Source: Bifidobacterium olomucense | GTDB lineage: Bacteria > Actinomycetota > Actinomycetes > Actinomycetales > Bifidobacteriaceae | Direction of reading: 5' to 3' | Length of the DNA stretch: 64,000 nt | Assembly (NCBI RefSeq): GCF_012932375.1 | Contig: NZ_JAAIIG010000012.1 | Location: 1-64,000 of the forward strand | Part shown: positions 1 through 64,000 of the stretch, piece by piece | How the letters are laid out: the number at the start of each line of letters is the position of its first letter | Numbering within the stretch: position 1 is the stretch's first letter | Translations under genes and position numbers: made by a program | Notes under the pieces: generated by a model | What the model saw: only the letters and a program-made list of their open reading frames with translations | The model's database searches: none | Told to the model about the DNA's origin: nothing

Positions 1-286
1 GGGCCACACGACCCACCGACGACCAGAACTGCTGGTCGACCAGCAGGCGCGAGTAGTTCTCAAGCCCCACGAACCTCGTGCCGCCGATCATCTGCTTCTT
101 GAAGAACGAAATGTAGATGGCGTACACAATCGGGATGATGAACACGAACACGAACACCACCGCGAACGGCCACATGAACTTCCACCCACGCCAATCCGCC
201 TTATGCTTATTGACGCGGGCCTGAGCCGTATGCTGTCCCGTCATGGCGGGATCCGCGCCCGTGGCACCCAATGCTTGCTCCGACAT
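1..286 (-). CDS. Sugar ABC transporter permease (MalF type), N-terminal part
   Basis: Only the first 95 codons lie in the window; the gene runs off the left edge. The ATG at 286 follows a GAGAGAGG ribosome-binding site. The product starts with a polar tail of about 33 residues, then a first membrane helix (WKFMWPFAVVFVFVFIIPIV) and the short periplasmic stretch FVGLENYSRLL that is typical of the first transmembrane segment of MalF/UgpA-type permeases. It lies 189 bases after the solute-binding protein gene on the same strand, so the two form one importer operon; the second permease is expected outside the window. The substrate cannot be read from this fragment, but the family imports oligosaccharides. 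Confidence 0.85.
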   Translation of the reverse strand, partial: MSEQALGATGADPAMTGQHTAQARVNKHKADWRGWKFMWPFAVVFVFVFIIPIVYAIYISFFKKQMIGGTRFVGLENYSRLLVDQQFWSSVGRVA

Positions 287-339
287 GTTTTGCCTCTCTC
301 TTATTACCTATCGGCTTGCTTGCCTTGTCCGGGCATGGA

Positions 340-373
340 AGGAGCGGGGACGCTGGGGAGCATCCCCGCTCCT
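340..373 (-). other. Hairpin between binding-protein and permease genes
   Basis: Perfect 11-bp arms (AGGAGCGGGGA at 340-350 and its complement at 363-373) enclose a 12-base loop. There is no U-run on the minus strand, so it looks more like an mRNA-processing or partial-attenuation hairpin than a full terminator. In ABC operons such hairpins often keep binding-protein mRNA in excess over permease mRNA. That role is inferred. Confidence 0.6.
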
Positions 374-475
374 GTTTGCCTACCTATTGATCTACCGACT
401 ACCCCTCAGTCCGTCTGCGGCGTCCGTCTCCTCTGGCAAGGAGAACCGGGAAAAGCCCGGACTGCGGCACAGCCG

Positions 476-1825
476 TTACTTGACGGTGACGGTGTAGCCC
501 TGCTGCTCACCCTGCTCGGCGAGCTTCTTGCCGTAGTTCTCCAGCGCCTGTTCCAGGGTGATGTCGCCGGAGTAAGCCTTGGAGACCTCATCGCCGTAGG
601 CGCTCTGGGCGAACGGGTTGTATGGCAGGTACTGGAACTTCTCAGTCGGGCGCTGCGCCGCCTCGGAGAGCACTTCATTCACGTTCTGCCCACCGAAGTA
701 GTCGTTGGTCTTCTTGTTGGCTTCAGTGGTCGGATCGGTGAAGGAGTCCGAGGTGAGGATCTTCTTCAGGGACGGGAAGGTGCCGGTATCGGCCATGACC
801 TGAGCGCCATCGCCGTGGGTCATGTATTCGATGAACTTGTAGGCTGCGGCCTGGTTCTTGGAAAGCTTGACCACGGCGAGTGCGGAACCACCGTCTTCGG
901 CGGAGACCTCCTTGCCTTCCTCCCATTGCGGCAGCTGAGCCACACGCCAGTTGCCAGCCTGGTCCGGGGCGCCGGTCATCAGGTTGATCGGCATCCAAGC
1001 GCCGATGGTCAGCGAGGCGATGGTGCCGTCGTTCAGCTCACGGTTCCAATCGTCGGACCAGTTCGGGGTCTTGGTATCGACGAGGTCTTCGTCGATGAGC
1101 TTCTGGACGAACTTGATGTAGCGCTGCATGCCTTCGTCCTTGGTCATGTTGATGGTGATCTTCTCACCGTCGACCTTCCAAGGCTGAGCGCCGGCCTGCC
1201 AAATCTGTGCGGTGAACGGCTGATAATCGTTGGAGGTGCCAGCCAGGTTGGTGATGTAGGAGCCGGTGGTGCGAATCTTCTTGGCGGCCTCGTAGTAGTC
1301 GTCCCAAGTCTTGATGGATTCGCCATCAACGCCGGCCTTGTCGAACACGGCCTTGTTGTAGAAGAACATTTCCGGGCCGGAATCAATCGGCAACGCGTAC
1401 GGCTTGTTGTTGTACTGGAGCTTGTTCCACGGGCCGGCAGCGAAGTCATCGGCAAGCTTGTCGGCTCCGAATTCGCTCAGGTCCACGAGGCCATCGGTGA
1501 CGGCAAACTGGGTGACGGTCGGATCTTCGAGCATCACGACGTCCGGAGCACCGTTGCCTGCGGCGATGGCGTTGGAAAGCGCGGTGGAGGTCTTCTCTGC
1601 GGTACCGGTGTTGTTGAACTTCACGGTGATGCCAGGGTTGGCCTTTTCGAACTTGGCGATGATGTCCTTCATCGAATTGCCGGAATCCCAGCCCCAGAAT
1701 ACGAGCTCAGCCTTGTCGGCATCACCCTTGTTGGCGCTGCCGTCCGAGCTGCTGCCGCAGGCTGCAATGCTGACGAGAGTGGCCACGGCAGCCGTTGCCG
1801 CGAGAACTTTCTTGATGGTACGCAT
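476..1825 (-). CDS. Extracellular sugar-binding lipoprotein of ABC importer
   Basis: A 449-residue family 1 (MalE-like) solute-binding protein. The ATG at 1825 is preferred over upstream in-frame codons because AGGAGGAG lies just before it and the product then starts with a lipoprotein signal: MRTIKK, a hydrophobic core and the lipobox SIAAC (lipidated Cys near residue 21). The mature part begins AELVFWGWDSGNSMKDIIAKF, the usual first strand and helix of the fold, and later has GGSALAVVK and a C-terminal helical tail. It captures sugar outside the membrane and hands it to the permease encoded next. The ligand is unknown. No ATPase gene is adjacent, as in other bifidobacterial sugar ABC loci that share one MsmK-type ATPase. 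The gene is controlled by the promoter/operator block at 1933-1986. Confidence 0.9.
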   Translation of the reverse strand: MRTIKKVLAATAAVATLVSIAACGSSSDGSANKGDADKAELVFWGWDSGNSMKDIIAKFEKANPGITVKFNNTGTAEKTSTALSNAIAAGNGAPDVVMLEDPTVTQFAVTDGLVDLSEFGADKLADDFAAGPWNKLQYNNKPYALPIDSGPEMFFYNKAVFDKAGVDGESIKTWDDYYEAAKKIRTTGSYITNLAGTSNDYQPFTAQIWQAGAQPWKVDGEKITINMTKDEGMQRYIKFVQKLIDEDLVDTKTPNWSDDWNRELNDGTIASLTIGAWMPINLMTGAPDQAGNWRVAQLPQWEEGKEVSAEDGGSALAVVKLSKNQAAAYKFIEYMTHGDGAQVMADTGTFPSLKKILTSDSFTDPTTEANKKTNDYFGGQNVNEVLSEAAQRPTEKFQYLPYNPFAQSAYGDEVSKAYSGDITLEQALENYGKKLAEQGEQQGYTVTVK

Positions 1826-1932
1826 GAGCGATCTCCTCCTGACTTCGAAAGCATGAAAAGCACGGAATACCACTATGCATCCGAACGCCTTACGCGCTTG
1901 CCGAAGACTCCTGTTTCCTTGGGTGTTTACTT

Positions 1933-1986
1933 TGGTACACCCGTGTACCAATACCTTTATGATACACCCGTGTACCTATTTGTCAA
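1933..1986 (-). promoter_or_regulatory. Promoter with two LacI-type palindromic operators
   Basis: On the minus strand a -35 TTGACA (1981-1986) and a -10 TATCAT (1959-1964) are 16 bases apart. One palindrome, TGATACACCCGTGTACCT (1960-1977), fills the spacer; a second and perfect one, TGGTACACCCGTGTACCA (1933-1950), covers the region just after the start site. Their centres are 27 bp apart. This is the layout of a repressor-controlled promoter for the sugar ABC operon. The cognate repressor is not obvious in this window: the two LacI genes here are associated with different operator-like sequences. Confidence 0.8.
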
Positions 1987-2271
1987 AACGCTAGAACACG
2001 CCGAGAATTCCAACAGAAAATCATCCTGCGCCCACCGACCCGCTCGTCGGCACGATACGCATGCACGCATGGCACAGGCCCGCGATGAAGCCGCATGCCA
2101 TCCAAGCAGCACACCCATCATCACACTTTCACTCACGGCGGAAGCCGCCCACGCCGCCGATGTGAACGCTCATATGGCGGAAGAATACATCGTGAAATCT
2201 TCACGCATAACCTTCCGCGGTCCTCTAATATGGACACGTTCCCCCATAGCTGTGTTGAGAGGAAGAAGCAC
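1987..2271. other. Divergent intergenic region
   Basis: The stretch between the sugar ABC promoter and the start of the MFS gene on the plus strand holds no convincing gene. A TAATAT box at 2226-2231 could be the -10 of the MFS promoter, but no good -35 is correctly spaced. A GAGAGGAAG ribosome-binding site precedes the ATG at 2272. Confidence 0.5.
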
Positions 2272-4452
2272 ATGGCGGGTCTGTCTCGTGCCACCGCGCA
2301 ACAGCGAAATCCGTTGGGTACGGCCATCCGCACCCAAGGATCAGGCAAATACACGTTCGGGCTGGCGCTCAGCGCAGGCCTTGCCGGACTGCTCTATGGC
2401 TACGACACCGTTTCCATCTCCGGTGCCATAGAATTTCTACGCGCCAAATATGGCCTGAATTCGCTGATGGAAGGACTGGTCATCTCCTCCATCATGCTCG
2501 GTGCCATCATCGGCGCGGCAACGGCCGGTTTCCTCTCCGACAAGTACGGCCGTCGCCGTCTCCTTATCATCGGCGGCGCGTTCTTCTTCATCGCCGCCAT
2601 CTGGAGCGCACTGACCTGGGGGCCAATCGACCTTATCGTGGCACGCACGGTCGGCGGCTACGGCATCGGCCTGACCGCATCGTTGGCAGTTACCTACATC
2701 ACCGAATCAGCACCGACCAATATTCGCGGTCTGCTTTCGTTCTCCTACCAGATGTTCGCCGTATGCGGCATCTTCCTCACCAACGTCATCAACTACATCA
2801 TCGCCTCGCACGGCAACAGCAGCTGGGACATCAGCAACGGCTGGCGATGGATGCTGGGACTGGGAGCGCTGCCTTCCGCCGCCTTCCTGCTGGCCATGAT
2901 CGGAGCCCCGGAAAGTCCGCGATATCTGATTCAGACAGGCAAAATCGACGAAGGATTCACGGTGCTCGAACACATTCTCGGGACCGAACGGGCACGTCTG
3001 CGTACCGACGACATCAACGCGTCAATCCAACTGGAGCGTGAGATGTCCAACGAATTCCACGACCTGTTCCGCCCCGGTCTTCGACGCGCGTTGGGCATCG
3101 GCATTTTCCTGGCGGTGTTCAACCAGCTTATCGGCATGAACGCCATCTCCTACTACGGCCCGGTGATGTTCTCGCAGATGGGATTCGGCGGTGACACAGA
3201 ATTCTTGGCTGCGGCAAGCGTCGGCGGCGTAGAACTGATGGCCACCGTGGTAGGCATGTATCTGATCGACACGTTCGGCCGCAAACGTCTTATGGAGATA
3301 GGCTCAGGCATGATGTGCATATTCGCCGCCTGCATATCCGTCTCATACCTATTGCACAGCCCTCTGCTGATGCTGGTATCCGTGATGGCGTTCACAGCCG
3401 CGTTCGCGTTTTCGATGGGCCCGATTCCCTGGATCGTCATTCCCGAATTGTTCCCCACATATCTGCGCGGCCGGGCAACAGGCCTGTGCGTGATGTTTCT
3501 GCTGTTCGCCAATTGGATGATCGCCCAGTTCACACCAATATTGATCGACGGGCTGGGAGGTGGCGTCGCATTCGCCATATTCGGTGTGCTGGATTTGGTT
3601 TGCATGCTTGGCGTCATTCTGCTGGTGCCGGAGACGATGGGACGTACGCTGGAAGATATCGAACGTTTCTGGCAACCGAAAACCGAACTGGCTTCTGCCA
3701 AGTATGCGCTGAATTCAGCTGACGCGAATATCCGCCATGCGGAGGCGACGTTGCGGCGTGTGGAAAACGAACGTATGCAGGCATTGGGCATCATGTCCGC
3801 AGCGCAACATGCGCGCGCCGTCGCCCAACAACGTGTATTCGCACTCGAAGCGGCCGAGCGTGAACGGCTCGCTGCAATACATGCAGCCGCACAGCCGACC
3901 AAGGCGACGCAGTCAGTCGCCGCGTCCGCCCAGAATCCCCAACAAGACTCACCGCAAGAAGCCGCACATGGCACCGTCAAACAGTCACGCCACCGGTTGC
4001 CGCAACCCGCTCGCACAGCTACGAGCGCCTCGCATCAGTTGGCATGCAACGCCGTACCTGTGCCGCCGAATCCTCCGCTACCCGCCCGGCCGCACGAATC
4101 CGCCGGTACCAACGACACCGACCGCACCAACCGCACCGGCCACATCAGTGACGACAGCCATGATGCCGCGATGCTCAGCGGCTCAGACGCCGAAGATGCA
4201 GCTCGCGCAGCAGTCGATACGTTGGACGAGGAGATGCCCGACGATCTTTCGGCATTGTTCAAGCGTTCTCGCACCTCACATCTCGACGCCGATGACGATC
4301 CTACCGGCGGCATACTGCTATCGCCGGCCATCGAAGCGGCGTGCGCCGCACCGGCCTATACCGAACGCTTCGAGCATGAAACCGAAGACGCCCGCGAAGC
4401 CCGTGCCATCGATGCAGCACTGGATTCGCTGGACGCCTTCATCAAAGCCTGA
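2272..4452 (+). CDS. Sugar-porter MFS transporter with very long C-terminal tail
   Basis: 726 residues from the ATG at 2272 (ribosome-binding site GAGAGGAAG). Residues about 20-465 form a 12-helix sugar/H+ symporter: YGYDTVSISGAI in helix 1, SDKYGRRRLL in the helix 2-3 loop, PESPRYLI after helix 6, NQLIGMNAISYYGP in helix 7, DTFGRKRLM, and PETMGRTLEDIE after helix 12. These are the hallmark motifs of the XylE/AraE/GLUT family. The usual family length is about 470. The remaining 260 residues are cytoplasmic: an Ala/Glu/Arg-rich heptad-like segment (ADANIRHAEATLRRVENER onward), then a Pro/Thr/Asn-rich low-complexity linker, then an acidic end. The substrate is not identifiable. The neighbour ending at 8505 is a paralogue with a shorter tail. 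Confidence 0.9.
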   Translation: MAGLSRATAQQRNPLGTAIRTQGSGKYTFGLALSAGLAGLLYGYDTVSISGAIEFLRAKYGLNSLMEGLVISSIMLGAIIGAATAGFLSDKYGRRRLLIIGGAFFFIAAIWSALTWGPIDLIVARTVGGYGIGLTASLAVTYITESAPTNIRGLLSFSYQMFAVCGIFLTNVINYIIASHGNSSWDISNGWRWMLGLGALPSAAFLLAMIGAPESPRYLIQTGKIDEGFTVLEHILGTERARLRTDDINASIQLEREMSNEFHDLFRPGLRRALGIGIFLAVFNQLIGMNAISYYGPVMFSQMGFGGDTEFLAAASVGGVELMATVVGMYLIDTFGRKRLMEIGSGMMCIFAACISVSYLLHSPLLMLVSVMAFTAAFAFSMGPIPWIVIPELFPTYLRGRATGLCVMFLLFANWMIAQFTPILIDGLGGGVAFAIFGVLDLVCMLGVILLVPETMGRTLEDIERFWQPKTELASAKYALNSADANIRHAEATLRRVENERMQALGIMSAAQHARAVAQQRVFALEAAERERLAAIHAAAQPTKATQSVAASAQNPQQDSPQEAAHGTVKQSRHRLPQPARTATSASHQLACNAVPVPPNPPLPARPHESAGTNDTDRTNRTGHISDDSHDAAMLSGSDAEDAARAAVDTLDEEMPDDLSALFKRSRTSHLDADDDPTGGILLSPAIEAACAAPAYTERFEHETEDAREARAIDAALDSLDAFIKA

Positions 4453-4492
4453 CCTGTTTCAGATAAGCCGCCTCGGAGTGGGTCAGTCTCGG

Positions 4493-7400
4493 CTACGCAT
4501 CCAGCACCAGCACCGAGTCGGCGATACGCATGGCAGACTCGCGATGCGAGACCAGTACCACCGCACTGCCGTGATCGACAGTCGTCTGACGGATCGAGCG
4601 CAGGATCATCGCCTCGTTCAAGGCATCCAAACGACTGGTCGGCTCGTCGAACAGGATAAGGTCCGCCTTACGCAGGAACACGCGGGCAAGACCGATGCGC
4701 TGGCGTTCGCCTTCCGAAAGGCGGTCGCCCAGCTCCCCCACTTGGGTGTTCAGGCCCTCAGGCAATGAGTCGATAAGATCAAGTACCGAAGCTTTGGCCA
4801 ATGCCTCGCGCAATCGAGCGTCGAGGATGTCAGGCTGGATGGATTCGATCTGTGATTGAGGCAGTGCGATCAGGAGATTGTCCCGAACCGTACCATCGAA
4901 CAGATGGGTTTCCTGGCTCATCATCGCTTGAATGCTACGCCGATGGTGGGCGTCAATATCCGGCAGCGGCGTGCCGGAAAGCGCAACCTGTCCCGATTGC
5001 GGATCCCAGTAGCGCATCAATAGCTTCAACATCGTGGACTTGCCCCGACCGGACGGTCCCTGCACGCCCAGAATGCCATGGCGGGGGACGTCAAGATTGA
5101 AGTCCGCAAGAATCGGAGCGGTACCGCTGGAAGCGCCCGGATAGGAGAACGCCACGTGGTCGAGGCGCATGCCATCGTATTCGGGGGTGGCAGTGCCGGT
5201 TTCCGCAACGGCCGGAGTCTCGTCCATAATGCCGAACAGTCGGCGTGCGGCGGCAAACGTCTGTGTGAGATTCGCCGGCAGCGCACTCAGCGCGAGCGTT
5301 GGGCCGAACGAGCTGACAAGCAGCACGAATGCGGTGACCAGTGAGGGAATGTCCATCGGATTCGCTGCGGCGAGACGCAACGCCAGAACCGTCGTGATTC
5401 CCATCAGCAGGAATACCAGCAGGCCGCCGATGCCGGCGAACCGGCCGTTGATCCTGCTGAGCCGGGCATGATCACGCCACAAAGCGCGCGTACGCTCTTC
5501 AATACCATGGGCACGCTCCTCGCCGCGGCCGAAACGGATGATCTCGTCCAAGCCGCGCATATCGTCGAGCATCACATCATCCAGTCTGCCGGCCGCGCCT
5601 CGGATGGCAGGACCGAGATTATGCACACCGGTGGCGAAGAACTTCGGTACGATGACGCCGATCGTCAGATGGCTGACGATAAGCATCAACGCCATCCACG
5701 GGTTGAGCGTGGCGATTGCGATGGTGTACACGACGGTGGTGGTCGCGGCGATGGCCACCGGGCTGATGGTGTGGGCGAAGAAGATCTCCAGCAATTCCAC
5801 ATCCGTGGTGAGCATGGCAATCAAATCGCCCTTGCCCTTGCCGGAAAGCTTGGCCGGCGCAAGGCGACGCAACGACGCGAACGTCTTGGAGCGGAAGAGT
5901 GCGAGTAGATGGAAGGCCACATTGTGATTGAGATACTGCTCCACATAGCGAGTGGCACCGCGAAGCAGCGCGCAGACGATCATGCCGGCGAGCGCTGAGC
6001 CAACGCCCATATTCCACACCGGATGGCCGGCGAGCGCGAACCCGGCCACAATGCCGAACACCGGCAGGAATGTCGCCGCAAGATGTCCGACCGAGCCGGA
6101 AACGGAGGCCGCGACCATAAGCCTTGTCAGCGGACTGGCCTCTTTGAGCAGCCGTCCGACAACCTGCCACGTGGTGAGCGTGGCGGCGTCGGCCGCTTCG
6201 TCTTCCGCAACGCCGCGATGACCACCGGATGCAGCCACGTGCCGTTGGCCGGCAGCGGCGGAATCGTCGTTCACGATGTTCTCGATATCGGCCTGCGCGG
6301 TGTACAACTCGACGTATCGTCCGTCTGCGGCCATCAGGTCTGCATGCGTTCCGTTTTCGATGGAACGACCATGTTCGAGCACCACCACCTGATCGGCTTG
6401 TTCCGCATTGGCCATGCGATGAGTGATCATGATCACCGTTTTGCCGTGAGCCGCCGCGAGCTCACGGATGGTGTCGAGAATCATCGCTTCGGATTCCACG
6501 TCCACGCTGCTGGTGGCTTCGTCGAATACGAATACCGGAGAATCGTGCAGCAGCGCACGGGCGATCGCGATACGCTGACGTTGGCCGCCGGACAGGTTCG
6601 CGGCATCCGGTTCGATGACCATATCCAGGCCGGCCGGCTGCGCATGTACGAAGTCGGCGATGCGGGCCTGTTCAAGAGCGGCCCACAGACGACCGTCTAC
6701 AGACCGGGAGCCCGAATCAACAGCGCCGGCACTCAAGGGCGACGCGGAACCGGAACCATCGCGCACTTCTCCGATCGGCAACGCCATCATCAGATTCTCG
6801 CGCAACGTACCGGCGAACAGATGACTGCGGGCACCGATCAAGGTGACCTCGCCCGCCAGCGCTTCGCCGGACAGGTCGCGGACTTCCGCACCACCCAGCG
6901 TCAGCGATCCCCGGTAACCGATCAGCGAACCGGACAGCAACGCGGCGGCAGTGGACTTGCCGGAGCCGGAAACGCCGACGATGGCGGTAAATCGGCCGGC
7001 AGGTGCGGTGAACGTCACGTCGGACAACGCTTCCGTACCGTCGTCGTACGAGAAGCCGACCGCATCGAAACGAACTTCAGGTGCCCTGCCGTCAGACGGC
7101 AACGCAGCAGTACCGTGCGCAGGTTCGGGAGCGTCAAGCAGCGCGAAGATACGCTTGGTCGAGGTCATGCCGTTCATGGCCACGTGGAAGAACGAGCCAA
7201 GCTGGCGCATCGGGATGAAGAATTCGGCGGACAGCAGGATGATGAACAGCAGGCCGGCCAGGGTGAGCGGGAAACCCGCACCGAACGGCATCAGATATTG
7301 CAAACCGTACGCCACATAGGTGAGCGGCCCATGCATGCTTGCGGCAGCCATTGCCGCAGACCATCCGCCGGCCCCGGCAGATACATGTACATGGGCGTAG

Positions 7401-8278
7401 CGCCACAATGCCACGCCGATGCCGGCTGCGGCACCACCGTATGCCACCACATCCATGGCGGTCAGGGAGCGCAGCTGAATCTGCAGCACGCGCATGGTCA
7501 TCACGCGGAACGTCTCGGCCTTCTTATCCATTTCGGCGGCGGCCCGGTCGTCCGCATCGAAGTTCTTCAGCGTTTCAAGACCCTGCAGGTTATCGAGGAA
7601 GGCGGCCCCCATGTCCGTGTAACGGCCCCAGTATTTCTTGAATGCGCGGGCCGCGGTCATGGACACCATGCCGGTGACGATGATAATCAGCGGCGCACAT
7701 AGCAGCATGGTGAGCGCGGAAGGCATGTCGATGGGCGCGATGACCGCAAACAAGGTGATCGGTGCCAGAATGGCGTAGAACAGCTGCGGCAGGAACAACT
7801 CGAAGAAACTTTGAATCTGTTCGACGCCTTCGCCGGCGGATTGGATCACGTCCGCCGTGGTCACACGAGATTTGTAAGACGGGCCAAGGGCCAACATCTT
7901 ACGGTAGAGCTTGGAGCGCAGGGCCAGCTTGACCCGTTCAGCGGCTTCCGTACCAAGTCTGGCGGCGTGCGTGGTGGCGAGATAACGCACCCCCGCGCAT
8001 ACCAGCGCGAGCAGCACGTACACCATAAGATCGCCGGCCATGGGCAGCACATGGGAGCCGGAAACGTCGGACAGCGGCGTGGAACAGGCCGCATCCGGCG
8101 CGGTGTTACCGCATTGAGACGCATCGGGCGAGGCGACGCTCAGCAGACCATGCAGCAGCATGACCAGAGACAGCATGAAACCGATGTTGGCCAACAAGCT
8201 CACCCACATCAGCGCCACTTTGCCCACTACCAGCCGTCTTATGCCCGGCGCTATCTGAAACAGACGTTTATCGAACAT
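4493..8278 (-). CDS. Fused two-half ABC exporter, CydDC-like
   Basis: 1261 residues with a complete transmembrane-plus-ATPase unit twice in one chain. The first half has about six membrane helices, then an ATPase with Walker A GVSGSGKST near residue 435, signature LSGGQRQR and Walker B VFVFDEATSSVD. The second half repeats this with GPSGRGKST, LSEGERQR and LILFDEPTSRLD. The order and motifs match CydD followed by CydC, the pair that exports cysteine/glutathione in E. coli; fused CydDC proteins are known in actinobacteria. Glu follows Asp in both Walker B motifs, so both sites look catalytic, although the second signature is LSEGE. The real cargo in a fermentative anaerobe is uncertain. Downstream (convergent) is the long-tailed MFS gene; upstream is a 140-bp inverted repeat. 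Confidence 0.85.
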   Translation of the reverse strand: MFDKRLFQIAPGIRRLVVGKVALMWVSLLANIGFMLSLVMLLHGLLSVASPDASQCGNTAPDAACSTPLSDVSGSHVLPMAGDLMVYVLLALVCAGVRYLATTHAARLGTEAAERVKLALRSKLYRKMLALGPSYKSRVTTADVIQSAGEGVEQIQSFFELFLPQLFYAILAPITLFAVIAPIDMPSALTMLLCAPLIIIVTGMVSMTAARAFKKYWGRYTDMGAAFLDNLQGLETLKNFDADDRAAAEMDKKAETFRVMTMRVLQIQLRSLTAMDVVAYGGAAAGIGVALWRYAHVHVSAGAGGWSAAMAAASMHGPLTYVAYGLQYLMPFGAGFPLTLAGLLFIILLSAEFFIPMRQLGSFFHVAMNGMTSTKRIFALLDAPEPAHGTAALPSDGRAPEVRFDAVGFSYDDGTEALSDVTFTAPAGRFTAIVGVSGSGKSTAAALLSGSLIGYRGSLTLGGAEVRDLSGEALAGEVTLIGARSHLFAGTLRENLMMALPIGEVRDGSGSASPLSAGAVDSGSRSVDGRLWAALEQARIADFVHAQPAGLDMVIEPDAANLSGGQRQRIAIARALLHDSPVFVFDEATSSVDVESEAMILDTIRELAAAHGKTVIMITHRMANAEQADQVVVLEHGRSIENGTHADLMAADGRYVELYTAQADIENIVNDDSAAAGQRHVAASGGHRGVAEDEAADAATLTTWQVVGRLLKEASPLTRLMVAASVSGSVGHLAATFLPVFGIVAGFALAGHPVWNMGVGSALAGMIVCALLRGATRYVEQYLNHNVAFHLLALFRSKTFASLRRLAPAKLSGKGKGDLIAMLTTDVELLEIFFAHTISPVAIAATTTVVYTIAIATLNPWMALMLIVSHLTIGVIVPKFFATGVHNLGPAIRGAAGRLDDVMLDDMRGLDEIIRFGRGEERAHGIEERTRALWRDHARLSRINGRFAGIGGLLVFLLMGITTVLALRLAAANPMDIPSLVTAFVLLVSSFGPTLALSALPANLTQTFAAARRLFGIMDETPAVAETGTATPEYDGMRLDHVAFSYPGASSGTAPILADFNLDVPRHGILGVQGPSGRGKSTMLKLLMRYWDPQSGQVALSGTPLPDIDAHHRRSIQAMMSQETHLFDGTVRDNLLIALPQSQIESIQPDILDARLREALAKASVLDLIDSLPEGLNTQVGELGDRLSEGERQRIGLARVFLRKADLILFDEPTSRLDALNEAMILRSIRQTTVDHGSAVVLVSHRESAMRIADSVLVLDA

Positions 8279-8300
8279 GCCCGTCGTCCCTTCTCTTGCG

Positions 8301-8440
8301 TCAAGGCTCTACCGCACCGAGATCGAATCGATAATTCGCTTTCATGCACACGGTGTACGTTCGCTTCGTATCTCTCCGTTGCGAAGAGCGAGACGAACTG
8401 TTGCGAATAATCGCTTGATCTCGGTGCGGCAGAGCCTTGA
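8301..8440. repeat. 140-bp long inverted repeat upstream of ABC exporter
   Basis: The left arm beginning TCAAGGCTCTACCGCACCGA (8301 on) pairs with the right arm ending at 8440; the first 25 bases match except one, and pairing continues with a gap to about base 39 (GATAATTCGC against GCGAATAATC). The 62-base centre has further self-complementary pieces (GTTCG/CGAAC, CTTCG/CGAAG). It lies in the 226-bp gap between two minus-strand genes and would form a very long 5' leader hairpin for the ABC exporter mRNA. No target-site duplication is visible. Confidence 0.8.
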
Positions 8441-8504
8441 CATATTCAATGGCTGCTTGTCACCGTAGCGGAAGCGACAGGCACACGCCAGACTGACGCT
8501 GCTT

Positions 8505-10094
8505 CTAACGCTGCTTCTGCGCTGCCACAAGCGCTTCGGCGGCGGCCTTGGTGGCGATTGCACGCTCCTTGGCACGGCGGGCGCGGGCCAACTCGGCCTC
8601 GGCGGCCTTGATATCCGCTTCGGCCTGCTTGAGCTCGGCGGTGGCACGCACCACTTCCAACTGCGCGTTGGACTGATCGGACTTCGGCTTCCACAGTTCG
8701 GCGATCTCCTCCAAGGTCTTGTCCTTGGTCTCCGGAACGAAAGTGACCACGCCGAGGAAGCAGATGAGGTTGGTGCAGGCGAACACCAAGAAGGTGCCCA
8801 TGCCGCCGATGGAGCTGATCAGCATCGGGGTGAACTGGCCGATGGCCCAGTTGGTGGCCCACAGGAACACGGTGCAGATACCGGTGGCGCGTCCACGCAA
8901 GTAGGTGGGGAACAGCTCCGGAATCATGATCCGCGGAATCGGGCCCATGGAGAAGGCGAAGCAGGAGGTGAAGCACATCACGAAGATGAGCATGAGCAGC
9001 TGATAGTTGTTCGCGTAGGAGAAGGAGATGCCCAAGGCGAACAGCACCATGAAGCCGGAGCCTACGGCCATCAGCTTCTTACGACCGGCCGTATCGATCA
9101 GGTACATGCCCACCACGGTGAACACGAGCTCGATGCCGCCCACCAGAGAAGAGGCCAGAAACTCGGTGTTGCCGCCGAATCCCATGTGGCTGAACATCAC
9201 CGGGCCGTAGTAGGAGATGGCGTTCATGCCGATGGCCTGATTGAAGATGGCCAGGAAGATGCCGATGAGCAGGGCCTTGCGCAGGCCGGGCTTGAACAGG
9301 TCGGAGAATTGGGCGTTGGCTTCCTGCTCGGCCTTGATCTGGAGCTGGATCTCCTCGACGTCACGACGGGCCTTGTCCGAGCCGTTGATGCGTTCGAGAA
9401 CCTTGTAGCCTTCTTCCACGCGTCCGGCCTGAACCAGGAATCGCGGAGACTCCGGGGAGAACCAGAGCGCGGCAACGAAAATAGCGGCCGGAATGGCGCC
9501 GATGCCGAGCATCCAACGCCAGCCGAAGTCGATGCCCCACTCATGGGAGCCGGAAGAAGCGATGAAGTAGTTGATGACGTTAGTCAGGAAGATGCCGGAG
9601 ATGGTCAGCAACTGATAGGCGCTGGTCAGAGCACCGCGGATATTGGTCGGGGCCGACTCGGTGATGTAGGTCACGGCGAGCGCCGCGGCCAGACCGATGC
9701 CCACGCCGCCGATCACACGGGCCAGAATCAGCGTGAACGGGCTGAAGGTGAAGGCACTCCACAGAGCCGCCACAAAGAAGAACGCACCACCGAACATAAG
9801 GATCTTACGACGGCCGTATTTATCGGACAGGAAGCCCGAGAAGCCGGCACCGATCACGCCGCCGATCATGATGGAGCTGATGACCAGACCCTGCAGGGCC
9901 GGGCTCAGCGAGTACTTGGACTGCAGGAAGTCGATGGCGCCGGAGATGGACACGGTGTCGTATCCGTAGAGCAGACCGGCCAAGCCGGCGCTCAACGCCA
10001 GACCTACGATATAGCGGCCGGAGCCGCGGCGCTGATGTTCGTCACGTTCGGTGACCGTCGAGATGGTCTCGCTGGATTGTACTGCCTGACTCAT
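8505..10094 (-). CDS. Sugar-porter MFS transporter, probably arabinose-regulon member
   Basis: 529 residues from ATG at 10094. It is a 12-helix sugar symporter with YGYDTVSISGAI, SDKYGRRKIL, PESPRFLV, NQAIGMNAISYYGP, DTAGRKKLM and PETKDKTLEEI, closely resembling the protein encoded at 2272. After helix 12 there is a tail of about 60 residues rich in Ala, Glu, Lys and Arg (ATAELKQAEADIKAAEAELA) that should form a coiled coil. A perfect palindrome of the araB operator type lies 170 bases upstream, so arabinose or another pentose is the likeliest substrate; this is inferred from regulation, not from binding-site residues. The gene was called to the first ATG; GAGAGGATG before it serves as ribosome-binding site. 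Confidence 0.9.
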   Translation of the reverse strand: MSQAVQSSETISTVTERDEHQRRGSGRYIVGLALSAGLAGLLYGYDTVSISGAIDFLQSKYSLSPALQGLVISSIMIGGVIGAGFSGFLSDKYGRRKILMFGGAFFFVAALWSAFTFSPFTLILARVIGGVGIGLAAALAVTYITESAPTNIRGALTSAYQLLTISGIFLTNVINYFIASSGSHEWGIDFGWRWMLGIGAIPAAIFVAALWFSPESPRFLVQAGRVEEGYKVLERINGSDKARRDVEEIQLQIKAEQEANAQFSDLFKPGLRKALLIGIFLAIFNQAIGMNAISYYGPVMFSHMGFGGNTEFLASSLVGGIELVFTVVGMYLIDTAGRKKLMAVGSGFMVLFALGISFSYANNYQLLMLIFVMCFTSCFAFSMGPIPRIMIPELFPTYLRGRATGICTVFLWATNWAIGQFTPMLISSIGGMGTFLVFACTNLICFLGVVTFVPETKDKTLEEIAELWKPKSDQSNAQLEVVRATAELKQAEADIKAAEAELARARRAKERAIATKAAAEALVAAQKQR

Positions 10095-10573
10095 GCAGCA
10101 TCCTCTCGTTCTTCTCTATGTTTTTCCTCTGCTTAGCGTCGGTTTCAGCTCGCACTGCAGCTCATATAAGGGAGCATCTGACAGGTACCGGATGACGAAA
10201 CAATCTGTCCGGCCCCGCTTGCGAGGGTCTTGTCACGGCCTTGGTACGGCCCCGCCTCAACCTCTTGTTAGCGCTAACAAAAACCGCCAATCGAGTATGA
10301 TATCGCGCTTGAGCACCCCGCGCGGCCAAACGCGCACCCGATCATCGAATTGTTGTCAAACCGTTATCGATTACGGGTGGCGCCTTTCCTTCACCCCACA
10401 TCGGCATCACCCTTGTAGACAACCGACAAAACCCACCCCGCAACTTCTCCGGTACCCACAACGCGCATCTTCCTACGCGAGCGTAACCTCATGGACAGAA
10501 TGGCCGGAATCGTCAACAGCCATCTCCCCGAAGACGTACGATACGTCCCTTGAACCTAAGGACCCAGACAGCC
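10095..10573. other. Divergent control region between MFS gene and fadD
   Basis: 479 bases without a supported gene. It holds the operator at 10265-10280 and a -10-like CATACT on the minus strand (10294-10299), placed relative to the operator as in the araB promoter; its -35 is poor. For the plus-strand gene, AAGGAC before the ATG at 10574 serves as ribosome-binding site. I see no other clear structure. Confidence 0.5.
10265..10280. promoter_or_regulatory. LacI-family operator TTGTTAGCGCTAACAA
   Basis: A perfect 16-bp palindrome with the central CG expected for a LacI-family site. It matches the site before araB (20218-20233) at 14 of 16 positions and the site before the repressor gene at 21649-21664 in its core. 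It therefore links the transporter gene ending at 8505 to that repressor. Confidence 0.8.
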
Positions 10574-12397
10574 ATGCTCACCGAATACACCACCCCCGGC
10601 GAATCCATCGCACTCAACGACAATCAGACCATCTATTCCCTGCTGACGGATCGACTCGAACGCACCGGCGCGGACACGGTGATCGCAGCGAAAAAGCTCG
10701 GCCCCGGACACTGGCAGAACGTCACCACCGGCGAGTTCAACGACGCGGTGACCCGCACGGCCAAAGGCCTGATCGCACTGGGCATCGCCAAAGGCGACGC
10801 GGTGACCATCTTCTCCTCCACCCGCATCGAATGGGGCATTCTCGACTTCGCACTGGCTGCGGTAGGCGCTGTGAGCGTACCGATCTACGACACCGACTCC
10901 GCCTCCCAAGCGCAGAACATCATGAACGATTCCTCAGTCAAGCTGGCCATCGCAGACAACCGCGAGCGCTTCGACCGACTCGACTCAGTGAAGGACCGTT
11001 GCCCGTCGCTCAAGCAGATTCTGATGATCGACGGCAACGCACTGGGCGCACTGGAAGGTTTCGGCGTGACCGTCTCCGACGAGGAACTTGCCGAGCGCGT
11101 GGCCAGCGTGCATATCGACGATCTGGCCACCATCGTCTACACGTCCGGCTCCACCGGCAATCCGAAAGGTGTGGAGCTGACGCACAAGAACTTCGTATCC
11201 ATCACCATCGCGGCCTCGCAGGCGCTGCACGAGATGATCCTGGACGACCATCCGCGACTGCTGCTGTTCCTACCGCTGGCTCACTGCTTCGCGCGCTTCA
11301 TCCAGTACGCCTCCATCGCCTCGGATGACGGCGTGGTGGGCTATCTGCCGGACACCAAGTCGTTGCTGCCGGACCTACGTTCCTTCGAGCCCACGTATCT
11401 GCTGGGCGTGCCCCGCGTGTTCGAAAAGGTGTACAACGCCGCCTCGCACAAGGCCGGCGCGGGCTTCAAGGGCCGGCTGTTCCTCAAGGCCGCCGAAGCC
11501 GCTCGCGTCTGGAGCCGCAAGGAACAGGCGGGCGAGAAGCACACGTTGGGCGAGATCGCCGAGCACGCGAAATACGAGACGCTGGTCTACCGCACAGTGC
11601 GCGGCGCATTGGGCCCGCGCATCAAGTACGTGGCTTGCGGCGGCGCTCCGCTGTCCTTGGATCTGGCGCACTTCTACAACGGCATCGGCCTGCCGATGAT
11701 TCAAGGCTATGGCATGACCGAAACTGCCGCGCCGTTCGCCGCCACCCGCGTGAGCGACAATGTGATCGGCACCGTAGGCCAGCCCGCCCCTGGCTCCTCC
11801 ATCCGCATTTCCGATGAAGGCGAGCTGCAGGTCAAGGGACCGAACGTGTTCCGCGGCTATCACAACCTGCCGGAGAAGACGGCCGAGGCGTTCACCGCTG
11901 ACGGTTGGCTGCGCACGGGCGATCTGGCGGAGATCGACGACGAGGGCCGCATCACCATCACCGGCCGCATCAAGGACATCATCATTACGGCCGGCGGCAA
12001 GAACGTCTCCCCCATCCCGCTGGAAGAGGAGATCGCCAAGTGCCCGATCGTGGAGCATTGCGTGGTGGTGGGCGACCAGCGTCCGTTCATCGGCGCCCTG
12101 GTGACGCTCGACCCGGAGTCGCTGGCCGTCTGGCTGCCCGCGCACGGCCTGTCCACCGACACCCCGGTGGACCGTCTGGCCACGAACGCGGCGGTACGCG
12201 AGGAGATCCAGCAGTACGTGGACAAGGCGAACGCCACGGTCTCCCGCGCCGAGTCGGTGCGCAAGTTCGCGGTGCTGGACACGCAGTTCACCCAGGAGAA
12301 CAAGTGCCTGACGCCATCCCTGAAGGTGGTGCGCCCGGCCGTGAACCGCGTGTTCGCAGATGTGATCGACAGCGAGATCTACAACGGCAAGCGCTGA
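10574..12397 (+). CDS. fadD: Long-chain fatty acid--CoA ligase (AMP-binding)
   Basis: 607 residues from the ATG at 10574; an earlier TTG in frame at 10550 is less likely. The ANL-family core motifs are all present: the P-loop YTSGSTGNPKG near residue 183, YGMTETAAP, and the hinge motif TGDLAEIDDEGRITITGRIKD, followed by GGKNVSP. It activates long-chain fatty acids to acyl-CoA through an acyl-adenylate in the cytosol or at the inner membrane face. In bifidobacteria, which lack beta-oxidation, it most likely serves lipid synthesis or fatty-acid salvage. It stands alone and ends at a strong bidirectional terminator. The family assignment is firm; chain-length preference cannot be read. Confidence 0.92.
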   Translation: MLTEYTTPGESIALNDNQTIYSLLTDRLERTGADTVIAAKKLGPGHWQNVTTGEFNDAVTRTAKGLIALGIAKGDAVTIFSSTRIEWGILDFALAAVGAVSVPIYDTDSASQAQNIMNDSSVKLAIADNRERFDRLDSVKDRCPSLKQILMIDGNALGALEGFGVTVSDEELAERVASVHIDDLATIVYTSGSTGNPKGVELTHKNFVSITIAASQALHEMILDDHPRLLLFLPLAHCFARFIQYASIASDDGVVGYLPDTKSLLPDLRSFEPTYLLGVPRVFEKVYNAASHKAGAGFKGRLFLKAAEAARVWSRKEQAGEKHTLGEIAEHAKYETLVYRTVRGALGPRIKYVACGGAPLSLDLAHFYNGIGLPMIQGYGMTETAAPFAATRVSDNVIGTVGQPAPGSSIRISDEGELQVKGPNVFRGYHNLPEKTAEAFTADGWLRTGDLAEIDDEGRITITGRIKDIIITAGGKNVSPIPLEEEIAKCPIVEHCVVVGDQRPFIGALVTLDPESLAVWLPAHGLSTDTPVDRLATNAAVREEIQQYVDKANATVSRAESVRKFAVLDTQFTQENKCLTPSLKVVRPAVNRVFADVIDSEIYNGKR

Positions 12398-12427
12398 GCG
12401 GCCCGAATGCTCAAATAGCCCAACAGT

Positions 12428-12479
12428 GAAGTGGCTGGTTTTCCACCGCATAGTTCGTCGGTGGAAAACCAGCCACTTC
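12428..12479. terminator. Bidirectional terminator between convergent genes
   Basis: Perfect 21-bp arms (12428-12448 and 12459-12479) around a 10-base loop, with short A/T runs inside the stem. It sits between the stop of fadD and the stop of the convergent gene at 12502. Confidence 0.8.
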
Positions 12480-12501
12480 GCGTATCTGCCGCCAACCGCC
12501 G

Positions 12502-13362
12502 TCAGCCACCGAGCGCGTAGAGGACTTCGTCGTACTCGATGATGATCGTCTCATCCTTCTCGGTATCTTCGCCGGTTGCGCCGGAGTTGTCGGACTCCGT
12601 TTTGCCGGTCCGTCCATCACCGGTAGCGGCGGACTGCCCGCCTGTGACGGTAGCCGGTACCTGCGGCTGATGCCTGAGCACATAGGTGGTGTTCGCGTCA
12701 TCGGTCCGTTCGATGCCACGCGCGAACCGCTTGTCCGAGGTGACGATCCGCCCCTTACGCCACCACCATTCACGAATCTGCCCTTTGCCGTCGTGGTGGA
12801 CGGTCACCGGGTCGAGGGTGCTCGGTTTCTCGGCCCAGTCGGCGCTGATGTTCGGGTCGTACCAGAGGATGCGCACCGAAATGCCGCCCGCGTCGTCGGA
12901 CGAAGCGCCTCCCTGCGCATCATCGGCGACTTGTTGCGCCGGCCCCACGCCACGCACCACGAGCTTCAGTACGGATTCGCGCCCGGCCCGTACATCATCG
13001 ATGAACTTGTCGATGCGCTTCTGATCCGGGTTGAAGTACCACGGGTACGATTCGCCGCCGGAATAGCCCTGCCAGCCGTCCACGGCCTCGCCGCCGTACG
13101 CATAGCCCTGCGATTCCAGCTGCGCTTCGGTGACGTTCGGGTCAAGGGCGACCAGTTCGTCATAGATCTTCTGGGAGGTCATGCGCGTGGATCGCTGCCA
13201 GACGAACGCGCCGGTCACGATGACGGCGAACGACAGAAACGCCGCCAGCAGCCACCACCACAGAGGGCGAGCGGTACGAACGCCGCCCGACTGACGTTTC
13301 AGGCTACAGTTCTCATTCGGCACGGGCGTATGGTTGCGCAGTGCCTGCATTGCCTTGTTCAT
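12502..13362 (-). CDS. Membrane-anchored protein of unknown function
   Basis: 286 residues from the ATG at 13362, chosen because AGGAGG lies just upstream. Residues 1-30 are polar and cytoplasmic, followed by one membrane helix (PLWWWLLAAFLSFAVIVTGAFVW). The remaining 230 residues should be outside the membrane: a mixed alpha/beta region with YPWYFNPDQKRIDKFIDDV, several Trp/Tyr-rich strands, then a Ser/Thr/Gly-rich stretch and a short acidic end (IIIEYDEVLYALGG). I do not recognise the family. It is divergent from the two-component system starting at 13552, which may point to a shared cell-envelope function, but nothing in the sequence proves it. Confidence 0.75.
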   Translation of the reverse strand: MNKAMQALRNHTPVPNENCSLKRQSGGVRTARPLWWWLLAAFLSFAVIVTGAFVWQRSTRMTSQKIYDELVALDPNVTEAQLESQGYAYGGEAVDGWQGYSGGESYPWYFNPDQKRIDKFIDDVRAGRESVLKLVVRGVGPAQQVADDAQGGASSDDAGGISVRILWYDPNISADWAEKPSTLDPVTVHHDGKGQIREWWWRKGRIVTSDKRFARGIERTDDANTTYVLRHQPQVPATVTGGQSAATGDGRTGKTESDNSGATGEDTEKDETIIIEYDEVLYALGG

Positions 13363-13551
13363 CGCGGGCCTCCTTGCTCGGGTGATGGTTGTCGGTCGTC
13401 CAATCCATCCGTGATGCCGGTTCATACAGCACCCATCGGGTGAATTGATGGTTCCAGACTATGGCCCGTCTTTCCAAGAAGCATAGCCGCTGACATGCGC
13501 CGCATGACATCGGTTACGGCTCGGCGTGGCGAGCGCCATAGACTATGGGTT

Positions 13552-14241
13552 ATGAAACAGGGGAACACCGGCCGCATCACCATCGCCTTGGTGGACAACG
13601 ACGCGATGGCGTTGATGGCGTTGCGTTCGCTGCTGGCCCGCGAGGGGTTCGCGGTGCTGTGGACCGCGCAGTTGGGAGCGGCCGCAATTCAACGATGCAT
13701 ACGCACGCAAGACCGTCCGGATGTGCTGCTGGTAGACATGGCGCTAACGGATATGACCGGCGTCGATGTATGCCGGGCCGTGCGTCGCTGGGCACCGGAG
13801 CTGCCGATGGTCGGTATGACCGCTTATGACCCGGCTGTCTACCGTGACGCCGCGCTCGACTCCGGGGCGACCGATGTCATCAGCAAAGACGACATTGCGG
13901 CCATCGCCCGAATCATTCGTCATCTTGCCATCCAACATGCCGCCGCTGGACTCCCGGACAACGCCGCACCATCCACCGCACCCACCGTGCATGCCACCGG
14001 CATGGAGCCTCGGACGACAGGCGAATCGGACAGACATCCGGCGCGATCATTCGCATTGTCCGCGCAGCAAGCGACCATCATGCGGCGGTATGCGGACGGC
14101 CGTTCCACCGAAGAGATCGCCGCCGAGCTTGGCATCTCGAAAGGCACCATCTTCTCGCAGGTCGCCAGGGTGCGCGAGAAGCTGCACGCGAGGGACCGCG
14201 ACGAGGCGGTGGCCCTATGCCGCCGATACTTAAGGATGTGA
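13552..14241 (+). CDS. LuxR/NarL-family response regulator
   Basis: 229 residues. The receiver domain (about 8-125) has the acidic pair in ALVDNDA, the phospho-acceptor Asp in VLLVDMALTD, Thr in GMTAYD and Lys in ISKDD. After a Pro/Thr/His-rich linker, the C-terminal LuxR helix-turn-helix (about 165-225) reads LSAQQATIMRRYADGRSTEEIAAELGISKG and so on. It is encoded three bases before the histidine kinase, so the two are a translationally linked pair. A TAGACT -10-like box ends seven bases before the ATG, suggesting a leaderless transcript. Target genes are unknown. Confidence 0.88.
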   Translation: MKQGNTGRITIALVDNDAMALMALRSLLAREGFAVLWTAQLGAAAIQRCIRTQDRPDVLLVDMALTDMTGVDVCRAVRRWAPELPMVGMTAYDPAVYRDAALDSGATDVISKDDIAAIARIIRHLAIQHAAAGLPDNAAPSTAPTVHATGMEPRTTGESDRHPARSFALSAQQATIMRRYADGRSTEEIAAELGISKGTIFSQVARVREKLHARDRDEAVALCRRYLRM

Positions 14242-14244
14242 ATC

Positions 14245-15654
14245 ATGGGCACCATCGATTTCGGCGGCAAAGATGCTCGCAAACGTTTGCTTTGGGATGC
14301 GCGCACCCGACTGCTGCTGGCGTGCGCGGTGATTCCGGCGGCAATCGAGACCGCGTACCTGCATGCGGCGGGTGAGGCCGGCGATGTCACGTTGCTGTTC
14401 ACCTTGCTCGCTACCGTATGCAGTCTGCTCATGGCACTGCTGCCGAACGTTGGCGGCTGGGCGATTGTGGCGCTCTGGGCGGCACGGTGCGTGGTACCGC
14501 AGGCCACGCCGTTTTCGATACTGTTCTGTCTCTTGATGGCCGTCACGGTCATGACGTATCTCAATGCGGGCATGGCTCTGGCCGCGGCGGTGATCGCCGA
14601 GGGGGCCACGGCGGCACGTATCTGGCTGTACCCGTGGGATTCCTCGGTATTTACCATCGTGTGCGCTACGGCCGCGTTCCTGATGGTGGCGATCTGGCTT
14701 GGCTCGATGATGAGCTGGCGCGAACAACAGGAGATTGCGGCCCAAGAGCGTGCGGAGCTCTTGCATGAACTGGCCGATCGTGAGTTGGCGACGCAACTGC
14801 ATCATTCGGTGGCCAACGATCTGACCACAATTCTGCTGCTGGCCCGGCAATTGGATTCGGATGCGGTACGACGTGAGGCTCACGGCGAGACGGATGCGTC
14901 GGAGAGCATCAGCATGCCAAACGGCGGGCAGTCGGCTCCCATACATGATTCTGGTCTGGAACACACCAATCCGATCGAACACATCGATGAGGCCGAGACC
15001 ATCTCCCTCATCGAACGGACCGCAACCGAATCATTGGTCAAGGTCCGCGCGCTTATCGCGGAATTGGATCGGACCGACTCGGTCGGGGCAGACACGGAAT
15101 TCGCGACGGCACGGTCCTCGGCAGCCAACGGAGACGGCCATGATTCCTCCGCAAACGGTAGCGCACCATCAGCTTGTGGCAAATCACGACATAAGCACGC
15201 AGTCCTACGACCATCGCACATCACAGAGATTTCAACGACCGAGTTGCGCGAGCTCGGCGTGACCCTTGACGAACGGCTGCACGCGAACGGACTGGTCGGC
15301 GAGACCATCATCAGTGGGGAAGAATCCTCGGAGTGTACGGATGAACGCAAGGGCGCGTTGTTGGATATTCTGCACGAAATCGTCGGCAACATGATGAAAT
15401 ACGCCGATCCTGCAGCGGGCTACTGCATCGCAATCACGCTTGGGGCGGGGCTGGCCACGGTGTCAGCATCGAACGGCAGCGCAGCAGAAGGTACGGCCGA
15501 ACCAGCCCACACCGGCAACACTGATAGCCCGGCATTGACCGGCGGCACGGGGCTTAACCGATGCCGGCAGGCTGCGGAATCGCTGGGCGGCGAATTCACC
15601 GTCTCCACCGATGGCCCGGCATGGACGGCGCTCGTGAGATTGCCGCTGATCTGA
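14245..15654 (+). CDS. Sensor histidine kinase, NarL/DesK type
   Basis: 469 residues. The N-terminal third carries four to five membrane helices (about 20-150) with almost no extracellular loop, so it probably senses a membrane or intramembrane signal. The dimerisation/phospho-acceptor helix is LATQLHHSVANDLTTILLLARQ; the second His is the likely phosphorylation site in the HisKA_3 class. A long Ser/Asn/Asp-rich insertion follows (about 215-320). The ATP-binding domain shows ILHEIVGNMMKYAD (N box) and GGTGLNRCRQAAESLGG (G box); the first G box is weak (SASNGS). The partner is the response regulator ending at 14241. Confidence 0.86.
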   Translation: MGTIDFGGKDARKRLLWDARTRLLLACAVIPAAIETAYLHAAGEAGDVTLLFTLLATVCSLLMALLPNVGGWAIVALWAARCVVPQATPFSILFCLLMAVTVMTYLNAGMALAAAVIAEGATAARIWLYPWDSSVFTIVCATAAFLMVAIWLGSMMSWREQQEIAAQERAELLHELADRELATQLHHSVANDLTTILLLARQLDSDAVRREAHGETDASESISMPNGGQSAPIHDSGLEHTNPIEHIDEAETISLIERTATESLVKVRALIAELDRTDSVGADTEFATARSSAANGDGHDSSANGSAPSACGKSRHKHAVLRPSHITEISTTELRELGVTLDERLHANGLVGETIISGEESSECTDERKGALLDILHEIVGNMMKYADPAAGYCIAITLGAGLATVSASNGSAAEGTAEPAHTGNTDSPALTGGTGLNRCRQAAESLGGEFTVSTDGPAWTALVRLPLI

Positions 15655-15705
15655 CAGCCGGCATCTCGATGATGTGGGTGAGGCACTTGAGAATGACTGT
15701 CGGGT

Positions 15706-15854
15706 CCGTTTTCGTGTCACAACAAGCGAAATCGGGCGTTTCAGTATTTTCGTGACAAGCGACTTCGGAACCTCGGCACGTACTCATCCCCATTTGCTTG
15801 CCACAAGATAGGAAAAGAAGTCATTCTCGGCTTATGTGGCACGAAGAATTGTCA
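15706..15854. repeat. Degenerate repeat cluster (TTTTCGTG / TTGCCACA / GTGGCACGAA)
   Basis: The 383-base gap between the kinase gene and araA holds no gene. TTTTCGTG…ACAAGCGA occurs twice (about 15708-15730 and 15749-15772). Further on come TTGCCACAAGATA (15798-15810) and GTGGCACGAAGAATTGTCA (15836-15854). The latter is almost the same as GTGGCACGAATGTTGTCA at 62359-62376, which is likewise preceded by TTTGCCACAGAAATA. They look like two worn copies of one intergenic element. Confidence 0.5.
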
Positions 15855-15891
15855 CAAAACCGCAATATCGACATTGTGGAACGATTGTGAC

Positions 15892-15925
15892 AAAAAAAGG
15901 GCCGCTCCGGTTTCCCGAAGCGGCC
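15892..15925 (-). terminator. Rho-independent terminator of the ara operon
   Basis: On the minus strand a GC-rich hairpin (GGCCGCT arms, 15900-15925, inner CGG/CCG) is followed by seven T. It lies about 110 bases after the araA stop codon and is the natural end of the araB-araD-araA transcript. Confidence 0.85.
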
Positions 15926-15950
15926 TCTGAAACGCTCAGCACTCACCTCA

Positions 15951-16038
15951 ATTGACGAGTGCGGTATCGATGCGGCGGAAGGTGAAGGAGTACGGAGGTA
16001 CTTCGAACCTTCCACCGCACCGATGACGCTCCGTCAAT
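15951..16038 (-). repeat. Hairpin repeat abutting the araA stop codon
   Basis: An imperfect inverted repeat with arms of about 38 bases: ATTGACG at 15951 pairs with CGTCAAT ending at 16038, and GGCGGAAGGT pairs with ACCTTCCACC. It begins at the last base of the araA stop codon. Read on the minus strand it shares GGAGCGTC, GTGGAAGG and GAAGTACCT, in the same order and spacing, with the element that follows araD. Confidence 0.75.
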
Positions 16039-17555
16039 CAGTGCTGGTTGTTGAGACGGTGGTACATCTCGGACAGCTCCAGCTCCTTCTCGAACTGGCG
16101 GGCGGTGGTGTTCTCGTCGATGACGGCGAGTTCGACACCGGCCATGCGGGCGAAGTCCTCCCAAGCCTCACGACCGACGGAGGTGGTCATGCAGGTGTGG
16201 TGAGAGCCGCCGGCGGTAATCCAGCACTGGATGGCGGTCTTCAGGGACGGCTGAGGCTTCCAGACGGCGCGAGCGCACGGCAGCTCCTTGAGGGAGCCCT
16301 GATGCTCGACGACGTCCACGACGTCCATGAGCAGACGGAAGCGTTCGCGCTCGTCGGCCATGGAGACCACGACGGCGTCCTTCTTCGGAGCGCCGGAGAA
16401 GACCAGACGCACCGGGTCGGCCTTGCCGCCGATGCCCAGCGGGTGGATCTCCAGCTTCGGCTTGGCGATGGTGCCGATGGACGGAGAGACCTCAAGCATG
16501 TGGGAGCCCATGTCGAGCTCGTTGCCTTCGGTGAAGTTGTAGGAGTAGTCCTCCATCAGGGAGGCGCCGCCGGGCAGACCGTAGCCCATCACGGCACCGA
16601 TGCGGACGAGGACGGCGGTCTTCCAGTCGCCTTCAGCGGAGAAGCCCCAGCCGTACTCGGACGGGAAGCGCTGCGGGCCAACGCCCGGCAGCTGCGGCAG
16701 AGCGCCCAGATCCTCGAAGTTGTCGACGCCGGCGGTGCAGCCGTTGGCGCGCATCATGTTGACCATGGCAGCCTCTTCCTTGGCTGCGATGAACAGGGAG
16801 TCGTACTTGGCGTCCAGCAGGGCCGGGTCAACGTCGTACTTGGCCTTGTAGTCCTCGATGATGTCCTTGACCTGATCGTCCTTGACGGCGTCGTAAGCGG
16901 CGACGAGCTCGTTGACGGCCCAGGTGTTGATGGAGGCGCCGAACACGCGCTCGGCTTCGGTCTTGTCGCCTTCGGTGACGGCGACGTTACGCATGTTGTC
17001 GCCCCAGCGCATGACCTTCATGTTGTTGGAGGCATCCCAGCCGGCGCAGGCGCGGGCCCAGGTGCCGACCTTCTCGGCGACTTCCGGATCGGTGTAGTGG
17101 CCGACGACGATCTTGCGCGGGATGCCGAGGCGGGAGACGATGTAACCGAACTCGCGGTCGCCGTGGGCGGCCTGGTTCAGGTTCATGAAGTCCATGTCGA
17201 TGGTCTCCCACGGAATCTCCTTGTGGTGCTGGGTGGCCAGCTGCAGCAGCGGCTTGGTCAGCACTTCGAGGCCGCGGATCCACATCTTGGCCGGGGAGAA
17301 GGTGTGGCACCAGGCGATGACGCCGATGACGTTCGGGTTGGCGGAGGCTTCGACCATGAACTGCTTGACGCCGTCGGAGGACTTCAGGGTGGGCTTCAGA
17401 ACGATCTTGGCAGGGATCTTGCCGGTGGCGTTCAGGTAGTCGACCATTTCGGCGGAGTGAGCGGCGACCTGGCGCAGCGCTTCCTCACCGTACAGGTCCT
17501 GCGAGCCGACGCCGAACCAGATTTCCTTGCCCTCAAAGGGGTTTTCCATTGCCAT
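16038..17555 (-). CDS. araA: L-arabinose isomerase
   Basis: 505 residues, the family's normal length. It interconverts L-arabinose and L-ribulose, the first intracellular step of arabinose use, and needs Mn2+. Seen in the sequence: EIWFGVGSQDLYGEEALRQV at the N-terminus, WCHTFSPAKMWI, the metal/active-site region around GWGFSAEGDWKTA (Glu) and MEDYSYNFTEGNE (Glu), and MGSHMLEVSPSI with the conserved His. The start at 17555 follows GAAGGAGCC. It is the third gene of the araB-araD-araA operon, separated from araD by a 165-bp structured repeat and followed directly by a related hairpin. Confidence 0.97.
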   Translation of the reverse strand: MAMENPFEGKEIWFGVGSQDLYGEEALRQVAAHSAEMVDYLNATGKIPAKIVLKPTLKSSDGVKQFMVEASANPNVIGVIAWCHTFSPAKMWIRGLEVLTKPLLQLATQHHKEIPWETIDMDFMNLNQAAHGDREFGYIVSRLGIPRKIVVGHYTDPEVAEKVGTWARACAGWDASNNMKVMRWGDNMRNVAVTEGDKTEAERVFGASINTWAVNELVAAYDAVKDDQVKDIIEDYKAKYDVDPALLDAKYDSLFIAAKEEAAMVNMMRANGCTAGVDNFEDLGALPQLPGVGPQRFPSEYGWGFSAEGDWKTAVLVRIGAVMGYGLPGGASLMEDYSYNFTEGNELDMGSHMLEVSPSIGTIAKPKLEIHPLGIGGKADPVRLVFSGAPKKDAVVVSMADERERFRLLMDVVDVVEHQGSLKELPCARAVWKPQPSLKTAIQCWITAGGSHHTCMTTSVGREAWEDFARMAGVELAVIDENTTARQFEKELELSEMYHRLNNQH

Positions 17556-17621
17556 AATGGCTCCTTCATTTACTTCGTTGTGTGGAGTGTTTAAAAATCA
17601 GTACTGACAGAGTCAACGGTT

Positions 17622-17786
17622 ATTTGATGCGTGCGACCTCTAGGCGTGGAAGGCGAAGGAGCTGAGCCGTCTAGCAGACAGTCCAGTGGACTGTCTGTAG
17701 GCGAGGGGAGCGGCTTGACGCGACGGTTGCGCGAAGCGCAACAGGTACTTCAAGCCTTCCACGACGACGAGGACGCTCCATCAAAT
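17622..17786 (-). repeat. Complex hairpin repeat between araD and araA
   Basis: The ends ATTTGATG (17622) and CATCAAAT (to 17786) pair, as do GTGGAAGG-type inner arms. Nested inside are a perfect palindrome CAGACAGTCCA-G-TGGACTGTCTG (17675-17697) and a hairpin GTTGCGCGAAGCGCAAC (17726-17742). It overlaps the araD stop codon by one base and is a longer relative of the element after araA. Such structures can stabilise or process operon mRNA; that role is inferred. Confidence 0.75.
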
Positions 17787-18478
17787 CAGTGCTGTCCGTA
17801 GACGTTGGTGTAACGGTCGTTCAGCTTCGCAATATCCTCATCGCTGATCGGGATGATGTCGCCGAGCTGCTTGGCGGCCCACATGGTGTGAGCGACCTCC
17901 TCGGTCATGGCAGCGGCCTTGACGGCGGCCTCGGCATCCTTACCGATGGTGAAGGGGCCGTGGTTCTGCATGAGGACAGCCGGGGACTTCGGGTACTTCT
18001 TCAGGGTCTCGACGACGCCCTCGCCGATGGCTTCGGAGCCGATGAGACGGAACGGTCCGACCGGCACCGGGCCGCCGAACTCGTCGCCCATCATGGTCAG
18101 GCCGCAGGGGATGTTCTGACCGGTGGCAGCCCAGGCGGTGGCGTAGGTGGAGTGGGTGTGAACCACGCCGTAAACGTCGGGCATGTGACGGTAGATGTAG
18201 GCGTGGGAGGCAGTGTCGGAGGACGGAGCCTCAGCGCCGTCGACCACATTGCCGTCCAGATCGCACACGACCATGCTGGACGGAGTCAGGTACTCGTAGC
18301 GCAGGCCGGAGGGCTTGATCACCATCAGATCGGCGGTGTGCAGACGCTGGGAGACGTTGCCTGCGGTCCACACGACCAGATTCCACTTGATGAGCTGCTC
18401 GTGCAGGGTGGCGACAACCTCGCGAACCTGCTTGACTTCGGCGCGAACCTCGGGGCCGTAATCAGCCAGAGTTGCCAT
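17786..18478 (-). CDS. araD: L-ribulose-5-phosphate 4-epimerase
   Basis: 230 residues. The ATG at 18478 (MATLADYGPEV) is preferred over the one at 18496 because GGAAAGGAAA, the ribosome-binding site, lies between them. Class II aldolase/epimerase family: WTAGNVSQRL (Asn/Gly phosphate site), KPSGLRYEYLT, TASHAYIYRHMPDVYGVVHTHSTYATAWA with the zinc ligands His-His, and the third His in LMQNHGPFTIG. It converts L-ribulose-5-phosphate to D-xylulose-5-phosphate, which in bifidobacteria enters the phosphoketolase (bifid) shunt. It is the middle gene of araB-araD-araA. Confidence 0.96.
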   Translation of the reverse strand: MATLADYGPEVRAEVKQVREVVATLHEQLIKWNLVVWTAGNVSQRLHTADLMVIKPSGLRYEYLTPSSMVVCDLDGNVVDGAEAPSSDTASHAYIYRHMPDVYGVVHTHSTYATAWAATGQNIPCGLTMMGDEFGGPVPVGPFRLIGSEAIGEGVVETLKKYPKSPAVLMQNHGPFTIGKDAEAAVKAAAMTEEVAHTMWAAKQLGDIIPISDEDIAKLNDRYTNVYGQH

Positions 18479-18523
18479 TGTTGGTTTCCTTTCCAATGAG
18501 TTGGATAGACGTTTACTGAAAAA

Positions 18524-20170
18524 TTACTTGTCTTCGAGATCGATGGACTCGATGGCGGTGTGCTCGATGGGCAGACCCTTGGTGAAGCGGGCGAAGAAGT
18601 CCTCGAAACCGATCACGTCGGCAGCGACCGGGCTTTCAGTGGTGGACTCGGCGTCCTTGAACACGCAACCGTCCAGATAGTCGGCCAGGTTGGTGTGGTC
18701 CTCGTTGGTGTTCCACAGGTAGTTGGCGAGCACTGCCATGCCCCATGCACCGCCTTCGGCGGCGGTGGACATGACCTTGATCGGGGTGTTGAAGGCGGCG
18801 GCAAGAATGCTCTGCGCCACCTTCGGGGTGGTGAAGATGCCGCCGTGGCCCACGAGGGAATCCACCTGAACGTGCTCCTGCTTGGTCATGACATCCATAC
18901 CGATCTTGACCGGGGAGAACGCGGAGAACAGCTGGGCGCGCATGAAGTTGCCGAGGGTCATATTGGCCTCGGGGCTGCGTGCGAACAGCGGACGACCTTC
19001 GGGCAGACCGGCCAGGAACTCGCCGGAGCGGAACGGATAGTTCAAAAGGCCGCCGCAGTTGTCGTCCACATCATCGGCGATGGCCGCACGGAACAGGGTG
19101 CCGTACAGCGTACCGGCATCCACCGGGGTGCCGAGCTCCTTGGCGAACTGACCGAACAGTCCAACCCAAGCGTTGAGGTCGGAGGTGAAGTTGTTGGCGT
19201 GGCTCATGCCGGCAAGATCGCCGGCCGGGGTGGTAACGAGATCCACTTCCGGATGCAGAGCCTTGAGCTTGTGCTCCAGAACCACCATGGCGAAGATGGA
19301 GGTACCGGCGGAAACGTTACCGGTGCGCACACGCACGGAGTTGGTGGCCACCATGCCGGTGCCGGCGTCGCCCTCAGGCGGGGCGAGCACGATGCCGGGC
19401 TGCAGAGTGCCGGACGGGTCGAGCAGCTTGGCGCCTTCCTCGGTGAGCTCACCGGCCGGCGTTCCGGCCACGAGCGGAGTGGGCAGCAGGTTCTCCAGCT
19501 TCCACGGCTGAGCCGCCACCTCAGGCAGAGCGTCGAACTTTTCGATGAAGTCGGTCTCGTAGGTGTGGGTGGTCGGGTCGATCGGGAACATGCCGGAGGC
19601 ATCGCCGACGCCAAGCACCCTCCTGCCGGTCAGCTTCCAATGCACATAGCCGGCCAGTGTGGTGAAGTAGGCGATCTTGGAGACGTGGCTCTCCTTGTTG
19701 AGCACGGCCTGATACAGGTGGGCGATGGACCAACGCTCCGGGATGTTGTACTGGAACAGCTCGGAAAGCTTCTGATGGGCTTCGGAGGTGTTGGTGTTCT
19801 GCCAGGTGCGGAACGGGACGAGCAGCTCGCCGTTCTCGTCGAAGGCGAGGTAGCCGTGCATCATGGCGGAGAAGCCGATGTGTCCGATATGGGTGAGCTT
19901 CTCACCATATGCGGTTTCCACATCGTTGGCCATGGATGCGTAGGCGTGCTGCAGACCACCCCAAATCTCCTCGGTGGAGTAGCTCCACAGGCCATCTTCC
20001 AGATGGGAGGCCCAGCTGTAGTCGCCGGAGGCGATGGTGTGGAAGGTGTCGTCGATGAGGACGGCCTTGATGCGGGTGGAGCCGAATTCGATGCCCAGCG
20101 TGGTCTTGCCCGCGCGAATCTTCTCGGCAATAGTGGCGACCTGTTCGGCCGCGTTGTCGGTTGCTGCCAT
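18524..20170 (-). CDS. araB: Ribulokinase (FGGY family)
   Basis: 548 residues; ATG at 20170 after AGGAAAG. It phosphorylates L-ribulose to L-ribulose-5-phosphate. FGGY-kinase features: the N-terminal phosphate-1 loop GIEFGSTRIKAVLID, WSYSTEEIWGGL, GVGDASGMFPID, the phosphate-2 region RTGNVSAGTSIFAMVVLE, and the adenosine region LVGHGGIFTTPKVAQ…STAAEGGAWGMAVLA. It is the first gene of the operon, 45 bases before araD, and is expressed from the promoter/operator at 20218-20274. The class resembles the AraB form of the Gram-positive/actinobacterial type rather than the E. coli protein; this is a judgement from motifs. Confidence 0.94.
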   Translation of the reverse strand: MAATDNAAEQVATIAEKIRAGKTTLGIEFGSTRIKAVLIDDTFHTIASGDYSWASHLEDGLWSYSTEEIWGGLQHAYASMANDVETAYGEKLTHIGHIGFSAMMHGYLAFDENGELLVPFRTWQNTNTSEAHQKLSELFQYNIPERWSIAHLYQAVLNKESHVSKIAYFTTLAGYVHWKLTGRRVLGVGDASGMFPIDPTTHTYETDFIEKFDALPEVAAQPWKLENLLPTPLVAGTPAGELTEEGAKLLDPSGTLQPGIVLAPPEGDAGTGMVATNSVRVRTGNVSAGTSIFAMVVLEHKLKALHPEVDLVTTPAGDLAGMSHANNFTSDLNAWVGLFGQFAKELGTPVDAGTLYGTLFRAAIADDVDDNCGGLLNYPFRSGEFLAGLPEGRPLFARSPEANMTLGNFMRAQLFSAFSPVKIGMDVMTKQEHVQVDSLVGHGGIFTTPKVAQSILAAAFNTPIKVMSTAAEGGAWGMAVLANYLWNTNEDHTNLADYLDGCVFKDAESTTESPVAADVIGFEDFFARFTKGLPIEHTAIESIDLEDK

Positions 20171-20217
20171 ATCTTTCCTTTGCCTAGGAGCGCTTCCGGT
20201 CCCTTCCTTGGGAGGTT

Positions 20218-20274
20218 TTGTTAGCGCTCACAATTTCCAAAAATCATTGTACCGATAACCCGCATTCGACACAA
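20218..20274 (-). promoter_or_regulatory. araBDA promoter and LacI-type operator
   Basis: On the minus strand -35 TTGTGT (20269-20274) and -10 TACAAT (20246-20251) are 17 bases apart. The near-palindrome TTGTTAGCGCTCACAA (20218-20233) covers roughly +6 to +21, where a bound repressor blocks transcription. The repressor encoded just upstream (20439-21554) is the obvious ligand-responsive partner. Confidence 0.82.
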
Positions 20275-20367
20275 CTTATACCGTGTCCCGAAAGATAACG
20301 GTTTGATAAACAGGATTTCGCACCGGTCATAACCGTTGCAATTACCGGGATTCAGTACCAGTCATAG

Positions 20368-20408
20368 ACGCGTACGGACACCACAGGCGCCGTGGCCTCC
20401 GTACGCGT
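20368..20408. other. Hairpin downstream of the LacI gene
   Basis: Perfect 11-bp arms ACGCGTACGGA (20368-20378) and its complement (20398-20408), with further GC pairing inside. It lies 30 bases after the repressor stop codon and before the araB promoter. No U-run follows on the minus strand, so it is at best a weak or factor-assisted terminator. Confidence 0.5.
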
Positions 20409-20438
20409 CAGCCGTCGACGACGTACAGCAGCCAACGA

Positions 20439-21554
20439 TCACCGGCGAGGTGCCGGCCCAAGCGAACGACGATTCATCACTTTGGCGGGGATCAGGCCCA
20501 CACCGTGCTGACTGCTGGCGAACAGAGCCTCACCGCCCTCCCCCAACAGACGCAGCGTCTCGCGCATCGCAGCGACACCGAGCCCTTCGAAGTCCGGGCG
20601 CACCGTGGTCAGCGGCGGATACATGTTGTCCATGCCGGTCATGTCGTCGAAGCCCACCACGCTGATGTCTTGCGGCACACGCACGCCATGCTCATGCAGT
20701 GCGCGTGCGATGCCCATCGCCTGCGCATCGTTCGCCGCCACCACCACCGTGGGCAACAGCCTGCCGACTCGTCCGTACTCGTCGATGAGATGGTTCATAT
20801 GCGCATATGATTCGTCCGCATCCCACGTATGGCAACGCACGATCTGCGAGTCGATGGATTTGAGCGCGGCGAGCTTGCGCCACGCGTCCAGTCGTGTATG
20901 CGCATCTCGCCAATCGTTCGGACCGGCGAAATACAGCGCCGACTTATGACCGTATTCGGCAAGCAGCTCCACGACTTTCGTCATGGCACCCCACTGATCG
21001 AGCCCCACCAATGCAGTGCGTCGACGGTCGTCCGGTGACAGCAGGCTCAATCCCTCACGCACGGTCATCTGCCCGTGGGTGGAGGTCACGATCACACGCG
21101 GCTGGCCCACTTTGGCACGGCATGCGGCGGCGAACATCACATCCGTAGGCGTCAGGAAGATGAACGCATCCACATTCTGCTCGTTGAAGGTGTCGCAGAG
21201 ATTGTCGAAATCAGCTTGGGTACACAGCGCCTCGTGCACCATCATCACGCTCATGAACAGGCCATGTTCGCGGGCCATCGATTCGATGGAGGAGATGGCC
21301 GAGATGGGTCCGAAGAACTTGAGACCGCCGGCGATCAGGCCGATGGTACGCGAACGGCGCGAGGCCAAGGCACGGGCCGAGTTCGAGGGACGATACCCCA
21401 GCTCGTCGATGGCGGCCTGCACGCGGGCGCGCGTAGCGTCGGAAACATCCGGGGAGTTGTTGATCACACGGGATACCGTTTGATGGCTGACTCCAGCGAG
21501 TTTCGCCACCTCGAACATTGAAGGACGCTTGTTAGGCTTGCGGCTGGCTACCAT
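20439..21554 (-). CDS. LacI-family repressor, likely arabinose regulator
   Basis: 371 residues from the ATG at 21554 (MVASRKPNKRPSMFEVAKLAG), preceded by GCGGGAAAG; a start 33 bases earlier is less likely. The helix-turn-helix and hinge are SMFEVAKLAGVSHQTVSRVI and RALASRRSRTIG. The effector domain (about 70-340) is of the sugar-binding periplasmic type with VGLDQWGAM, AANDAQAMGIARAL and VVGFDDM. It lies directly upstream of araBDA and has an operator of the same type before its own start (21649-21664). It may correspond to the bifidobacterial regulator described as AraQ, but that name is only a possibility. The effector (arabinose or a sugar phosphate) is not known from the sequence. Confidence 0.88.
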   Translation of the reverse strand: MVASRKPNKRPSMFEVAKLAGVSHQTVSRVINNSPDVSDATRARVQAAIDELGYRPSNSARALASRRSRTIGLIAGGLKFFGPISAISSIESMAREHGLFMSVMMVHEALCTQADFDNLCDTFNEQNVDAFIFLTPTDVMFAAACRAKVGQPRVIVTSTHGQMTVREGLSLLSPDDRRRTALVGLDQWGAMTKVVELLAEYGHKSALYFAGPNDWRDAHTRLDAWRKLAALKSIDSQIVRCHTWDADESYAHMNHLIDEYGRVGRLLPTVVVAANDAQAMGIARALHEHGVRVPQDISVVGFDDMTGMDNMYPPLTTVRPDFEGLGVAAMRETLRLLGEGGEALFASSQHGVGLIPAKVMNRRSLGPAPRR

Positions 21555-21648
21555 AACGACTCGAACTTTCCCGCTGGCAATCGGCATTCGTTGCCGGCTG
21601 CGATGAACCTGATGACTCTTTTGACTTTAGCGCGATTACCTTATTTTT

Positions 21649-21664
21649 GCGTTAGCGCTCACAC
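21649..21664. promoter_or_regulatory. Operator before the LacI gene (autoregulation)
   Basis: GCGTTAGCGCTCACAC matches the araB operator TTGTTAGCGCTCACAA at 13 of 16 positions, including the whole core. It lies 95 bases before the repressor start, which suggests that the repressor controls its own gene. Confidence 0.65.
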
Positions 21665-21697
21665 AGCCGTGTCGCGCCCGCTTGCCCACGCCCAGCC

Positions 21698-22426
21698 TTA
21701 CACCAGATGCCAGCTGACCCGGTGCAGCGACGTAGGCCCATATTGTGCGATGGCCTCCCGATGCGCCGCCGAACCATATCCTTTGTTCTGCGCCCATCCA
21801 TAGGCCTCATACCGTTTATCCCCACCGAGCTCAATCATCAGCTGGTCACGGGTCACCTTGGCGATCACCGCCGCCGTGGCCACCGAGGCGCAGTATCGAT
21901 CGCCTTTGACTTTGGTGACCACATCCGCCGGTACAGGTACATCCGGCGCGTCAAACGTGTTCAACGCTTTGGTAATGTAATCACTGGGACCATCCAGAAT
22001 CGCGCCGACACGAACCAAGCCCGGCTCCAAGCCCGACCGCGGCGAATCACCATCAGCACCAAGTCCCAAAGCATGTTCGGCCTGCTCCAAAGCTCGCAAA
22101 GCCGCCACACCAAGCGCATAGGTGATACCCCATTCATCGATTTCGGCATTGCTGGCCTGCCCTACCGCCCACGCGGCGCACCAGTCGCACAGTTCACCGA
22201 AGATGGCTTCACGGGCGTGTTCGGTCAACAGTTTGGAGTCGGCCACACCATCCGGCACAGCGAGAGGAGTGGGTGCGTCGTCAGCCAGATCACGCGCGTG
22301 AACCATTGCGCACCCGACCATCACCGGGCCGGCGAGCGCTCCGCGTCCCACCTCATCAAAACCGGCGATCAAATCATAGCCTTGGTCAGCCAGCTCACGT
22401 TCCAGCTCAAGCGTCGGGGTAATCAC
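21698..22426 (-). CDS. rnhB: Ribonuclease HII
   Basis: 242 residues from a GTG at 22426. The in-frame ATG at 22444 is rejected as start because the GAAGGAGG ribosome-binding site lies within its first codons. RNase HII motifs: IAGFDEVGRGALAGPVMVG with the catalytic Asp-Glu, then VADSKLLT, the third Asp in GAILDGP, VVTKVKGDRYCASVATAAVIAKVTRD, and YGWAQNKGYGSAAHREAI. It removes single ribonucleotides and RNA from RNA-DNA hybrids in the cytosol. It is next to lepB and rplS on the same strand, a neighbourhood common in actinobacteria. Confidence 0.95.
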   Translation of the reverse strand: MITPTLELERELADQGYDLIAGFDEVGRGALAGPVMVGCAMVHARDLADDAPTPLAVPDGVADSKLLTEHAREAIFGELCDWCAAWAVGQASNAEIDEWGITYALGVAALRALEQAEHALGLGADGDSPRSGLEPGLVRVGAILDGPSDYITKALNTFDAPDVPVPADVVTKVKGDRYCASVATAAVIAKVTRDQLMIELGGDKRYEAYGWAQNKGYGSAAHREAIAQYGPTSLHRVSWHLV

Positions 22427-22519
22427 GTTGCCTCCTTCAGGCATACACGGGTTCAGTCTCGCCCTTCGCCGATGCCCAGAGACCCAGAGCGCTCCGGGAA
22501 CAGCAGCTCCATGGCCCCA

Positions 22520-23398
22520 TCAGGAACCTGACGACGAGAAATCAGGGACCTTGTCGAACACCTCATGGTGAGAGTCCAGTACGGAAATCCGGCTTAACGG
22601 CCAGTAGGTCAGCAATCCCACGGCCACCACATCCGATATCGGCACCAAGCCGCTATCGCCATCGTCCGTATGGTATCGGGAGTCGGAGGAGTTGGCGCGG
22701 TTATCCCCCAGCACGAACAGGTGGTTTTCGCTCACCGTCACCGAGAAGGGGAAGGCGCTTGGGTCGACACCCGGGCGAATATAGCTGGATTCGTTGATGG
22801 CCACGCCGTTGATGGTGATCGGTTCGCCGGCACCTGCGCAGGCCACCACGTCACCCGGCAGCCCGATGGCGCGTTTGATCAGGAACCCGCCGCCGATGGC
22901 GTTGCTCTGCTCGGCGCTCAGCCAGTTGTTCGGATCCTTGAACACCACGATGTCCCCGCGTTTGATGCCGGAGATCTTGGGCGCGTATTTGGCGGCGATC
23001 ACACGATCCCCCGGCACTATGGTATCCATCATCGAACGCGAGGGAATCTCGTAGAAGCCGAAGAAGAAGATGCGCAGCAACAGCACGATGATCATCGGGA
23101 TGCCGCACCAGATGAAGAAATCGCGCATGGTGAATCGGTCGTCGACACGGGCATGACGGGCGACGTGCCGTCCGCGAGCAGCACGTGATGTACGGGAGAC
23201 CGGCACGGCCGGCGGTACCGGGGAAGGCGCGACACCATGGTCGGCAACCTGGAAGGTACGTCGGTCGCGGGCTTCATCGGCAGGGGTTTCGACGTAGGCT
23301 CCGGAAGGGTACGACGTCTCGTCTGCAGCAGCATCGGTCAGCTGCACGCCGTCGACATTCCAGTTCCAGAATCCGCCGTCATGCCGATCATCCTGCAT
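22520..23398 (-). CDS. lepB: Signal peptidase I
   Basis: 292 residues from the ATG at 23398 (GGAGGAG before it). A polar N-terminal region of about 105 residues precedes one membrane helix (FFIWCGIPMIIVLLLRIFFFGFY). The catalytic Ser is in EIPSRSMMDTI and the catalytic Lys in GGGFLIKRAIGLPGD; the signature box VLGDNRANSSDSRYH follows. It cleaves signal peptides from secreted proteins at the outer face of the membrane. The long N-terminal cytoplasmic part is rich in Asp, Arg and Pro. It lies between rnhB and rplS, all on the minus strand. Confidence 0.95.
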   Translation of the reverse strand: MQDDRHDGGFWNWNVDGVQLTDAAADETSYPSGAYVETPADEARDRRTFQVADHGVAPSPVPPAVPVSRTSRAARGRHVARHARVDDRFTMRDFFIWCGIPMIIVLLLRIFFFGFYEIPSRSMMDTIVPGDRVIAAKYAPKISGIKRGDIVVFKDPNNWLSAEQSNAIGGGFLIKRAIGLPGDVVACAGAGEPITINGVAINESSYIRPGVDPSAFPFSVTVSENHLFVLGDNRANSSDSRYHTDDGDSGLVPISDVVAVGLLTYWPLSRISVLDSHHEVFDKVPDFSSSGS

Positions 23399-23513
23399 AG
23401 CATCTCCTCCACCTACGCTTGTCTGCCGCCGGGCGAAGCCCTTCAGGGAGCAGCCCGGCAATCCACGACTATCGCCCCAAGCATACGGGGACAATACGAA
23501 ATACGAATACGAG

Positions 23514-23549
23514 AAACGGTCTGAAACCACTTACGATTTCAGACCGTTT
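23514..23549 (-). terminator. Terminator after rplS
   Basis: Perfect 13-bp arms AAACGGTCTGAAA / TTTCAGACCGTTT with a 10-base loop lie 34 bases past the rplS stop codon. The minus-strand downstream side begins with TTT. Confidence 0.75.
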
Positions 23550-23583
23550 GCTCAGTTCAACTCGCGTATACTCGCGGACGAAC

Positions 23584-23949
23584 TCACTTGGCGGAGTTGT
23601 CGCGGCGCTCGACGATACGAGCAGCCTTGCCGCGCAGAGCGCGCAGGTAGTACAGCTTGGCGCGGCGCACACGGCCCTTACGCACGAGCTTGATGGACTC
23701 GATGGACGGGGAGTGAACCGGGAAACGACGCTCCACACCGGTGCCGAAGCTGATCTTGCGGACCACGAAGGTCTCACGAACGCCAGCACCCTGACGGGCG
23801 ATCACCACGCCGGTGAAGGTCTGGATACGGGAGTTGTTGCCTTCCTTGATCTTCACGTTCACGTCGACGGTGTCGCCGGGACGGAAGGCCGGGATCTCCT
23901 CGGCCGGCTTCATGTGCTTGGCGTCAAAAGCCTCAATAGCGTTAACCAT
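23584..23949 (-). CDS. rplS: Ribosomal protein bL19
   Basis: 121 residues; start at 23949 after AAGGAAC. It is the standard length for L19, with [53 protein letters not shown] and the C-terminal [10 protein letters not shown]. It sits at the interface of the 50S and 30S subunits. The neighbourhood of lepB and rnhB is conserved in many bacteria. Confidence 0.98.
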
Positions 23950-24155
23950 TGTTGTTCCTTCAGTGCTGCCGCATACCAGCCCCAGGTTTGGGATCGCACG
24001 CCTGCCTGATTGCATTGCCGGGCGCGATCGCTCGCGTCAATCCCTTGGGTTTGCCCTTGGGAGGCCTGCCGATCCGCCGAAAGTCACGTTCGGCTGGACC
24101 CATGGAGAAGCCGACTTATGCGGCGGCCTGCTTCTCGACACAGCAAAGCAGAAGT

Positions 24156-25169
24156 TTACGGCAGCTTGCGGACACTTTGACGCACGATCAGATTCGTGGT
24201 CAGCTCAATATGCGCAGGCATGGAACCGCCTTTGCCCTCCAGCAGTTGCATCAACGTCGTGGCACCGAATTGCGCCATTTCCCGCACGGCATGATGCACG
24301 GTGGTCAGCGGCGGCAACAGCATGCGGCTGGTGGGTAGATCATCGAATCCGACGACGGAAAGATCGTCGGGAATCTTCAGACCGCGTTCCCACGCCACCG
24401 CATACACACCAGCCGCCTGCATGTCGCTGGCGGCGAAGATGGCCGTGGGAGGATTCGGCAAAGCGAGCAGCTCACGCGCATGTTCGCTGCCGTCCTCATA
24501 CCGGAACTCGCCCGAGGTCACCAGCACCGGGTCGACGGCGATGCCGGCCTGGCGCATCGCGCCACGAAATCCATCCAACCGGGATGCAGCGGTCTGCAGA
24601 TATGTCGGACCGCCGATAAAGGCGATGCGCGTATGCCCCTGAGCAATCAGATATTCCGTAGCCTCGCGCACGCCGATGTAATCATTGGATCCCACTGTGG
24701 GCACATTCTTCGGCACCTCACCGGTGGGATCGACCAGCACGGTCGGAATGCCGGAGCGAGCCAAACGCTCTTCGGCCTCCTTGGGAAACTCGAACAATGG
24801 AATAATCACGCCGGCCGACTTGCGCGCCAGCACCTCCTCCAGCCAATCGCTGATGTTCCAATCCTCACTGGTCCTGGCGGAGACAATCGGCACATATGGC
24901 TTGTTCAGGCCGGCCAGCACACCGGAGAGAATCTCCTCGGACCATGGAGTATCGAGATCGTCGAGCAGCAGTTCGACCATGGTGGTGGTGGTCTGCTCGG
25001 TACGACGGCGACGGCGATATCCGTTCTTTTCCAACAGCGCTTCGATGCGCTTGCGCGTGGCGTCGGACACACCCGGACGATTATTGAGCACCTTGGACGC
25101 CGTGGACAGGGATACTCCGGCCTCTCGGGCGATCTGGGCGAGTTTGGCATTGCCGGGTTGGGAAGTCAT
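24156..25169 (-). CDS. LacI-family repressor next to arabinofuranosidase locus
   Basis: 337 residues from the ATG at 25169 (GGTAAGG before it). The helix-turn-helix is KLAQIAREAGVSLSTASKVLNNRPGVSDATRKRI, with an unusually basic hinge (YRRRRRTEQ). The effector domain has SARTSEDWNISDWLEEVL, FIGGPTYLQTAASRLDGFR, FAASDMQAAGVYAVA and VVGFDDLPTSRMLLPPLTTV. It is divergent from the MFS gene at 25468 and the GH51 enzyme, and probably controls both through the repeats at 25256-25405. The effector is likely an arabinose-containing sugar; this is inferred from the neighbours. Confidence 0.87.
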   Translation of the reverse strand: MTSQPGNAKLAQIAREAGVSLSTASKVLNNRPGVSDATRKRIEALLEKNGYRRRRRTEQTTTTMVELLLDDLDTPWSEEILSGVLAGLNKPYVPIVSARTSEDWNISDWLEEVLARKSAGVIIPLFEFPKEAEERLARSGIPTVLVDPTGEVPKNVPTVGSNDYIGVREATEYLIAQGHTRIAFIGGPTYLQTAASRLDGFRGAMRQAGIAVDPVLVTSGEFRYEDGSEHARELLALPNPPTAIFAASDMQAAGVYAVAWERGLKIPDDLSVVGFDDLPTSRMLLPPLTTVHHAVREMAQFGATTLMQLLEGKGGSMPAHIELTTNLIVRQSVRKLP

Positions 25170-25255
25170 GGCCCTTACCATAGCGCAATTGGGGCACAGC
25201 ACAGCCTTCCACAGCCCTCACGTTGACAATCCATCACGCAACCCACATCAAAGAA

Positions 25256-25405
25256 AAAGTTTTTAAGAAACTTTCTTTATCTTTGGCGAAAGTTCTTAAT
25301 CCTTCCATAACCTTTATATTCCAATGGACACGCCGTATTTTTGATACCGATCAAGTCGGTATTACAGTCACGAAATGACAACGAAGTTTCTCTTGATTAG
25401 AGAAA
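25256..25405. promoter_or_regulatory. Divergent promoter with several inverted repeats
   Basis: For the plus-strand MFS gene a -35 TTGATA (25341-25346) and a -10 TACAGT (25363-25368) are 16 bases apart, and the spacer holds ATACCGA-tcaag-TCGGTAT (25344-25362). Two other 7-5-7 inverted repeats flank it: AAAGTTT-ttaag-AAACTTT (25256-25274) and TTTCTCT-tgatt-AGAGAAA (25387-25405). AACTTTC/GAAAGTT pairs at 25269-25294. These are candidate sites for the repressor ending at 24156. The region is markedly A/T-rich compared with its surroundings. Confidence 0.65.
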
Positions 25406-25467
25406 GTTTCCAATCTTTGTAGTGCAGCGTTGTTACCACAGGGAACACAAGAAGAAAGGACTTCCCG

Positions 25468-26730
25468 ATGTCTTCCAACGAAGCGGCCCCAGCAACAGTG
25501 GGCATCACCAACGAATCGCAGCCCAAGCTGCCCACCCGCATCGGCTGGGCGCTGGTCATCGGCCCGGCCTGCTGGCTCGGACCATACGTCGGTACCTCCG
25601 TCACCCTGCTGCCGGCCAAGATCCAGCAGCTCGCCCCGAACGACAAAGTCACCCTGGTGGCCACCTTCTCCGCCGTGGCCATGATCGTGGCCACCATCGC
25701 CAACATTCTGGCCGGCGCGCTGTCCGACATCACCCGCACCAAGCACGGCAAGCGCACCCCATGGATCGTCATCTGCTCCATCCTCTCCGGCGTACTGCTC
25801 TGGCTGCTGTCCATGGCGCCGAACATTCCGGTGCTGCTCGGCGTGTGGGCCGTCTACCAGGCCGTGCTGAACGCGGTCGTCGCCCCGATGATCGCCCAGC
25901 TTTCCGACCGTGTCGCACCGCGTTGGCGTGGCACCATCTCCTCCTTCTACGGCATCGGCATGGCATTCGGCAACTACGGCTCCGGCATCATCGCCTCCCA
26001 GTTCCTCGGCAACGTGGGCACCGGCATCCAGGTGCTCGCCGCATTCGCCGTGATCGGCGGCATTCTCTCCGCAGTCATCGCCAAGGAGCCCAGCAATCTT
26101 GACGAGCCGCGCGCCAAGTTCGACCTCGACACCTTGAAGCAGAACTTCATGTTCCCGACCCAGAACTGCCGCGACTACTATCTGGCTCTCGCCGGCAAGA
26201 TTCTGATGGTCACCGGCCAGTACGTGATCGTGGGCTACCAGCTCTACATCTTCACCGACTACATGAAGCTGGACGACAAGGCCACCGCAAACTCCGTCTC
26301 CATCATGTCCGTGATTCTGATGATCACCGGCATCGTGTTCTGCGCCGTGGCCGGCCCGCTGGCCGATAAGTTCCACCGTCTCAAGGCCCCGGTCGCCGTG
26401 ACCACCGTGATGCTCGGCGTGGGCGCGTTCTTCCCGTTCATCGCCGCCGAGCCGTGGACCATGCTCGCCTACGCGCTGGTCGCCGGCATCGGCATGGGTG
26501 CCTACAACGCCGTGGACGGCGCGCTGAACGTGGCCGTGCTGCCCGACCCGAAAACCGCAGCCAAGGATCTGGGCATCATCAACATGGCCAACACCTTGGG
26601 CCAGGTCTTCGGCCCGATGATCGCCGCCGGCGTGATCAACATCCTCGGCTACCGCGCCATCTTCCCGGCAGAGACCATCATCTGCGTGATCGGCGGCCTG
26701 TTGATCATGATGATCAAGCGCGTGAAGTAA
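25468..26730 (+). CDS. MFS transporter, probably for arabinosides
   Basis: 420 residues with 12 predicted helices; ATG at 25468 after AAAGGA. Motifs: GALSDITRTKHGKRTPWIV in the helix 2-3 loop, QLSDRVAPRWRGTISSFYG in the helix 4-5 region, and GPLADKFHRLKAPV in the 8-9 loop. This resembles the GPH/oligosaccharide-like MFS group more than the GLUT-type sugar porters at 2272 and 8505. The gene is followed, 163 bases later, by an alpha-L-arabinofuranosidase and is divergent from a LacI repressor. Uptake of arabinose or short arabino-oligosaccharides is the likely role; the substrate is inferred only from context. Confidence 0.85.
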   Translation: MSSNEAAPATVGITNESQPKLPTRIGWALVIGPACWLGPYVGTSVTLLPAKIQQLAPNDKVTLVATFSAVAMIVATIANILAGALSDITRTKHGKRTPWIVICSILSGVLLWLLSMAPNIPVLLGVWAVYQAVLNAVVAPMIAQLSDRVAPRWRGTISSFYGIGMAFGNYGSGIIASQFLGNVGTGIQVLAAFAVIGGILSAVIAKEPSNLDEPRAKFDLDTLKQNFMFPTQNCRDYYLALAGKILMVTGQYVIVGYQLYIFTDYMKLDDKATANSVSIMSVILMITGIVFCAVAGPLADKFHRLKAPVAVTTVMLGVGAFFPFIAAEPWTMLAYALVAGIGMGAYNAVDGALNVAVLPDPKTAAKDLGIINMANTLGQVFGPMIAAGVINILGYRAIFPAETIICVIGGLLIMMIKRVK

Positions 26731-26893
26731 TCACATATACCTCAACAGCAATCGAGCCAAGCCTTGCCGTACGTGAGACTTGGCTCCAGTAATATTCCAT
26801 TTATTCCAATCATCACCAGCCGGATAGCCACCGACGACCATCCCCGATTCTCTACAATCGAAGCAGCTTTCCCTATTCTCTAAGGACATTGCC

Positions 26894-28471
26894 ATGAGCA
26901 CCGCCACACCATCCAAGACCACCATCGCAACGTTTACCCCGGTCGCCGATATTCCGCGCCGCCTGTTCGGCTCGTTCGTCGAGCAGCTCGGCCGCAGCGT
27001 GTACGGCGGCATCTACGAGCCGACCCATCCCACCGCCGACGAATATGGCTTCCGCAAAGACGTGCTGGACCTCGTCAAGGAGCTCGGCGTCACCTGCGTG
27101 CGTTACCCGGGCGGCAACATCGTCTCCAACTACCGTTGGGAGGACGGCACCGGCCCGCGCGAGAAGCGCCCGGTGCGCCGTGAACTGGCCTGGCACCAGA
27201 CCGAAACCAACGAAGTCGGCATCGACGACTTCTACCACTGGAGCAAGAAGGCCGGCACCGAGATCATGCTCGCCGTCAACATGGGCACCCGCGGACTGCA
27301 GGAGGCACTTGACGAACTTGAATACGTGAACGGCGCTCCGGGCACCACCATCGCCGATCGCCGTGTGGCCAATGGCATTCCCGAGCCGATGAACATCGCC
27401 ATGTGGTGCATCGGCAACGAGATGGACGGCCCCTGGCAGGTGGGCCACATGACCCCCGAAGAATACGCCAGCCGCGTGGAGAAGGTGGCACATGCCATGA
27501 AACTGGCCGAATCCGGCTTGGAAATGGTGGCCTGCGGCTCCTCCAGCGCCCAGATGCCGACCTTCGGCACGTGGGAGAAAACCGTGCTCACCCGCGCCTA
27601 CGAGTACCTGAGCTTCGTTTCCGCGCACGCCTACTACTACGATCACGACCACGATTCGCACAAGCCGGAAGGCATGCGTGAGTTCCTGGCCTCCTCCGAA
27701 GATATGAAGCAGTTCATCGCCACCGTGGCCTCCTGCGCCGATTATGCGCGCGAGCAGAACCACGGCACCAAGGACATCGCCATCTCCTTCGACGAATGGG
27801 GCGTGTGGTATCAGGACGTTTGGCAGAAGCAGGAGGCCGAATGGAAGGCCGCCGAAACCGAAGGTCTGCACACCGAGCCGTGGCCCAAGGCACCGCATCT
27901 GCTGGAAGACGTGTACAACGCGTCCGACGCGGTGGTCGAGGGATCCTTGATGATCACCTTGCTCAAGCATTGCGACCGCGTACGCTCCGCATCCCGCGCC
28001 CAGCTGGTCAATGTGATCGCCCCGATCATGGCCGAGGAGAACGGTCCGGCCTGGAAGCAGACCATTTACTATCCGTTCGCCGAAGTGGCCAACCATGCGC
28101 GTGGCGTCGCTTACGCCCCAGCCGTTGACGGCCCGACGTTCCACACCGAGACCTATGGCGATGTGCAGGCACTTGAATCCGTGGTGACTTGGGATGAGAC
28201 CACGCGCGAAGGCCTGATTCTGGCCGTGAACCGCGACCCGGATGCCGCGCACGAGGTGTCTATCGACGTTACGGCTCTGCCGGGTGTTGATGCCGCACGC
28301 TTCGAAGTGACGCATGCCGAGATGCTGCATGACAACGACCCGTACCGCAAGAACACCGCAGCGGACCCGCTGGCCGTGACGCCGCAGGAGCTGCCTGTGG
28401 CGGCCGACGGTGCTGCAGTGAGTTTTGCGCTGCCGTCTATCGCTTGGTCGGCGGTACGTTTCACGGCATGA
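26894..28471 (+). CDS. abfA: Alpha-L-arabinofuranosidase, GH51
   Basis: 525 residues from the ATG at 26894; a TACAAT box at 26851 may give it its own promoter. GH51 features: RRLFGSFVEQLGRSVYGGIYEPTHPT at the N-terminus, the barrel segment RYPGGNIVSNYRWEDG, the acid/base Glu in WCIGNEMDGPWQ and the nucleophile Glu in AISFDEWGVWY. The C-terminal part (about 385-525) is the usual beta-sandwich domain. No signal peptide, so it acts in the cytosol, releasing L-arabinose from imported arabino-oligosaccharides; the arabinose would then feed the araBDA enzymes. Specificity for 1,2-, 1,3- or 1,5-linkages cannot be read. Confidence 0.94.
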   Translation: MSTATPSKTTIATFTPVADIPRRLFGSFVEQLGRSVYGGIYEPTHPTADEYGFRKDVLDLVKELGVTCVRYPGGNIVSNYRWEDGTGPREKRPVRRELAWHQTETNEVGIDDFYHWSKKAGTEIMLAVNMGTRGLQEALDELEYVNGAPGTTIADRRVANGIPEPMNIAMWCIGNEMDGPWQVGHMTPEEYASRVEKVAHAMKLAESGLEMVACGSSSAQMPTFGTWEKTVLTRAYEYLSFVSAHAYYYDHDHDSHKPEGMREFLASSEDMKQFIATVASCADYAREQNHGTKDIAISFDEWGVWYQDVWQKQEAEWKAAETEGLHTEPWPKAPHLLEDVYNASDAVVEGSLMITLLKHCDRVRSASRAQLVNVIAPIMAEENGPAWKQTIYYPFAEVANHARGVAYAPAVDGPTFHTETYGDVQALESVVTWDETTREGLILAVNRDPDAAHEVSIDVTALPGVDAARFEVTHAEMLHDNDPYRKNTAADPLAVTPQELPVAADGAAVSFALPSIAWSAVRFTA

Positions 28472-28561
28472 GTTTCTCGGTCTGCGCGCAGTTTGACAGC
28501 GGCACTCGAACCGTGCGCGGAAACCGCACATGTCTCTTATTGAGAATGATTCGACGCGGGG

Positions 28562-28990
28562 TCAGCCTTGCATGAGCTTGGCTACAGCCGCTCGAATGGC
28601 GGGCTCGGCGGCGACCGGATCGCCGATGCCCGCCACCGACTGCTCGATCGGGCACATGCCGGTGCCGGCACGATTGAGAATCATCGGCACCAAGGCGCCA
28701 TAGGATGCTGCCATGCCGAACTGGCGCAGGGCAGCCAACCCCGCTTCGCTCATCGTCTCGGCATACACGGCTTCGGCACCAAGCTTGGCGTAAAGCAACG
28801 CCGCACCTTTGCCCACCACACGATCGGCTGCGGAGTAACCATCCAAACTTTGCCCGGAGGCAAGCCATTGCAGCAACGGCCGCACTCCCCTGCCCATACC
28901 GGTCAAAGTTTCGGCACCGCTGCGGCAAGCCACACAACCGAGCGCAACGTCGGCCTTCAGCAAAGCTTTCGCACGTTCAATATCAGACAT
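28562..28990 (-). CDS. DUF1893 family protein
   Basis: 142 residues. The sequence looks like the DUF1893 family: an N-terminal helix, LGCVACRSGAETLTGMGRGVRPLLQWL, then DRVVGKGAALLYAKLGAEAVYAETMSEAGLAAL and PMILNRAGTGMCPIEQSVAGI. Cys residues in VACRSG and GMCPIE and the glycine-rich VVGKGAAL stretch are the conserved points. The function is unknown. It is the last gene of a possible minus-strand group with the ECF S-component and the DUF362 gene, 101 bases from the former, and convergent with abfA. Confidence 0.85.
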   Translation of the reverse strand: MSDIERAKALLKADVALGCVACRSGAETLTGMGRGVRPLLQWLASGQSLDGYSAADRVVGKGAALLYAKLGAEAVYAETMSEAGLAALRQFGMAASYGALVPMILNRAGTGMCPIEQSVAGIGDPVAAEPAIRAAVAKLMQG

Positions 28991-29091
28991 AATCGCCTTT
29001 CTTTATGAGGAATCCCCCACCGACGCCGCCGTCAAAAAGACAAGCGGCAATCGGTGAGGAATTCACCCAGCGACATGACCTCCCAGCCGCA

Positions 29092-29673
29092 CTAGCCACG
29101 CTTGCGATCCACGACAAACATAACCACCGGAATCGCAATCCACTGCAGAATCAGGCCCGGCAGTCCCGTAACGATCGCGGCACCAACCGAGGCAACAGAC
29201 ATCTGGGCGTTACCCAGCAGATACACCGCCACGGCAATCGCAATGGCATCGACCACACGGCCGGCGACCTGCGCGCCAAACAGCTTCACCAACCAAGCGA
29301 GCGGCGAGGGAATGGACTCCGGCAAGGCCACCCCGCGCAGCAGACCAGCGAACAGACCATAGGCGGCAAGTTCGATGACCATGAACGGCACCATCGGAGC
29401 CATCGGCATGCCGGTCAACGCAAAGCTGACGATCGGGGCGAGCGCACCGGTGGCCACACCGGCGTAAGGACCGGCCAACAGGCCGACAAGCAGCACCGGC
29501 AGGTGCATCGGCAGCAGCGTTTGGCCGAGTGCGGCACCCAAGCCGAGCGTCGCACCGGCAACATGGAAGATCTGCGGCAGCGCCACGGCGGCGACGACGG
29601 CGAGCACGGCGGCCGCGGACTGGAATGTGATGGACGGCAATGCATACGTGCGCGTTGCAGTATTGGTTCGCAT
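29092..29673 (-). CDS. ECF transporter S-component
   Basis: 193 residues, almost all hydrophobic, with about six helices. LGLGAALGQTLLPMHLPVLLVGLLAGPYAGVATGALAPIVSFAL is the signature region of vitamin-type S-components (PF12822-like): a conserved LPMHxPV and a small-residue helix face that contacts the EcfT subunit. Its energising EcfAA'T module is not here and must be shared from elsewhere in the genome. The vitamin or other ligand is unknown. It lies between DUF362 and DUF1893 genes on the same strand, 47 bases after the first. Confidence 0.83.
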   Translation of the reverse strand: MRTNTATRTYALPSITFQSAAAVLAVVAAVALPQIFHVAGATLGLGAALGQTLLPMHLPVLLVGLLAGPYAGVATGALAPIVSFALTGMPMAPMVPFMVIELAAYGLFAGLLRGVALPESIPSPLAWLVKLFGAQVAGRVVDAIAIAVAVYLLGNAQMSVASVGAAIVTGLPGLILQWIAIPVVMFVVDRKRG

Positions 29674-29720
29674 AATAGAAACTCCTTGATAGACGACTGT
29701 GCGTATCGCGTCAACGCGCT

Positions 29721-30654
29721 TTACCGCTGGTCAAGATCGATGAGATGGTAGTCGCGCGAACCGAGGCCCATCTCCACGGCATGCTCGATGGTATGGATGC
29801 CGTGGCGGGATTCGATGCGTTCGATGAGCGGCTCTTTGTTGTCGTGCGAGACGTACACCATGTCCACACAGGCCTGATCTACGGCCACCGGGTCCAGCGA
29901 AGCGCAGATGCCGATATCCGCCATGACGGGCGGATGGGGGTTGCCGTCGCAGTCGCAATCCACGGAAAGGTTGTTCATCACGTTGATGAAGAGCATGTTG
30001 CCTTTAAGCGCATTGAACACGGCGGTCGCGGCCTCGGCCATGGCTTCCAGGAAGGAATCCTGATCGCCGCTGAACGGGTTGGGCAAGATCTCGTCCTGAC
30101 CGGAATGCAGGCGTTTCTTGCCGTTCGAGGACGCCATGCCGATGGAGATGTTCTTCAATGCACCGCCGAATCCGCCCATCATATGACCCTTGAAGTGCGA
30201 GAGCACGGCGTAATAGTCGTAATTCGGGAAGTGGGAGCCCACAATGTCGCCGGTGATGCGTTTGCCGCCCTCGACCGGGATTTCGATCTCGCCCTCCTCG
30301 TCCTGAATGTCGCAGGGGGGCGATGTCGAGGAATCCATGCTCTTTGATGGTCTGCCAATGGTGTGCGCTGACGTCGCGCGTGCCGGGGTAGGCGGTGTTG
30401 CATTCCACGATGGTGCCGTTGAGATGCTGCACCAGATCCTTGATCAGCGCCGGCTGCAGATAATGCGTATTGCCGCCCTCGCCGGAGCTGAGCTTGACCG
30501 CCACCTTGCCTTGCGGCCGCGCGCCCAACGCCTCATAGATACGCATCAGGCCGGCTGGGCTGATATCTCGGGTGAAGTAGACGTTGGCGGCCATCGGATA
30601 ATTGGTGTCGTGATCATGCGTTTCCACCTGATCATGCGTTGAAATTCCTGCCAT
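29721..30654 (-). pseudogene. DUF362 protein gene with a frameshift at a G6 run
   Basis: The ATG at 30654 follows AAGGAGG. The first part (MAANVYFTRDISPAGLMRIYEALG… TRDVSAHHWQTIKEHGFLDIAP) is in one frame and the rest (CDIQDEEGEIEIPVEGGKR… to 29721) in another. The frames meet at six consecutive C on the minus strand (G at 30315-30320); five C would join them as APCDIQ. The joined product, about 310 residues, has CDIQ and CDCDGNPHP cysteine sites and the GGFGGALKNISIGMAS signature of DUF362 proteins, which often go with Fe-S clusters. Either a sequencing error, a real loss, or a switchable homopolymer. Confidence 0.85.
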
Positions 30655-30780
30655 GCTGTGCCTCCTTGCAATCGCTTCCATGATACGTCCGAATGCACAA
30701 CAAGGCGTTTACTTACGACAGTCCGGCACCTGCCGTCGTTCTGCCCAGCAAGCTCGGCAACAACTCCTACTCTTACGCTC

Positions 30781-31737
30781 TTATGCCGCATGACTGGCCA
30801 ATGGCATGGCCGGCGACTTGCGCCGCGCCGCCAGCACCACCATCCATCCCACCAGCAACACGCCTACGCCTACCGCGAGCCCGACGAACTGCGCCGTCCG
30901 TACATCAGCGGTGGTTTCCGCCTGTGGCGCCTGCTGATTGCGCACACGTATGCCGGAGACCAGCAACCGATGCGTGTTCAGCCGGTATGGCGTGCAGGTC
31001 ATCAACGTCACTCGGTCTTCGCCTTGCGTCACTTTCAGCTGTGTGACGTCATCCGGCTTGATCACCGAAATGCGATCCACCTGATAGGTGAGCGTCTCGC
31101 CCATCACGTCAATGTAGAAGTAGTCCCCGGTGCGCACCTCATCCAATCTGGTGAACATGGCAGCCGTCACCAGTCCGCGATGTCCGGTGATCACCGCGTG
31201 CGTGGACGTGCCGCCCACCGGCAGGGAGGTGCCGTACAGGTGTCCTGCGCCTTTCGCCAATGCCTGTTGGGAAGTGCCGTGATAGACAGGAAGATCGATG
31301 GACTGTTTGGGCACGCGGATTCTCGCCATGATGCCGTCACCGGCGTTCAGCAACGATTGGTAGCGATTGTCTTTGGTCGACAATGCGGATTCGTAATCGA
31401 TCAGGCCATTGTCGTCGACTTGCGTAGACCATGGGTCGCCCGCCTCGCCAAGCACGGGCTGCCCATCGTCGGCCAGCTCTGCATTGTATGATTCGGCGGC
31501 GTGCAAGGCCTTGGTTCTCTGGGCGGCTTCCAACGCCGCCATCTGCCGGGCCGTAGAGCTTGCGGTCTGCTGCGCAGTAATGCCGAATACCATCTGCATG
31601 GTCAACGGGATCGCCACACTGCCGATTGCCGCCACGATGCACACTATGGCGGCCAGGCGCAGCAGCGTTCGACGTCGCCGCTCCCGACGTTGCCAGGCAA
31701 TATCGTCATCGATACTGAGGATCTGATCAAAAGTCAT
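30781..31737 (-). CDS. Class C sortase (pilus polymerase)
   Basis: 318 residues from the ATG at 31737. Two membrane helices, one near residues 27-50 and one near 285-305, fit the class C topology. The catalytic triad is visible: His in VITGHRG, Cys in LMTCTPY, and Arg in NTHRLLVSG. SIDLPVYHGTSQQALAKGAGHL is the usual sortase core. A lid-type motif is expected before the core; DPWST near residue 100 fits it. It links pilin subunits into a fibre via the LPXTG motif of the protein encoded upstream, 84 bases away. A second, tip or basal, pilin is not present here. Confidence 0.92.
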   Translation of the reverse strand: MTFDQILSIDDDIAWQRRERRRRTLLRLAAIVCIVAAIGSVAIPLTMQMVFGITAQQTASSTARQMAALEAAQRTKALHAAESYNAELADDGQPVLGEAGDPWSTQVDDNGLIDYESALSTKDNRYQSLLNAGDGIMARIRVPKQSIDLPVYHGTSQQALAKGAGHLYGTSLPVGGTSTHAVITGHRGLVTAAMFTRLDEVRTGDYFYIDVMGETLTYQVDRISVIKPDDVTQLKVTQGEDRVTLMTCTPYRLNTHRLLVSGIRVRNQQAPQAETTADVRTAQFVGLAVGVGVLLVGWMVVLAARRKSPAMPLASHAA

Positions 31738-31821
31738 GGGTACGCACCGTGCATGAGCACAGGCGATGAGGAGGGGCCGTCGGTTTCGGCAGACCCTCCT
31801 CATCGCGTTATCGTTGCCGCG

Positions 31822-33549
31822 TTACGCGCGCATCACACGACGGGCGCGACGGGTGCCGCTCTTGACGAGCAGCGTGACGCCGACACCGGAGAAGACGATC
31901 GCCGCAGTCACGAACATCGTCAGTCCCGCGCCACCGGTGAGCGGGAGCTCGGATATGTTCTTGATATTCAGCACCTGAGCGGCGCCACCGACAACCTTCG
32001 TTGAGTTGGACGGCGTCACTTCCGCCCCGTCCGCATCGCGGAAGGTAACCAGCTTGTACTGGTCCTTGGCCTTGTCATAGTTGTACGTGCGCTGACCATT
32101 CTTGTCGATGGATACGCTGAACCCAGCGCGATATTGCTGGGCGTAGCCTTCGGCCACCTTCTGCTCGTATACCGAGTATCCGCCTTCAGCCAGGCCCCAG
32201 AAGTACAGCGCACCCCCCTGGCTGGTCGGCACGTTCTTGAAGTAGGTCACGTTGTCCACCTTGACGCTTTGGTCGGCGGCACGCACCCACTCGCCGTTGA
32301 CATCGGTTTTCTCGAAGATGATGGCATTGCCGTCGCTGCCGGTCACGGAGAACTGAGCTCCGGCGATACCGTTGTGGTTCTTATCGATCTTCTTCAACGT
32401 GAACATGCCGAACTTGACGGTCACGGAGGCGGGAGCGGATTCCGCACCGCCATCGTAGCTGGCGGTCGCGGCGTTCGTCACCTGATTGTCGACGGCGTCC
32501 TTCGTGGTGGAGGCCTTGTACAGCAAGGTAAGCTTCTGTCCGTCCTTGCCGCCTACGTTCTTGACGTCCACCTGGGTGACGGTGCCGCTGTCGCTTGCGG
32601 TGGGGCCGGTCACCGTATAGTCCGTGTCCTTGGCGAGCAGGGTGTCGCCGGTGGCGTCGAAGTAATTGTATTTGTCATCGTCATCCGCATCGTAGAAGAC
32701 TCTGATGCTGCTGGCATCGACGGTCAGCCCCTTGGATGCGGTGTCCTTGAAGGTGAAGGTCGGATCGGTTTGCCCGGTTGTGGTCGGAATAACGCTGGAC
32801 ACCACGTAGGTCAGAGTGTCGCCGACATTGGCGGTAGCGACACTGCCGTTCTTCTTGAAATAGGTGCCCATGTAAGCGCTTTTGGTGACGGTTACCGCAG
32901 ACGCGGCCGGGTTGGGCTTGACGTTCACCACGCCAAGCGTCTGCTCTGTAGCCGGGTCAACGTTGGTGTTGACCAACGTGGTGTATGACTGGCCGCTGCT
33001 GGCAGTGAGCGCAGTGCCGACCAGCAGGTTCGTGCCGTTGCTGTCGGTCACGAAATACCAACCCTGGTCGGGTACGGTATTGTCGCCGATCTGCAGTTCG
33101 GTTGCGGTAACGGAAGGCTCATCGGAACCAAGTTTGGTGGGCACCGACAGATTATCGACGAAGTCACGCAGCTTGGCCTCGTCGCCGGAGGTGCTCAGAC
33201 TTGCCAGCGCATACAGATTGCTTTTGTATCCGGTGGTGTCGATGTTGGCCGCCGTTATAGCCTCGCTGATCTTCCAATCCCATTGGCTGCTGTCCACGGG
33301 TTGCAGGCCGAACGAGGTCAGTTTGCCGTCGGCGTTCACGACCGGATCGGTGTATGCGGCGATGCGATACGCCGTATACGTGCTTTGCGAGGTGTTGGCA
33401 TCGGCTGCTTTGTTGAGCGTGATGGTTGATGGCGTCGCGTTTTCCGGCATGGTCAGTTCGTCCGCGTTCGCCGTCATGGCGCCAAGCGCCATACCTCCCA
33501 GGGCGGCCGCTACGGCAGCGATGCCGGCGACCAGTTTCTTGTATTGCAT
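31822..33549 (-). CDS. LPXTG-anchored pilin backbone subunit
   Basis: 575 residues. There is a signal peptide (MQYKKLVAGIAAVAAALGGMALGAMTANA, about 29 residues), a long exported region of Ig-like pilin domains, the E-box-like SVYEQKVAEGY, and a C-terminal sorting signal LPLTGG plus hydrophobic helix and RRARR tail. A lysine for isopeptide polymerisation probably lies in the VTKSAYMGTYFKK region, though a classical YPKN motif is not seen. It resembles FimA/FimP-type major pilins of actinobacteria and should form surface fimbriae for host or mucus adhesion. It is co-transcribed with the sortase and expressed from a promoter near 33763-33790, giving a leader of about 205 bases. Confidence 0.88.
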   Translation of the reverse strand: MQYKKLVAGIAAVAAALGGMALGAMTANADELTMPENATPSTITLNKAADANTSQSTYTAYRIAAYTDPVVNADGKLTSFGLQPVDSSQWDWKISEAITAANIDTTGYKSNLYALASLSTSGDEAKLRDFVDNLSVPTKLGSDEPSVTATELQIGDNTVPDQGWYFVTDSNGTNLLVGTALTASSGQSYTTLVNTNVDPATEQTLGVVNVKPNPAASAVTVTKSAYMGTYFKKNGSVATANVGDTLTYVVSSVIPTTTGQTDPTFTFKDTASKGLTVDASSIRVFYDADDDDKYNYFDATGDTLLAKDTDYTVTGPTASDSGTVTQVDVKNVGGKDGQKLTLLYKASTTKDAVDNQVTNAATASYDGGAESAPASVTVKFGMFTLKKIDKNHNGIAGAQFSVTGSDGNAIIFEKTDVNGEWVRAADQSVKVDNVTYFKNVPTSQGGALYFWGLAEGGYSVYEQKVAEGYAQQYRAGFSVSIDKNGQRTYNYDKAKDQYKLVTFRDADGAEVTPSNSTKVVGGAAQVLNIKNISELPLTGGAGLTMFVTAAIVFSGVGVTLLVKSGTRRARRVMRA

Positions 33550-34046
33550 ATGAGCCTCTTCACTCCTTCATTGGCGTTAGCTTCTTGTCGGCCACGGCAA
33601 TGGTCGAACAACCCCACGCGTGTCCTGATTATGGCGGGCAAGACCCGCTGGTATATGAAGCTTGCCGCCATCACAAATTCGTTGATGAGTTGTTGACCCG
33701 CGCGTCGTTGCGATTACTGATTAAGCCCCATAGATGAATGTTTGCGTTAACAAACACTTATGATTATACATGGGATTGAGGGATGCGCAATACGCGTATC
33801 GACGATGTCTATTTGCTCGTCGGCCTTGGCATTTCAGACATTCAATGCGTCATCGAACTATGTGGGACTGGAAGATTTAAGTAGCTCAGGCCATGGCATC
33901 GTTGCCACAGACTTCTATGTTTCCCCGAATGCGGGCACAGCGCCGAGCGCGGTATACCACCATTGAACACCTACTGAGCCCATCCCACTGAACTCACCTC
34001 ACTGAGCCTTTGGGATGCAACGTGAAATGCAACATGGAACTTAAAA
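33550..34046. other. Pilin upstream region
   Basis: About 500 bases without a convincing gene. It includes the promoter at 33739-33790 and a long untranslated leader for the pilin. A 68-codon open frame at 33760-33966 has no recognisable features. Base composition is more A/T-rich than in the flanking genes. Confidence 0.5.
33739..33790 (-). promoter_or_regulatory. Pilin promoter with downstream palindrome
   Basis: Minus-strand -35 TTGCGC (33785-33790) and perfect -10 TATAAT (33763-33768), 16 bases apart. TGTTTG-cgttaa-CAAACA (33739-33756) lies over the expected start site and could be a repressor site. Confidence 0.65.
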
Positions 34047-34074
34047 AGCCCGGCAGCATGATGCTGCCGGGCTT
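34047..34074 (-). terminator. Terminator downstream of pgi
   Basis: Perfect 14-bp palindrome AAGCCCGGCAGCAT/ATGCTGCCGGGCTT, followed on the minus strand by TTTTTAAG. It lies about 170 bases after the pgi stop codon. Confidence 0.85.
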
Positions 34075-34132
34075 GGCCTCTCCCTTTAGTCACCTATCGG
34101 CGACGGCTTCCCTGCCTTCAGGAAGCCGGCAA

Positions 34133-34260
34133 GGAGCGAAGCGAAGATCAGAACTCGCACCGTGAATGGTCGCCAGACCATTCACCAAACAACACAGCTG
34201 CGGTCGCAAGAACCGCGAGTGCTGATTGGAGCGAAGCGAAGATCAGAACTCGCGGTTCTT
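34133..34260 (-). repeat. Duplicated pgi 3' end with nested hairpins
   Basis: A 26-bp direct repeat starting GGAGCGAAGCGAAGATCAG occurs at 34133-34158 and 34228-34253; the second copy holds the last two codons and the stop of pgi. CAAGAACCGCGAGT (34207-34220) pairs perfectly with 34247-34260, which codes for the end of pgi. GTGAATGGT-cgccag-ACCATTCAC (34160-34183) is another hairpin. Confidence 0.75.
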
Positions 34261-35943
34261 GCGGTAGAACTGAATCAGGCTCTGAGTGGAAGCATCCTGG
34301 GCGGCCAGGGCCTCGTCATCCTGGGAGATGGCCGGGGTGATCTGCTTGGCCAGCTGCTTGCCGAGCTCGACGCCCCACTGATCGTAGGAGTCGAGGCCCC
34401 ACACGGTGCCCTCAACGAAGGTGATGTGCTCGTACAGGGCGATCAGCTCGCCGACGGCGAACGGAGTCAGGGCCACACCGAAGATGGAGGTGGTCGGACG
34501 GTTGCCGGTGAACACGCGGGCCGGGACGATCTCCTCCGGAGTACCTTCAGCACGGACCTCGTCGGCGGTCTTGCCGAAAGCGAGGGCCTTGGTCTGAGCG
34601 AAGTAGTTGCCGAGGAACAGCTCGTGCACGTCCTGGTCGCCGTCCTTGGTCGGGTTCGGGGTGTTCACGAACGCGATGAAGTCGGCCGGGATGAGCTGGG
34701 TGCCCTGGTGGATCAGCTGGTAGAAGGCGTGCTGGCCGTTGGTGCCGGGCTCGCCCCAGAAGATCTCGCCGGTTTCGGTGGTGACCGGAGTGCCGTCCCA
34801 ACGCACGGACTTGCCGTTGGATTCCATGGTCAGCTGCTGCAGGTAGGCCGGGAAACGGTGCAGGTACTGATCGTACGGCAGCACAGCGTGGGAAGCGACC
34901 TTGAAGAAGTTGCGGTACCAGACGTTGAGCATGCCGAGCAGCACGACGACGTTCTTCTCGAACGGGGTGTTGGCGAAGTACTCATCGATCTCGTGGAAGC
35001 CGTGCAGGAACTCCTCGAAACGGGCCGGGCCGAAGACCACAGCCAGGGAGGTGCCGACGGCGGAATCGACGGAGTAACGGCCGCCGACCCAGTTCCAGAA
35101 GCCGAACGCATTGGCCGGATCGATGCCGAACTCCTCGACCTTCTCCAAGTTGGTGGAGACGGCCACGAAGTGCTTCTTGATGGCTTCGGCGCGCTGAGCC
35201 TCGTCGCCTTCGGCGATGGCACCGTTGGCGGTAAGCTCCTCAAGCAGCCAAGTGCGGGCTTCACGAGCGTTGGTCAGGGTTTCCAGCGTGGTGAAGGTCT
35301 TGGAGACGATGATGAACAGGGTGGTCTCCGGGTCGAGGCCCTTGGTCTTCTCAGCCAGATCGTTCGGGTCGATGTTGGAGATGTAGCGAGCGGAAATGCC
35401 AGCGTCCGCATACGGCTTCAGCGCCTCGTACACCATGACGGGACCCAGATCGGAACCACCGATGCCGATGTTGACCACGGTCTCGATCTTGCGGCCGGTG
35501 ATGCCGGTCCACTTGCCGGAGCGCACGTCATCGGCGAAGGCGTAAATACGGTCGAGCACCTCGCGCACATCCTTGACGGTGTCCTGACCGTCAACGATGT
35601 ACTTGCCCTCATCCTCGACCGGGCGGCGCAGCGCGGTGTGCAGCACGGCGCGATCCTCGGTGTTGTTGATGTGCACGCCGGTGTACATAGCCTTGGTGCG
35701 CTCGTCCAGCTTGACAGCCTTGGCAAGGTTGGCGAACAGCTGGAGGGTTTCCGGCTTGATCAGGTTCTTGGACAGATCGAAGTGCAGATCGCCGGCCTCG
35801 AAGGAAAGCTTCTCGACGCGGGTCTTGTCCTCGGCGAACCACTTCTTCAGGCTGATGCCCTCGGCCTGAAGCTCGTCGTAGTGCTTCTGCAGGGCGGCCC
35901 ACTCAGGGGTCTGGGTGGCGTCAACAGGAGGATTGATGGCCAT
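34243..35943 (-). CDS. pgi: Glucose-6-phosphate isomerase
   Basis: 566 residues from the ATG at 35943 ([11 protein letters not shown]). It interconverts glucose-6-phosphate and fructose-6-phosphate, feeding the bifid shunt through fructose-6-phosphate phosphoketolase. Seen: [48 protein letters not shown], the catalytic Glu in GMESNGKS… region, and [22 protein letters not shown] with the active-site His. Length is normal for the family. Its stop codon lies within a duplicated, hairpin-forming sequence. It stands alone, divergent from the tRNA-Thr. Confidence 0.97.
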
Positions 35944-36333
35944 GGATTCCATTCCTTTCATAAATGACTGGAGCGCCCACGCCCACGGCTTGGATCGCCC
36001 CGTATCACCAAACAGAATACTCACAAATTCGGACATGAACAGAACAAAAATATCCAGTGAACGGATACCCTCCCTACCAGACGGCTTTCATTGCCATCGT
36101 TTGCATCCGACTACCCCGCACAGGCACGCCACGGAATACAGCGCATCGCGCCAAAGAATCAGCTGAGTCAGCCACCAGCTTTACGACGCTGCACTACGCC
36201 GACGCCAACCAACACATCAATCACATCAATCACATCAATCACAGCCGCGGATCCACATACCGCAACATCTTCACCCCACAACTGCCACCAGTCATCCTCA
36301 GCCACCCGGCGACACTGCCGAATCACACGTCGA
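35944..36333. other. pgi upstream region with CATCAATCA triplet repeat
   Basis: About 390 bases without a gene. Three perfect tandem copies of CATCAATCA occupy 36215-36241. I find no clear operator. Confidence 0.5.
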
Positions 36334-36362
36334 TTGGACTTTTCCAGAGGATGTCGTATACT
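36334..36362 (+). promoter_or_regulatory. tRNA-Thr promoter
   Basis: -35 TTGGAC (36334-36339) and -10 TATACT (36357-36362) with a 17-base spacer, 44 bases upstream of tRNA-Thr. Confidence 0.75.
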
Positions 36363-36405
36363 GTTTATCTTGTGCGCGGGTGGCGAAACGCCTTCCGCAA
36401 ACCAA

Positions 36406-36478
36406 GCCACTTTAGCTCAGTCGGTAGAGCGGCTCACTCGTAATGAGCAGGTCGTCAGTTCGATTCTGACAAGTGGCT
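36406..36478 (+). tRNA. tRNA-Thr (anticodon CGT)
   Basis: Cloverleaf with acceptor GCCACTT/AAGTGGC, D-arm GCTC…, anticodon stem GCTCA/TGAGC around loop CTCGTAA, and T-loop TTCGATT. Reads ACG codons. 73 bases, followed by its own terminator. Confidence 0.95.
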
Positions 36479-36483
36479 CGACT

Positions 36484-36514
36484 ACCCTAGGTCGGTTCAT
36501 CCGCCTAGGGTTTT
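36484..36514 (+). terminator. Terminator after tRNA-Thr
   Basis: ACCCTAGG and CCTAGGGT arms with a 12-base loop, then TTTT. It separates the Thr and Leu tRNA units. Confidence 0.8.
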
Positions 36515-36554
36515 GCATATAGGTTGCACTGCTCGTCCGAGGGGATGCAGCCAC

Positions 36555-36635
36555 GCGCGAGTGGCGGAATTGGTAGACGCGCAGGATTTAGGTTCCTGTG
36601 TCTTTGACGTGTGGGTTCAAGTCCCATCTCGCGCA
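36555..36635 (+). tRNA. tRNA-Leu (anticodon TAG)
   Basis: Acceptor GCGCGAG/CTCGCGC, anticodon stem CAGGA/TCCTG around loop TTTAGGT, a long variable arm (TGTCTTTGACGT) as in class II tRNAs, and T-loop TTCAAGT. 81 bases including discriminator A. Confidence 0.95.
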
Positions 36636-36802
36636 CCTCTACAAGACCCTGCATTCCTAAGATCCCAAGCCGTGCGCGTCACGATGCCAATATGACAAGG
36701 CCGCATCGTCCACGCTGTGAGAGGAAACATCGCCATCGCTGCCGTCACGTCCGATACCGCGAGGATAGTGGTTGCCGTACCAGGGACGAGGAGGAGATAA
36801 GA

Positions 36803-37804
36803 GTGTCCGCCATACTTACACCCGCAGGACTGTTGCTGATCATCCTCGCCGGATACCTGTTCAAACGCTTCGGACTGTTCGGTCAAAGCGACTATCGTGT
36901 GCTGCAAACCGCCGAATTCAACATCGTGCTTCCCGGCGCAATCATCTATTCGTTTGCCACGAATCCGCACGACATTTCACTGATGTGGATTTCGCTGGTG
37001 GCCTTCCTGTTCGCCTTCATCCCGGTGGTGTGCATCTTCGTCGCTACGCGCCGGCGCAATGTGACCGACCGCGCGTTCCTGATGCTCAACGGCGCCGGAT
37101 ACAACCTCGGATGTTTCTGCTTCCCCGTCGTACAGTCGTTCTGGGGGCCTGGTGCTGTGGTGCCGGCAGCCATGTTCGATATCGGTAACTGCATTATGGT
37201 GGCCGCTGGCACCAATGTACTCACCCAACAGCTGCTGCACATCCAGCCCGGCAAAACGCTTGCGGAACAGCATGCCGGGTCTGCGCCCACACTGCCCTAT
37301 GAGAAGCCCAAGGACCGCGACGCCCGTAGGCTCGCCCGGCATGCGCTGCTGCGCACCATCGCCAAAAGCTTCTTTGGATCCGTACCGTTCGACACTTACC
37401 TGCTGATGTTGGCGCTGACCATCGCCAACATACACATCCCCGATTGGATCGCCACGATCTGCCAACCGTTGAGCGGCGCAAACGCGTTGGTCTCCATGCT
37501 GATGGTGGGCATGTTGATGGATATGCCGCAATCCCGGCATGACGTTAAGGAAGTGCTGGCCGTAATTGCCTGGCGCGTACCGTTCTGCATAGTGTTCGCC
37601 TGCGTCTCGTGGTTCCTGATGCCCTTCTCCGCCTCGATTCGTGCGGTAATGGTGATTTGCGCGCTGGCACCGATCGCCATCTTCTCCACTCTGTTTACCG
37701 ACAAGGTGCTAGGCAACGCCAAACTCGCCGGATTCTCGCTGTCGGTCACGGCCATTATCTCGCTGGTAATGATGGCCGTAGCCCATACGCTGATGGGCGT
37801 GTGA
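36803..37804 (+). CDS. AEC-family (auxin efflux carrier-like) transporter
   Basis: 333 residues from a GTG at 36803, chosen because GAGGAGGAG precedes it; an ATG-started frame further up would overlap tRNA-Leu. About ten helices in two halves: ILTPAGLLLIILAGYLFKRFG, FNIVLPGAIIYSFA (the unwound crossover helix of the family), NGAGYNLGCFCFPVVQSFWGP, and in the second half IHIPDWIATICQPLSGANALVSMLMVGMLM and ALAPIAIFSTLFTDKVLG. The family exports or imports small carboxylates such as malate; the substrate is unknown here. It is isolated between tRNA units. Confidence 0.88.
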   Translation: MSAILTPAGLLLIILAGYLFKRFGLFGQSDYRVLQTAEFNIVLPGAIIYSFATNPHDISLMWISLVAFLFAFIPVVCIFVATRRRNVTDRAFLMLNGAGYNLGCFCFPVVQSFWGPGAVVPAAMFDIGNCIMVAAGTNVLTQQLLHIQPGKTLAEQHAGSAPTLPYEKPKDRDARRLARHALLRTIAKSFFGSVPFDTYLLMLALTIANIHIPDWIATICQPLSGANALVSMLMVGMLMDMPQSRHDVKEVLAVIAWRVPFCIVFACVSWFLMPFSASIRAVMVICALAPIAIFSTLFTDKVLGNAKLAGFSLSVTAIISLVMMAVAHTLMGV

Positions 37805-37948
37805 TTCCTTGACTTCTCGTGGGCTACACTGCAATCGAGACGATTGGTGGACGATGGTCCAAATCGTGTAGCCCATGAATTCACATACATTGAATTCACA
37901 TACAAACAAAAAATCCCGTAGCATCCAATGCCACGGGAACAACACGGG

Positions 37949-38021
37949 TGGGCGATGTAGGAATCGAACCTACGACCCCTTCGGTGTGAACGAAGTGCGC
38001 TAGCCGCTGCGCCAATCGCCC
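37949..38021 (-). tRNA. tRNA-Val (anticodon CAC)
   Basis: On the minus strand acceptor GGGCGAT/ATCGCCC, anticodon stem CTTCG/CGAAG around TTCACAC, T-loop TTCGATT. Reads GUG. First of three minus-strand tRNAs in close series. Confidence 0.95.
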
Positions 38022-38066
38022 GAATATTTCGAGGCTTACCGGCTAACCCACCGATAAAACTCCGAG

Positions 38067-38138
38067 TGGGCGATACAAGATTCGAACTTGTGACCCCTTC
38101 CGTGTCAGGGAAGTGCGCTACCTCTGCGCCAACCGCCC
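38067..38138 (-). tRNA. tRNA-Val (anticodon GAC)
   Basis: Minus-strand acceptor GGGCGGT/ATCGCCC with one G-U pair, anticodon stem CTTCC/GGAAG around CTGACAC, T-loop TTCGAAT. Reads GUC/GUU. 45 bases from the other tRNA-Val, similar enough to be a duplication. Confidence 0.95.
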
Positions 38139-38173
38139 GGGTCATCATCCGGCCGACGGTCCGGCCTTCCGAG

Positions 38174-38246
38174 AGCGGACAACGGGACTCGAACCCGCGG
38201 TCTCAACCTTGGCAAGGTTGCGCTTTACCAACTAAGCTATGTCCGC
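38174..38246 (-). tRNA. tRNA-Gly (anticodon GCC)
   Basis: Minus-strand acceptor GCGGACA/TGTCCGC, anticodon stem CAACC/GGTTG around TTGCCAA, T-loop TTCGAGT. Reads GGC/GGU. First gene of the Gly-Val-Val tRNA unit. Confidence 0.95.
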
Positions 38247-38590
38247 ATGTGTTGTTTGAAGCAACAGATGAACAAGATACGCTATTTGGCGGAAAATGCA
38301 TAATCCTCGCGTGTCTCCGCAGAATTTCAACGTTTTTAGCATCCGCAAAGTCAGCCCAGCACCATCATGCGCTCATACTCAATCAACATGTCAGATGTGA
38401 CCCTGCTCACTCCGACCCGTCACACGCCGTATTCTACGCTCAACGCGAAGGAATTCTCGGATAGGACGACGCATAATAGGCATTGTTATATATCGACATG
38501 TGCACCGACGGCTAGCGGCATGACGTCAGAATGCCTTATCAGGCGCCAACTGCTTAGCCACTGTGCATGACATAAGACAAGGGGAATGCA
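38247..38590. other. Divergent spacer before FMN reductase gene
   Basis: 344 bases without a gene. It must hold the promoter of the minus-strand tRNA unit and that of the reductase gene. Only weak boxes are seen (for example CATAAT near 38472), so none is called. Confidence 0.4.
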
Positions 38591-39151
38591 ATGACCAAGC
38601 TCCTGTTTGTTGTGGGAAGCCTGCACAAGAACGGCTTCAACCACCAGCTCGCCGACGAGGCCAAGGCTCTTATCGGCGATCGTGCCGAGGTGGAGTTCCT
38701 GAACTACGCCGATGTTCCGTTCTTCGATCAGGACGTGGAGTTCCCGAACCCGCCGGCTGCCGTCAACACCGCCCGTAAGGCCGTTGTCGAGGCCGACGGC
38801 GTGTGGATCTTCTCCCCGGAGTACAACTACAGCTACCCGGGCGTGCTGAAGAACCTGCTGGATTGGCTGTCCCGCCCGCTGGAGCCGTTCCCGGCCGAAT
38901 CCGCCTCCGTGCTGGCCGGCAAGAAGGTTGCCATCTCTTCCGTGGCTGGCCAGTCCGCCGGTGCCGGCACTCGCGCCAAGCTCAACGAAGTGCTGGGCTT
39001 CAACAAGGCCGATGTGCTGCCCGTTGACGAGCAGGCCGGTTTCGCTCTGGCTCCGGAAGCCTGGGGCACTGGCGAACTGGGCCTGTCCGATGAGGATAAG
39101 GCCCGTCTGGCCGCCGAAGCCGACGCATTCCTGAAGTTCGTCGCAGCCTGA
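38591..39151 (+). CDS. NADPH-dependent FMN reductase family protein
   Basis: 186 residues; ATG at 38591 after AAGGGGA. Flavodoxin-like fold: LLFVVGSLHKNGFNHQLADEA with the phosphate-binding loop GSLHKNGFN, EFLNYADVPFFDQD, and GVWIFSPEYNYSYPGVLKNLLDWLSR, the hallmark of the NADPH:FMN/azoreductase (YieF/ChrR-like) group, then GKKVAISSVAGQSAGAG. It would use NAD(P)H to reduce flavin, quinones or other acceptors in the cytosol and help against oxidative stress. It stands alone with a hairpin after the stop. Confidence 0.9.
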   Translation: MTKLLFVVGSLHKNGFNHQLADEAKALIGDRAEVEFLNYADVPFFDQDVEFPNPPAAVNTARKAVVEADGVWIFSPEYNYSYPGVLKNLLDWLSRPLEPFPAESASVLAGKKVAISSVAGQSAGAGTRAKLNEVLGFNKADVLPVDEQAGFALAPEAWGTGELGLSDEDKARLAAEADAFLKFVAA

Positions 39152-39177
39152 GACTTAACGTTCTAGTCTCCAACCTA

Positions 39178-39214
39178 AGATACCCCGCCAATCGAGACCG
39201 GTGGCGGGGTATCT
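39178..39214 (+). terminator. Hairpin terminator after FMN reductase gene
   Basis: Perfect 13-bp arms AGATACCCCGCCA/TGGCGGGGTATCT with an 11-base loop, 27 bases after the stop codon. No clear U-run follows; a repeat element starts three bases later. Confidence 0.65.
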
Positions 39215-39217
39215 GCA

Positions 39218-39406
39218 TTACAAGGGGCCAATTTCCGCTGCCTGATACACCTATCTGCCCTACAAGGGGCTGCCGAGCAAGTACGCAAGCTCGCAAAACG
39301 GCATAACGGCGTCGGCATGTAGGACCGAATATGGGTATTCTCGTCCCAGAGTAGCCCCTTGTAGAACAGATAGATCTATCGGACAGCGGAAATCGACCCC
39401 TTGTAA
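39218..39406. repeat. 189-bp ACAAGGGG inverted-repeat element
   Basis: Two ungapped 54-base arms (39218-39271 and 39353-39406) are inverted copies matching at 46 of 54 positions; both begin TTACAAGGGG and end ACAAGGGGCT, so the word ACAAGGGG occurs four times. The 81-base centre also folds (GCCGA/TCGGC). There is no open reading frame of note and no target duplication. It has the shape of a MITE or a long structured RNA. Confidence 0.8.
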
Positions 39407-39463
39407 GCGAGATATCCCACAATACGCTCCACGGTAAGTCGGCGAACGCTCGATAATAGACAC

Positions 39464-40054
39464 ATGGCACCATCATCGACGTTTCACACCATGTTTCACG
39501 CCACAACAGACACGCCTATCGGTCGAATGATCATGACGACGGACGGCAAAGCGCTGACGGAACTCTGTCTCGAAAACTGGTGGTGGGCACCGAGCAGCGT
39601 CGACACCGACCTCTCCGCAACCAATGCCGCAAGCCCCGATAGACAGCCCGACATGCCCGAAGCAGCCCGTATCATCGTCCACCAGACCCAAGCCTGGCTT
39701 GCCGCCTATTTCGCCGGCGAACACCCCACGCTGGATTCCGCTCCCCCGCTCAGCGCGCAAGGCACACCATTCCAACATGAGGTATGGGACCTCATCACCG
39801 AAATCCCCTATGGACAAACAGTCAGCTATGGGGCAATAGCCGCCGAACTTGCCGAAAGGCGCGGCGGAAGACGCATGGCCGCGCAGGCCGTGGGCGGCGC
39901 GGTAAAGCGCAACCCGATTACCATCATCGTGCCCTGCCATCGCGTAGTCGGCTCCGGGCGATCCTTCGGCGGCTACGGAGGTCACCTCGACGTCAAAGCC
40001 GAACTGCTCGACTTGGAAGGAGTGGATCTTTCACGGTTCGATCTGCCCCACTAG
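39464..40054 (+). CDS. ogt: Methylated-DNA--protein-cysteine methyltransferase
   Basis: 196 residues. The active-site motif IVPCHRVVGSGRS is present, with FQHEVWDLITEIPYGQTVSYGAIAAEL before it (DNA-recognition helix and Tyr/Arg region) and the end SFGGYGGHLDVKAELLDLEG. It transfers the alkyl group from O6-methylguanine to its own Cys. A short insertion is seen in the N-terminal domain (about 45-60). The first ATG is only six bases after a GATAAT box, with no ribosome-binding site, so the mRNA is probably leaderless; the next in-frame ATG is nine codons on. Confidence 0.93.
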   Translation: MAPSSTFHTMFHATTDTPIGRMIMTTDGKALTELCLENWWWAPSSVDTDLSATNAASPDRQPDMPEAARIIVHQTQAWLAAYFAGEHPTLDSAPPLSAQGTPFQHEVWDLITEIPYGQTVSYGAIAAELAERRGGRRMAAQAVGGAVKRNPITIIVPCHRVVGSGRSFGGYGGHLDVKAELLDLEGVDLSRFDLPH

Positions 40055-40423
40055 TCAAACCACATCGAGAGACCTCAGCAGTCTCGCCCGCCCCCCCACA
40101 CACCTCACATATGCCGCCAAAATTCGACGATATTATTCGATTATTCGTACATGCCGCACAATTCCGCACCGCACGCACGTTGCGCCATGCCAGCAGAGCG
40201 TCGTCATCATCTCACGCCATGTCATGCACCACCATCACATCACGCCGCGCACCCCGCATAATCCCACAACCTCAGGAAAGATGCCGAGAAACACCACCAC
40301 ACATCGTTCGCCGAGGGAACATCCTCGAAGAGGCGCACCCGCCAAAAACGTACAATCTTGTCGTACAAAGTTTCCGGCATCACCCTGATGGATCGGCGCA
40401 CCAAGGAGGATAAAGGAGGATAG
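40055..40423. other. Spacer before Mbeg1-like gene
   Basis: 369 bases without a gene. CGTACAA occurs twice around TCTTGT (40345-40364), and TACAAT there could be a -10. A strong ribosome-binding site AAGGAGGATA is duplicated before the ATG at 40424. Confidence 0.45.
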
Positions 40424-41791
40424 ATGACCAACATCATCGACTATTCGCGTACGGAAACGCGCTCCTTCTCCGACCTCGCCTTCAACGAAGTGGACGCATT
40501 GGTTTTCGGCACACTGATCTACGAGGATGTGGCCAATATATGCCCCGCGCTGATGCTGGATGAATCCCAGCCCGACACCGCTGCGGGAGGATCGTTCGCC
40601 GCACGTCTGCGCGCTTTCGAGCCAAAGCATCCGCTGATCTGGCTCAAAAGGCTCTGGCACCCGGTTCTGGAATCGGTCAGCCTTGAGGAGGCCAACACCG
40701 AGCTGCATCGCTCGCTCAGCACGGAAGCCGACGACAAGCCGCATGATCCGCAAGTGGTTTCGGTACTTGACCCACAGCTGACGCATCAGCTGTTCCAAGC
40801 CGCGGCGGGCAATCCACGATTCGCGCAGGTCCGCTTGGGGGCGGTCGCCGAGCATATCAACCGCGGAGAGCAAACCCAGTTCGCAGCGGCTACGTTCCAA
40901 CTGCCGGATGGACGCAGCCGTCGCGACCCCACACATAAGGGCACGTTGGTGATTTCCTTCCGTGGCACCGATGATTCACTCATCGGCTGGAAGGAAGACT
41001 TCAATATGGCCTTCCAATACCCGGTACCGGCGCAACGGGCCGCCAGCGCCTATGTGGATACGGTGGCAAGACTGTGGGAAGGGCCATTGATACTGCTCGG
41101 CCACTCCAAAGGCGGCAATTTGGCGATTTACGCGGCCATGAACGCTTCAGACACTGTGCAACGACGCATTCGGCATATTTATTCGCTAGACGGCCCCGGC
41201 TTCCCGCCGGAAATCGTGGCCAGCCCGTCTTATCTCGCCATTCAGCCGAAGGTGACGAAAATCGTGCCGAGCTCGTCGATTGTGGGCATGGTATTCGAGA
41301 CGCCCGAGCCGTGCCGCGTGGTCGCCTCCGATTCAGACGGCATCATGCAACATTCCGCGTATACCTGGCAGGTGGAGGGTGACCGATTCGTCACCGAGCC
41401 GACGGTGAGTTCCGGTTCGCAGCTGTTCAACGAGCAGCTCAATCATTGGATTGCAGCACTGACGCCCGAGCAACGCGAACGAGCCGTAGACGCGCTGTTC
41501 CGCGTGCTGCACGCCGGAGGAGCCAACAGTTTCAGCGACGTGATGCGCAATTTTCCGCTGTCGATACCCCCAATGCTGGGGGCATATGTAGGGCTTACGC
41601 CGGAAGACAGACGGCATTTGACCGAGGCCTTGGCATTGCTGATCAAGGCCTCCGCTACGAAGAACAAACGCACCGAGACGGCCCCGGCCCCGGATGACGC
41701 CCGCCCGTCAGAAGCAGCCACGAGCGACTCCACGCATGCCGACGAAGAGAGCAGCGAACCAGCAGGTCCTTCCGGAATCGACACCATATAA
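40424..41791 (+). CDS. Mbeg1-like (DUF2974) alpha/beta hydrolase
   Basis: 455 residues; ATG at 40424 after a doubled AAGGAGGATA. N-terminal FSDLAFNEVDALVFGTLIYEDV, central FRGTDDSLIGWKEDFNMAF (lipase-3/Mbeg1-like signature), and the nucleophile elbow LLGHSKGGNLAIYAAMN (GHSKGG) are the family features. SLDGPGFPPEIV and PSSSIVGMVFE with later H include the other catalytic residues. Likely a cytosolic serine esterase or lipase of unknown substrate. The C-terminal 60 residues are low complexity (Thr, Ala, Glu, Ser). Confidence 0.88.
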   Translation: MTNIIDYSRTETRSFSDLAFNEVDALVFGTLIYEDVANICPALMLDESQPDTAAGGSFAARLRAFEPKHPLIWLKRLWHPVLESVSLEEANTELHRSLSTEADDKPHDPQVVSVLDPQLTHQLFQAAAGNPRFAQVRLGAVAEHINRGEQTQFAAATFQLPDGRSRRDPTHKGTLVISFRGTDDSLIGWKEDFNMAFQYPVPAQRAASAYVDTVARLWEGPLILLGHSKGGNLAIYAAMNASDTVQRRIRHIYSLDGPGFPPEIVASPSYLAIQPKVTKIVPSSSIVGMVFETPEPCRVVASDSDGIMQHSAYTWQVEGDRFVTEPTVSSGSQLFNEQLNHWIAALTPEQRERAVDALFRVLHAGGANSFSDVMRNFPLSIPPMLGAYVGLTPEDRRHLTEALALLIKASATKNKRTETAPAPDDARPSEAATSDSTHADEESSEPAGPSGIDTI

Positions 41792-41813
41792 GGGCCCGCT
41801 TCACTGTCAATCG

Positions 41814-41924
41814 TTGCAATTGGACAAGGTGCGCAATATTATGAGTGGGCAACATAACTAGACAGTACGTCTGGACATGATGTCTAGACAATGCGCCAAG
41901 CCAATATGCCCAGACATCATGTCC
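41814..41924 (+). promoter_or_regulatory. TetR gene promoter and TCTAGACA-type operators
   Basis: -35 TTGCAA (41814-41819) and -10 TATTAT (41837-41842), 17 bases apart. Downstream are AGAC-agtac-GTCT (41860-41872), the palindrome TGTCTAGACA (41881-41890), and a perfect 13-bp inverted pair GGACATGATGTCT (41873-41885)/AGACATCATGTCC (41912-41924). These overlapping sites probably bind the TetR protein encoded at 42013. Confidence 0.7.
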
Positions 41925-42012
41925 ATAACCATGTCGTCGCACCGGCACAGGCGCACGACGATGGCAGTACAGACAGGCGTCGCACTGCCCACAGCAAAGA
42001 GAGGGAGACCAC

Positions 42013-42699
42013 ATGCCACGTCCACGCCGTGATTCCGAAGTCCTGCCCGCACGCGAACGCATGGAAAACGCGTTCTGGGAATTACTGGCCGACCGGGATT
42101 ACCGTAAGATCACCGTCACCGACGTGGTGCGCGAGGCCGGCGTGAATCGTAACTCGTTCTACTACCACTATTCCGACCTGCAGGAACTCGCCGATGCCTC
42201 CATCCTGCACCAGGTGGAAGCCACACCGATTCAGCACGCGCCCGATCCAAACGGCAATCCCGAAGAGCAGTGGCGCGAGCGCGTCAGCGCCATATTGTCC
42301 GATCCGGAGCAACGTCAGCGTCTTGACCGTCTGGCCCTGCTCGCCGGCCCCCACAGCACATTGGACCTGACCGAATCCTTACGCGACTTCGCCCGTCTGC
42401 AAATGCTCAGTACGCTGGAACTCGACCCCCAGCACGTCAGTCTGCAAACCGATCTCATGGTGGAATTCACCGTGGGCGGACTGTTGGCCGTGCTCCAACG
42501 CTGGCCCGAACTCAGCGGCACCATCGAGCTCGACGATCTGCTGAAGGAGGATGTGGCCGTGCTGGCCATGGGCATCTATCTGGCCATGAGCCGCGAAGAC
42601 ATGCTTTCCTACTGGAACCGTATTTTCGCCCAGCATCAATGGCCTGAGCTTGACGGGCAATTCCCCAAGCACACCCAATCACCATCGTTCCACGCCTAA
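42013..42699 (+). CDS. TetR/AcrR-family transcriptional regulator
   Basis: 228 residues; ATG at 42013 after GAGGGAGA. The N-terminal helix-turn-helix is DRDYRKITVTDVVREAGVNRNSFYYHYSDLQELADA, close to the TetR consensus. The ligand-binding part (about 60-210) is helical and shows no recognisable specific motif. Likely self-regulated through the palindromes at 41860-41924. Possible targets are itself, the aspartase and the channel gene downstream, but no match of the operator was seen before those. The last codons lie inside a 12-nt tandem repeat. Confidence 0.85.
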   Translation: MPRPRRDSEVLPARERMENAFWELLADRDYRKITVTDVVREAGVNRNSFYYHYSDLQELADASILHQVEATPIQHAPDPNGNPEEQWRERVSAILSDPEQRQRLDRLALLAGPHSTLDLTESLRDFARLQMLSTLELDPQHVSLQTDLMVEFTVGGLLAVLQRWPELSGTIELDDLLKEDVAVLAMGIYLAMSREDMLSYWNRIFAQHQWPELDGQFPKHTQSPSFHA

Positions 42700-42757
42700 A
42701 CCCACGCCTAAACCCACACCTAAACCTAGGCCTAAGCCCAAGCCTAAACCTAAGCCC
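42692..42757. repeat. 12-nt tandem repeat CGCCTAAACCCA-type
   Basis: Five and a half units: 42692-42703 and 42704-42715 are identical (ACGCCTAAACCC); the next three differ by one to four bases (ACACCTAAACCT, AGGCCTAAGCCC, AAGCCTAAACCT), then AAGCCC. The first unit contains the TetR gene's stop codon. The pattern resembles a telomere-like CCTAAACC string by chance of base composition. Confidence 0.8.
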
Positions 42758-42863
42758 TCATCTCCCTCGCCCTACCGAATCAATCACGCTCAGTGACTGT
42801 TCTCACAGGGCGCAATCACGCGAGGCACTGGCGTTTCAGCATCTTCAACGGAATGATGGAACC

Positions 42864-44366
42864 ATGAGCGAAATGACGAACACTGCATCAACGTATCCGG
42901 GATCCGCCGACCAAAAGCAAGCCAATCCCGCTGGCCCGGCCGCAACAGTCCCGACCCGCTTGGAACATGATTGCATCGGGCAATTGGAAGTCCCTGCGAA
43001 TGTGTATTGGGGCATCCACACCCAGCGCGCCATCGCGAATTTCCCGGTTTCCGGCATCTCGGACGGCCAGCACCCTGAACTGATTCGCGCATATGCCACG
43101 GTCAAGCGCGCCTGTGCCAGCGCCAACGAAGAGCTCGGACTGCTGGAACCGGTTAAGGCCGAAGCGATTCGCCAAGCCTGTCTGGAGATCGAATCCGGCA
43201 AATTCGCCGATCAGTTCCCTGTGGACGTCATGCAAGGCGGCGCGGGCACCTCGGCCAATATGAACATGAACGAAGTGATCGCCAACCGTGCGTTGGAGAT
43301 TCTCGGCCATGCTCGCGGCGAATACACCGTCATTCATCCCAATGACGACGTCAACGAATCACAGTCCACCAACGACACCTATCCGGCGGCATGCAAACTG
43401 GCGTTGATCGATGCGCTGGGGCCACTGGCCGAAGCCACCAAGAAGCTGGCTCGCGCCTTCCATGATCTGGCGGATAAGCACATCAATGATGTGACCATCG
43501 GCCGTACGCAACTTCAAGATGCGGTGCCGATAACGTACGGTCAGGAGTTTCATGCCTTCGCCACGTTGCTCAAATCCGATCTCGTGGCCTTCGACCGCGT
43601 GGTGCCTCAGCTCGCGCAACTGAACCTTGGCGCCACGGCCATCGGCACCGGCATCTGCGCGGATCTCAGGTTCCGCAAATCCGCCATCGACCATCTGGCG
43701 CGCATCACCGGACTGCCCGTTACCGCAGCCCCCGACCCTGTGGCCGCCATGACTGATATGGGTGCGTATGTGGCAACGTCAGCGGCGATCAAGAACCTCG
43801 CCGTGCATCTCAAGAAGGCCGCCGACGACCTCAGGCTGCTCAATTCCGGCCCGAGATGCGGCTTTAACGATCTCAATGTACCGGCCCGTCAGGCAGGTTC
43901 GTCCATTATGCCGGCCAAGGTGAACCCGGTTATCCCGGAATGCGTCAATCAGTGCTGCTTCATGATTTTCGGCATGGATGTCACCGTGAACTGGGCGGTG
44001 GCCGAAGGCCAACTGCAGCTCAACGCCTTCGACCCGGTGATGGTGCATGAACTGCTGACCGGCATGTCGCTGCTGACGCGCGCAATGACCACCTTCCGCG
44101 TCAACTGTGTGGAAGGCATCGAAATCAATACCGAACAGGGACGCGTCTATGCGCAGTCCTCCCCCTCGATCTCGGCAGCGCTCAATCATTACATCGGCTA
44201 CGAAAAGGCCGCGGACATCGCCGCCGAAGCCGTACGTACCGGCCGAACCGTACGCGAAGTGGCCGGCGAGCGCACAGATCTGCCGGCCGAGCAGCTCGAC
44301 GAGATTCTCGATCCGATTCGGCTGTCGCGCGGCCTCGGGCAGACCTGCCGCGAGCATCTCGTCTGA
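42864..44366 (+). CDS. aspA: Aspartate ammonia-lyase
   Basis: 500 residues. Fumarase/aspartase superfamily: GGAGTSANMNMNEVIANRALEILG, NESQSTNDTYPAACKLAL, GRTQLQDAVPITYGQEFHAF, and the catalytic-loop signature GSSIMPAKVNPVIPE. The TGICADLRFRKSAI region and the LQLNAFDPVMVHELL stretch fit aspartase rather than fumarase C, which has different residues there, but a fumarase-type substrate cannot be wholly excluded. It splits L-aspartate into fumarate and ammonia in the cytosol. An N-terminal extension of about 25 residues precedes the usual start. Confidence 0.88.
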   Translation: MSEMTNTASTYPGSADQKQANPAGPAATVPTRLEHDCIGQLEVPANVYWGIHTQRAIANFPVSGISDGQHPELIRAYATVKRACASANEELGLLEPVKAEAIRQACLEIESGKFADQFPVDVMQGGAGTSANMNMNEVIANRALEILGHARGEYTVIHPNDDVNESQSTNDTYPAACKLALIDALGPLAEATKKLARAFHDLADKHINDVTIGRTQLQDAVPITYGQEFHAFATLLKSDLVAFDRVVPQLAQLNLGATAIGTGICADLRFRKSAIDHLARITGLPVTAAPDPVAAMTDMGAYVATSAAIKNLAVHLKKAADDLRLLNSGPRCGFNDLNVPARQAGSSIMPAKVNPVIPECVNQCCFMIFGMDVTVNWAVAEGQLQLNAFDPVMVHELLTGMSLLTRAMTTFRVNCVEGIEINTEQGRVYAQSSPSISAALNHYIGYEKAADIAAEAVRTGRTVREVAGERTDLPAEQLDEILDPIRLSRGLGQTCREHLV

Positions 44367-44512
44367 TCATTCGCCGGTCCCTACAGTGAGTCGGCTGGCT
44401 TGGGGCCTTGCTGAACCAGCCGAATTACGTTCTGCAGACCCCCTCTGCCCCGCCGTCCGAAAAGTCACGTAGCCACGCATCCACGCTTCCTCCAAAAACG
44501 ACTGTTACGGTG

Positions 44513-45316
44513 ATGCGTATGACTGATTTTTCGAGCTTGGTGACGACTTGGTTCCACACGAACGCCGGCAAATTGATTTGGCTGTTGCTGGTGACGGCGG
44601 TGGCGTTCGTGGCAGACCGGGTAGTCAGTCGTGTCTTACGTAAGGTATTGGATCGTTCGCAGATTCCCAGCGCGTCGATTTTCATCAATCTGACGCGCAC
44701 GGTGATCTGGGTGCTGGCGGCGGCCATGGTGCTGCAACCGGTGTTCGGCATCAATCCCACCACGCTGGTCACCGCTCTTGGCGTCGGCGGCGTCGCCCTT
44801 TCGCTGGGCCTGAAAGACACCATCGCCAACGTGATCGGCGGCTTCGGCCTGATGCTCGGCCGTGTGATTCAACCGGGCGACTTGGTGTCCATTCAGGGCG
44901 TCAGCGGCACCGTGGTCGATATCACGTGGCGTCATTCGATGATTGAGACTCGCGCCGGCGACCGTATGGTCATCCCCAATTCGATTCTCAATACGGCTTC
45001 GTTAACGAAACTGACTCCCATCAACGAAGGCATGGTCACGGTGGAGTTCACGGCCAAGGCTTCCAGCGACCTGAACGAGGTGAGTCGGGATCTGGTGGCC
45101 TGCGTGGCTCAGGCCACGGCCGGTGTGGCGCAGGAGGGGCGCGGGCCGATCGTCAAGTTCGTCGGCTTCTCGCCATACGGCGTCACCGGTCAGGTTCTGG
45201 TGTTCGCCGCGCCAGGCATCCTGCTTTCCACCGTGCGAGACCTTGCCACACGCGCCATTGCCGAGACAGGCCAACGGTATCTGGTGGAAGATGGTGGTTC
45301 GGCGGACAACGTGTGA
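44513..45316 (+). CDS. mscS: MscS-family mechanosensitive channel
   Basis: About 267 residues from ATG at 44513 (a second at 44519); an upstream frame adds unlikely residues. Three membrane helices: LIWLLLVTAVAFVADRVV, LTRTVIWVLAAAMVLQPVF, and the pore helix LVTALGVGGVALSLGLKDTIANVIGGF with the Gly/Ala packing of MscS TM3. The beta domain follows (GDLVSIQGVSGTVVDITWRHSMIET, VIPNSILNTASL). The cytoplasmic alpha-beta end is short. It releases osmolytes upon sudden swelling. It comes 146 bases after aspA. Confidence 0.9.
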   Translation: MRMTDFSSLVTTWFHTNAGKLIWLLLVTAVAFVADRVVSRVLRKVLDRSQIPSASIFINLTRTVIWVLAAAMVLQPVFGINPTTLVTALGVGGVALSLGLKDTIANVIGGFGLMLGRVIQPGDLVSIQGVSGTVVDITWRHSMIETRAGDRMVIPNSILNTASLTKLTPINEGMVTVEFTAKASSDLNEVSRDLVACVAQATAGVAQEGRGPIVKFVGFSPYGVTGQVLVFAAPGILLSTVRDLATRAIAETGQRYLVEDGGSADNV

Positions 45317-45378
45317 TCCGTCAAACCGCCTGACGTTGTTATTGGCGCTTGCGTTGGTGTTCGCGTTGGTCGATTCAT

Positions 45379-45420
45379 AAGCGTTTGGCTGCGAACCGCC
45401 TTGTCCGCAGCCAAACGCTT
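45379..45420. terminator. Bidirectional terminator
   Basis: Perfect 15-bp arms AAGCGTTTGGCTGCG (45379-45393) and its complement (45406-45420) between the convergent mscS and CPBP genes. Confidence 0.8.
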
Positions 45421-45447
45421 TCGCCCAGTCACCTATTGCAGCAACGT

Positions 45448-46548
45448 CTACTGCAGCAGCGTCCAGACGGTCAATCCCACGGTGATCAGCAGATAGATGA
45501 TCACACCAACATTGCCGTAGGCGGCGCGCACCACACTGCCGACCGGCAGCTGATCGGGCGCCGGATAGAATTCCCAGCTTTTGCGCTTGACAATCAACAG
45601 TACGATGCCGGCGATCATCAGACCGATCAACACCATGCCGTACAGGCCGAGAATGGCCATTCCTCCCATGCCGGCATCCGGTGAGGCGGCCATGCGCATG
45701 ATCTCTTCCTCGCTCATGGTGCCGTTGAGGATACGCGGGTCGATCTGCTTGATCACCAGCGGAGCGATCAGTGAGCCATTGAGATTGATCAGCATGTGCA
45801 GCACGATGGTGTAGCGAAGACGCGACGTGCGCGTGTAGATGTATCCGAAGATCAGACCCAGACCAAACGCGTAGAAGAACTGGAACAGGTTGATGTGGAA
45901 CAGACCGAATGCGATTGCGGAAAGCACAATCGCCGTCTTCTCGCCGTATCGGCGCAGTCGGGAGATGATCTGCTTGCGGAACAGCCATTCCTCGCAAATC
46001 GGTGCCAGAATGGCGATGAATATCGTGTTGATCCAGATATCGTCTCCGGACACCAAGTCGCCGATACGGTTCGTCGCCTGACCGTTCGTCACGCCAAGCG
46101 AGAGCACGTTGCCGATAATGCTGCCCAGATACATCACCGGTATGCACATGATGAACATCTGGAGGAATTCACCCAATCGCATCGGATACTCAATGGTTTC
46201 GATGGCGGGAACGCGCTTGAGCAGCAGCAGGCTTAGCGGCATGGCCACTAGGTAGAGCGGTCCGGAAGAGACCAACAGCAACACCCACGTGGGTATGTGA
46301 TCATCGAACAGCGGGGCGATCGCGTGCGACAGGGCGATGTTGAGCCCCACCCACAGCACAACCACTGCGATAAGCGCCATGCCGATCAATGAAAAGCGGC
46401 GACGGGCGATAGTGAAGAACGTTTGACTGGAAGACACCGATGACATCGGCGATGGCGACGAAGGTGCAGGCGGCACCGGAGCTCCGGGCACAGGGGCTTG
46501 AGAAGGTTGCGACGGTGTAGGGACAGGGGGCAGGGTCGGCTCGCTCAT
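45448..46548 (-). CDS. CPBP-family intramembrane metalloprotease
   Basis: 366 residues from the ATG at 46548 (GAAGGGA before it). A Pro-rich N-terminal region (about 45 residues) is followed by eight membrane helices. The three CAAX/CPBP motifs are present: EEWLFRKQIISRL (EExxxR), FGLFHINLFQF (FxxxH) and HMLINLNG (HxxxN/B). Possible roles include prenyl-protein-type processing or bacteriocin immunity; nothing here decides. It has its own structured leader with tandem repeats. Confidence 0.9.
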   Translation of the reverse strand: MSEPTLPPVPTPSQPSQAPVPGAPVPPAPSSPSPMSSVSSSQTFFTIARRRFSLIGMALIAVVVLWVGLNIALSHAIAPLFDDHIPTWVLLLVSSGPLYLVAMPLSLLLLKRVPAIETIEYPMRLGEFLQMFIMCIPVMYLGSIIGNVLSLGVTNGQATNRIGDLVSGDDIWINTIFIAILAPICEEWLFRKQIISRLRRYGEKTAIVLSAIAFGLFHINLFQFFYAFGLGLIFGYIYTRTSRLRYTIVLHMLINLNGSLIAPLVIKQIDPRILNGTMSEEEIMRMAASPDAGMGGMAILGLYGMVLIGLMIAGIVLLIVKRKSWEFYPAPDQLPVGSVVRAAYGNVGVIIYLLITVGLTVWTLLQ

Positions 46549-46588
46549 GTGAATTCCCTTCATATACGGACTGATCGGGCGTATGCGT

Positions 46589-46671
46589 CCCGTGTTCGCG
46601 TTCAACGCCGCGTGCAATGTTCAATGTCGGACACTCGACACTGAACGCTCAGCGCTGGAAGCGAACACGGG
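46589..46671. repeat. Nested inverted repeats upstream of CPBP gene
   Basis: CCCGTGTTCGC (46589-46599) pairs with GCGAACACGGG (46661-46671); inside, GTTCAATGTCG pairs with CGACACTGAAC. A possible leader structure or attenuator for the CPBP gene. Confidence 0.55.
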
Positions 46672-46721
46672 GTTTCTCCCAATTTCAGAGTACGGCACTC
46701 TGCCCGAGCGGCCGGCAATCA

Positions 46722-46756
46722 GTACACATGAGTTGACACGGTACACATATGTTGAG
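46722..46756. repeat. Tandem GTACACAT…GTTGA repeat
   Basis: GTACACATGAGTTGA (46722-46736) and GTACACATATGTTGA (46741-46755) are two direct copies with a period of 19. They lie between the ABC ATPase stop and the CPBP leader and could be regulator sites. Confidence 0.5.
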
Positions 46757-46815
46757 CACCGCCCATCCGAATCGACATCGGCCAGCACCAACCAGTCCGA
46801 TGGCCCAGCAGCCGA

Positions 46816-48063
46816 TCAGCAGGCGAGCGCGGCTACCGGACGCGGCGCAACAACCACGTTGTCTCCGATGGCCAGACCGGCCGGCAATTCGCTGGCGGGC
46901 AGCTGCACAGTGACTTTCAGCTGGTTGCCCTTGTTCCACCGCAGATATTCACCGGAGGTAACCACCGTATCCACACGCACCAGAGAGCCAAGGAAGTGGA
47001 TGACTTCCACGCGAGCCCGCTCTCCCACGTTGGAATCATTGCGGGAGGGCAACGACAGCGTCAGGTTCTCCGGACGCACGAGCACGGTCACGGCATCGCC
47101 CTTGGCCGAGCCGGGCAGCACCGGCAGACGCTGGCCGAACACCACTGCCTCATCGCCATTGGAGGCACCGGGCAAACGATTGGTCAGGCCGATGAACGTG
47201 GCCACGTATTCGGTGGCAGGACGCTGGTACAGGTCCTGCGGTGCGGCGATCTGCTCGATTTTGCCCTTGTTCATCACACCGATGCGGTCAGCCACCGCAA
47301 GTGCCTCCTCCTGATCGTGAGTCACGAACACGGTGGTGGTGCCGGTGTTCAGCTGGATGCGGCGAATCTCGTCGCGCAGCTGCACACGGACCTTGGCATC
47401 GAGGGCGGACAACGGCTCATCGAGTAGCAGCACGCGCGGCTTGATGGCCAAGGCTCGCGCCAAGGCCACACGCTGCTGCTGTCCGCCGGACATCTGCTGC
47501 GTGTATTTCTTGGCCTGATCAGCCAAGCCCACCAGTTCGAGCTGCTCCATGGCCACCTTGCGGCGCTCTTCACGTCCCATGCCACGCACTTCAAGACCGA
47601 ACGCCACATTTTCAAGGGCGGTCATATGCGGGAACAGCGAGTAGGCTTGGAACACCATCGCCATCTCGCGCTTGTTCACCGGCACGCCGGTGACGTCCTG
47701 ACCGCCCACCATGATGCGGCCACCTTGAATATCCTCCAAGCCGGCCAGCGAGCGCAACGCCGTGGACTTGCCGCAGCCGGAGCCGCCGAGCAACACCACC
47801 ATCTCACCGGGCTTGATGTCGAGGTTGAAGTCGTCAAGGGCCCGCTTGGTGGAGCCGGGGTAGATTTTGACGACATCCTGCATCTGGATGGAGCCGCCGC
47901 CGCGTTCCGCGCTTTCCTTCAGCAACCGTTTGGCGGCTTTGGTGACGTCCTTGCCGCGCACGCCTTCGAGCGTGGCGGTGGGATCGTTCTTGAATTCGGC
48001 TTCCGTCTGCACGGGAGCCGTGGTGCTTGCCGCACCTTGAGCGGTATTGAATTCAACAGTCAT
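46816..48063 (-). CDS. ABC transporter ATP-binding protein, Fe3+/polyamine/phosphonate type
   Basis: 415 residues. An unusual polar extension of about 60 residues precedes the ATPase core. Walker A LLGGSGCGKST, Q-loop MVFQAYSLFPHM, signature QMSGGQQQRVALARALA, Walker B VLLLDEPLSALD and switch His VTHDQEEALA all follow. After it come TOBE-type domains (about 300-400) as in PotA/FbpC/PhnT. It energises the importer encoded upstream (49922, 48996) with the binding protein at 51138; it is the last of the four genes, 45 bases after the second permease. Confidence 0.92.
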   Translation of the reverse strand: MTVEFNTAQGAASTTAPVQTEAEFKNDPTATLEGVRGKDVTKAAKRLLKESAERGGGSIQMQDVVKIYPGSTKRALDDFNLDIKPGEMVVLLGGSGCGKSTALRSLAGLEDIQGGRIMVGGQDVTGVPVNKREMAMVFQAYSLFPHMTALENVAFGLEVRGMGREERRKVAMEQLELVGLADQAKKYTQQMSGGQQQRVALARALAIKPRVLLLDEPLSALDAKVRVQLRDEIRRIQLNTGTTTVFVTHDQEEALAVADRIGVMNKGKIEQIAAPQDLYQRPATEYVATFIGLTNRLPGASNGDEAVVFGQRLPVLPGSAKGDAVTVLVRPENLTLSLPSRNDSNVGERARVEVIHFLGSLVRVDTVVTSGEYLRWNKGNQLKVTVQLPASELPAGLAIGDNVVVAPRPVAALAC

Positions 48064-48108
48064 AATGTCTTTGTTCTTTCCGTATTTCCGAATGATTCTG
48101 CAGTTCGC

Positions 48109-48996
48109 TTAGTTTTCCTTGGACTTGCGCATCGCATCCGAGATCAGGTCGAGAGCGACGAGCAACACCACGCCGAACAGCAGCGCCAGCAGCGACATGG
48201 CCGTGGAAATCTGCGAATTGGATTGGCCGAGCTGATACAACGCCACCTGCAGGTTCATACGGCCCAGCAGGGATGCCACGGTGTATTCGCCCAACACCAC
48301 GGCGATGGAGATGAAGGATGCCGACAGAATCGACTGCCACAGGTTCGGGATGATCACCCGGAAGAACACCTTGACCCACGAGGCGCCGAGCGAACGGGAG
48401 GCCTCCACCAAGGTCTTGACGTCAATGGAGTTGAGTCCCACGGCAATGGCGCGGAAGGCGAACGGCATCACCAGCACCACGTAGGCGAAGCACAGCCAGA
48501 TCGGGTTGGTGCTCAGCACATCGGCGGAAAGCCACCGGTAGATCGGGCCCAGGCCCACCACCAGCACGATGGCCGGAATGGTCAGCGGAAGCGTCGCCAC
48601 CCATTCAATCGCGCGTTCCAGCGCTTTGGAGCGAATGTGCACAATCACCATCGTGGGCACCATCAGCAGCAGCATGATCACCACGGTCACCACACACAGG
48701 GCCAGCGAGGTGCCAAGGCCTTGCCACAGCACGGTCAGGTCCGCGCCCAACGACTCGCCGTTGCCGGTGAAGATCGCGACCCATGGGGCCAGCGACCAAC
48801 GTCCGGACAGCGGGTGGCGCAAGGTAAAGATCAGCATCGAAAACAGCGGGATGAACAGGAAGCCCAACGTGACAAGCAGAATCACGAATTTGATGATGCT
48901 CTGCTTACGTACGCGGGCGGCACGCAACTGCGGCGGCTTGGTTGCGGATGCTTCGGTAGCTGCACCAGTTGCGGCAGTCGTAGAAGTTTCGGTCAC
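48109..48996 (-). CDS. ABC transporter permease 2 (Fe3+/polyamine type)
   Basis: About 295 residues from a GTG at 48996 whose bases overlap the TGA of the preceding permease (GTGA), which suggests translational coupling; a TTG at 49002 with better spacing to GAGGG is an alternative. Six helices, with the EAA-loop VEASRSLGASWVKVFFRVIIPNLWQSI that contacts the ATPase. FPxG-type PotC/FbpB relatives share this. Its partner permease is encoded just upstream. Confidence 0.9.
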   Translation of the reverse strand: MTETSTTAATGAATEASATKPPQLRAARVRKQSIIKFVILLVTLGFLFIPLFSMLIFTLRHPLSGRWSLAPWVAIFTGNGESLGADLTVLWQGLGTSLALCVVTVVIMLLLMVPTMVIVHIRSKALERAIEWVATLPLTIPAIVLVVGLGPIYRWLSADVLSTNPIWLCFAYVVLVMPFAFRAIAVGLNSIDVKTLVEASRSLGASWVKVFFRVIIPNLWQSILSASFISIAVVLGEYTVASLLGRMNLQVALYQLGQSNSQISTAMSLLALLFGVVLLVALDLISDAMRKSKEN

Positions 48997-49922
48997 TGCC
49001 AACGTCCGGCCCTCTTTTCCACAGCGTGGCTCAGCAGCATCACCACAGCCACGACGACGATCATTGCGAATGCAAGCACCTGAGCGAAGCCCTGCTGGTT
49101 CGGGTCCATTTCGTTGCGCATCGCACCCTGAATCATCAGCGGCACCAGAATCGAACGCTGGGAGAACAGGGCCGCCGCGGTGGCGTATGCGGAGAACGCG
49201 GAGGCGAACAGCAGCAGGAACGCGGAGATGAATCGCGGCGCCAGAATCGGCAGCGCCACACGGGTCCAGTACTGTACGGTGTTGCCGCCGAGCGATTCGC
49301 AGGCCTCACGCCACTGCGGACGGATGGAATCGACCGCGGGCAGGAAGATGATGATCATCAGCGGAATCTGGAAGTAGCAGTACACGGTCACCAAGCCCGG
49401 CAGAGAGCTCAGCCAGTTCGGGTTCACAGTCAGTCCGGTCACCTGCTTGATGAACATGGTGCCGATGCCGTTGATGCCGATGGTGGCGATGAACGCGAAG
49501 GCGAGCATCACGCCGCCGAACTGGGCGAGCACTGAGGAAATGGCGGAGACCATGCGGCGCATGAGGCCATTGGGCTTTGCACCGATCACCAGCGCATAGG
49601 AGGCGAGGCCACCCACCACGGCGCCGATCACCGAGGATGCGACGGACACCAGAATCGAAGTGACGAACGCGGAGACGGTGTTCGCCTCGAACAGCTTGGA
49701 GAAGTTGGCGAGCGTAAAAGCGCCGTCACGGGTCTGGAACGCACCGACCACGACGATCACGGTGGGTGCGAGCAGGAAACATGCGGTGTAGGCGAAGAAC
49801 GGCAGGGTCACGGCGAAGGTGCCGAGCTCCTGACGATGCTTGGCCAGTGTGTCGGAGAGCGAGGAAGCGGACGGACCCGCGGCCTTGGCGGCGGGTCCGT
49901 TCTGTGCGATTGCGGCGGTCAT
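48993..49922 (-). CDS. ABC transporter permease 1 (Fe3+/polyamine type)
   Basis: 309 residues from the ATG at 49922 (MTAAIAQNG). Six helices; EAA-loop REACESLGGNTVQYWTRVALPILAPRF. It overlaps the next gene by four bases. The first helix region is FAVTLPFFAYTACFLLAPTVIVVVGAF. It follows the binding-protein gene by 49 bases. Confidence 0.9.
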   Translation of the reverse strand: MTAAIAQNGPAAKAAGPSASSLSDTLAKHRQELGTFAVTLPFFAYTACFLLAPTVIVVVGAFQTRDGAFTLANFSKLFEANTVSAFVTSILVSVASSVIGAVVGGLASYALVIGAKPNGLMRRMVSAISSVLAQFGGVMLAFAFIATIGINGIGTMFIKQVTGLTVNPNWLSSLPGLVTVYCYFQIPLMIIIFLPAVDSIRPQWREACESLGGNTVQYWTRVALPILAPRFISAFLLLFASAFSAYATAAALFSQRSILVPLMIQGAMRNEMDPNQQGFAQVLAFAMIVVVAVVMLLSHAVEKRAGRWQ

Positions 49923-49971
49923 GATTGATGCCTTGAATCGGTTGATCGATTGAGTCAAGCTCGAAACCGAC

Positions 49972-51138
49972 TCAGTTGCCGATCGTCTTGTCCCAGTTGT
50001 TCTGAAGCCACTCGGTGATGCGCGTAGCGTCATCGTTGGTGTAGCTCACCGGCTTGCCTTCGATGGTGATGGCATCCTTCAGGGTGGCCTGATCAACGGT
50101 GCCGTCCTGCTTCATCGAATCAAGCAGCACCGGGTTGGCACCACCCTTGAACCACAGGTTCTGGGCATCGGCGGTGTACAGGTACTCCTCCCAGAGGCGA
50201 GCGGCGGCCGGGTGCGGGGCGTCCTTGTTGATGGCCTGGTTGTAGTAGCTCACGACCTGGGCCTTCGGGAAGGTCTTGTACTCCCAGTTCACGCCCTTGG
50301 ACTTGAGTTCCTTCTTGTAGGAGGCCTGGTTGTAGGTCCAGTCCATCACCACGCCGGTCTGGCCGGAGTCGATGGTGCCGTTGGTCACATCCACGGTGGT
50401 CAGGTTGCCGGCGTCCTTGAGCTTCTTGAAGAAATCAAGGCCGGGCTGCACGTTGTTGATGTCGCCACCGGCCAGCTGGTTGACCATCAGGTAGCCGTTG
50501 AAGGCAGCGCCGGCTTCGGCGGGCTTGCCGTTGAGGGCCACGGTGCCGGCGAACTTCGGGTCGAGCAGGTCCTCAAGCTTGGTGATATCGCCGTACTTGT
50601 CCTTGTTCCAGCCGATGGACATGATGCCGGTGTAGTCGGCGTAGTAGGCGCCGTTGGCGTCCTTGTTCTCATCCGGGATCTTGTCCCAAGCCTGCACCTT
50701 GTACGGAGCGAAATCGTCCGTGGAGGTGGCGGCGATCTGCTGGCCAAGATCGAACACATCCGGTGCAGCATCGGTGCCCTTGTTGGTCTTGGCGGCGTCC
50801 AGCTCCTCCTTGGAGGAGGCGTTCGGGTTGAGCTCGGTGATCTTGATCTTCGGGTACTTCTTCTTGAAGCCGTCGATCACCTCACCGTAGTTGGACCAGT
50901 CGTGAGGCAGGGCGATAACGTTCAGGGCACCTTCCTCTTCGGCGGCCTTGACGAGGTCGTCCAGGGTGCCGAAATCAGCCAGAGAGGTGGCCTTGGCGGA
51001 CTTTTCGTTCACTTTGACGGCCTTGCCGGTGGAACCGGAGTTGCCATCGGAAGAGGCGTTGGACGAACCGCAGGCGGCCATGGAGAACGCGAGTACGGCG
51101 GCAACGGAGGCGGCCGCGATCTTACGCAGGTTGTTCAT
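49972..51138 (-). CDS. Extracellular binding lipoprotein, Fe3+/polyamine/phosphonate type
   Basis: 388 residues; ATG at 51138 after AAAGGAATG. Lipoprotein signal with lipobox SMAAC (Cys about 23), then a Ser/Gly-rich linker. The mature protein begins FGTLDDLVKAAEEEGALNVIALPHDWSNYGEVIDGFKKKYPKIKI and has DVFDLGQQ, YYADYTGIMSIGWNKDKYGDI and GQTGVVMDWTYNQASY; the fold is that of AfuA/PotD/PhnS-type ligand-binding proteins. Ligand candidates are 2-aminoethylphosphonate, thiamine, polyamine or iron; the residues seen do not settle it. It begins a four-gene importer operon. Confidence 0.9.
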   Translation of the reverse strand: MNNLRKIAAASVAAVLAFSMAACGSSNASSDGNSGSTGKAVKVNEKSAKATSLADFGTLDDLVKAAEEEGALNVIALPHDWSNYGEVIDGFKKKYPKIKITELNPNASSKEELDAAKTNKGTDAAPDVFDLGQQIAATSTDDFAPYKVQAWDKIPDENKDANGAYYADYTGIMSIGWNKDKYGDITKLEDLLDPKFAGTVALNGKPAEAGAAFNGYLMVNQLAGGDINNVQPGLDFFKKLKDAGNLTTVDVTNGTIDSGQTGVVMDWTYNQASYKKELKSKGVNWEYKTFPKAQVVSYYNQAINKDAPHPAAARLWEEYLYTADAQNLWFKGGANPVLLDSMKQDGTVDQATLKDAITIEGKPVSYTNDDATRITEWLQNNWDKTIGN

Positions 51139-51366
51139 TCATCATTCCTTTGTTCAACATACATCCGGACACGGCTGCAAAGCAGCCGAATCCTAGGAGT
51201 CGGGACGCTGACTTATTCCCGTTCGCGCATACTGCGAGGCGAATTCGCGCGGCCCATAATTCCAAGACACGAACGTATGCGGGTTATCTGTCCCGACACT
51301 GGCGCTCAAGTGAACTCTGCTCGCCGTTTGCGGTACAGCTGTTGAACAAAGGAAAACTGAGAGTGA

Positions 51367-51395
51367 ATTAGTGACGATTACCGTCGATATGTCAA
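51367..51395 (-). promoter_or_regulatory. Putative promoter of the ABC importer operon
   Basis: Minus-strand -35 TTGACA (51390-51395) and -10-like ACTAAT (51367-51372) with a 17-base spacer, about 230 bases before the binding-protein start. Confidence 0.4.
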
Positions 51396-51459
51396 TGCCA
51401 CAGTTGACGCAACTGCCGTGGCCGGTGCAGCTGCTGCAACCACAGCCGTAAATCGCACC

Positions 51460-51580
51460 AAATTCGCGAATATGTACCACTGAGTCACGGTTATCGGTAC
51501 ATTTTCGCGAGGTAATCCCTAAATTCGCGAATATGTACCACTGAATCGGTATCAGTGGTACATTTTCGCGAGATAGGAGA
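51460..51580. repeat. Two tandem copies of a 61-bp TTCGCGAATATGTACC element
   Basis: The first 24 bases of each copy (51460-51483 and 51521-51544) are identical, starting AAATTCGCGAATATG. Each copy also has GGTACATTTTCGCGAG (51496-51511 and 51557-51572). In the second copy TCGCGAATATGTACCACTGA pairs with its near-complement (51552-51571) over about 20 bases, forming a strong hairpin. It lies in the 553-base gap before the importer operon and after the ddl terminator; nothing else is seen there. Confidence 0.8.
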
Positions 51581-51641
51581 AATAGGGGTTCCGAGAAAAG
51601 GTTGCCGAGATTCGGAACGATGCAGTAGAAACGCAACAACA

Positions 51642-51675
51642 AATGAGCCGCTGAATCGAAATTCAGCGGCTCATT
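51642..51675 (-). terminator. Terminator after ddl
   Basis: Perfect 15-bp arms AATGAGCCGCTGAAT / ATTCAGCGGCTCATT around a 4-base loop, 16 bases after the ddl stop, followed on the minus strand by TTGTTGTTG. Confidence 0.85.
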
Positions 51676-51691
51676 GAAATTACCGTTACGC

Positions 51692-52879
51692 TCAGCGCAG
51701 CACACCTTCGATCAGGCGGGTGATGAGCTCGGTGTATCCGACTCCGGTGGCCTCCCAAGCCTTGGGATACATGGAAATCGGCGTGAAGCCCGGCATCGTG
51801 TTGATCTCATTGACCACCACGGTGCCGTCCGGCGTCACGAACGTGTCCACACGGCTTAGGCCGGCACCGTCCACCGCCTTGAAGGCGCGACGGGCCACGT
51901 CACGGACGTCCTCCAGCACGCTGACCGGCAGGTTGGCCGGCACCTCCACGTGGCTGGCGGAAGCATCCATGTATTTCGAATCGAAATCGTAGAACTGATC
52001 ATCCGTACCTTGGTCGAGCACGATCTCGCCCGGCCAACTGGCCTCCGGCTCCTCGCCGGCCTTCGGGCACAGCACGGCGCATTCGATTTCACGACCGTCG
52101 ACGCCCTGCTCGATCAGCACCTTCCAATCATGCTCACCGGCCGTGGCCACGGCAGCGGCCAGACGATCCTGCTGAGTCTCACGATCGTCGGCCTTATCGA
52201 CCTTGGTGACGCCAAAGCTGGAACCGGCGCGCGACGGCTTGACGAACAGCGGGTAGGCAAGGCCCGCTTCCTCGACCTTGGCGAGCACATCGGCAGCGGT
52301 GAAGTTACGCGCATCCACCATAATGCCGGGTGCGGTGGGGATTCCTGCGGCGCTGAGCACGATCTTCGTGTAGTGCTTGTCCATGCAGGCAGCGGATGCG
52401 AACACGCCACAGCCCACGTACGGCACACCCATCATCTCCAGCAGCCCCTGCACCGTGCCATCCTCGCCGTACGGACCATGCAACACCGGCAACACCGCGT
52501 CCACATGTCCCATCGACGTGAGCACATGCTGCATTTCGGGGTCGTTCAGACTCACGAAGCTGGTGCCAAAGCCGGATTCGCCGGAAGTCAGGTGAGCGGG
52601 TTCTCCCATGAAGAAGCCGTCCTGACCACGGGAAACGTCCAGCAGCACCGGGCGGGATTCAGGTGTGACCTGCACGGTGGGCAACTCGCCGCCATCCAAC
52701 TTCCAGCCTCGTGGATCCTCGCCGTTTACAATCCACTTGCCGTCTTTGGTGATGCCGACAGGAATCGGTTCGAAACGCTCGGTATCCATGGCGTTGAGCA
52801 CGCCGGCGGTGGAGATGCAGGAAATCGAATGCTCATCCGCTCGTCCACCGTAGAGCACCACAACACGCTTCTTGGCCAT
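51692..52879 (-). CDS. ddl: D-alanine--D-alanine ligase
   Basis: 395 residues from the ATG at 52879 (MAKKRVVVLYGG), chosen since AAGGA lies before it. ATP-grasp ligase: LYGGRADEHSISCIS at the N-terminus, HGPYGEDGTVQGLLEMMGVPYVGCG, KPSRAGSSFGVTKV (ATP lid/Lys), EIECAVL and RVDTFVTPDGTVVVNEINTMPGFTPISMYP with the Mg2+-binding Glu and Asn. Makes D-Ala-D-Ala for peptidoglycan. It is upstream-linked to gpsA on the same strand, separated by 143 bases. The segment LEMMGVPYVGCGVFASAACMDK is the usual dimer/ligand loop. Confidence 0.95.
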   Translation of the reverse strand: MAKKRVVVLYGGRADEHSISCISTAGVLNAMDTERFEPIPVGITKDGKWIVNGEDPRGWKLDGGELPTVQVTPESRPVLLDVSRGQDGFFMGEPAHLTSGESGFGTSFVSLNDPEMQHVLTSMGHVDAVLPVLHGPYGEDGTVQGLLEMMGVPYVGCGVFASAACMDKHYTKIVLSAAGIPTAPGIMVDARNFTAADVLAKVEEAGLAYPLFVKPSRAGSSFGVTKVDKADDRETQQDRLAAAVATAGEHDWKVLIEQGVDGREIECAVLCPKAGEEPEASWPGEIVLDQGTDDQFYDFDSKYMDASASHVEVPANLPVSVLEDVRDVARRAFKAVDGAGLSRVDTFVTPDGTVVVNEINTMPGFTPISMYPKAWEATGVGYTELITRLIEGVLR

Positions 52880-53022
52880 AACCATCCTTATCTTTCGACT
52901 GTGTCGACTACTGTTTTCGACTATCGCTCAGAATTCTTGTCTTTTGGCGACGTTGCGCCGCCGCCCATCCGTGTCCTGAGTGTACTCGCGCCCCGGTCCT
53001 TAAATTACTCGAATCACTCGCT

Positions 53023-54024
53023 TCATTCGGCGGTGATTTCGCTGCCGAACAGTCCAGCGAGCATATCGGCGCAAGAGATGCCTTCATTGAGCACACGGCT
53101 CATCTGATAAGCCAACGGAGTCGGCACACCAAGCTCCTTGCCAAGCGCCACGACAGCATCCGTGGTCGGCACGCCTTCGGCCACGCCGTTGCTTACCTTG
53201 GTGGCTTCCTCAACGCTCATGCCCTTGCCCAGATTCGAGCCGAACGTGTAGTTGCGCGACAGCGGCGAACCACACGTGGCGATGAGATCGCCCACACCGG
53301 CCAGACCCGAGAAGGTCTTCGGATCGGCACCGGCGGCGGCACCCAGAGCGGTCAATTCGGCAAGACCGCGGGTTTCGATCATGGCGGCGGTGTTCTCGCC
53401 GTAGCCGGCACCGCGGGCCATGCCGACGGCGAGCGCGGTCACGTTCTTCAGGCTGCCGCACATTTCCAGACCGATTACGTCGGTGGTGACGAATGCCTTG
53501 AAATAGGAATTGGTACACGTCTCAGCCACGATCCGCGCATTGTCGATGTCTGCGCAGCCCACCACGGTGGCCGCCGGGTGACGTTCGGCGATCTCCTTGG
53601 ACAGGTTCGGACCGGAGACCGCGGCGAACCGTTCTGCCGGCAGGTCCAAAGTCTCGCGCACGACTTCATCCATACGTTTGTTGGTGTTGCGCTCGATGCC
53701 CTTCATCAGGCTGACAACGATGGCGTTGCTCGGAATAAGACCCTTGAATTCGGTCAGAGCCACGCGTGCGAACTGGGCGGCGATGGCCACCACGATGATC
53801 TCGGCGTCCTTGACCGCTTCGGCACGGTCGCCGGTGGCGGTCATGTTGCTCGGCAGCTGTTCGACGATAGGCAGACGGACCGCGTTGCGGTGATGGTCGC
53901 GAATGCCTTCCACGATGTCGGGCTCGATGGCCCACATGGTCACTTCGTTGCCGGCGTCGGCCAGCACCTGGCCGAAGGCGGTACCCCATGCTCCTGCACC
54001 TAGAACCGTTACTTTTCTTCCCAT
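53023..54024 (-). CDS. gpsA: Glycerol-3-phosphate dehydrogenase [NAD(P)+]
   Basis: 333 residues; ATG at 54024 after AAGGAGT. N-terminal Rossmann loop VLGAGAWGTAFGQVLADAG, then SLMKGIERNTNKRM, VSGPNLSKEIAERHP, and the catalytic Lys in GSLKNVTALAVGMARGAGYGENTAA. The GVGDLIATCGSPLSRNYTFG motif is in the substrate domain. Makes sn-glycerol-3-phosphate from DHAP for phospholipid synthesis. It is followed on the transcript by ddl and preceded by plsC, which makes a lipid/wall cluster. Confidence 0.97.
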   Translation of the reverse strand: MGRKVTVLGAGAWGTAFGQVLADAGNEVTMWAIEPDIVEGIRDHHRNAVRLPIVEQLPSNMTATGDRAEAVKDAEIIVVAIAAQFARVALTEFKGLIPSNAIVVSLMKGIERNTNKRMDEVVRETLDLPAERFAAVSGPNLSKEIAERHPAATVVGCADIDNARIVAETCTNSYFKAFVTTDVIGLEMCGSLKNVTALAVGMARGAGYGENTAAMIETRGLAELTALGAAAGADPKTFSGLAGVGDLIATCGSPLSRNYTFGSNLGKGMSVEEATKVSNGVAEGVPTTDAVVALGKELGVPTPLAYQMSRVLNEGISCADMLAGLFGSEITAE

Positions 54025-54113
54025 ACCAATTACTCCTTCGTTCGTCGCATGGGGTGCTGTTCTTCTACCCTCACTCGGCTATCGCCGCATTCAGTTGCAC
54101 ATCTCGTGCAATG

Positions 54114-55046
54114 CTACTCCAATTCCCCGGAGGGGAAAGGTCCACCGGTCTTCGGCCAAGGTTTGCGGCTCATCGTGCGATAATCCCAATACCCTTCGGC
54201 GGGGAAACGTTCGCCGCGCACCTCCTCCATCACCATATTCATGCGCTTGAGCACACGCCAGGTCAGTTCGTTGACGGCTTCGACCGGCGGCTCATCGCCC
54301 CATGAATCCACATCGTTGAGCAGGTCGGCGTAATCGATACGCTCGTCGTAGCACATCACCACGTTCTTGCGCGGCCAAGGCCACCAGTGATTGATGGAGG
54401 CAGCGCCCCACGTCACCGCCGGAAACAGCGGCACCTGCTTGCCCAACCTGCGCGAGGACTCAAGGGCGATATAACCTACGCCTTCCTTGATGCTCATCAC
54501 CCATTTTTGCGGATCACGAGTCACCGTGCCTTCCGGCCATACCGTCAGTGGACGGCCGGAGGTGAGAATATCGATCGAGGTTTCCTCGATCTGCTTGGCC
54601 TTGCCAGAATGACGCTGGACGGGCTGCATGCCCACCAGTTGGAACCATTTGCCGATCACCGGCCATTTCGCCATTTCGGCTTTGGCCATATAACGCGGGC
54701 GGCGGCCCAAGTGGAACAGGCTCATCATCGGCACGAACACATCGAACATGGTCACATGGCTGGCGGCCGTGATGAACGGACCGGTTTCCGGCACACGCTC
54801 CAATCCCCAAGCGCGAGTTTTGCAGCTGGCGCGGAACACTACGGACACGCCGGCCAGCAGACGTTTGGTGGCCTTGGGATTCTGCGCATCGATTTCCGCC
54901 TGATTGGGCGTACGCGGACCGGTCGGATAATAATTCGTAGGGTCCACAAGCGTGTGACGAGCGGCCAGACGTGCGACCTGTTCGTCGGATAACGGGCTTA
55001 CCGCCGAACGCGGCGAGGGTTTTCCTTTGGATGCCATGCCCATCAT
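54114..55046 (-). CDS. plsC: 1-acyl-sn-glycerol-3-phosphate acyltransferase
   Basis: About 310 residues; three close ATG codons (55046, 55043, 55037) are possible starts and none has a clear ribosome-binding site. The HX4D acyltransferase motif is SHVTMFD; a second motif is WPEGTVT, with the usual Arg replaced by Val, and the preceding region GPFITAAS. It adds the second acyl chain in phospholipid synthesis at the membrane. Length is greater than the E. coli enzyme, with an N-terminal extension. It is next to gpsA, whose product supplies the substrate backbone. Confidence 0.9.
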   Translation of the reverse strand: MMGMASKGKPSPRSAVSPLSDEQVARLAARHTLVDPTNYYPTGPRTPNQAEIDAQNPKATKRLLAGVSVVFRASCKTRAWGLERVPETGPFITAASHVTMFDVFVPMMSLFHLGRRPRYMAKAEMAKWPVIGKWFQLVGMQPVQRHSGKAKQIEETSIDILTSGRPLTVWPEGTVTRDPQKWVMSIKEGVGYIALESSRRLGKQVPLFPAVTWGAASINHWWPWPRKNVVMCYDERIDYADLLNDVDSWGDEPPVEAVNELTWRVLKRMNMVMEEVRGERFPAEGYWDYRTMSRKPWPKTGGPFPSGELE

Positions 55047-55081
55047 TGTGGCACGGCACGTACCCAGCCCCTCTTTATACG

Positions 55082-55146
55082 TTTTCGCGCGAATCGTGCG
55101 CATAGCACGGCTGCAACGGCCATTTTGCGTACGAATCGCGCGAAAA
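55082..55146. repeat. TTTTCGCGCGAATCG inverted-repeat hairpin
   Basis: TTTTCGCGCGAATCGTGCGC (55082 on) pairs with the arm ending at 55146 at 19 of 21 positions, with a 23-base centre that itself folds. The word TTTTCGCGCGAATCG also occurs twice inside the nucS gene (61484, 61535). It lies between ridA and plsC. Confidence 0.75.
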
Positions 55147-55172
55147 GCACATGAAAGTACGTCAGTCGGTCC

Positions 55173-55562
55173 TCAGAGCACCGCGATGGCGTCGATCTCC
55201 ACCAAGGCACCCTTGGGGATCATGTTGTTGCCGAAGGCCACGCGAGCCGGCTTCACGGAACCGATGAACACCTCGGCATAGCGGGCGTCCACCTCCTTGA
55301 AGTCCTCCACGTTCTTCAGATAGATGGTGGCACGCACCACATGTTCGATGCCGGTGCCGGCCGTGTCGAGGATGTGCTTGATGTTCTTCAGCGCCTGAGC
55401 GGCCTGTTCTCCGGCCGTGTCGCCCGCCAGCTCGCCCGTGGCCGGGTCGATGCCCAGCTGGCCGGACACGAACACGAAACCGTTGGCCTTGACCGCCTGG
55501 CTGTATGCGCCCAACGCGGCCGGAGCCTCGGAGGTGGCCACCGCTTCCATCTTTTCGCTCAT
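55173..55562 (-). CDS. ridA: RidA-family reactive intermediate deaminase
   Basis: 129 residues; ATG at 55562 with GAGAGGAGC before it. The YjgF/YER057c/UK114 family features are AALGAYSQAVKANGFVFVSGQLGIDP, QALKNIKHILDTAGTGIEHVVRATIYLKNVEDFKEV and VGSVKPARVAFGN with the Arg that binds the substrate carboxylate. It hydrolyses enamine/imine intermediates from PLP enzymes. Normal length and complete. Confidence 0.95.
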   Translation of the reverse strand: MSEKMEAVATSEAPAALGAYSQAVKANGFVFVSGQLGIDPATGELAGDTAGEQAAQALKNIKHILDTAGTGIEHVVRATIYLKNVEDFKEVDARYAEVFIGSVKPARVAFGNNMIPKGALVEIDAIAVL

Positions 55563-55811
55563 CAGATGCTCCTCTCTCTATGCCCATGGGCCCATCGATA
55601 CGAGCTACATGGCCTGATTGATCTGGGAACGCCCCACATACGCCTGAGGCATCACCGCCCGGCTTCAAGCCGATTACGTTGCAGTCTAGCGATGTCCGCC
55701 ACGTCATCGTCCGCCGATGCCCGCCATGCGGCCATTCGAGGTGCCGGGCAAACTGCCGAATCCTTAGTATGCGGCCGGCAACGTCGCCGACACTGCGTCT
55801 GAGTATGAGCA
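55563..55811. other. Spacer before ridA
   Basis: About 250 bases without a supported gene or clear element; it includes the ridA leader. Confidence 0.4.
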
Positions 55812-55858
55812 CAGGCTTCACATACCGTGCTTTGCGCTTTGCCGGTGTGTGAAGCCTG
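55812..55858 (-). terminator. Hairpin after tRNA-Arg
   Basis: CAGGCTTCACATACCG (55812-55827) and CGGTGTGTGAAGCCTG (55843-55858) pair at 15 of 16 positions. It lies nine bases downstream of the tRNA-Arg on the minus strand. No U-run. Confidence 0.55.
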
Positions 55859-55866
55859 CGTTCTGG

Positions 55867-55939
55867 TGGGCCCAAAGGGGATCGAACCCTCGACCTTCTG
55901 TTCCGGAGACAGACGCTCTATCCACTGAGCTACGGACCC
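55867..55939 (-). tRNA. tRNA-Arg (anticodon CCG)
   Basis: Minus-strand acceptor GGGTCCG/TGGGCCC (two G-U pairs), anticodon stem TCTGT/ACAGA around CTCCGGA, T-loop TTCGATC. Reads CGG. 73 bases. Confidence 0.94.
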
Positions 55940-56167
55940 AGACAACTTCTCTACTGTACACCATATTTCGTACGGTGGCAGCAATGCGGCAACGACGTGG
56001 GCGGCCATCGTCATCTCAGCGATCTGACGATAACCACAAGCGATTCCAAACTGATTGCACAGCGATAGGATCGAATGCCGGCAAACCACAGGCCAAAACC
56101 CGGCAAACGGCTGCACATACCCTCGGAAAATCGCCGATAACCGTATCGCAGACTCTACAATGGGGTT

Positions 56168-56794
56168 ATGTCGGAACCTACAGATGACTTCGAATACGAA
56201 CGCCGCTTCTTCTGCCGCGAGCTGCCGGCGGAGTACGACGACGGCGACGTGCCGACTCTTATCATTCAAAGCTATTACGTGCATACCGACAACTACGCTT
56301 TACGCATCCGACTGCTCTCACACGATATCCACATTGACATGACGTCCGATCTCGATCCGCTCGCCATACTCAATCAATACCGCGAGCGTTTCTCCGAAGC
56401 GTACATCACCGTCAAAGGCCCGTCCGTGGGCGGCACACGATATGAGGTAGAACGCGAGGTCGATACCCGTATAGCCGTCGAATTGGTTTGCCGCGGCGGC
56501 GCGATCATCATCAAGAATCGCTATTCCGTGTGGATTGCGGAAGACGGCTGGAGCGTCGATGTGTTCGGCGGGGCAAACGCGCCATTGATCGTAGCCGAAG
56601 CCGAGCGCGCCACACCGGTGACCAACCTGACGATTCCCAAATTCTGCATCACCGAAATCACCGATCAGCCCCGATTCAACAACGACGGGTTGGCCGGGCG
56701 TCCGTTCAGCGAATGGGCCGACGACTTCGAACGCGAACTCGCCCAGCAGGGACCGCATTTCCAGCAGTATTTCGGCAAGAATCGCATGGCCTGA
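56168..56794 (+). CDS. CYTH-like domain protein
   Basis: 208 residues. It begins with the CYTH (triphosphate tunnel) signature region EYERRFFCRELP, has ALRIRLL, EAYITVKGPS and REVDTRIA in the order of the tunnel strands, and later NRYSVWI and LIVAEAE. These basic and acidic residues line the triphosphate site in the family. It might bind or hydrolyse polyphosphate, thiamine triphosphate or another triphosphate. A TACAAT box ends six bases before the ATG, so the mRNA is likely leaderless. The gene is convergent with the CnoX-like gene. Confidence 0.8.
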   Translation: MSEPTDDFEYERRFFCRELPAEYDDGDVPTLIIQSYYVHTDNYALRIRLLSHDIHIDMTSDLDPLAILNQYRERFSEAYITVKGPSVGGTRYEVEREVDTRIAVELVCRGGAIIIKNRYSVWIAEDGWSVDVFGGANAPLIVAEAERATPVTNLTIPKFCITEITDQPRFNNDGLAGRPFSEWADDFERELAQQGPHFQQYFGKNRMA

Positions 56795-56836
56795 ATCCGG
56801 TGCGCCCCAGCGGCCGTGCTCGAACGCACCGGATTC
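56793..56836. terminator. Bidirectional terminator, CYTH/CnoX genes
   Basis: Perfect 12-bp arms GAATCCGGTGCG and its complement (56793-56804, 56825-56836); the first arm overlaps the stop codon of the CYTH gene. Confidence 0.7.
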
Positions 56837-56856
56837 AGCACCCCGATCAATACATC

Positions 56857-57816
56857 TCAGTACATCAACGTGGCCAAGCGACGACGTGCGCGCTTCAGAC
56901 GCTCATCGGTGGGCTCGGGAATGGCGAAGTACTCCAGCAGACGCTTGCGCACCGTCTCAAGATCCGCCTTGTGCCCGGCAGCCAGGAAGTCCAGCAACCT
57001 GTCGAATGCGTCCTGAATCTGTCCGCCGATCATGTCGATGTCAGCGACGGCCAGCTGGGCGTCCACATCGTCGGGAGCGGCGGCAGCCGCGGCACGCACC
57101 TCACGTACATTGGCCTGACCGGAACGGGCCAGCAGCAAAGCCTTGGCACGTTCGCGGGCGGCAAGCGCATCGTTCGGATCGGATTCCAGCACACGCTCGT
57201 ATTCGGCCGCGGCCCCGGCATAATCGCCTTCTTCCGCCAGTCGATGGGCTTCAGCATGTTCCGGCGGCACCTGCTGTTCGGCAGCGCCCGCGCTCTGCGC
57301 CGCATCCGAATCAGGATCGCCAGAGTACGGAGCAGTGCCGTTCACACCGGCCTGAGCGGCGGCGGCAATGATCTTGGGAATGACTTCGTCGCACAACTGC
57401 TTCAGTTCATCATCTCCCGGCAGTCCCTGCAGCAACGGCATCGGACGGCCGCCGATCAGGGCGAACAGTGCGGGCGCACCGGTAACCTGCAACGCCTGAG
57501 CAATCGAGGGATTGGATGCGATATCGATACGGGAGAGCTGGATCTGACCGTTCAGCTTGTTCACCGCGTCACCCAAGGCACGAGCCATCGGGAACAGACG
57601 ATCATCGGTCGGCACCCACAGCAGCAGCAGAATCGGGAACGTGGCAGAGGTGGTCACCATGGCCTGGAACGTGTTCTCCGTAGTGTCGATCACATAGCCG
57701 CCGGCCGCCGGCGCGCCACCGGCCTGTCCGGGCTCGGCCTTGACCTGATGCTTCAGCGCCTCCAAATCGACCGCCCCCGCGAGCGAGACTCCGGGATGGA
57801 ACTGCTGATCTGCCAT
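56857..57816 (-). CDS. CnoX/YbbN-like thioredoxin-fold protein
   Basis: 319 residues. An N-terminal thioredoxin-like domain (about 40-150: ILLLLWVPTDDRLFPMARALGD… ALQVTGAPALFALIGGRP) is followed by a TPR-like helical domain (about 190-310: HRLAEEGDYAGAAAEYERVLESDPNDALAARERAKALL). This is the layout of the holdase CnoX (YbbN). The CxxC active site of thioredoxin is absent (WVPTDDR in its place), as in some CnoX proteins; it would act as a chaperone, not a reductase. The gene is convergent with CYTH and next to the lipoprotein pair. Confidence 0.85.
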   Translation of the reverse strand: MADQQFHPGVSLAGAVDLEALKHQVKAEPGQAGGAPAAGGYVIDTTENTFQAMVTTSATFPILLLLWVPTDDRLFPMARALGDAVNKLNGQIQLSRIDIASNPSIAQALQVTGAPALFALIGGRPMPLLQGLPGDDELKQLCDEVIPKIIAAAAQAGVNGTAPYSGDPDSDAAQSAGAAEQQVPPEHAEAHRLAEEGDYAGAAAEYERVLESDPNDALAARERAKALLLARSGQANVREVRAAAAAAPDDVDAQLAVADIDMIGGQIQDAFDRLLDFLAAGHKADLETVRKRLLEYFAIPEPTDERLKRARRRLATLMY

Positions 57817-57861
57817 TTTTTGCCTCCACGTTTGTATTCGTTATGACTCCAAATATCACAA

Positions 57862-57893
57862 CGGTGCCGGAACCGATTGTAGTTCCAGCACCG
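57862..57893 (-). terminator. Hairpin after lipoprotein gene
   Basis: CGGTGCCGGAAC pairs with GTTCCAGCACCG at 11 of 12 positions, loop 8. It lies 57 bases downstream of the lipoprotein gene on the minus strand and is followed by TTGTGATATT. Confidence 0.5.
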
Positions 57894-57950
57894 AAGGATT
57901 ATGGCTTTCTATGCCCAGGCTATGCTCACGGCGTCAGCATGCCGTTCGCT

Positions 57951-58955
57951 TTACAACGCCTCGACCTTGACCGGCTGACGATCGGATCCCACTGCCGTGA
58001 TCTGCTTGCCGGAATCCTTGAGCGGAATGTACAACGCCACCACGTTCACATAGGTGACCTTCATAGTGCTGGTGTACTTATCGCTGTTGTACAGCACCTT
58101 CTCATCGTTGGACGCGGGCTGCGATTCACGGCCGTCACCAGCGTTACGAGTCCATTCACCATTAATACGGCCCACGACCAGATCGCCGCCGTCCGCAGCG
58201 CGCATCACCCACATCTGATCGGGCACCGCGGTGAAGGTCTGCTGTTGCGTGCCGTTGTTGCCTTTTACGCCTTCTTCGACCTTCTGGGTCAACGTAGCCA
58301 GCTCCTGACGCATCACATCGTCCGCGAAGTTCGCCGCGTACTGGCTTTTGTCGCCGTTCTGCAGCACGTCGGCATATTGCGCCAAGGCATCGGCCGGAGT
58401 GGCCACCAGATTATCGTCCTTGGCGGTACCCATCTTCGATCCGATGGTAGGCACTTCGAACTTCGGCAGCTGTGCGCCGTCGAACAGTCGGGCCATGGCC
58501 ACCAACTTATAGTTCTGCTGTGCCGAATCCTGGCTCAGCACCAACAGTCGCTTGGCCTGCTGATCTTCCGTGGTGGTGGTGATGTCGAATATCGTACGCG
58601 GCCAGCCGTCTTCCGTAGGGATCACGGTCTGGGCAATATCCTTGGGGATGGTGGCGTACTTGGACATGCCGCCGCCGCGTTGGTTGATGATGCCTTGGCT
58701 GGTGCGAATTTCCAGCTGCGGGCCGCCCATCACGGCCGCATACGCATCCGGATTCTTCGCCTGATCAGCCTCATCGATGGCCTGAAGAATACGCAAACGA
58801 ATTTTCTTCTCCTGTGCCTCGGTCAGGTCCGGGGCGGCTTTGGCGGAAGTCGAAACGCTCGGCGTCGGAATCTGGCCCTCGCATGCCGTCAGCGGTGCTA
58901 CCAAGGCGACGGCGGCGAGCGCGGCCACGCACAGTCTGCTCCAGCGCTTGGTCAT
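57951..58955 (-). CDS. Conserved lipoprotein of unknown function
   Basis: 334 residues. Lipoprotein signal with lipobox LTACEG (Cys about 25), a short Ser/Thr linker, and a mixed alpha/beta body beginning APDLTEAQEKKIRLRILQAIDEADQAKNPDAYAAVMGGPQLEIRTSQ. Later pieces AVPDQMWVMRAADGGDLVVGRI and MKVTYVNVVALYIPLKDSGKQI suggest a beta-rich C-terminus. Its start codon overlaps the preceding gene's stop (ATGA), so the two are translationally coupled and probably work together at the cell envelope. I do not recognise the family. Confidence 0.82.
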   Translation of the reverse strand: MTKRWSRLCVAALAAVALVAPLTACEGQIPTPSVSTSAKAAPDLTEAQEKKIRLRILQAIDEADQAKNPDAYAAVMGGPQLEIRTSQGIINQRGGGMSKYATIPKDIAQTVIPTEDGWPRTIFDITTTTEDQQAKRLLVLSQDSAQQNYKLVAMARLFDGAQLPKFEVPTIGSKMGTAKDDNLVATPADALAQYADVLQNGDKSQYAANFADDVMRQELATLTQKVEEGVKGNNGTQQQTFTAVPDQMWVMRAADGGDLVVGRINGEWTRNAGDGRESQPASNDEKVLYNSDKYTSTMKVTYVNVVALYIPLKDSGKQITAVGSDRQPVKVEAL

Positions 58956-60142
58956 CGGTTCTCCTCCGTTTCCTTGTTTTCGTGGGGTTCGGGTTCGTTA
59001 CGCAGACTCGGGAAGGCGAACGTGCCGGTGGAGGCCTCCGCCGTGTTCCCTTGCGAAGCGCTCCCCTGAGTCGTGCTCTCCTGTGCCAGACGCGAGAAGT
59101 ACGCCTGCAGTTCGTCCGGCGTAATCACGGACGTAGATTCGCTGTCCTGCGCCGAAGACCAGTCGTCGGACTGTCCGGAGGACTGCTGATCGGCCACCAG
59201 ATTACGTGAAGCAGGGTCGATGATTACCGGCGACGACGTTTCGACGGACTGCTCATTGGCGCCGAGCGAACGATCGTCGCTCACAGCCGGACGGCTTGAC
59301 CGACGATGCGACGCATGACGGCGGCGGCCGCGTCGACCCGACGCGGCGCTTGCGCCACCAGACGCCGTGGCCCACGACACGCTCGCCGTCTCCTCTTCCT
59401 GAGGCATGGTGGCCACACCTTCCACAATCCGCTTGCGACGCTTATGCGGCGGCATGGCGAACACCGATGCGGACAGTGCGGCCAGAATGGCCAGCAATCC
59501 GCCGGACAGGTAGAACGGCATCGCAAAATCCGGCACTTCGGAGCGCACCCAGTGCAGCTTGACCGTGCCCTTGGTGTTGTTTTCTCCCAAGTCCACGATG
59601 GCCACGGTGGAATCGGCCGTGTCCTTGCTGTTTAAGGACACCGATTTGGCACCGCATTTCACCGACGACCACATGTCGGAGTCTTTAAAGGCCACGGCGT
59701 TCCCGTCGCCAGCGGCATTTTGAGAACTCTGGGATGCGCTATTGCCCTTTTTGGTGGTCAGGTCGGACCAGGACGACATACCGGTAATACGGGTGTAGGC
59801 TTCGGACGACACCCAGCCGGTCACATCCTTGGACGCCCCCAGCGCCACGCATGCTTCGGCTTGCGATGTGGAACCAGCGGATTCCACGGTGATGGTCGTA
59901 CTACGGTCCAATAAAGTCAACACTCCGGGATCAGTCACCACATAACGAGTCCCGGTAATGGCGGCGGATACGGTGATCTCGCTGGAGGGCTTCCATATCG
60001 TAGCGTTCAAATACCCCAACGCGATGGCTGCCACAGCAAGCAGACCAAAGATAGGCGTCACCACTCCACGCATGATTACGGCATGACGGGATGGGCGCTC
60101 GGCACCCTTATCCGGTCTTGTAGTCTGTTCTTCAGCACTCAT
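58952..60142 (-). CDS. Membrane protein of unknown function, coupled to lipoprotein gene
   Basis: 396 residues. One membrane helix near the N-terminus (GVVTPIFGLLAVAAIALGYLNATIW), an exported region (about 45-215) with SEAYTRITGMSSWSDLT, a second membrane helix (FAMPFYLSGGLLAILAALSASVFAMP), then a cytoplasmic, Ser/Arg/Gln-rich low-complexity tail of about 150 residues. The stop overlaps the lipoprotein start by four bases. The pair looks like a conserved envelope unit of actinobacteria; the function is unknown. Confidence 0.8.
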   Translation of the reverse strand: MSAEEQTTRPDKGAERPSRHAVIMRGVVTPIFGLLAVAAIALGYLNATIWKPSSEITVSAAITGTRYVVTDPGVLTLLDRSTTITVESAGSTSQAEACVALGASKDVTGWVSSEAYTRITGMSSWSDLTTKKGNSASQSSQNAAGDGNAVAFKDSDMWSSVKCGAKSVSLNSKDTADSTVAIVDLGENNTKGTVKLHWVRSEVPDFAMPFYLSGGLLAILAALSASVFAMPPHKRRKRIVEGVATMPQEEETASVSWATASGGASAASGRRGRRRHASHRRSSRPAVSDDRSLGANEQSVETSSPVIIDPASRNLVADQQSSGQSDDWSSAQDSESTSVITPDELQAYFSRLAQESTTQGSASQGNTAEASTGTFAFPSLRNEPEPHENKETEENR

Positions 60143-60223
60143 AACTCCACCATTCTACAATCTTCACTTGTTGATTACCTTGAGAGGGCGGAAAATCAGG
60201 GTTAGTCGGTAGTCTGGTGTGTC

Positions 60224-61177
60224 ATGCGCAAGTCTGTTGTCACCAAAATCGTAGCCCTCGCCTGCTCGCTGATCATGTGCGCAGCAGTGGCCGGCTGCTC
60301 CTCCGATTCATCCAGCTCATCGGATTCGTCCAAGTCGTCCGATGCGTCTTCCAGCAAGAACCAGATCGCCGGCGTCACCGCCACAGGAAAGCTCGGTGAA
60401 AAGCCTACCATCTCCTTCAATGCTCCGATGACCGTCTCGGACGGCTCATATGTGGTGTTGCAGAAGGGCGACGGCGACGTGATCGAAGACGGCGATCGCG
60501 TGTGCGCGCAGGGCATCGCGCTGAACGTCAAGGACGGCACCGAGCTCATGGACACGTGGACCAAGAACACGCCCGACTGCTCGCTCAAGGTGAGCTCCTC
60601 CACGCTGAACTCCACCTATTACGGTCAGATCAAGGGTGCCAAGCTCAACACCACCATCGCTTTCGGTGTAAACGACCAGAATTCCTCCGGGTATTCGTAC
60701 ATTCTGGCGATGACTCTGGTTTCCAAGTCCAAGGATCTTGAGAAGGCCACCGGCGAGGAAGTCAAGGACATTCCCGCCAATCTGCCGAAGGTCACGCGTG
60801 CGAAGGACGGCAAGCCCTCCATTGATATGAACGGGCAGGGTTCAGTGGATTCGTTGATCTCCCAGACGCTGATCAAGGGTTCCGGCAAGAAACTGACCGA
60901 TACCAACACGGCAGTGGTCAAGTACTCTGGTTGGCTCACCGACGGCACCCAGTTCGATTCCTCTTGGACCAAGAACACCACGATCGACGCTGACCTTTAT
61001 TCGGGCGGCCAGCATACGGTGACCGCCGGCTGGCAGAAAGGTCTGATCGGCCAGACCGTCGGCTCTCAGGTGCTGCTGGTGATTCCTCCGGATCAGGCCT
61101 ACGGATCTTCCGGTCAAGGCTCGATTCCCGGCAACTCCACGCTGGTGTTCGTCATCGATATTCTCGCCGCGTACTGA
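60224..61177 (+). CDS. FKBP-type peptidyl-prolyl isomerase lipoprotein
   Basis: 317 residues. Lipoprotein signal with lipobox AVAGC (Cys about 26) and a Ser/Asp-rich linker. The C-terminal half (about 215-317) is a full FKBP domain: VVKYSGWLTDGTQFDSSW, FTVTAGWQ-like GWQKGLIGQTVGSQVLLVIPPDQAYG, and TLVFVIDIL. The first half repeats parts of it (DGTELMDTWTKN) but lacks the core residues, so it looks like a degenerate FKBP duplicate. It would help proteins fold outside the membrane. A TAGTCT box ends eight bases before the ATG: likely leaderless. Confidence 0.9.
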   Translation: MRKSVVTKIVALACSLIMCAAVAGCSSDSSSSSDSSKSSDASSSKNQIAGVTATGKLGEKPTISFNAPMTVSDGSYVVLQKGDGDVIEDGDRVCAQGIALNVKDGTELMDTWTKNTPDCSLKVSSSTLNSTYYGQIKGAKLNTTIAFGVNDQNSSGYSYILAMTLVSKSKDLEKATGEEVKDIPANLPKVTRAKDGKPSIDMNGQGSVDSLISQTLIKGSGKKLTDTNTAVVKYSGWLTDGTQFDSSWTKNTTIDADLYSGGQHTVTAGWQKGLIGQTVGSQVLLVIPPDQAYGSSGQGSIPGNSTLVFVIDILAAY

Positions 61178-61219
61178 TCTCTCGCCGATACGCAGCTCAT
61201 ACGCAGCACAGATATCCTC

Positions 61220-61241
61220 GGCTCTCCTTTGCAGGAGAGCC
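61220..61241 (+). terminator. Terminator after FKBP gene
   Basis: GGCTCTCC/GGAGAGCC arms with a 6-base loop, then TTCTTATTTTT. It is the clearest rho-independent terminator in the area. Confidence 0.88.
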
Positions 61242-61297
61242 TTCTTATTTTTACGAATCGCTATGGATTGTTATGGAGTACGTTACAGTGGGTGCCT

Positions 61298-62050
61298 ATG
61301 CGCATTATCGTTGCCGACTGCTCGGCCGAATATTCCGGCCGACTCAACGCCACACTTCCGCTGGCCAAACGTGTACTGCTGATCAAGGCCGACTCCAGTC
61401 TGCTGATTTTCTCCGAACTGGGCTCCTACAAGCCGCTCAACTGGATGACCGCCCCCTGCACCATCAAGGAGCTCGACCCGCCCTTTTCGCGCGAATCGGA
61501 TGGAAAAGGCGGATCTGAACCCTCCAAAACAGACTTTTCGCGCGAATCGGGTGCGGGAAGCGCGGAGAAGGTGCTGCGGGTTTCGTCAGATAAAGGAACG
61601 GACGTGCTGGAAGTTACGTTGCGGCACGTCTACTCCGACCAGACCTATGACCTCGGCGAGGATCCGGGGCTGATCAAGGACGGCGTGGAGGACCATCTGC
61701 AGCAGTATCTCGCCGAACAGATCGAGCGTATCGGCAAAGGCGCGAAATTGGTGCGACGCGAATACCCCACAGCCATCGGCCCGGTGGACATCATGGCCAT
61801 CAACGCCGATGGCGAGCATGTGGCGGTGGAGATCAAGCGACATGGCGGCATCGACGGCGTGGAGCAGCTCACGCGCTACTGCGAACTGCTCAATCGCGAT
61901 CCCCTGCTGGCACCGGTGCACGGCATCTTTGCCGCACAGACCATCACGCCCCAAGCCCAGGTGCTTGCCAAGGATCGTGGCTTCACCTGCCTGATTCTCG
62001 ATTATGACGAGATGAAGGGCACCGAGGACGACTCGCTGCGACTGTTCTGA
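61298..62050 (+). CDS. nucS: Endonuclease NucS (EndoMS), with repeat-derived linker insertion
   Basis: 250 residues from the ATG at 61298; a TACAGT box ends eight bases before it, so the mRNA is likely leaderless. N-terminal DNA-binding domain MRIIVADCSAEYSGRL… YKPLNWMTAPC, C-terminal PD-(D/E)XK-like nuclease REYPTAIGPVDIM, VEIKRHGGIDGVEQLTRY, and the end LRLF, which fits a beta-clamp binding motif. It cuts both strands at mismatches in the non-canonical actinobacterial mismatch repair. Between the domains, PPFSRESDGKGG… DFSRESGAGS is an extra piece not seen in mycobacterial NucS as I recall it; its DNA contains the word TTTTCGCGCGAATCG twice (61484-61498 and 61535-61549). Confidence 0.92.
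   Translation: MRIIVADCSAEYSGRLNATLPLAKRVLLIKADSSLLIFSELGSYKPLNWMTAPCTIKELDPPFSRESDGKGGSEPSKTDFSRESGAGSAEKVLRVSSDKGTDVLEVTLRHVYSDQTYDLGEDPGLIKDGVEDHLQQYLAEQIERIGKGAKLVRREYPTAIGPVDIMAINADGEHVAVEIKRHGGIDGVEQLTRYCELLNRDPLLAPVHGIFAAQTITPQAQVLAKDRGFTCLILDYDEMKGTEDDSLRLF
61483..61550. repeat. Direct repeat CTTTTCGCGCGAATCGG inside nucS
   Basis: Identical 17-mers at 61483-61499 and 61534-61550, 51 bases (17 codons) apart, both read as PFSRES/DFSRES in frame. The same 15-base word occurs in the inverted repeat at 55082-55146. Confidence 0.8.
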
Positions 62051-62619
62051 GGTGAATGGCGCGATTGATTCTGTAGCGATTCGTGGCTGCGCGGGGTACG
62101 TGGGGCTGCTCGCAGTAGGTGGCTGCCACGATGCGTGATCGCCCCATAACACCTAGCCGCGGAGTATGTGACTACCCCTACCACATGGCCCGTCGTGGTA
62201 CGTGATTGCATAGATTGCGATTATGCAATCACGTACCACGACCCCAACCAAGCGCTCACCACATAAAGCCAAAGTGTTTGCCACAGAAATATGTAATTCG
62301 TCGTTTTGTGGCAAGGATGCGCGGTACGAAACCGCAGAATCCCCGTTTTTACGATTTCGTGGCACGAATGTTGTCAAGTACCGTCGCGATCGCCGTCGGA
62401 ATCTGTGCGTTTCCGGCCATGACGATCAGGCCCGAGCACCGAGCGAAGGCCTACAAGGACGCCACAAGCCGAAGACGATACCGGCGACGGCGATCCAAGA
62501 TGGCTCATTAACCCTACATCGTATTAAAAACATCCCGACACGCCTGCTTCCACAAGACCACAAAGGTTCCTATAGCTCTACGGGCTTGCGAGCGTCTGCA
62601 GTGCCGCACATACAAAAAA
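62051..62619. other. Structured gene-free region between nucS and atpC
   Basis: About 570 bases with no convincing gene. GTACGTG-like words recur (around 62097-62204), a strong hairpin is at 62192-62242, and the TTTTGTGGCA/GTGGCACGAA words related to 15798-15854 lie at 62277-62376. Open frames here run over these repeats and are not supported. Confidence 0.6.
62192..62242. repeat. Perfect 21-bp inverted repeat
   Basis: The arm GTCGTGGTACGTGATTGCAT (62192 on, 21 bases) pairs perfectly with 62222-62242, loop 9 bases. It could be a terminator for nucS or a repeat-derived hairpin; no U-run follows. Confidence 0.8.
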
Positions 62620-62650
62620 GGGTTCTCTCTGCACTGGTCAGAGAGAACCC
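62620..62650 (-). terminator. Terminator of the atp operon
   Basis: Perfect 12-bp arms GGGTTCTCTCTG / CAGAGAGAACCC, loop 7; on the minus strand TTTTTTGTATG follows. It lies 29 bases past the atpC stop. Confidence 0.9.
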
Positions 62651-62679
62651 CATGCTATTCGCTATCCAACAAGCGAGGC

Positions 62680-62975
62680 TCAGGCCTCCACGCCGGAGTA
62701 CTGCACGTCGTGGCCGCGTTCGACCGCCACGGTGAGCTTGTTCGAGTCGAAGGAGATGAATCCATCGGTCACCTCGAACATGTGGCGATCGCCATCGGGC
62801 TCAACCACGGTGAGCGTACCCTGCTTGATCACCGTGAGCACGGGCTCATGGTCCGGCAGAATGCCCATGCCGCCTTCGGAGGCGGGAATGGTCACGCTCG
62901 ACGCCTCGCCGTGCCACACCGGGTGGTCGGCGGCGACGATGTTGACCTTCATCGTGGTCTTAACCGAATCAGCCA

Positions 62976-62976
<1 letters not shown>
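62680..62976 (-). CDS. atpC: ATP synthase epsilon subunit
   Basis: 98 residues from the ATG at 62976, which shares its A with the TGA stop of atpD (TGATG), the usual coupling. A longer upstream reading would lie inside atpD. N-terminal beta-sandwich: VNIVAADHPVWHGEASSVTIPASEGGMGILPDHEPVLTVIKQGTLTV. The C-terminal helical hairpin of longer epsilon subunits is mostly missing, as in several actinobacteria. It couples the F1 rotor to the c-ring. Confidence 0.95.

Positions 62977-64000
<1,024 letters not shown>

Follow-up and report, generated by a model that had tools for sequence, protein, structure and literature searches.

The window, by which we mean the whole analysed stretch of 64,000 nucleotides from Bifidobacterium olomucense, carries a short palindromic word both in the gap between plsC and ridA and inside nucS, the gene of the EndoMS/NucS mismatch endonuclease. 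The features concerned are the following.

55082..55096, + strand: palindrome unit of the plsC-ridA intergenic array, exact TTTTCGCGCGAATCG
55132..55146, − strand: second palindrome unit of the plsC-ridA array, inverted, one mismatch, centre 51 bp from that of the first
61298..62050, + strand: nucS (EndoMS/NucS mismatch endonuclease, 250 aa, start MRIIV), with PF01939 and PF21003; PDB 2vld, 5gke
61478..61570, + strand: length-variable loop inside the NucS_N (PH-like) domain, about residues 61-91, differing between species, interrupting PF21003 and preceding PF01939
61484..61498, + strand: palindrome unit 1 in nucS, TTTTCGCGCGAATCG, encoding FSRES
61499..61534, + strand: 36-bp spacer between the two nucS units, encoding a variable DGKGGSEPSKTD-type segment in which SEPS is common to four species
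61535..61549, + strand: palindrome unit 2 in nucS, TTTTCGCGCGAATCG, encoding FSRES

Exact copies of the word TTTTCGCGCGAATCG lie at 55082 (+), 61484 (+) and 61535 (+), and a copy with a single mismatch lies at 55132 (−). At up to two mismatches the window holds four matches against 0.25 expected, and none of the shuffles reached four. Both nucS copies are read in frame as TTT TCG CGC GAA TCG, i.e. FSRES (residues 63-67 and 80-84), and they lie exactly 51 bp, or 17 codons, apart. A sequence-only reading of this DNA had reported these two in-frame copies as well as the participation of the word in an inverted repeat between plsC and ridA; both observations are borne out, the first base in nucS being 61484 and not 61483. 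The plsC-ridA pair (55082 on the + strand, 55132 on the − strand) has the same centre spacing of 51 bp as the nucS pair. At 51460-51575 of the window there is a second, different palindromic repeat of two tandem 61-bp hairpin-like units (CGCGAATATGTACCACTGA...TCAGTGGTACATTTTCGCG), which is present in B. scaligerum too.

A profile search of the nucS product revealed both EndoMS/NucS domains, NucS_C (PF01939, E 5.9e-34) and NucS_N (PF21003, E 2.5e-16), and the product matches PDB entries 2vld and 5gke by sequence. The repeat-bearing segment had initially been placed between the DNA-binding and nuclease domains. This placement was dismissed: the match of the PH-like NucS_N domain covers residues 2-57, corresponding to positions 5-59 of a profile of 100, NucS_C begins at residue 130, and the segment interrupts NucS_N instead. 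The stretch between the conserved blocks is about 30 residues longer in the window NucS than in the P. abyssi enzyme. In a poor predicted model obtained from four sequences (pLDDT 41, to be taken as a hint only), loop residues 60-90 form a coil between two strands. The proposition that NucS tolerates the segment found support in the 74 NucS sequences of the genus, which range from 227 to 290 aa with a loop whose length varies between species. The loops of other bifidobacterial NucS proteins are of very different lengths, mostly of acidic sequence and without the word; the word was found in the NucS of only four closely related species among the 74, namely B. olomucense, B. scaligerum, B. felsineum and B. 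colobi. The loop of B. scaligerum also contains a separate expansion of a 9-bp microsatellite (GAGAGTGCA), which encodes (SAE)n and amounts to 24 extra residues. At the very place of the nucS array (window position ~61550), identity between B. olomucense and B. scaligerum falls from 98.9% to 85.5%, as if at a recombination breakpoint.

NucS itself is probably a tolerant host that gains nothing from the insert. The insert would be a passenger in the form of a disordered loop translated from a DNA element, and it may be tolerated because 51 is a multiple of three, each period adding 17 residues without a frameshift. The opposite proposal is a repeat at the peptide level, in which FSRES-x12-FSRES was duplicated for the sake of the protein, e.g. 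as a clamp- or partner-binding motif. The in-frame repetition and the SEPS common to four species would suit this proposal; nevertheless, outside genes the same DNA word abounds at the same period, the amino acids vary (R/H, S/T/K) while the DNA core stays, and the loops of other bifidobacteria are unrelated and acidic. We regard it as the least probable of all the explanations considered here.

In the genome of B. olomucense (2.98 Mb), 36 copies of TTTTCGCGCGAATCG were counted at up to one mismatch, 18 per strand, as against none for the reversed-word control, and the degenerate form TTTTCGYRCGAAWHG gave 113 matches versus 2 in the control. The copies are mostly intergenic and the palindromes are grouped in arrays of 2-6. 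The unit consensus is approximately CGTACTTTTCGYRCGAAAAGTACG, which is palindromic with one half often reading GAATCG, and GTACG...CGTAC arms make each 51-bp unit an imperfect inverted repeat. Adjacent units are exactly 51 bp apart from centre to centre in 32 of 45 pairs, the remaining spacings being mainly 40/41, 52, 72 and 102 bp. According to crude ORF calls, multi-unit arrays sit within or edging gaps between mixed housekeeping genes, divergent-gene gaps included, with gltX, tmk, topA, a pgm-type gene, typA, ffh and plsC/ridA among the neighbours and with some arrays downstream of genes; the clear exception within a coding sequence is nucS. With its two units, the nucS segment truly belongs to this dispersed family of palindromic sites with a strict 51-bp period.

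The genus was compared in 112 Bifidobacterium genomes, with that of B. olomucense as G000. Counts of TTTTCGYRCGAAWHG were 58 in G000, 71 in G073, 29 in G032, 10 in G024 and, weakly, 7 in G021, and 0-3 elsewhere; the four richest genomes are exactly those that carry the pair in NucS. Among 84,980 species, the 51-bp core pair was found in B. scaligerum, B. felsineum and B. colobi, apart from isolated matches. Nearly all of the compared arrays of other species align at array loci of B. olomucense, and the number of units per array differs between sister species at these orthologous loci. In nucS, exactly two copies of the word are present in each of the four species, and the nucS array is thus older than their split. 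The NucS core tree places B. olomucense and B. scaligerum together with B. felsineum, B. colobi, G021 and G070 with moderate support, which, as judged from these sequences, makes a loss of the array in G021 and G070 probable. The earlier description of the repeat as mobile or expanding holds in part: there is a dispersed intergenic family, but expansion in nucS is not supported, and neither is free mobility, nearly all compared arrays being at orthologous positions; no REP-type transposase was found. Nor is the insert of constant length in all bifidobacteria, and the word is enriched elsewhere in the genome.

Arrays of related palindromes with a 51-bp period exist in other bifidobacteria as well, while the word of the B. 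olomucense clade is limited to a few related species. A centre-agnostic 51-bp pattern, TTCNNNNGAA-N5-CG-N27-CG-N5-TTCNNNNGAA, was found with at most one mismatch in 28 of the 112 genomes, as against 1 when the pattern was reversed. Several other species use the word GTCCGATTC-N4-GAATCGGAC, with 65 of 70 adjacent pairs at 51 bp, and the related word reaches 40-100 sites in other genomes. In some species, several consecutive intergenic gaps within 8-17 kb carry arrays of the GAATCGGAC word (L270, L271, L269). The complete genome G044 carries a different palindrome, GCGACGCATTCCCGGGAATGTGTCGC with its variants (25 matches versus 1 in the control), with spacings near 51 bp. Its nucS loop holds two CATTCCCGGGAATG-type palindromes 51 bp apart in the same frame as in B. 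olomucense (HSRES...HSPES), and its palindromes are also found at the plsC-ridA and pheA-typA gaps; all three are array positions of the B. olomucense clade. The CATTCCCGGGAATG of G044 and the TTTTCGYRCGAAAA of the latter clade are related and differ by one base per half. Altogether, 3 of 10 loci of G044 coincide with the ~20 loci of B. olomucense, where a rough chance expectation is well below 1. In the NucS core tree G044 groups with G015, which is without the array; this fits one or two origins in nucS.

What is conserved in these arrays was examined by comparing B. olomucense with B. felsineum and B. colobi. The cores (±8 bp) are 85.9% identical, the spacers 59.6% and the flanks 78.8%, in a comparison of few sites and species that is restricted to loci with the motif in both species. 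In nucS, the third base is identical among B. olomucense, B. felsineum and B. colobi in 10 of 10 palindrome codons and in 103 of the 206 remaining comparable codons, a test of ten codons in closely related species. The amino-acid changes within the nucS palindromes (R to H, S to T or K) affect bases at which the genome-wide motif is degenerate, and the Phe is encoded by TTT in 8 of 8 copies, while the rest of the gene prefers TTC by 13:3. Within the limits of so few codons, it appears to be the DNA word that is constrained, rather than the peptide; the nucS word behaves like a conserved DNA site, not like a decaying insert.

The arms of the 51-bp units, as imperfect inverted repeats, could also be thought of as RNA or single-strand hairpins that act in transcript processing, in termination or as structured RNA. 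Complementarity was found at the level of column shuffles both between the arms across the spacer (511 Watson-Crick cells versus 513 expected) and within the palindromes (943 versus 953). This lack of excess favours a double-stranded site and disfavours a selected hairpin. Moreover, eight array-bearing loci gave no Rfam matches other than tRNAs, and hairpin arrays are to our mind very improbable.

The main rival is a miniature repeat of the REP/BIME/REPIN kind that spreads or multiplies by itself without a host function and that entered the nucS loop a single time, ahead of the four-species split. REP elements, which occur with RAYT transposases, are short, palindromic, mostly intergenic, clustered and lineage-specific (PMC3116915), and the families described here have these properties. 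The numbers of units that change between orthologous arrays would also fit multiplication by slippage, and the other palindromic families in the plsC-ridA gap of relatives would fit insertion hot spots; both observations count against a binding-site reading and keep this rival alive. In B. felsineum, G021 and G070 the plsC-ridA gap holds palindromic families of the CCGAATTCGG type, with spacing that alternates between ~28 and 33 bp in B. felsineum. Against a self-spreading repeat, the Y1/RAYT transposase (PF01797) was found in 0 of 15 genomes while control genomes were positive, nearly all compared arrays are at orthologous positions, the cores are conserved above spacers and flanks, and the third positions are frozen in nucS. 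Furthermore, the spacing is far stricter than the variable inter-REP spacing of REPINs (PMC3116915), and hairpin covariation is absent. We therefore consider this origin unlikely, though a serious competitor. A phage origin was rejected: no NucS protein was found among viral contigs, and one viral contig has a 51-bp core pair, which is about the chance level.

Strict phase, symmetric words, conserved cores and positions, and a changed word at three unchanged positions in G044 lead us to favour arrays of phased putative sites for a sequence-specific double-stranded DNA-binding protein that would dock cooperatively, with a role in chromosome organisation or segregation likelier than a transcriptional regulon. 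On these sequence grounds, we hold this reading to be rather probable. Dimers of the protein would occupy one and the same face of the helix at 51-bp intervals; the spacing variants of 40/41 and 72 bp differ from 51 bp by 11 and 21 bp, about one and two helical turns, and units so spaced would stay on that face. The specificity of the binder would have drifted between lineages, words being replaced while some array positions were kept.

A chromosome-organising function is suggested by the many sites, the mixed neighbouring genes without a coherent gene set and, in several complete genomes, the crowding of arrays near coordinate 1, probably oriC. Most TTCNNNNGAATCGGAC sites in G001, G019, G020 and G006 lie within ~300 kb of the record ends. 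ParB is near the record end in G006 and G015, from which the record start was taken as the origin, and the same was assumed for the others. In the clade of B. olomucense the arrays are not tightly origin-bound: those of B. felsineum either share a contig with parB, at distances of 160-680 kb, or are found on different contigs.

Arrays of operators for an ordinary transcription factor and its regulon, with autoregulation or down-regulation of nucS through the copy inside it, would likewise account for palindromic sites with a symmetric consensus and near-integral-turn spacing, and some arrays do precede the heat-shock genes clpB and hsp20. The neighbours are nevertheless mixed housekeeping genes, arrays also lie downstream of genes, and the 27 exact 51-bp pairs in one genome and the 40-100 sites of the related word elsewhere are many for a local operator. 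Such operators seem improbable to us. Returning to the phased arrays for a chromosome-organising protein, we put forward more tentatively, as a possibility somewhat short of an even chance, that Bifidobacterium has an undescribed chromosome-organising system in which helically phased 51-bp palindrome arrays serve a putative binder that switches specificity by lineage, the site sets being rewritten in place and the nucS pair being maintained.

As a candidate binder, a ParB/Noc paralogue was rejected, as no second ParB_N protein is common to the four species and canonical parS persists in parB. A ParB_N match was found in 14 of the 15 genomes searched and none in G044; in B. felsineum the search for ParB_N (PF02195) returned the chromosomal ParB only, whose gene holds canonical parS. 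In many bifidobacteria, parS (TGTTTCACGTGAAACA) lies in frame in disordered stretches of parB, where it encodes VSRET (e.g. L250, the parB of G035). Pairs of parS exactly 51 bp apart were observed in G014, G035, G057 and G101.

In the open-licence literature, no relevant paper was found on bifidobacterial palindromic, REP, 51-bp or nucleoid repeats, and none that joins NucS, Bifidobacterium and mismatch repair. Should the arrays be binding sites, a major genus of the gut would possess a chromosome-binding system that has gone unrecognised and comprises dozens of sites in strict phase. The rapid concerted change of the recognised word would then provide a natural series for a protein and many sites that change specificity together, and nucS would clearly exemplify a protein loop that owes its sequence to a DNA element. 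FSRES-like repeats in bifidobacterial proteins, those of NucS and the parS-derived VSRET of ParB, can be translated DNA sites and not protein motifs.

Among known systems, the REP/REPIN-RAYT elements resemble the arrays as short, palindromic, mainly extragenic repeats in many copies. The arrays differ in the absence of a Y1 transposase and of hairpin covariation, in the strict 51-bp phase, in positions that are conserved between species and, for at least one relative, in the substitution of another word at unchanged positions. With CRISPR, the likeness consists in repeats at constant spacing with different spacers; here 2-6 degenerate palindromes are found at ~20 loci in both orientations and are orthologous between species, instead of forming one or few long arrays. 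The favoured role would be similar to that of the Noc/NBS or RacA/ram sites of Bacillus subtilis. The consensus of parS is TGTTTCACGTGAAACA and that of the Noc binding sites (NBS) is TATTTCCCGGGAAATA (PMC7383237). The TTTTCGYRCGAAAA of the B. olomucense clade contains a palindrome of the TTTC-NN/NN-GAAA type, has the TTC-NN/NN-GAA core in common with them and forms dispersed sites as well, but its half-sites extend further out, no additional ParB_N protein is common to the array-bearing species and the chromosomal ParB keeps its canonical parS. The RacA binding motifs (ram) of B. subtilis are likewise many and dispersed on the chromosome (PMC6593407). The arrays are similar to them as dispersed sites and are set apart from them by their regular 51-bp phase. 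Crowding towards the presumed origin, with the record start taken as such, is strong for the GAATCGGAC variant in G001, G006, G019 and G020 and not tight in the clade of B. olomucense.
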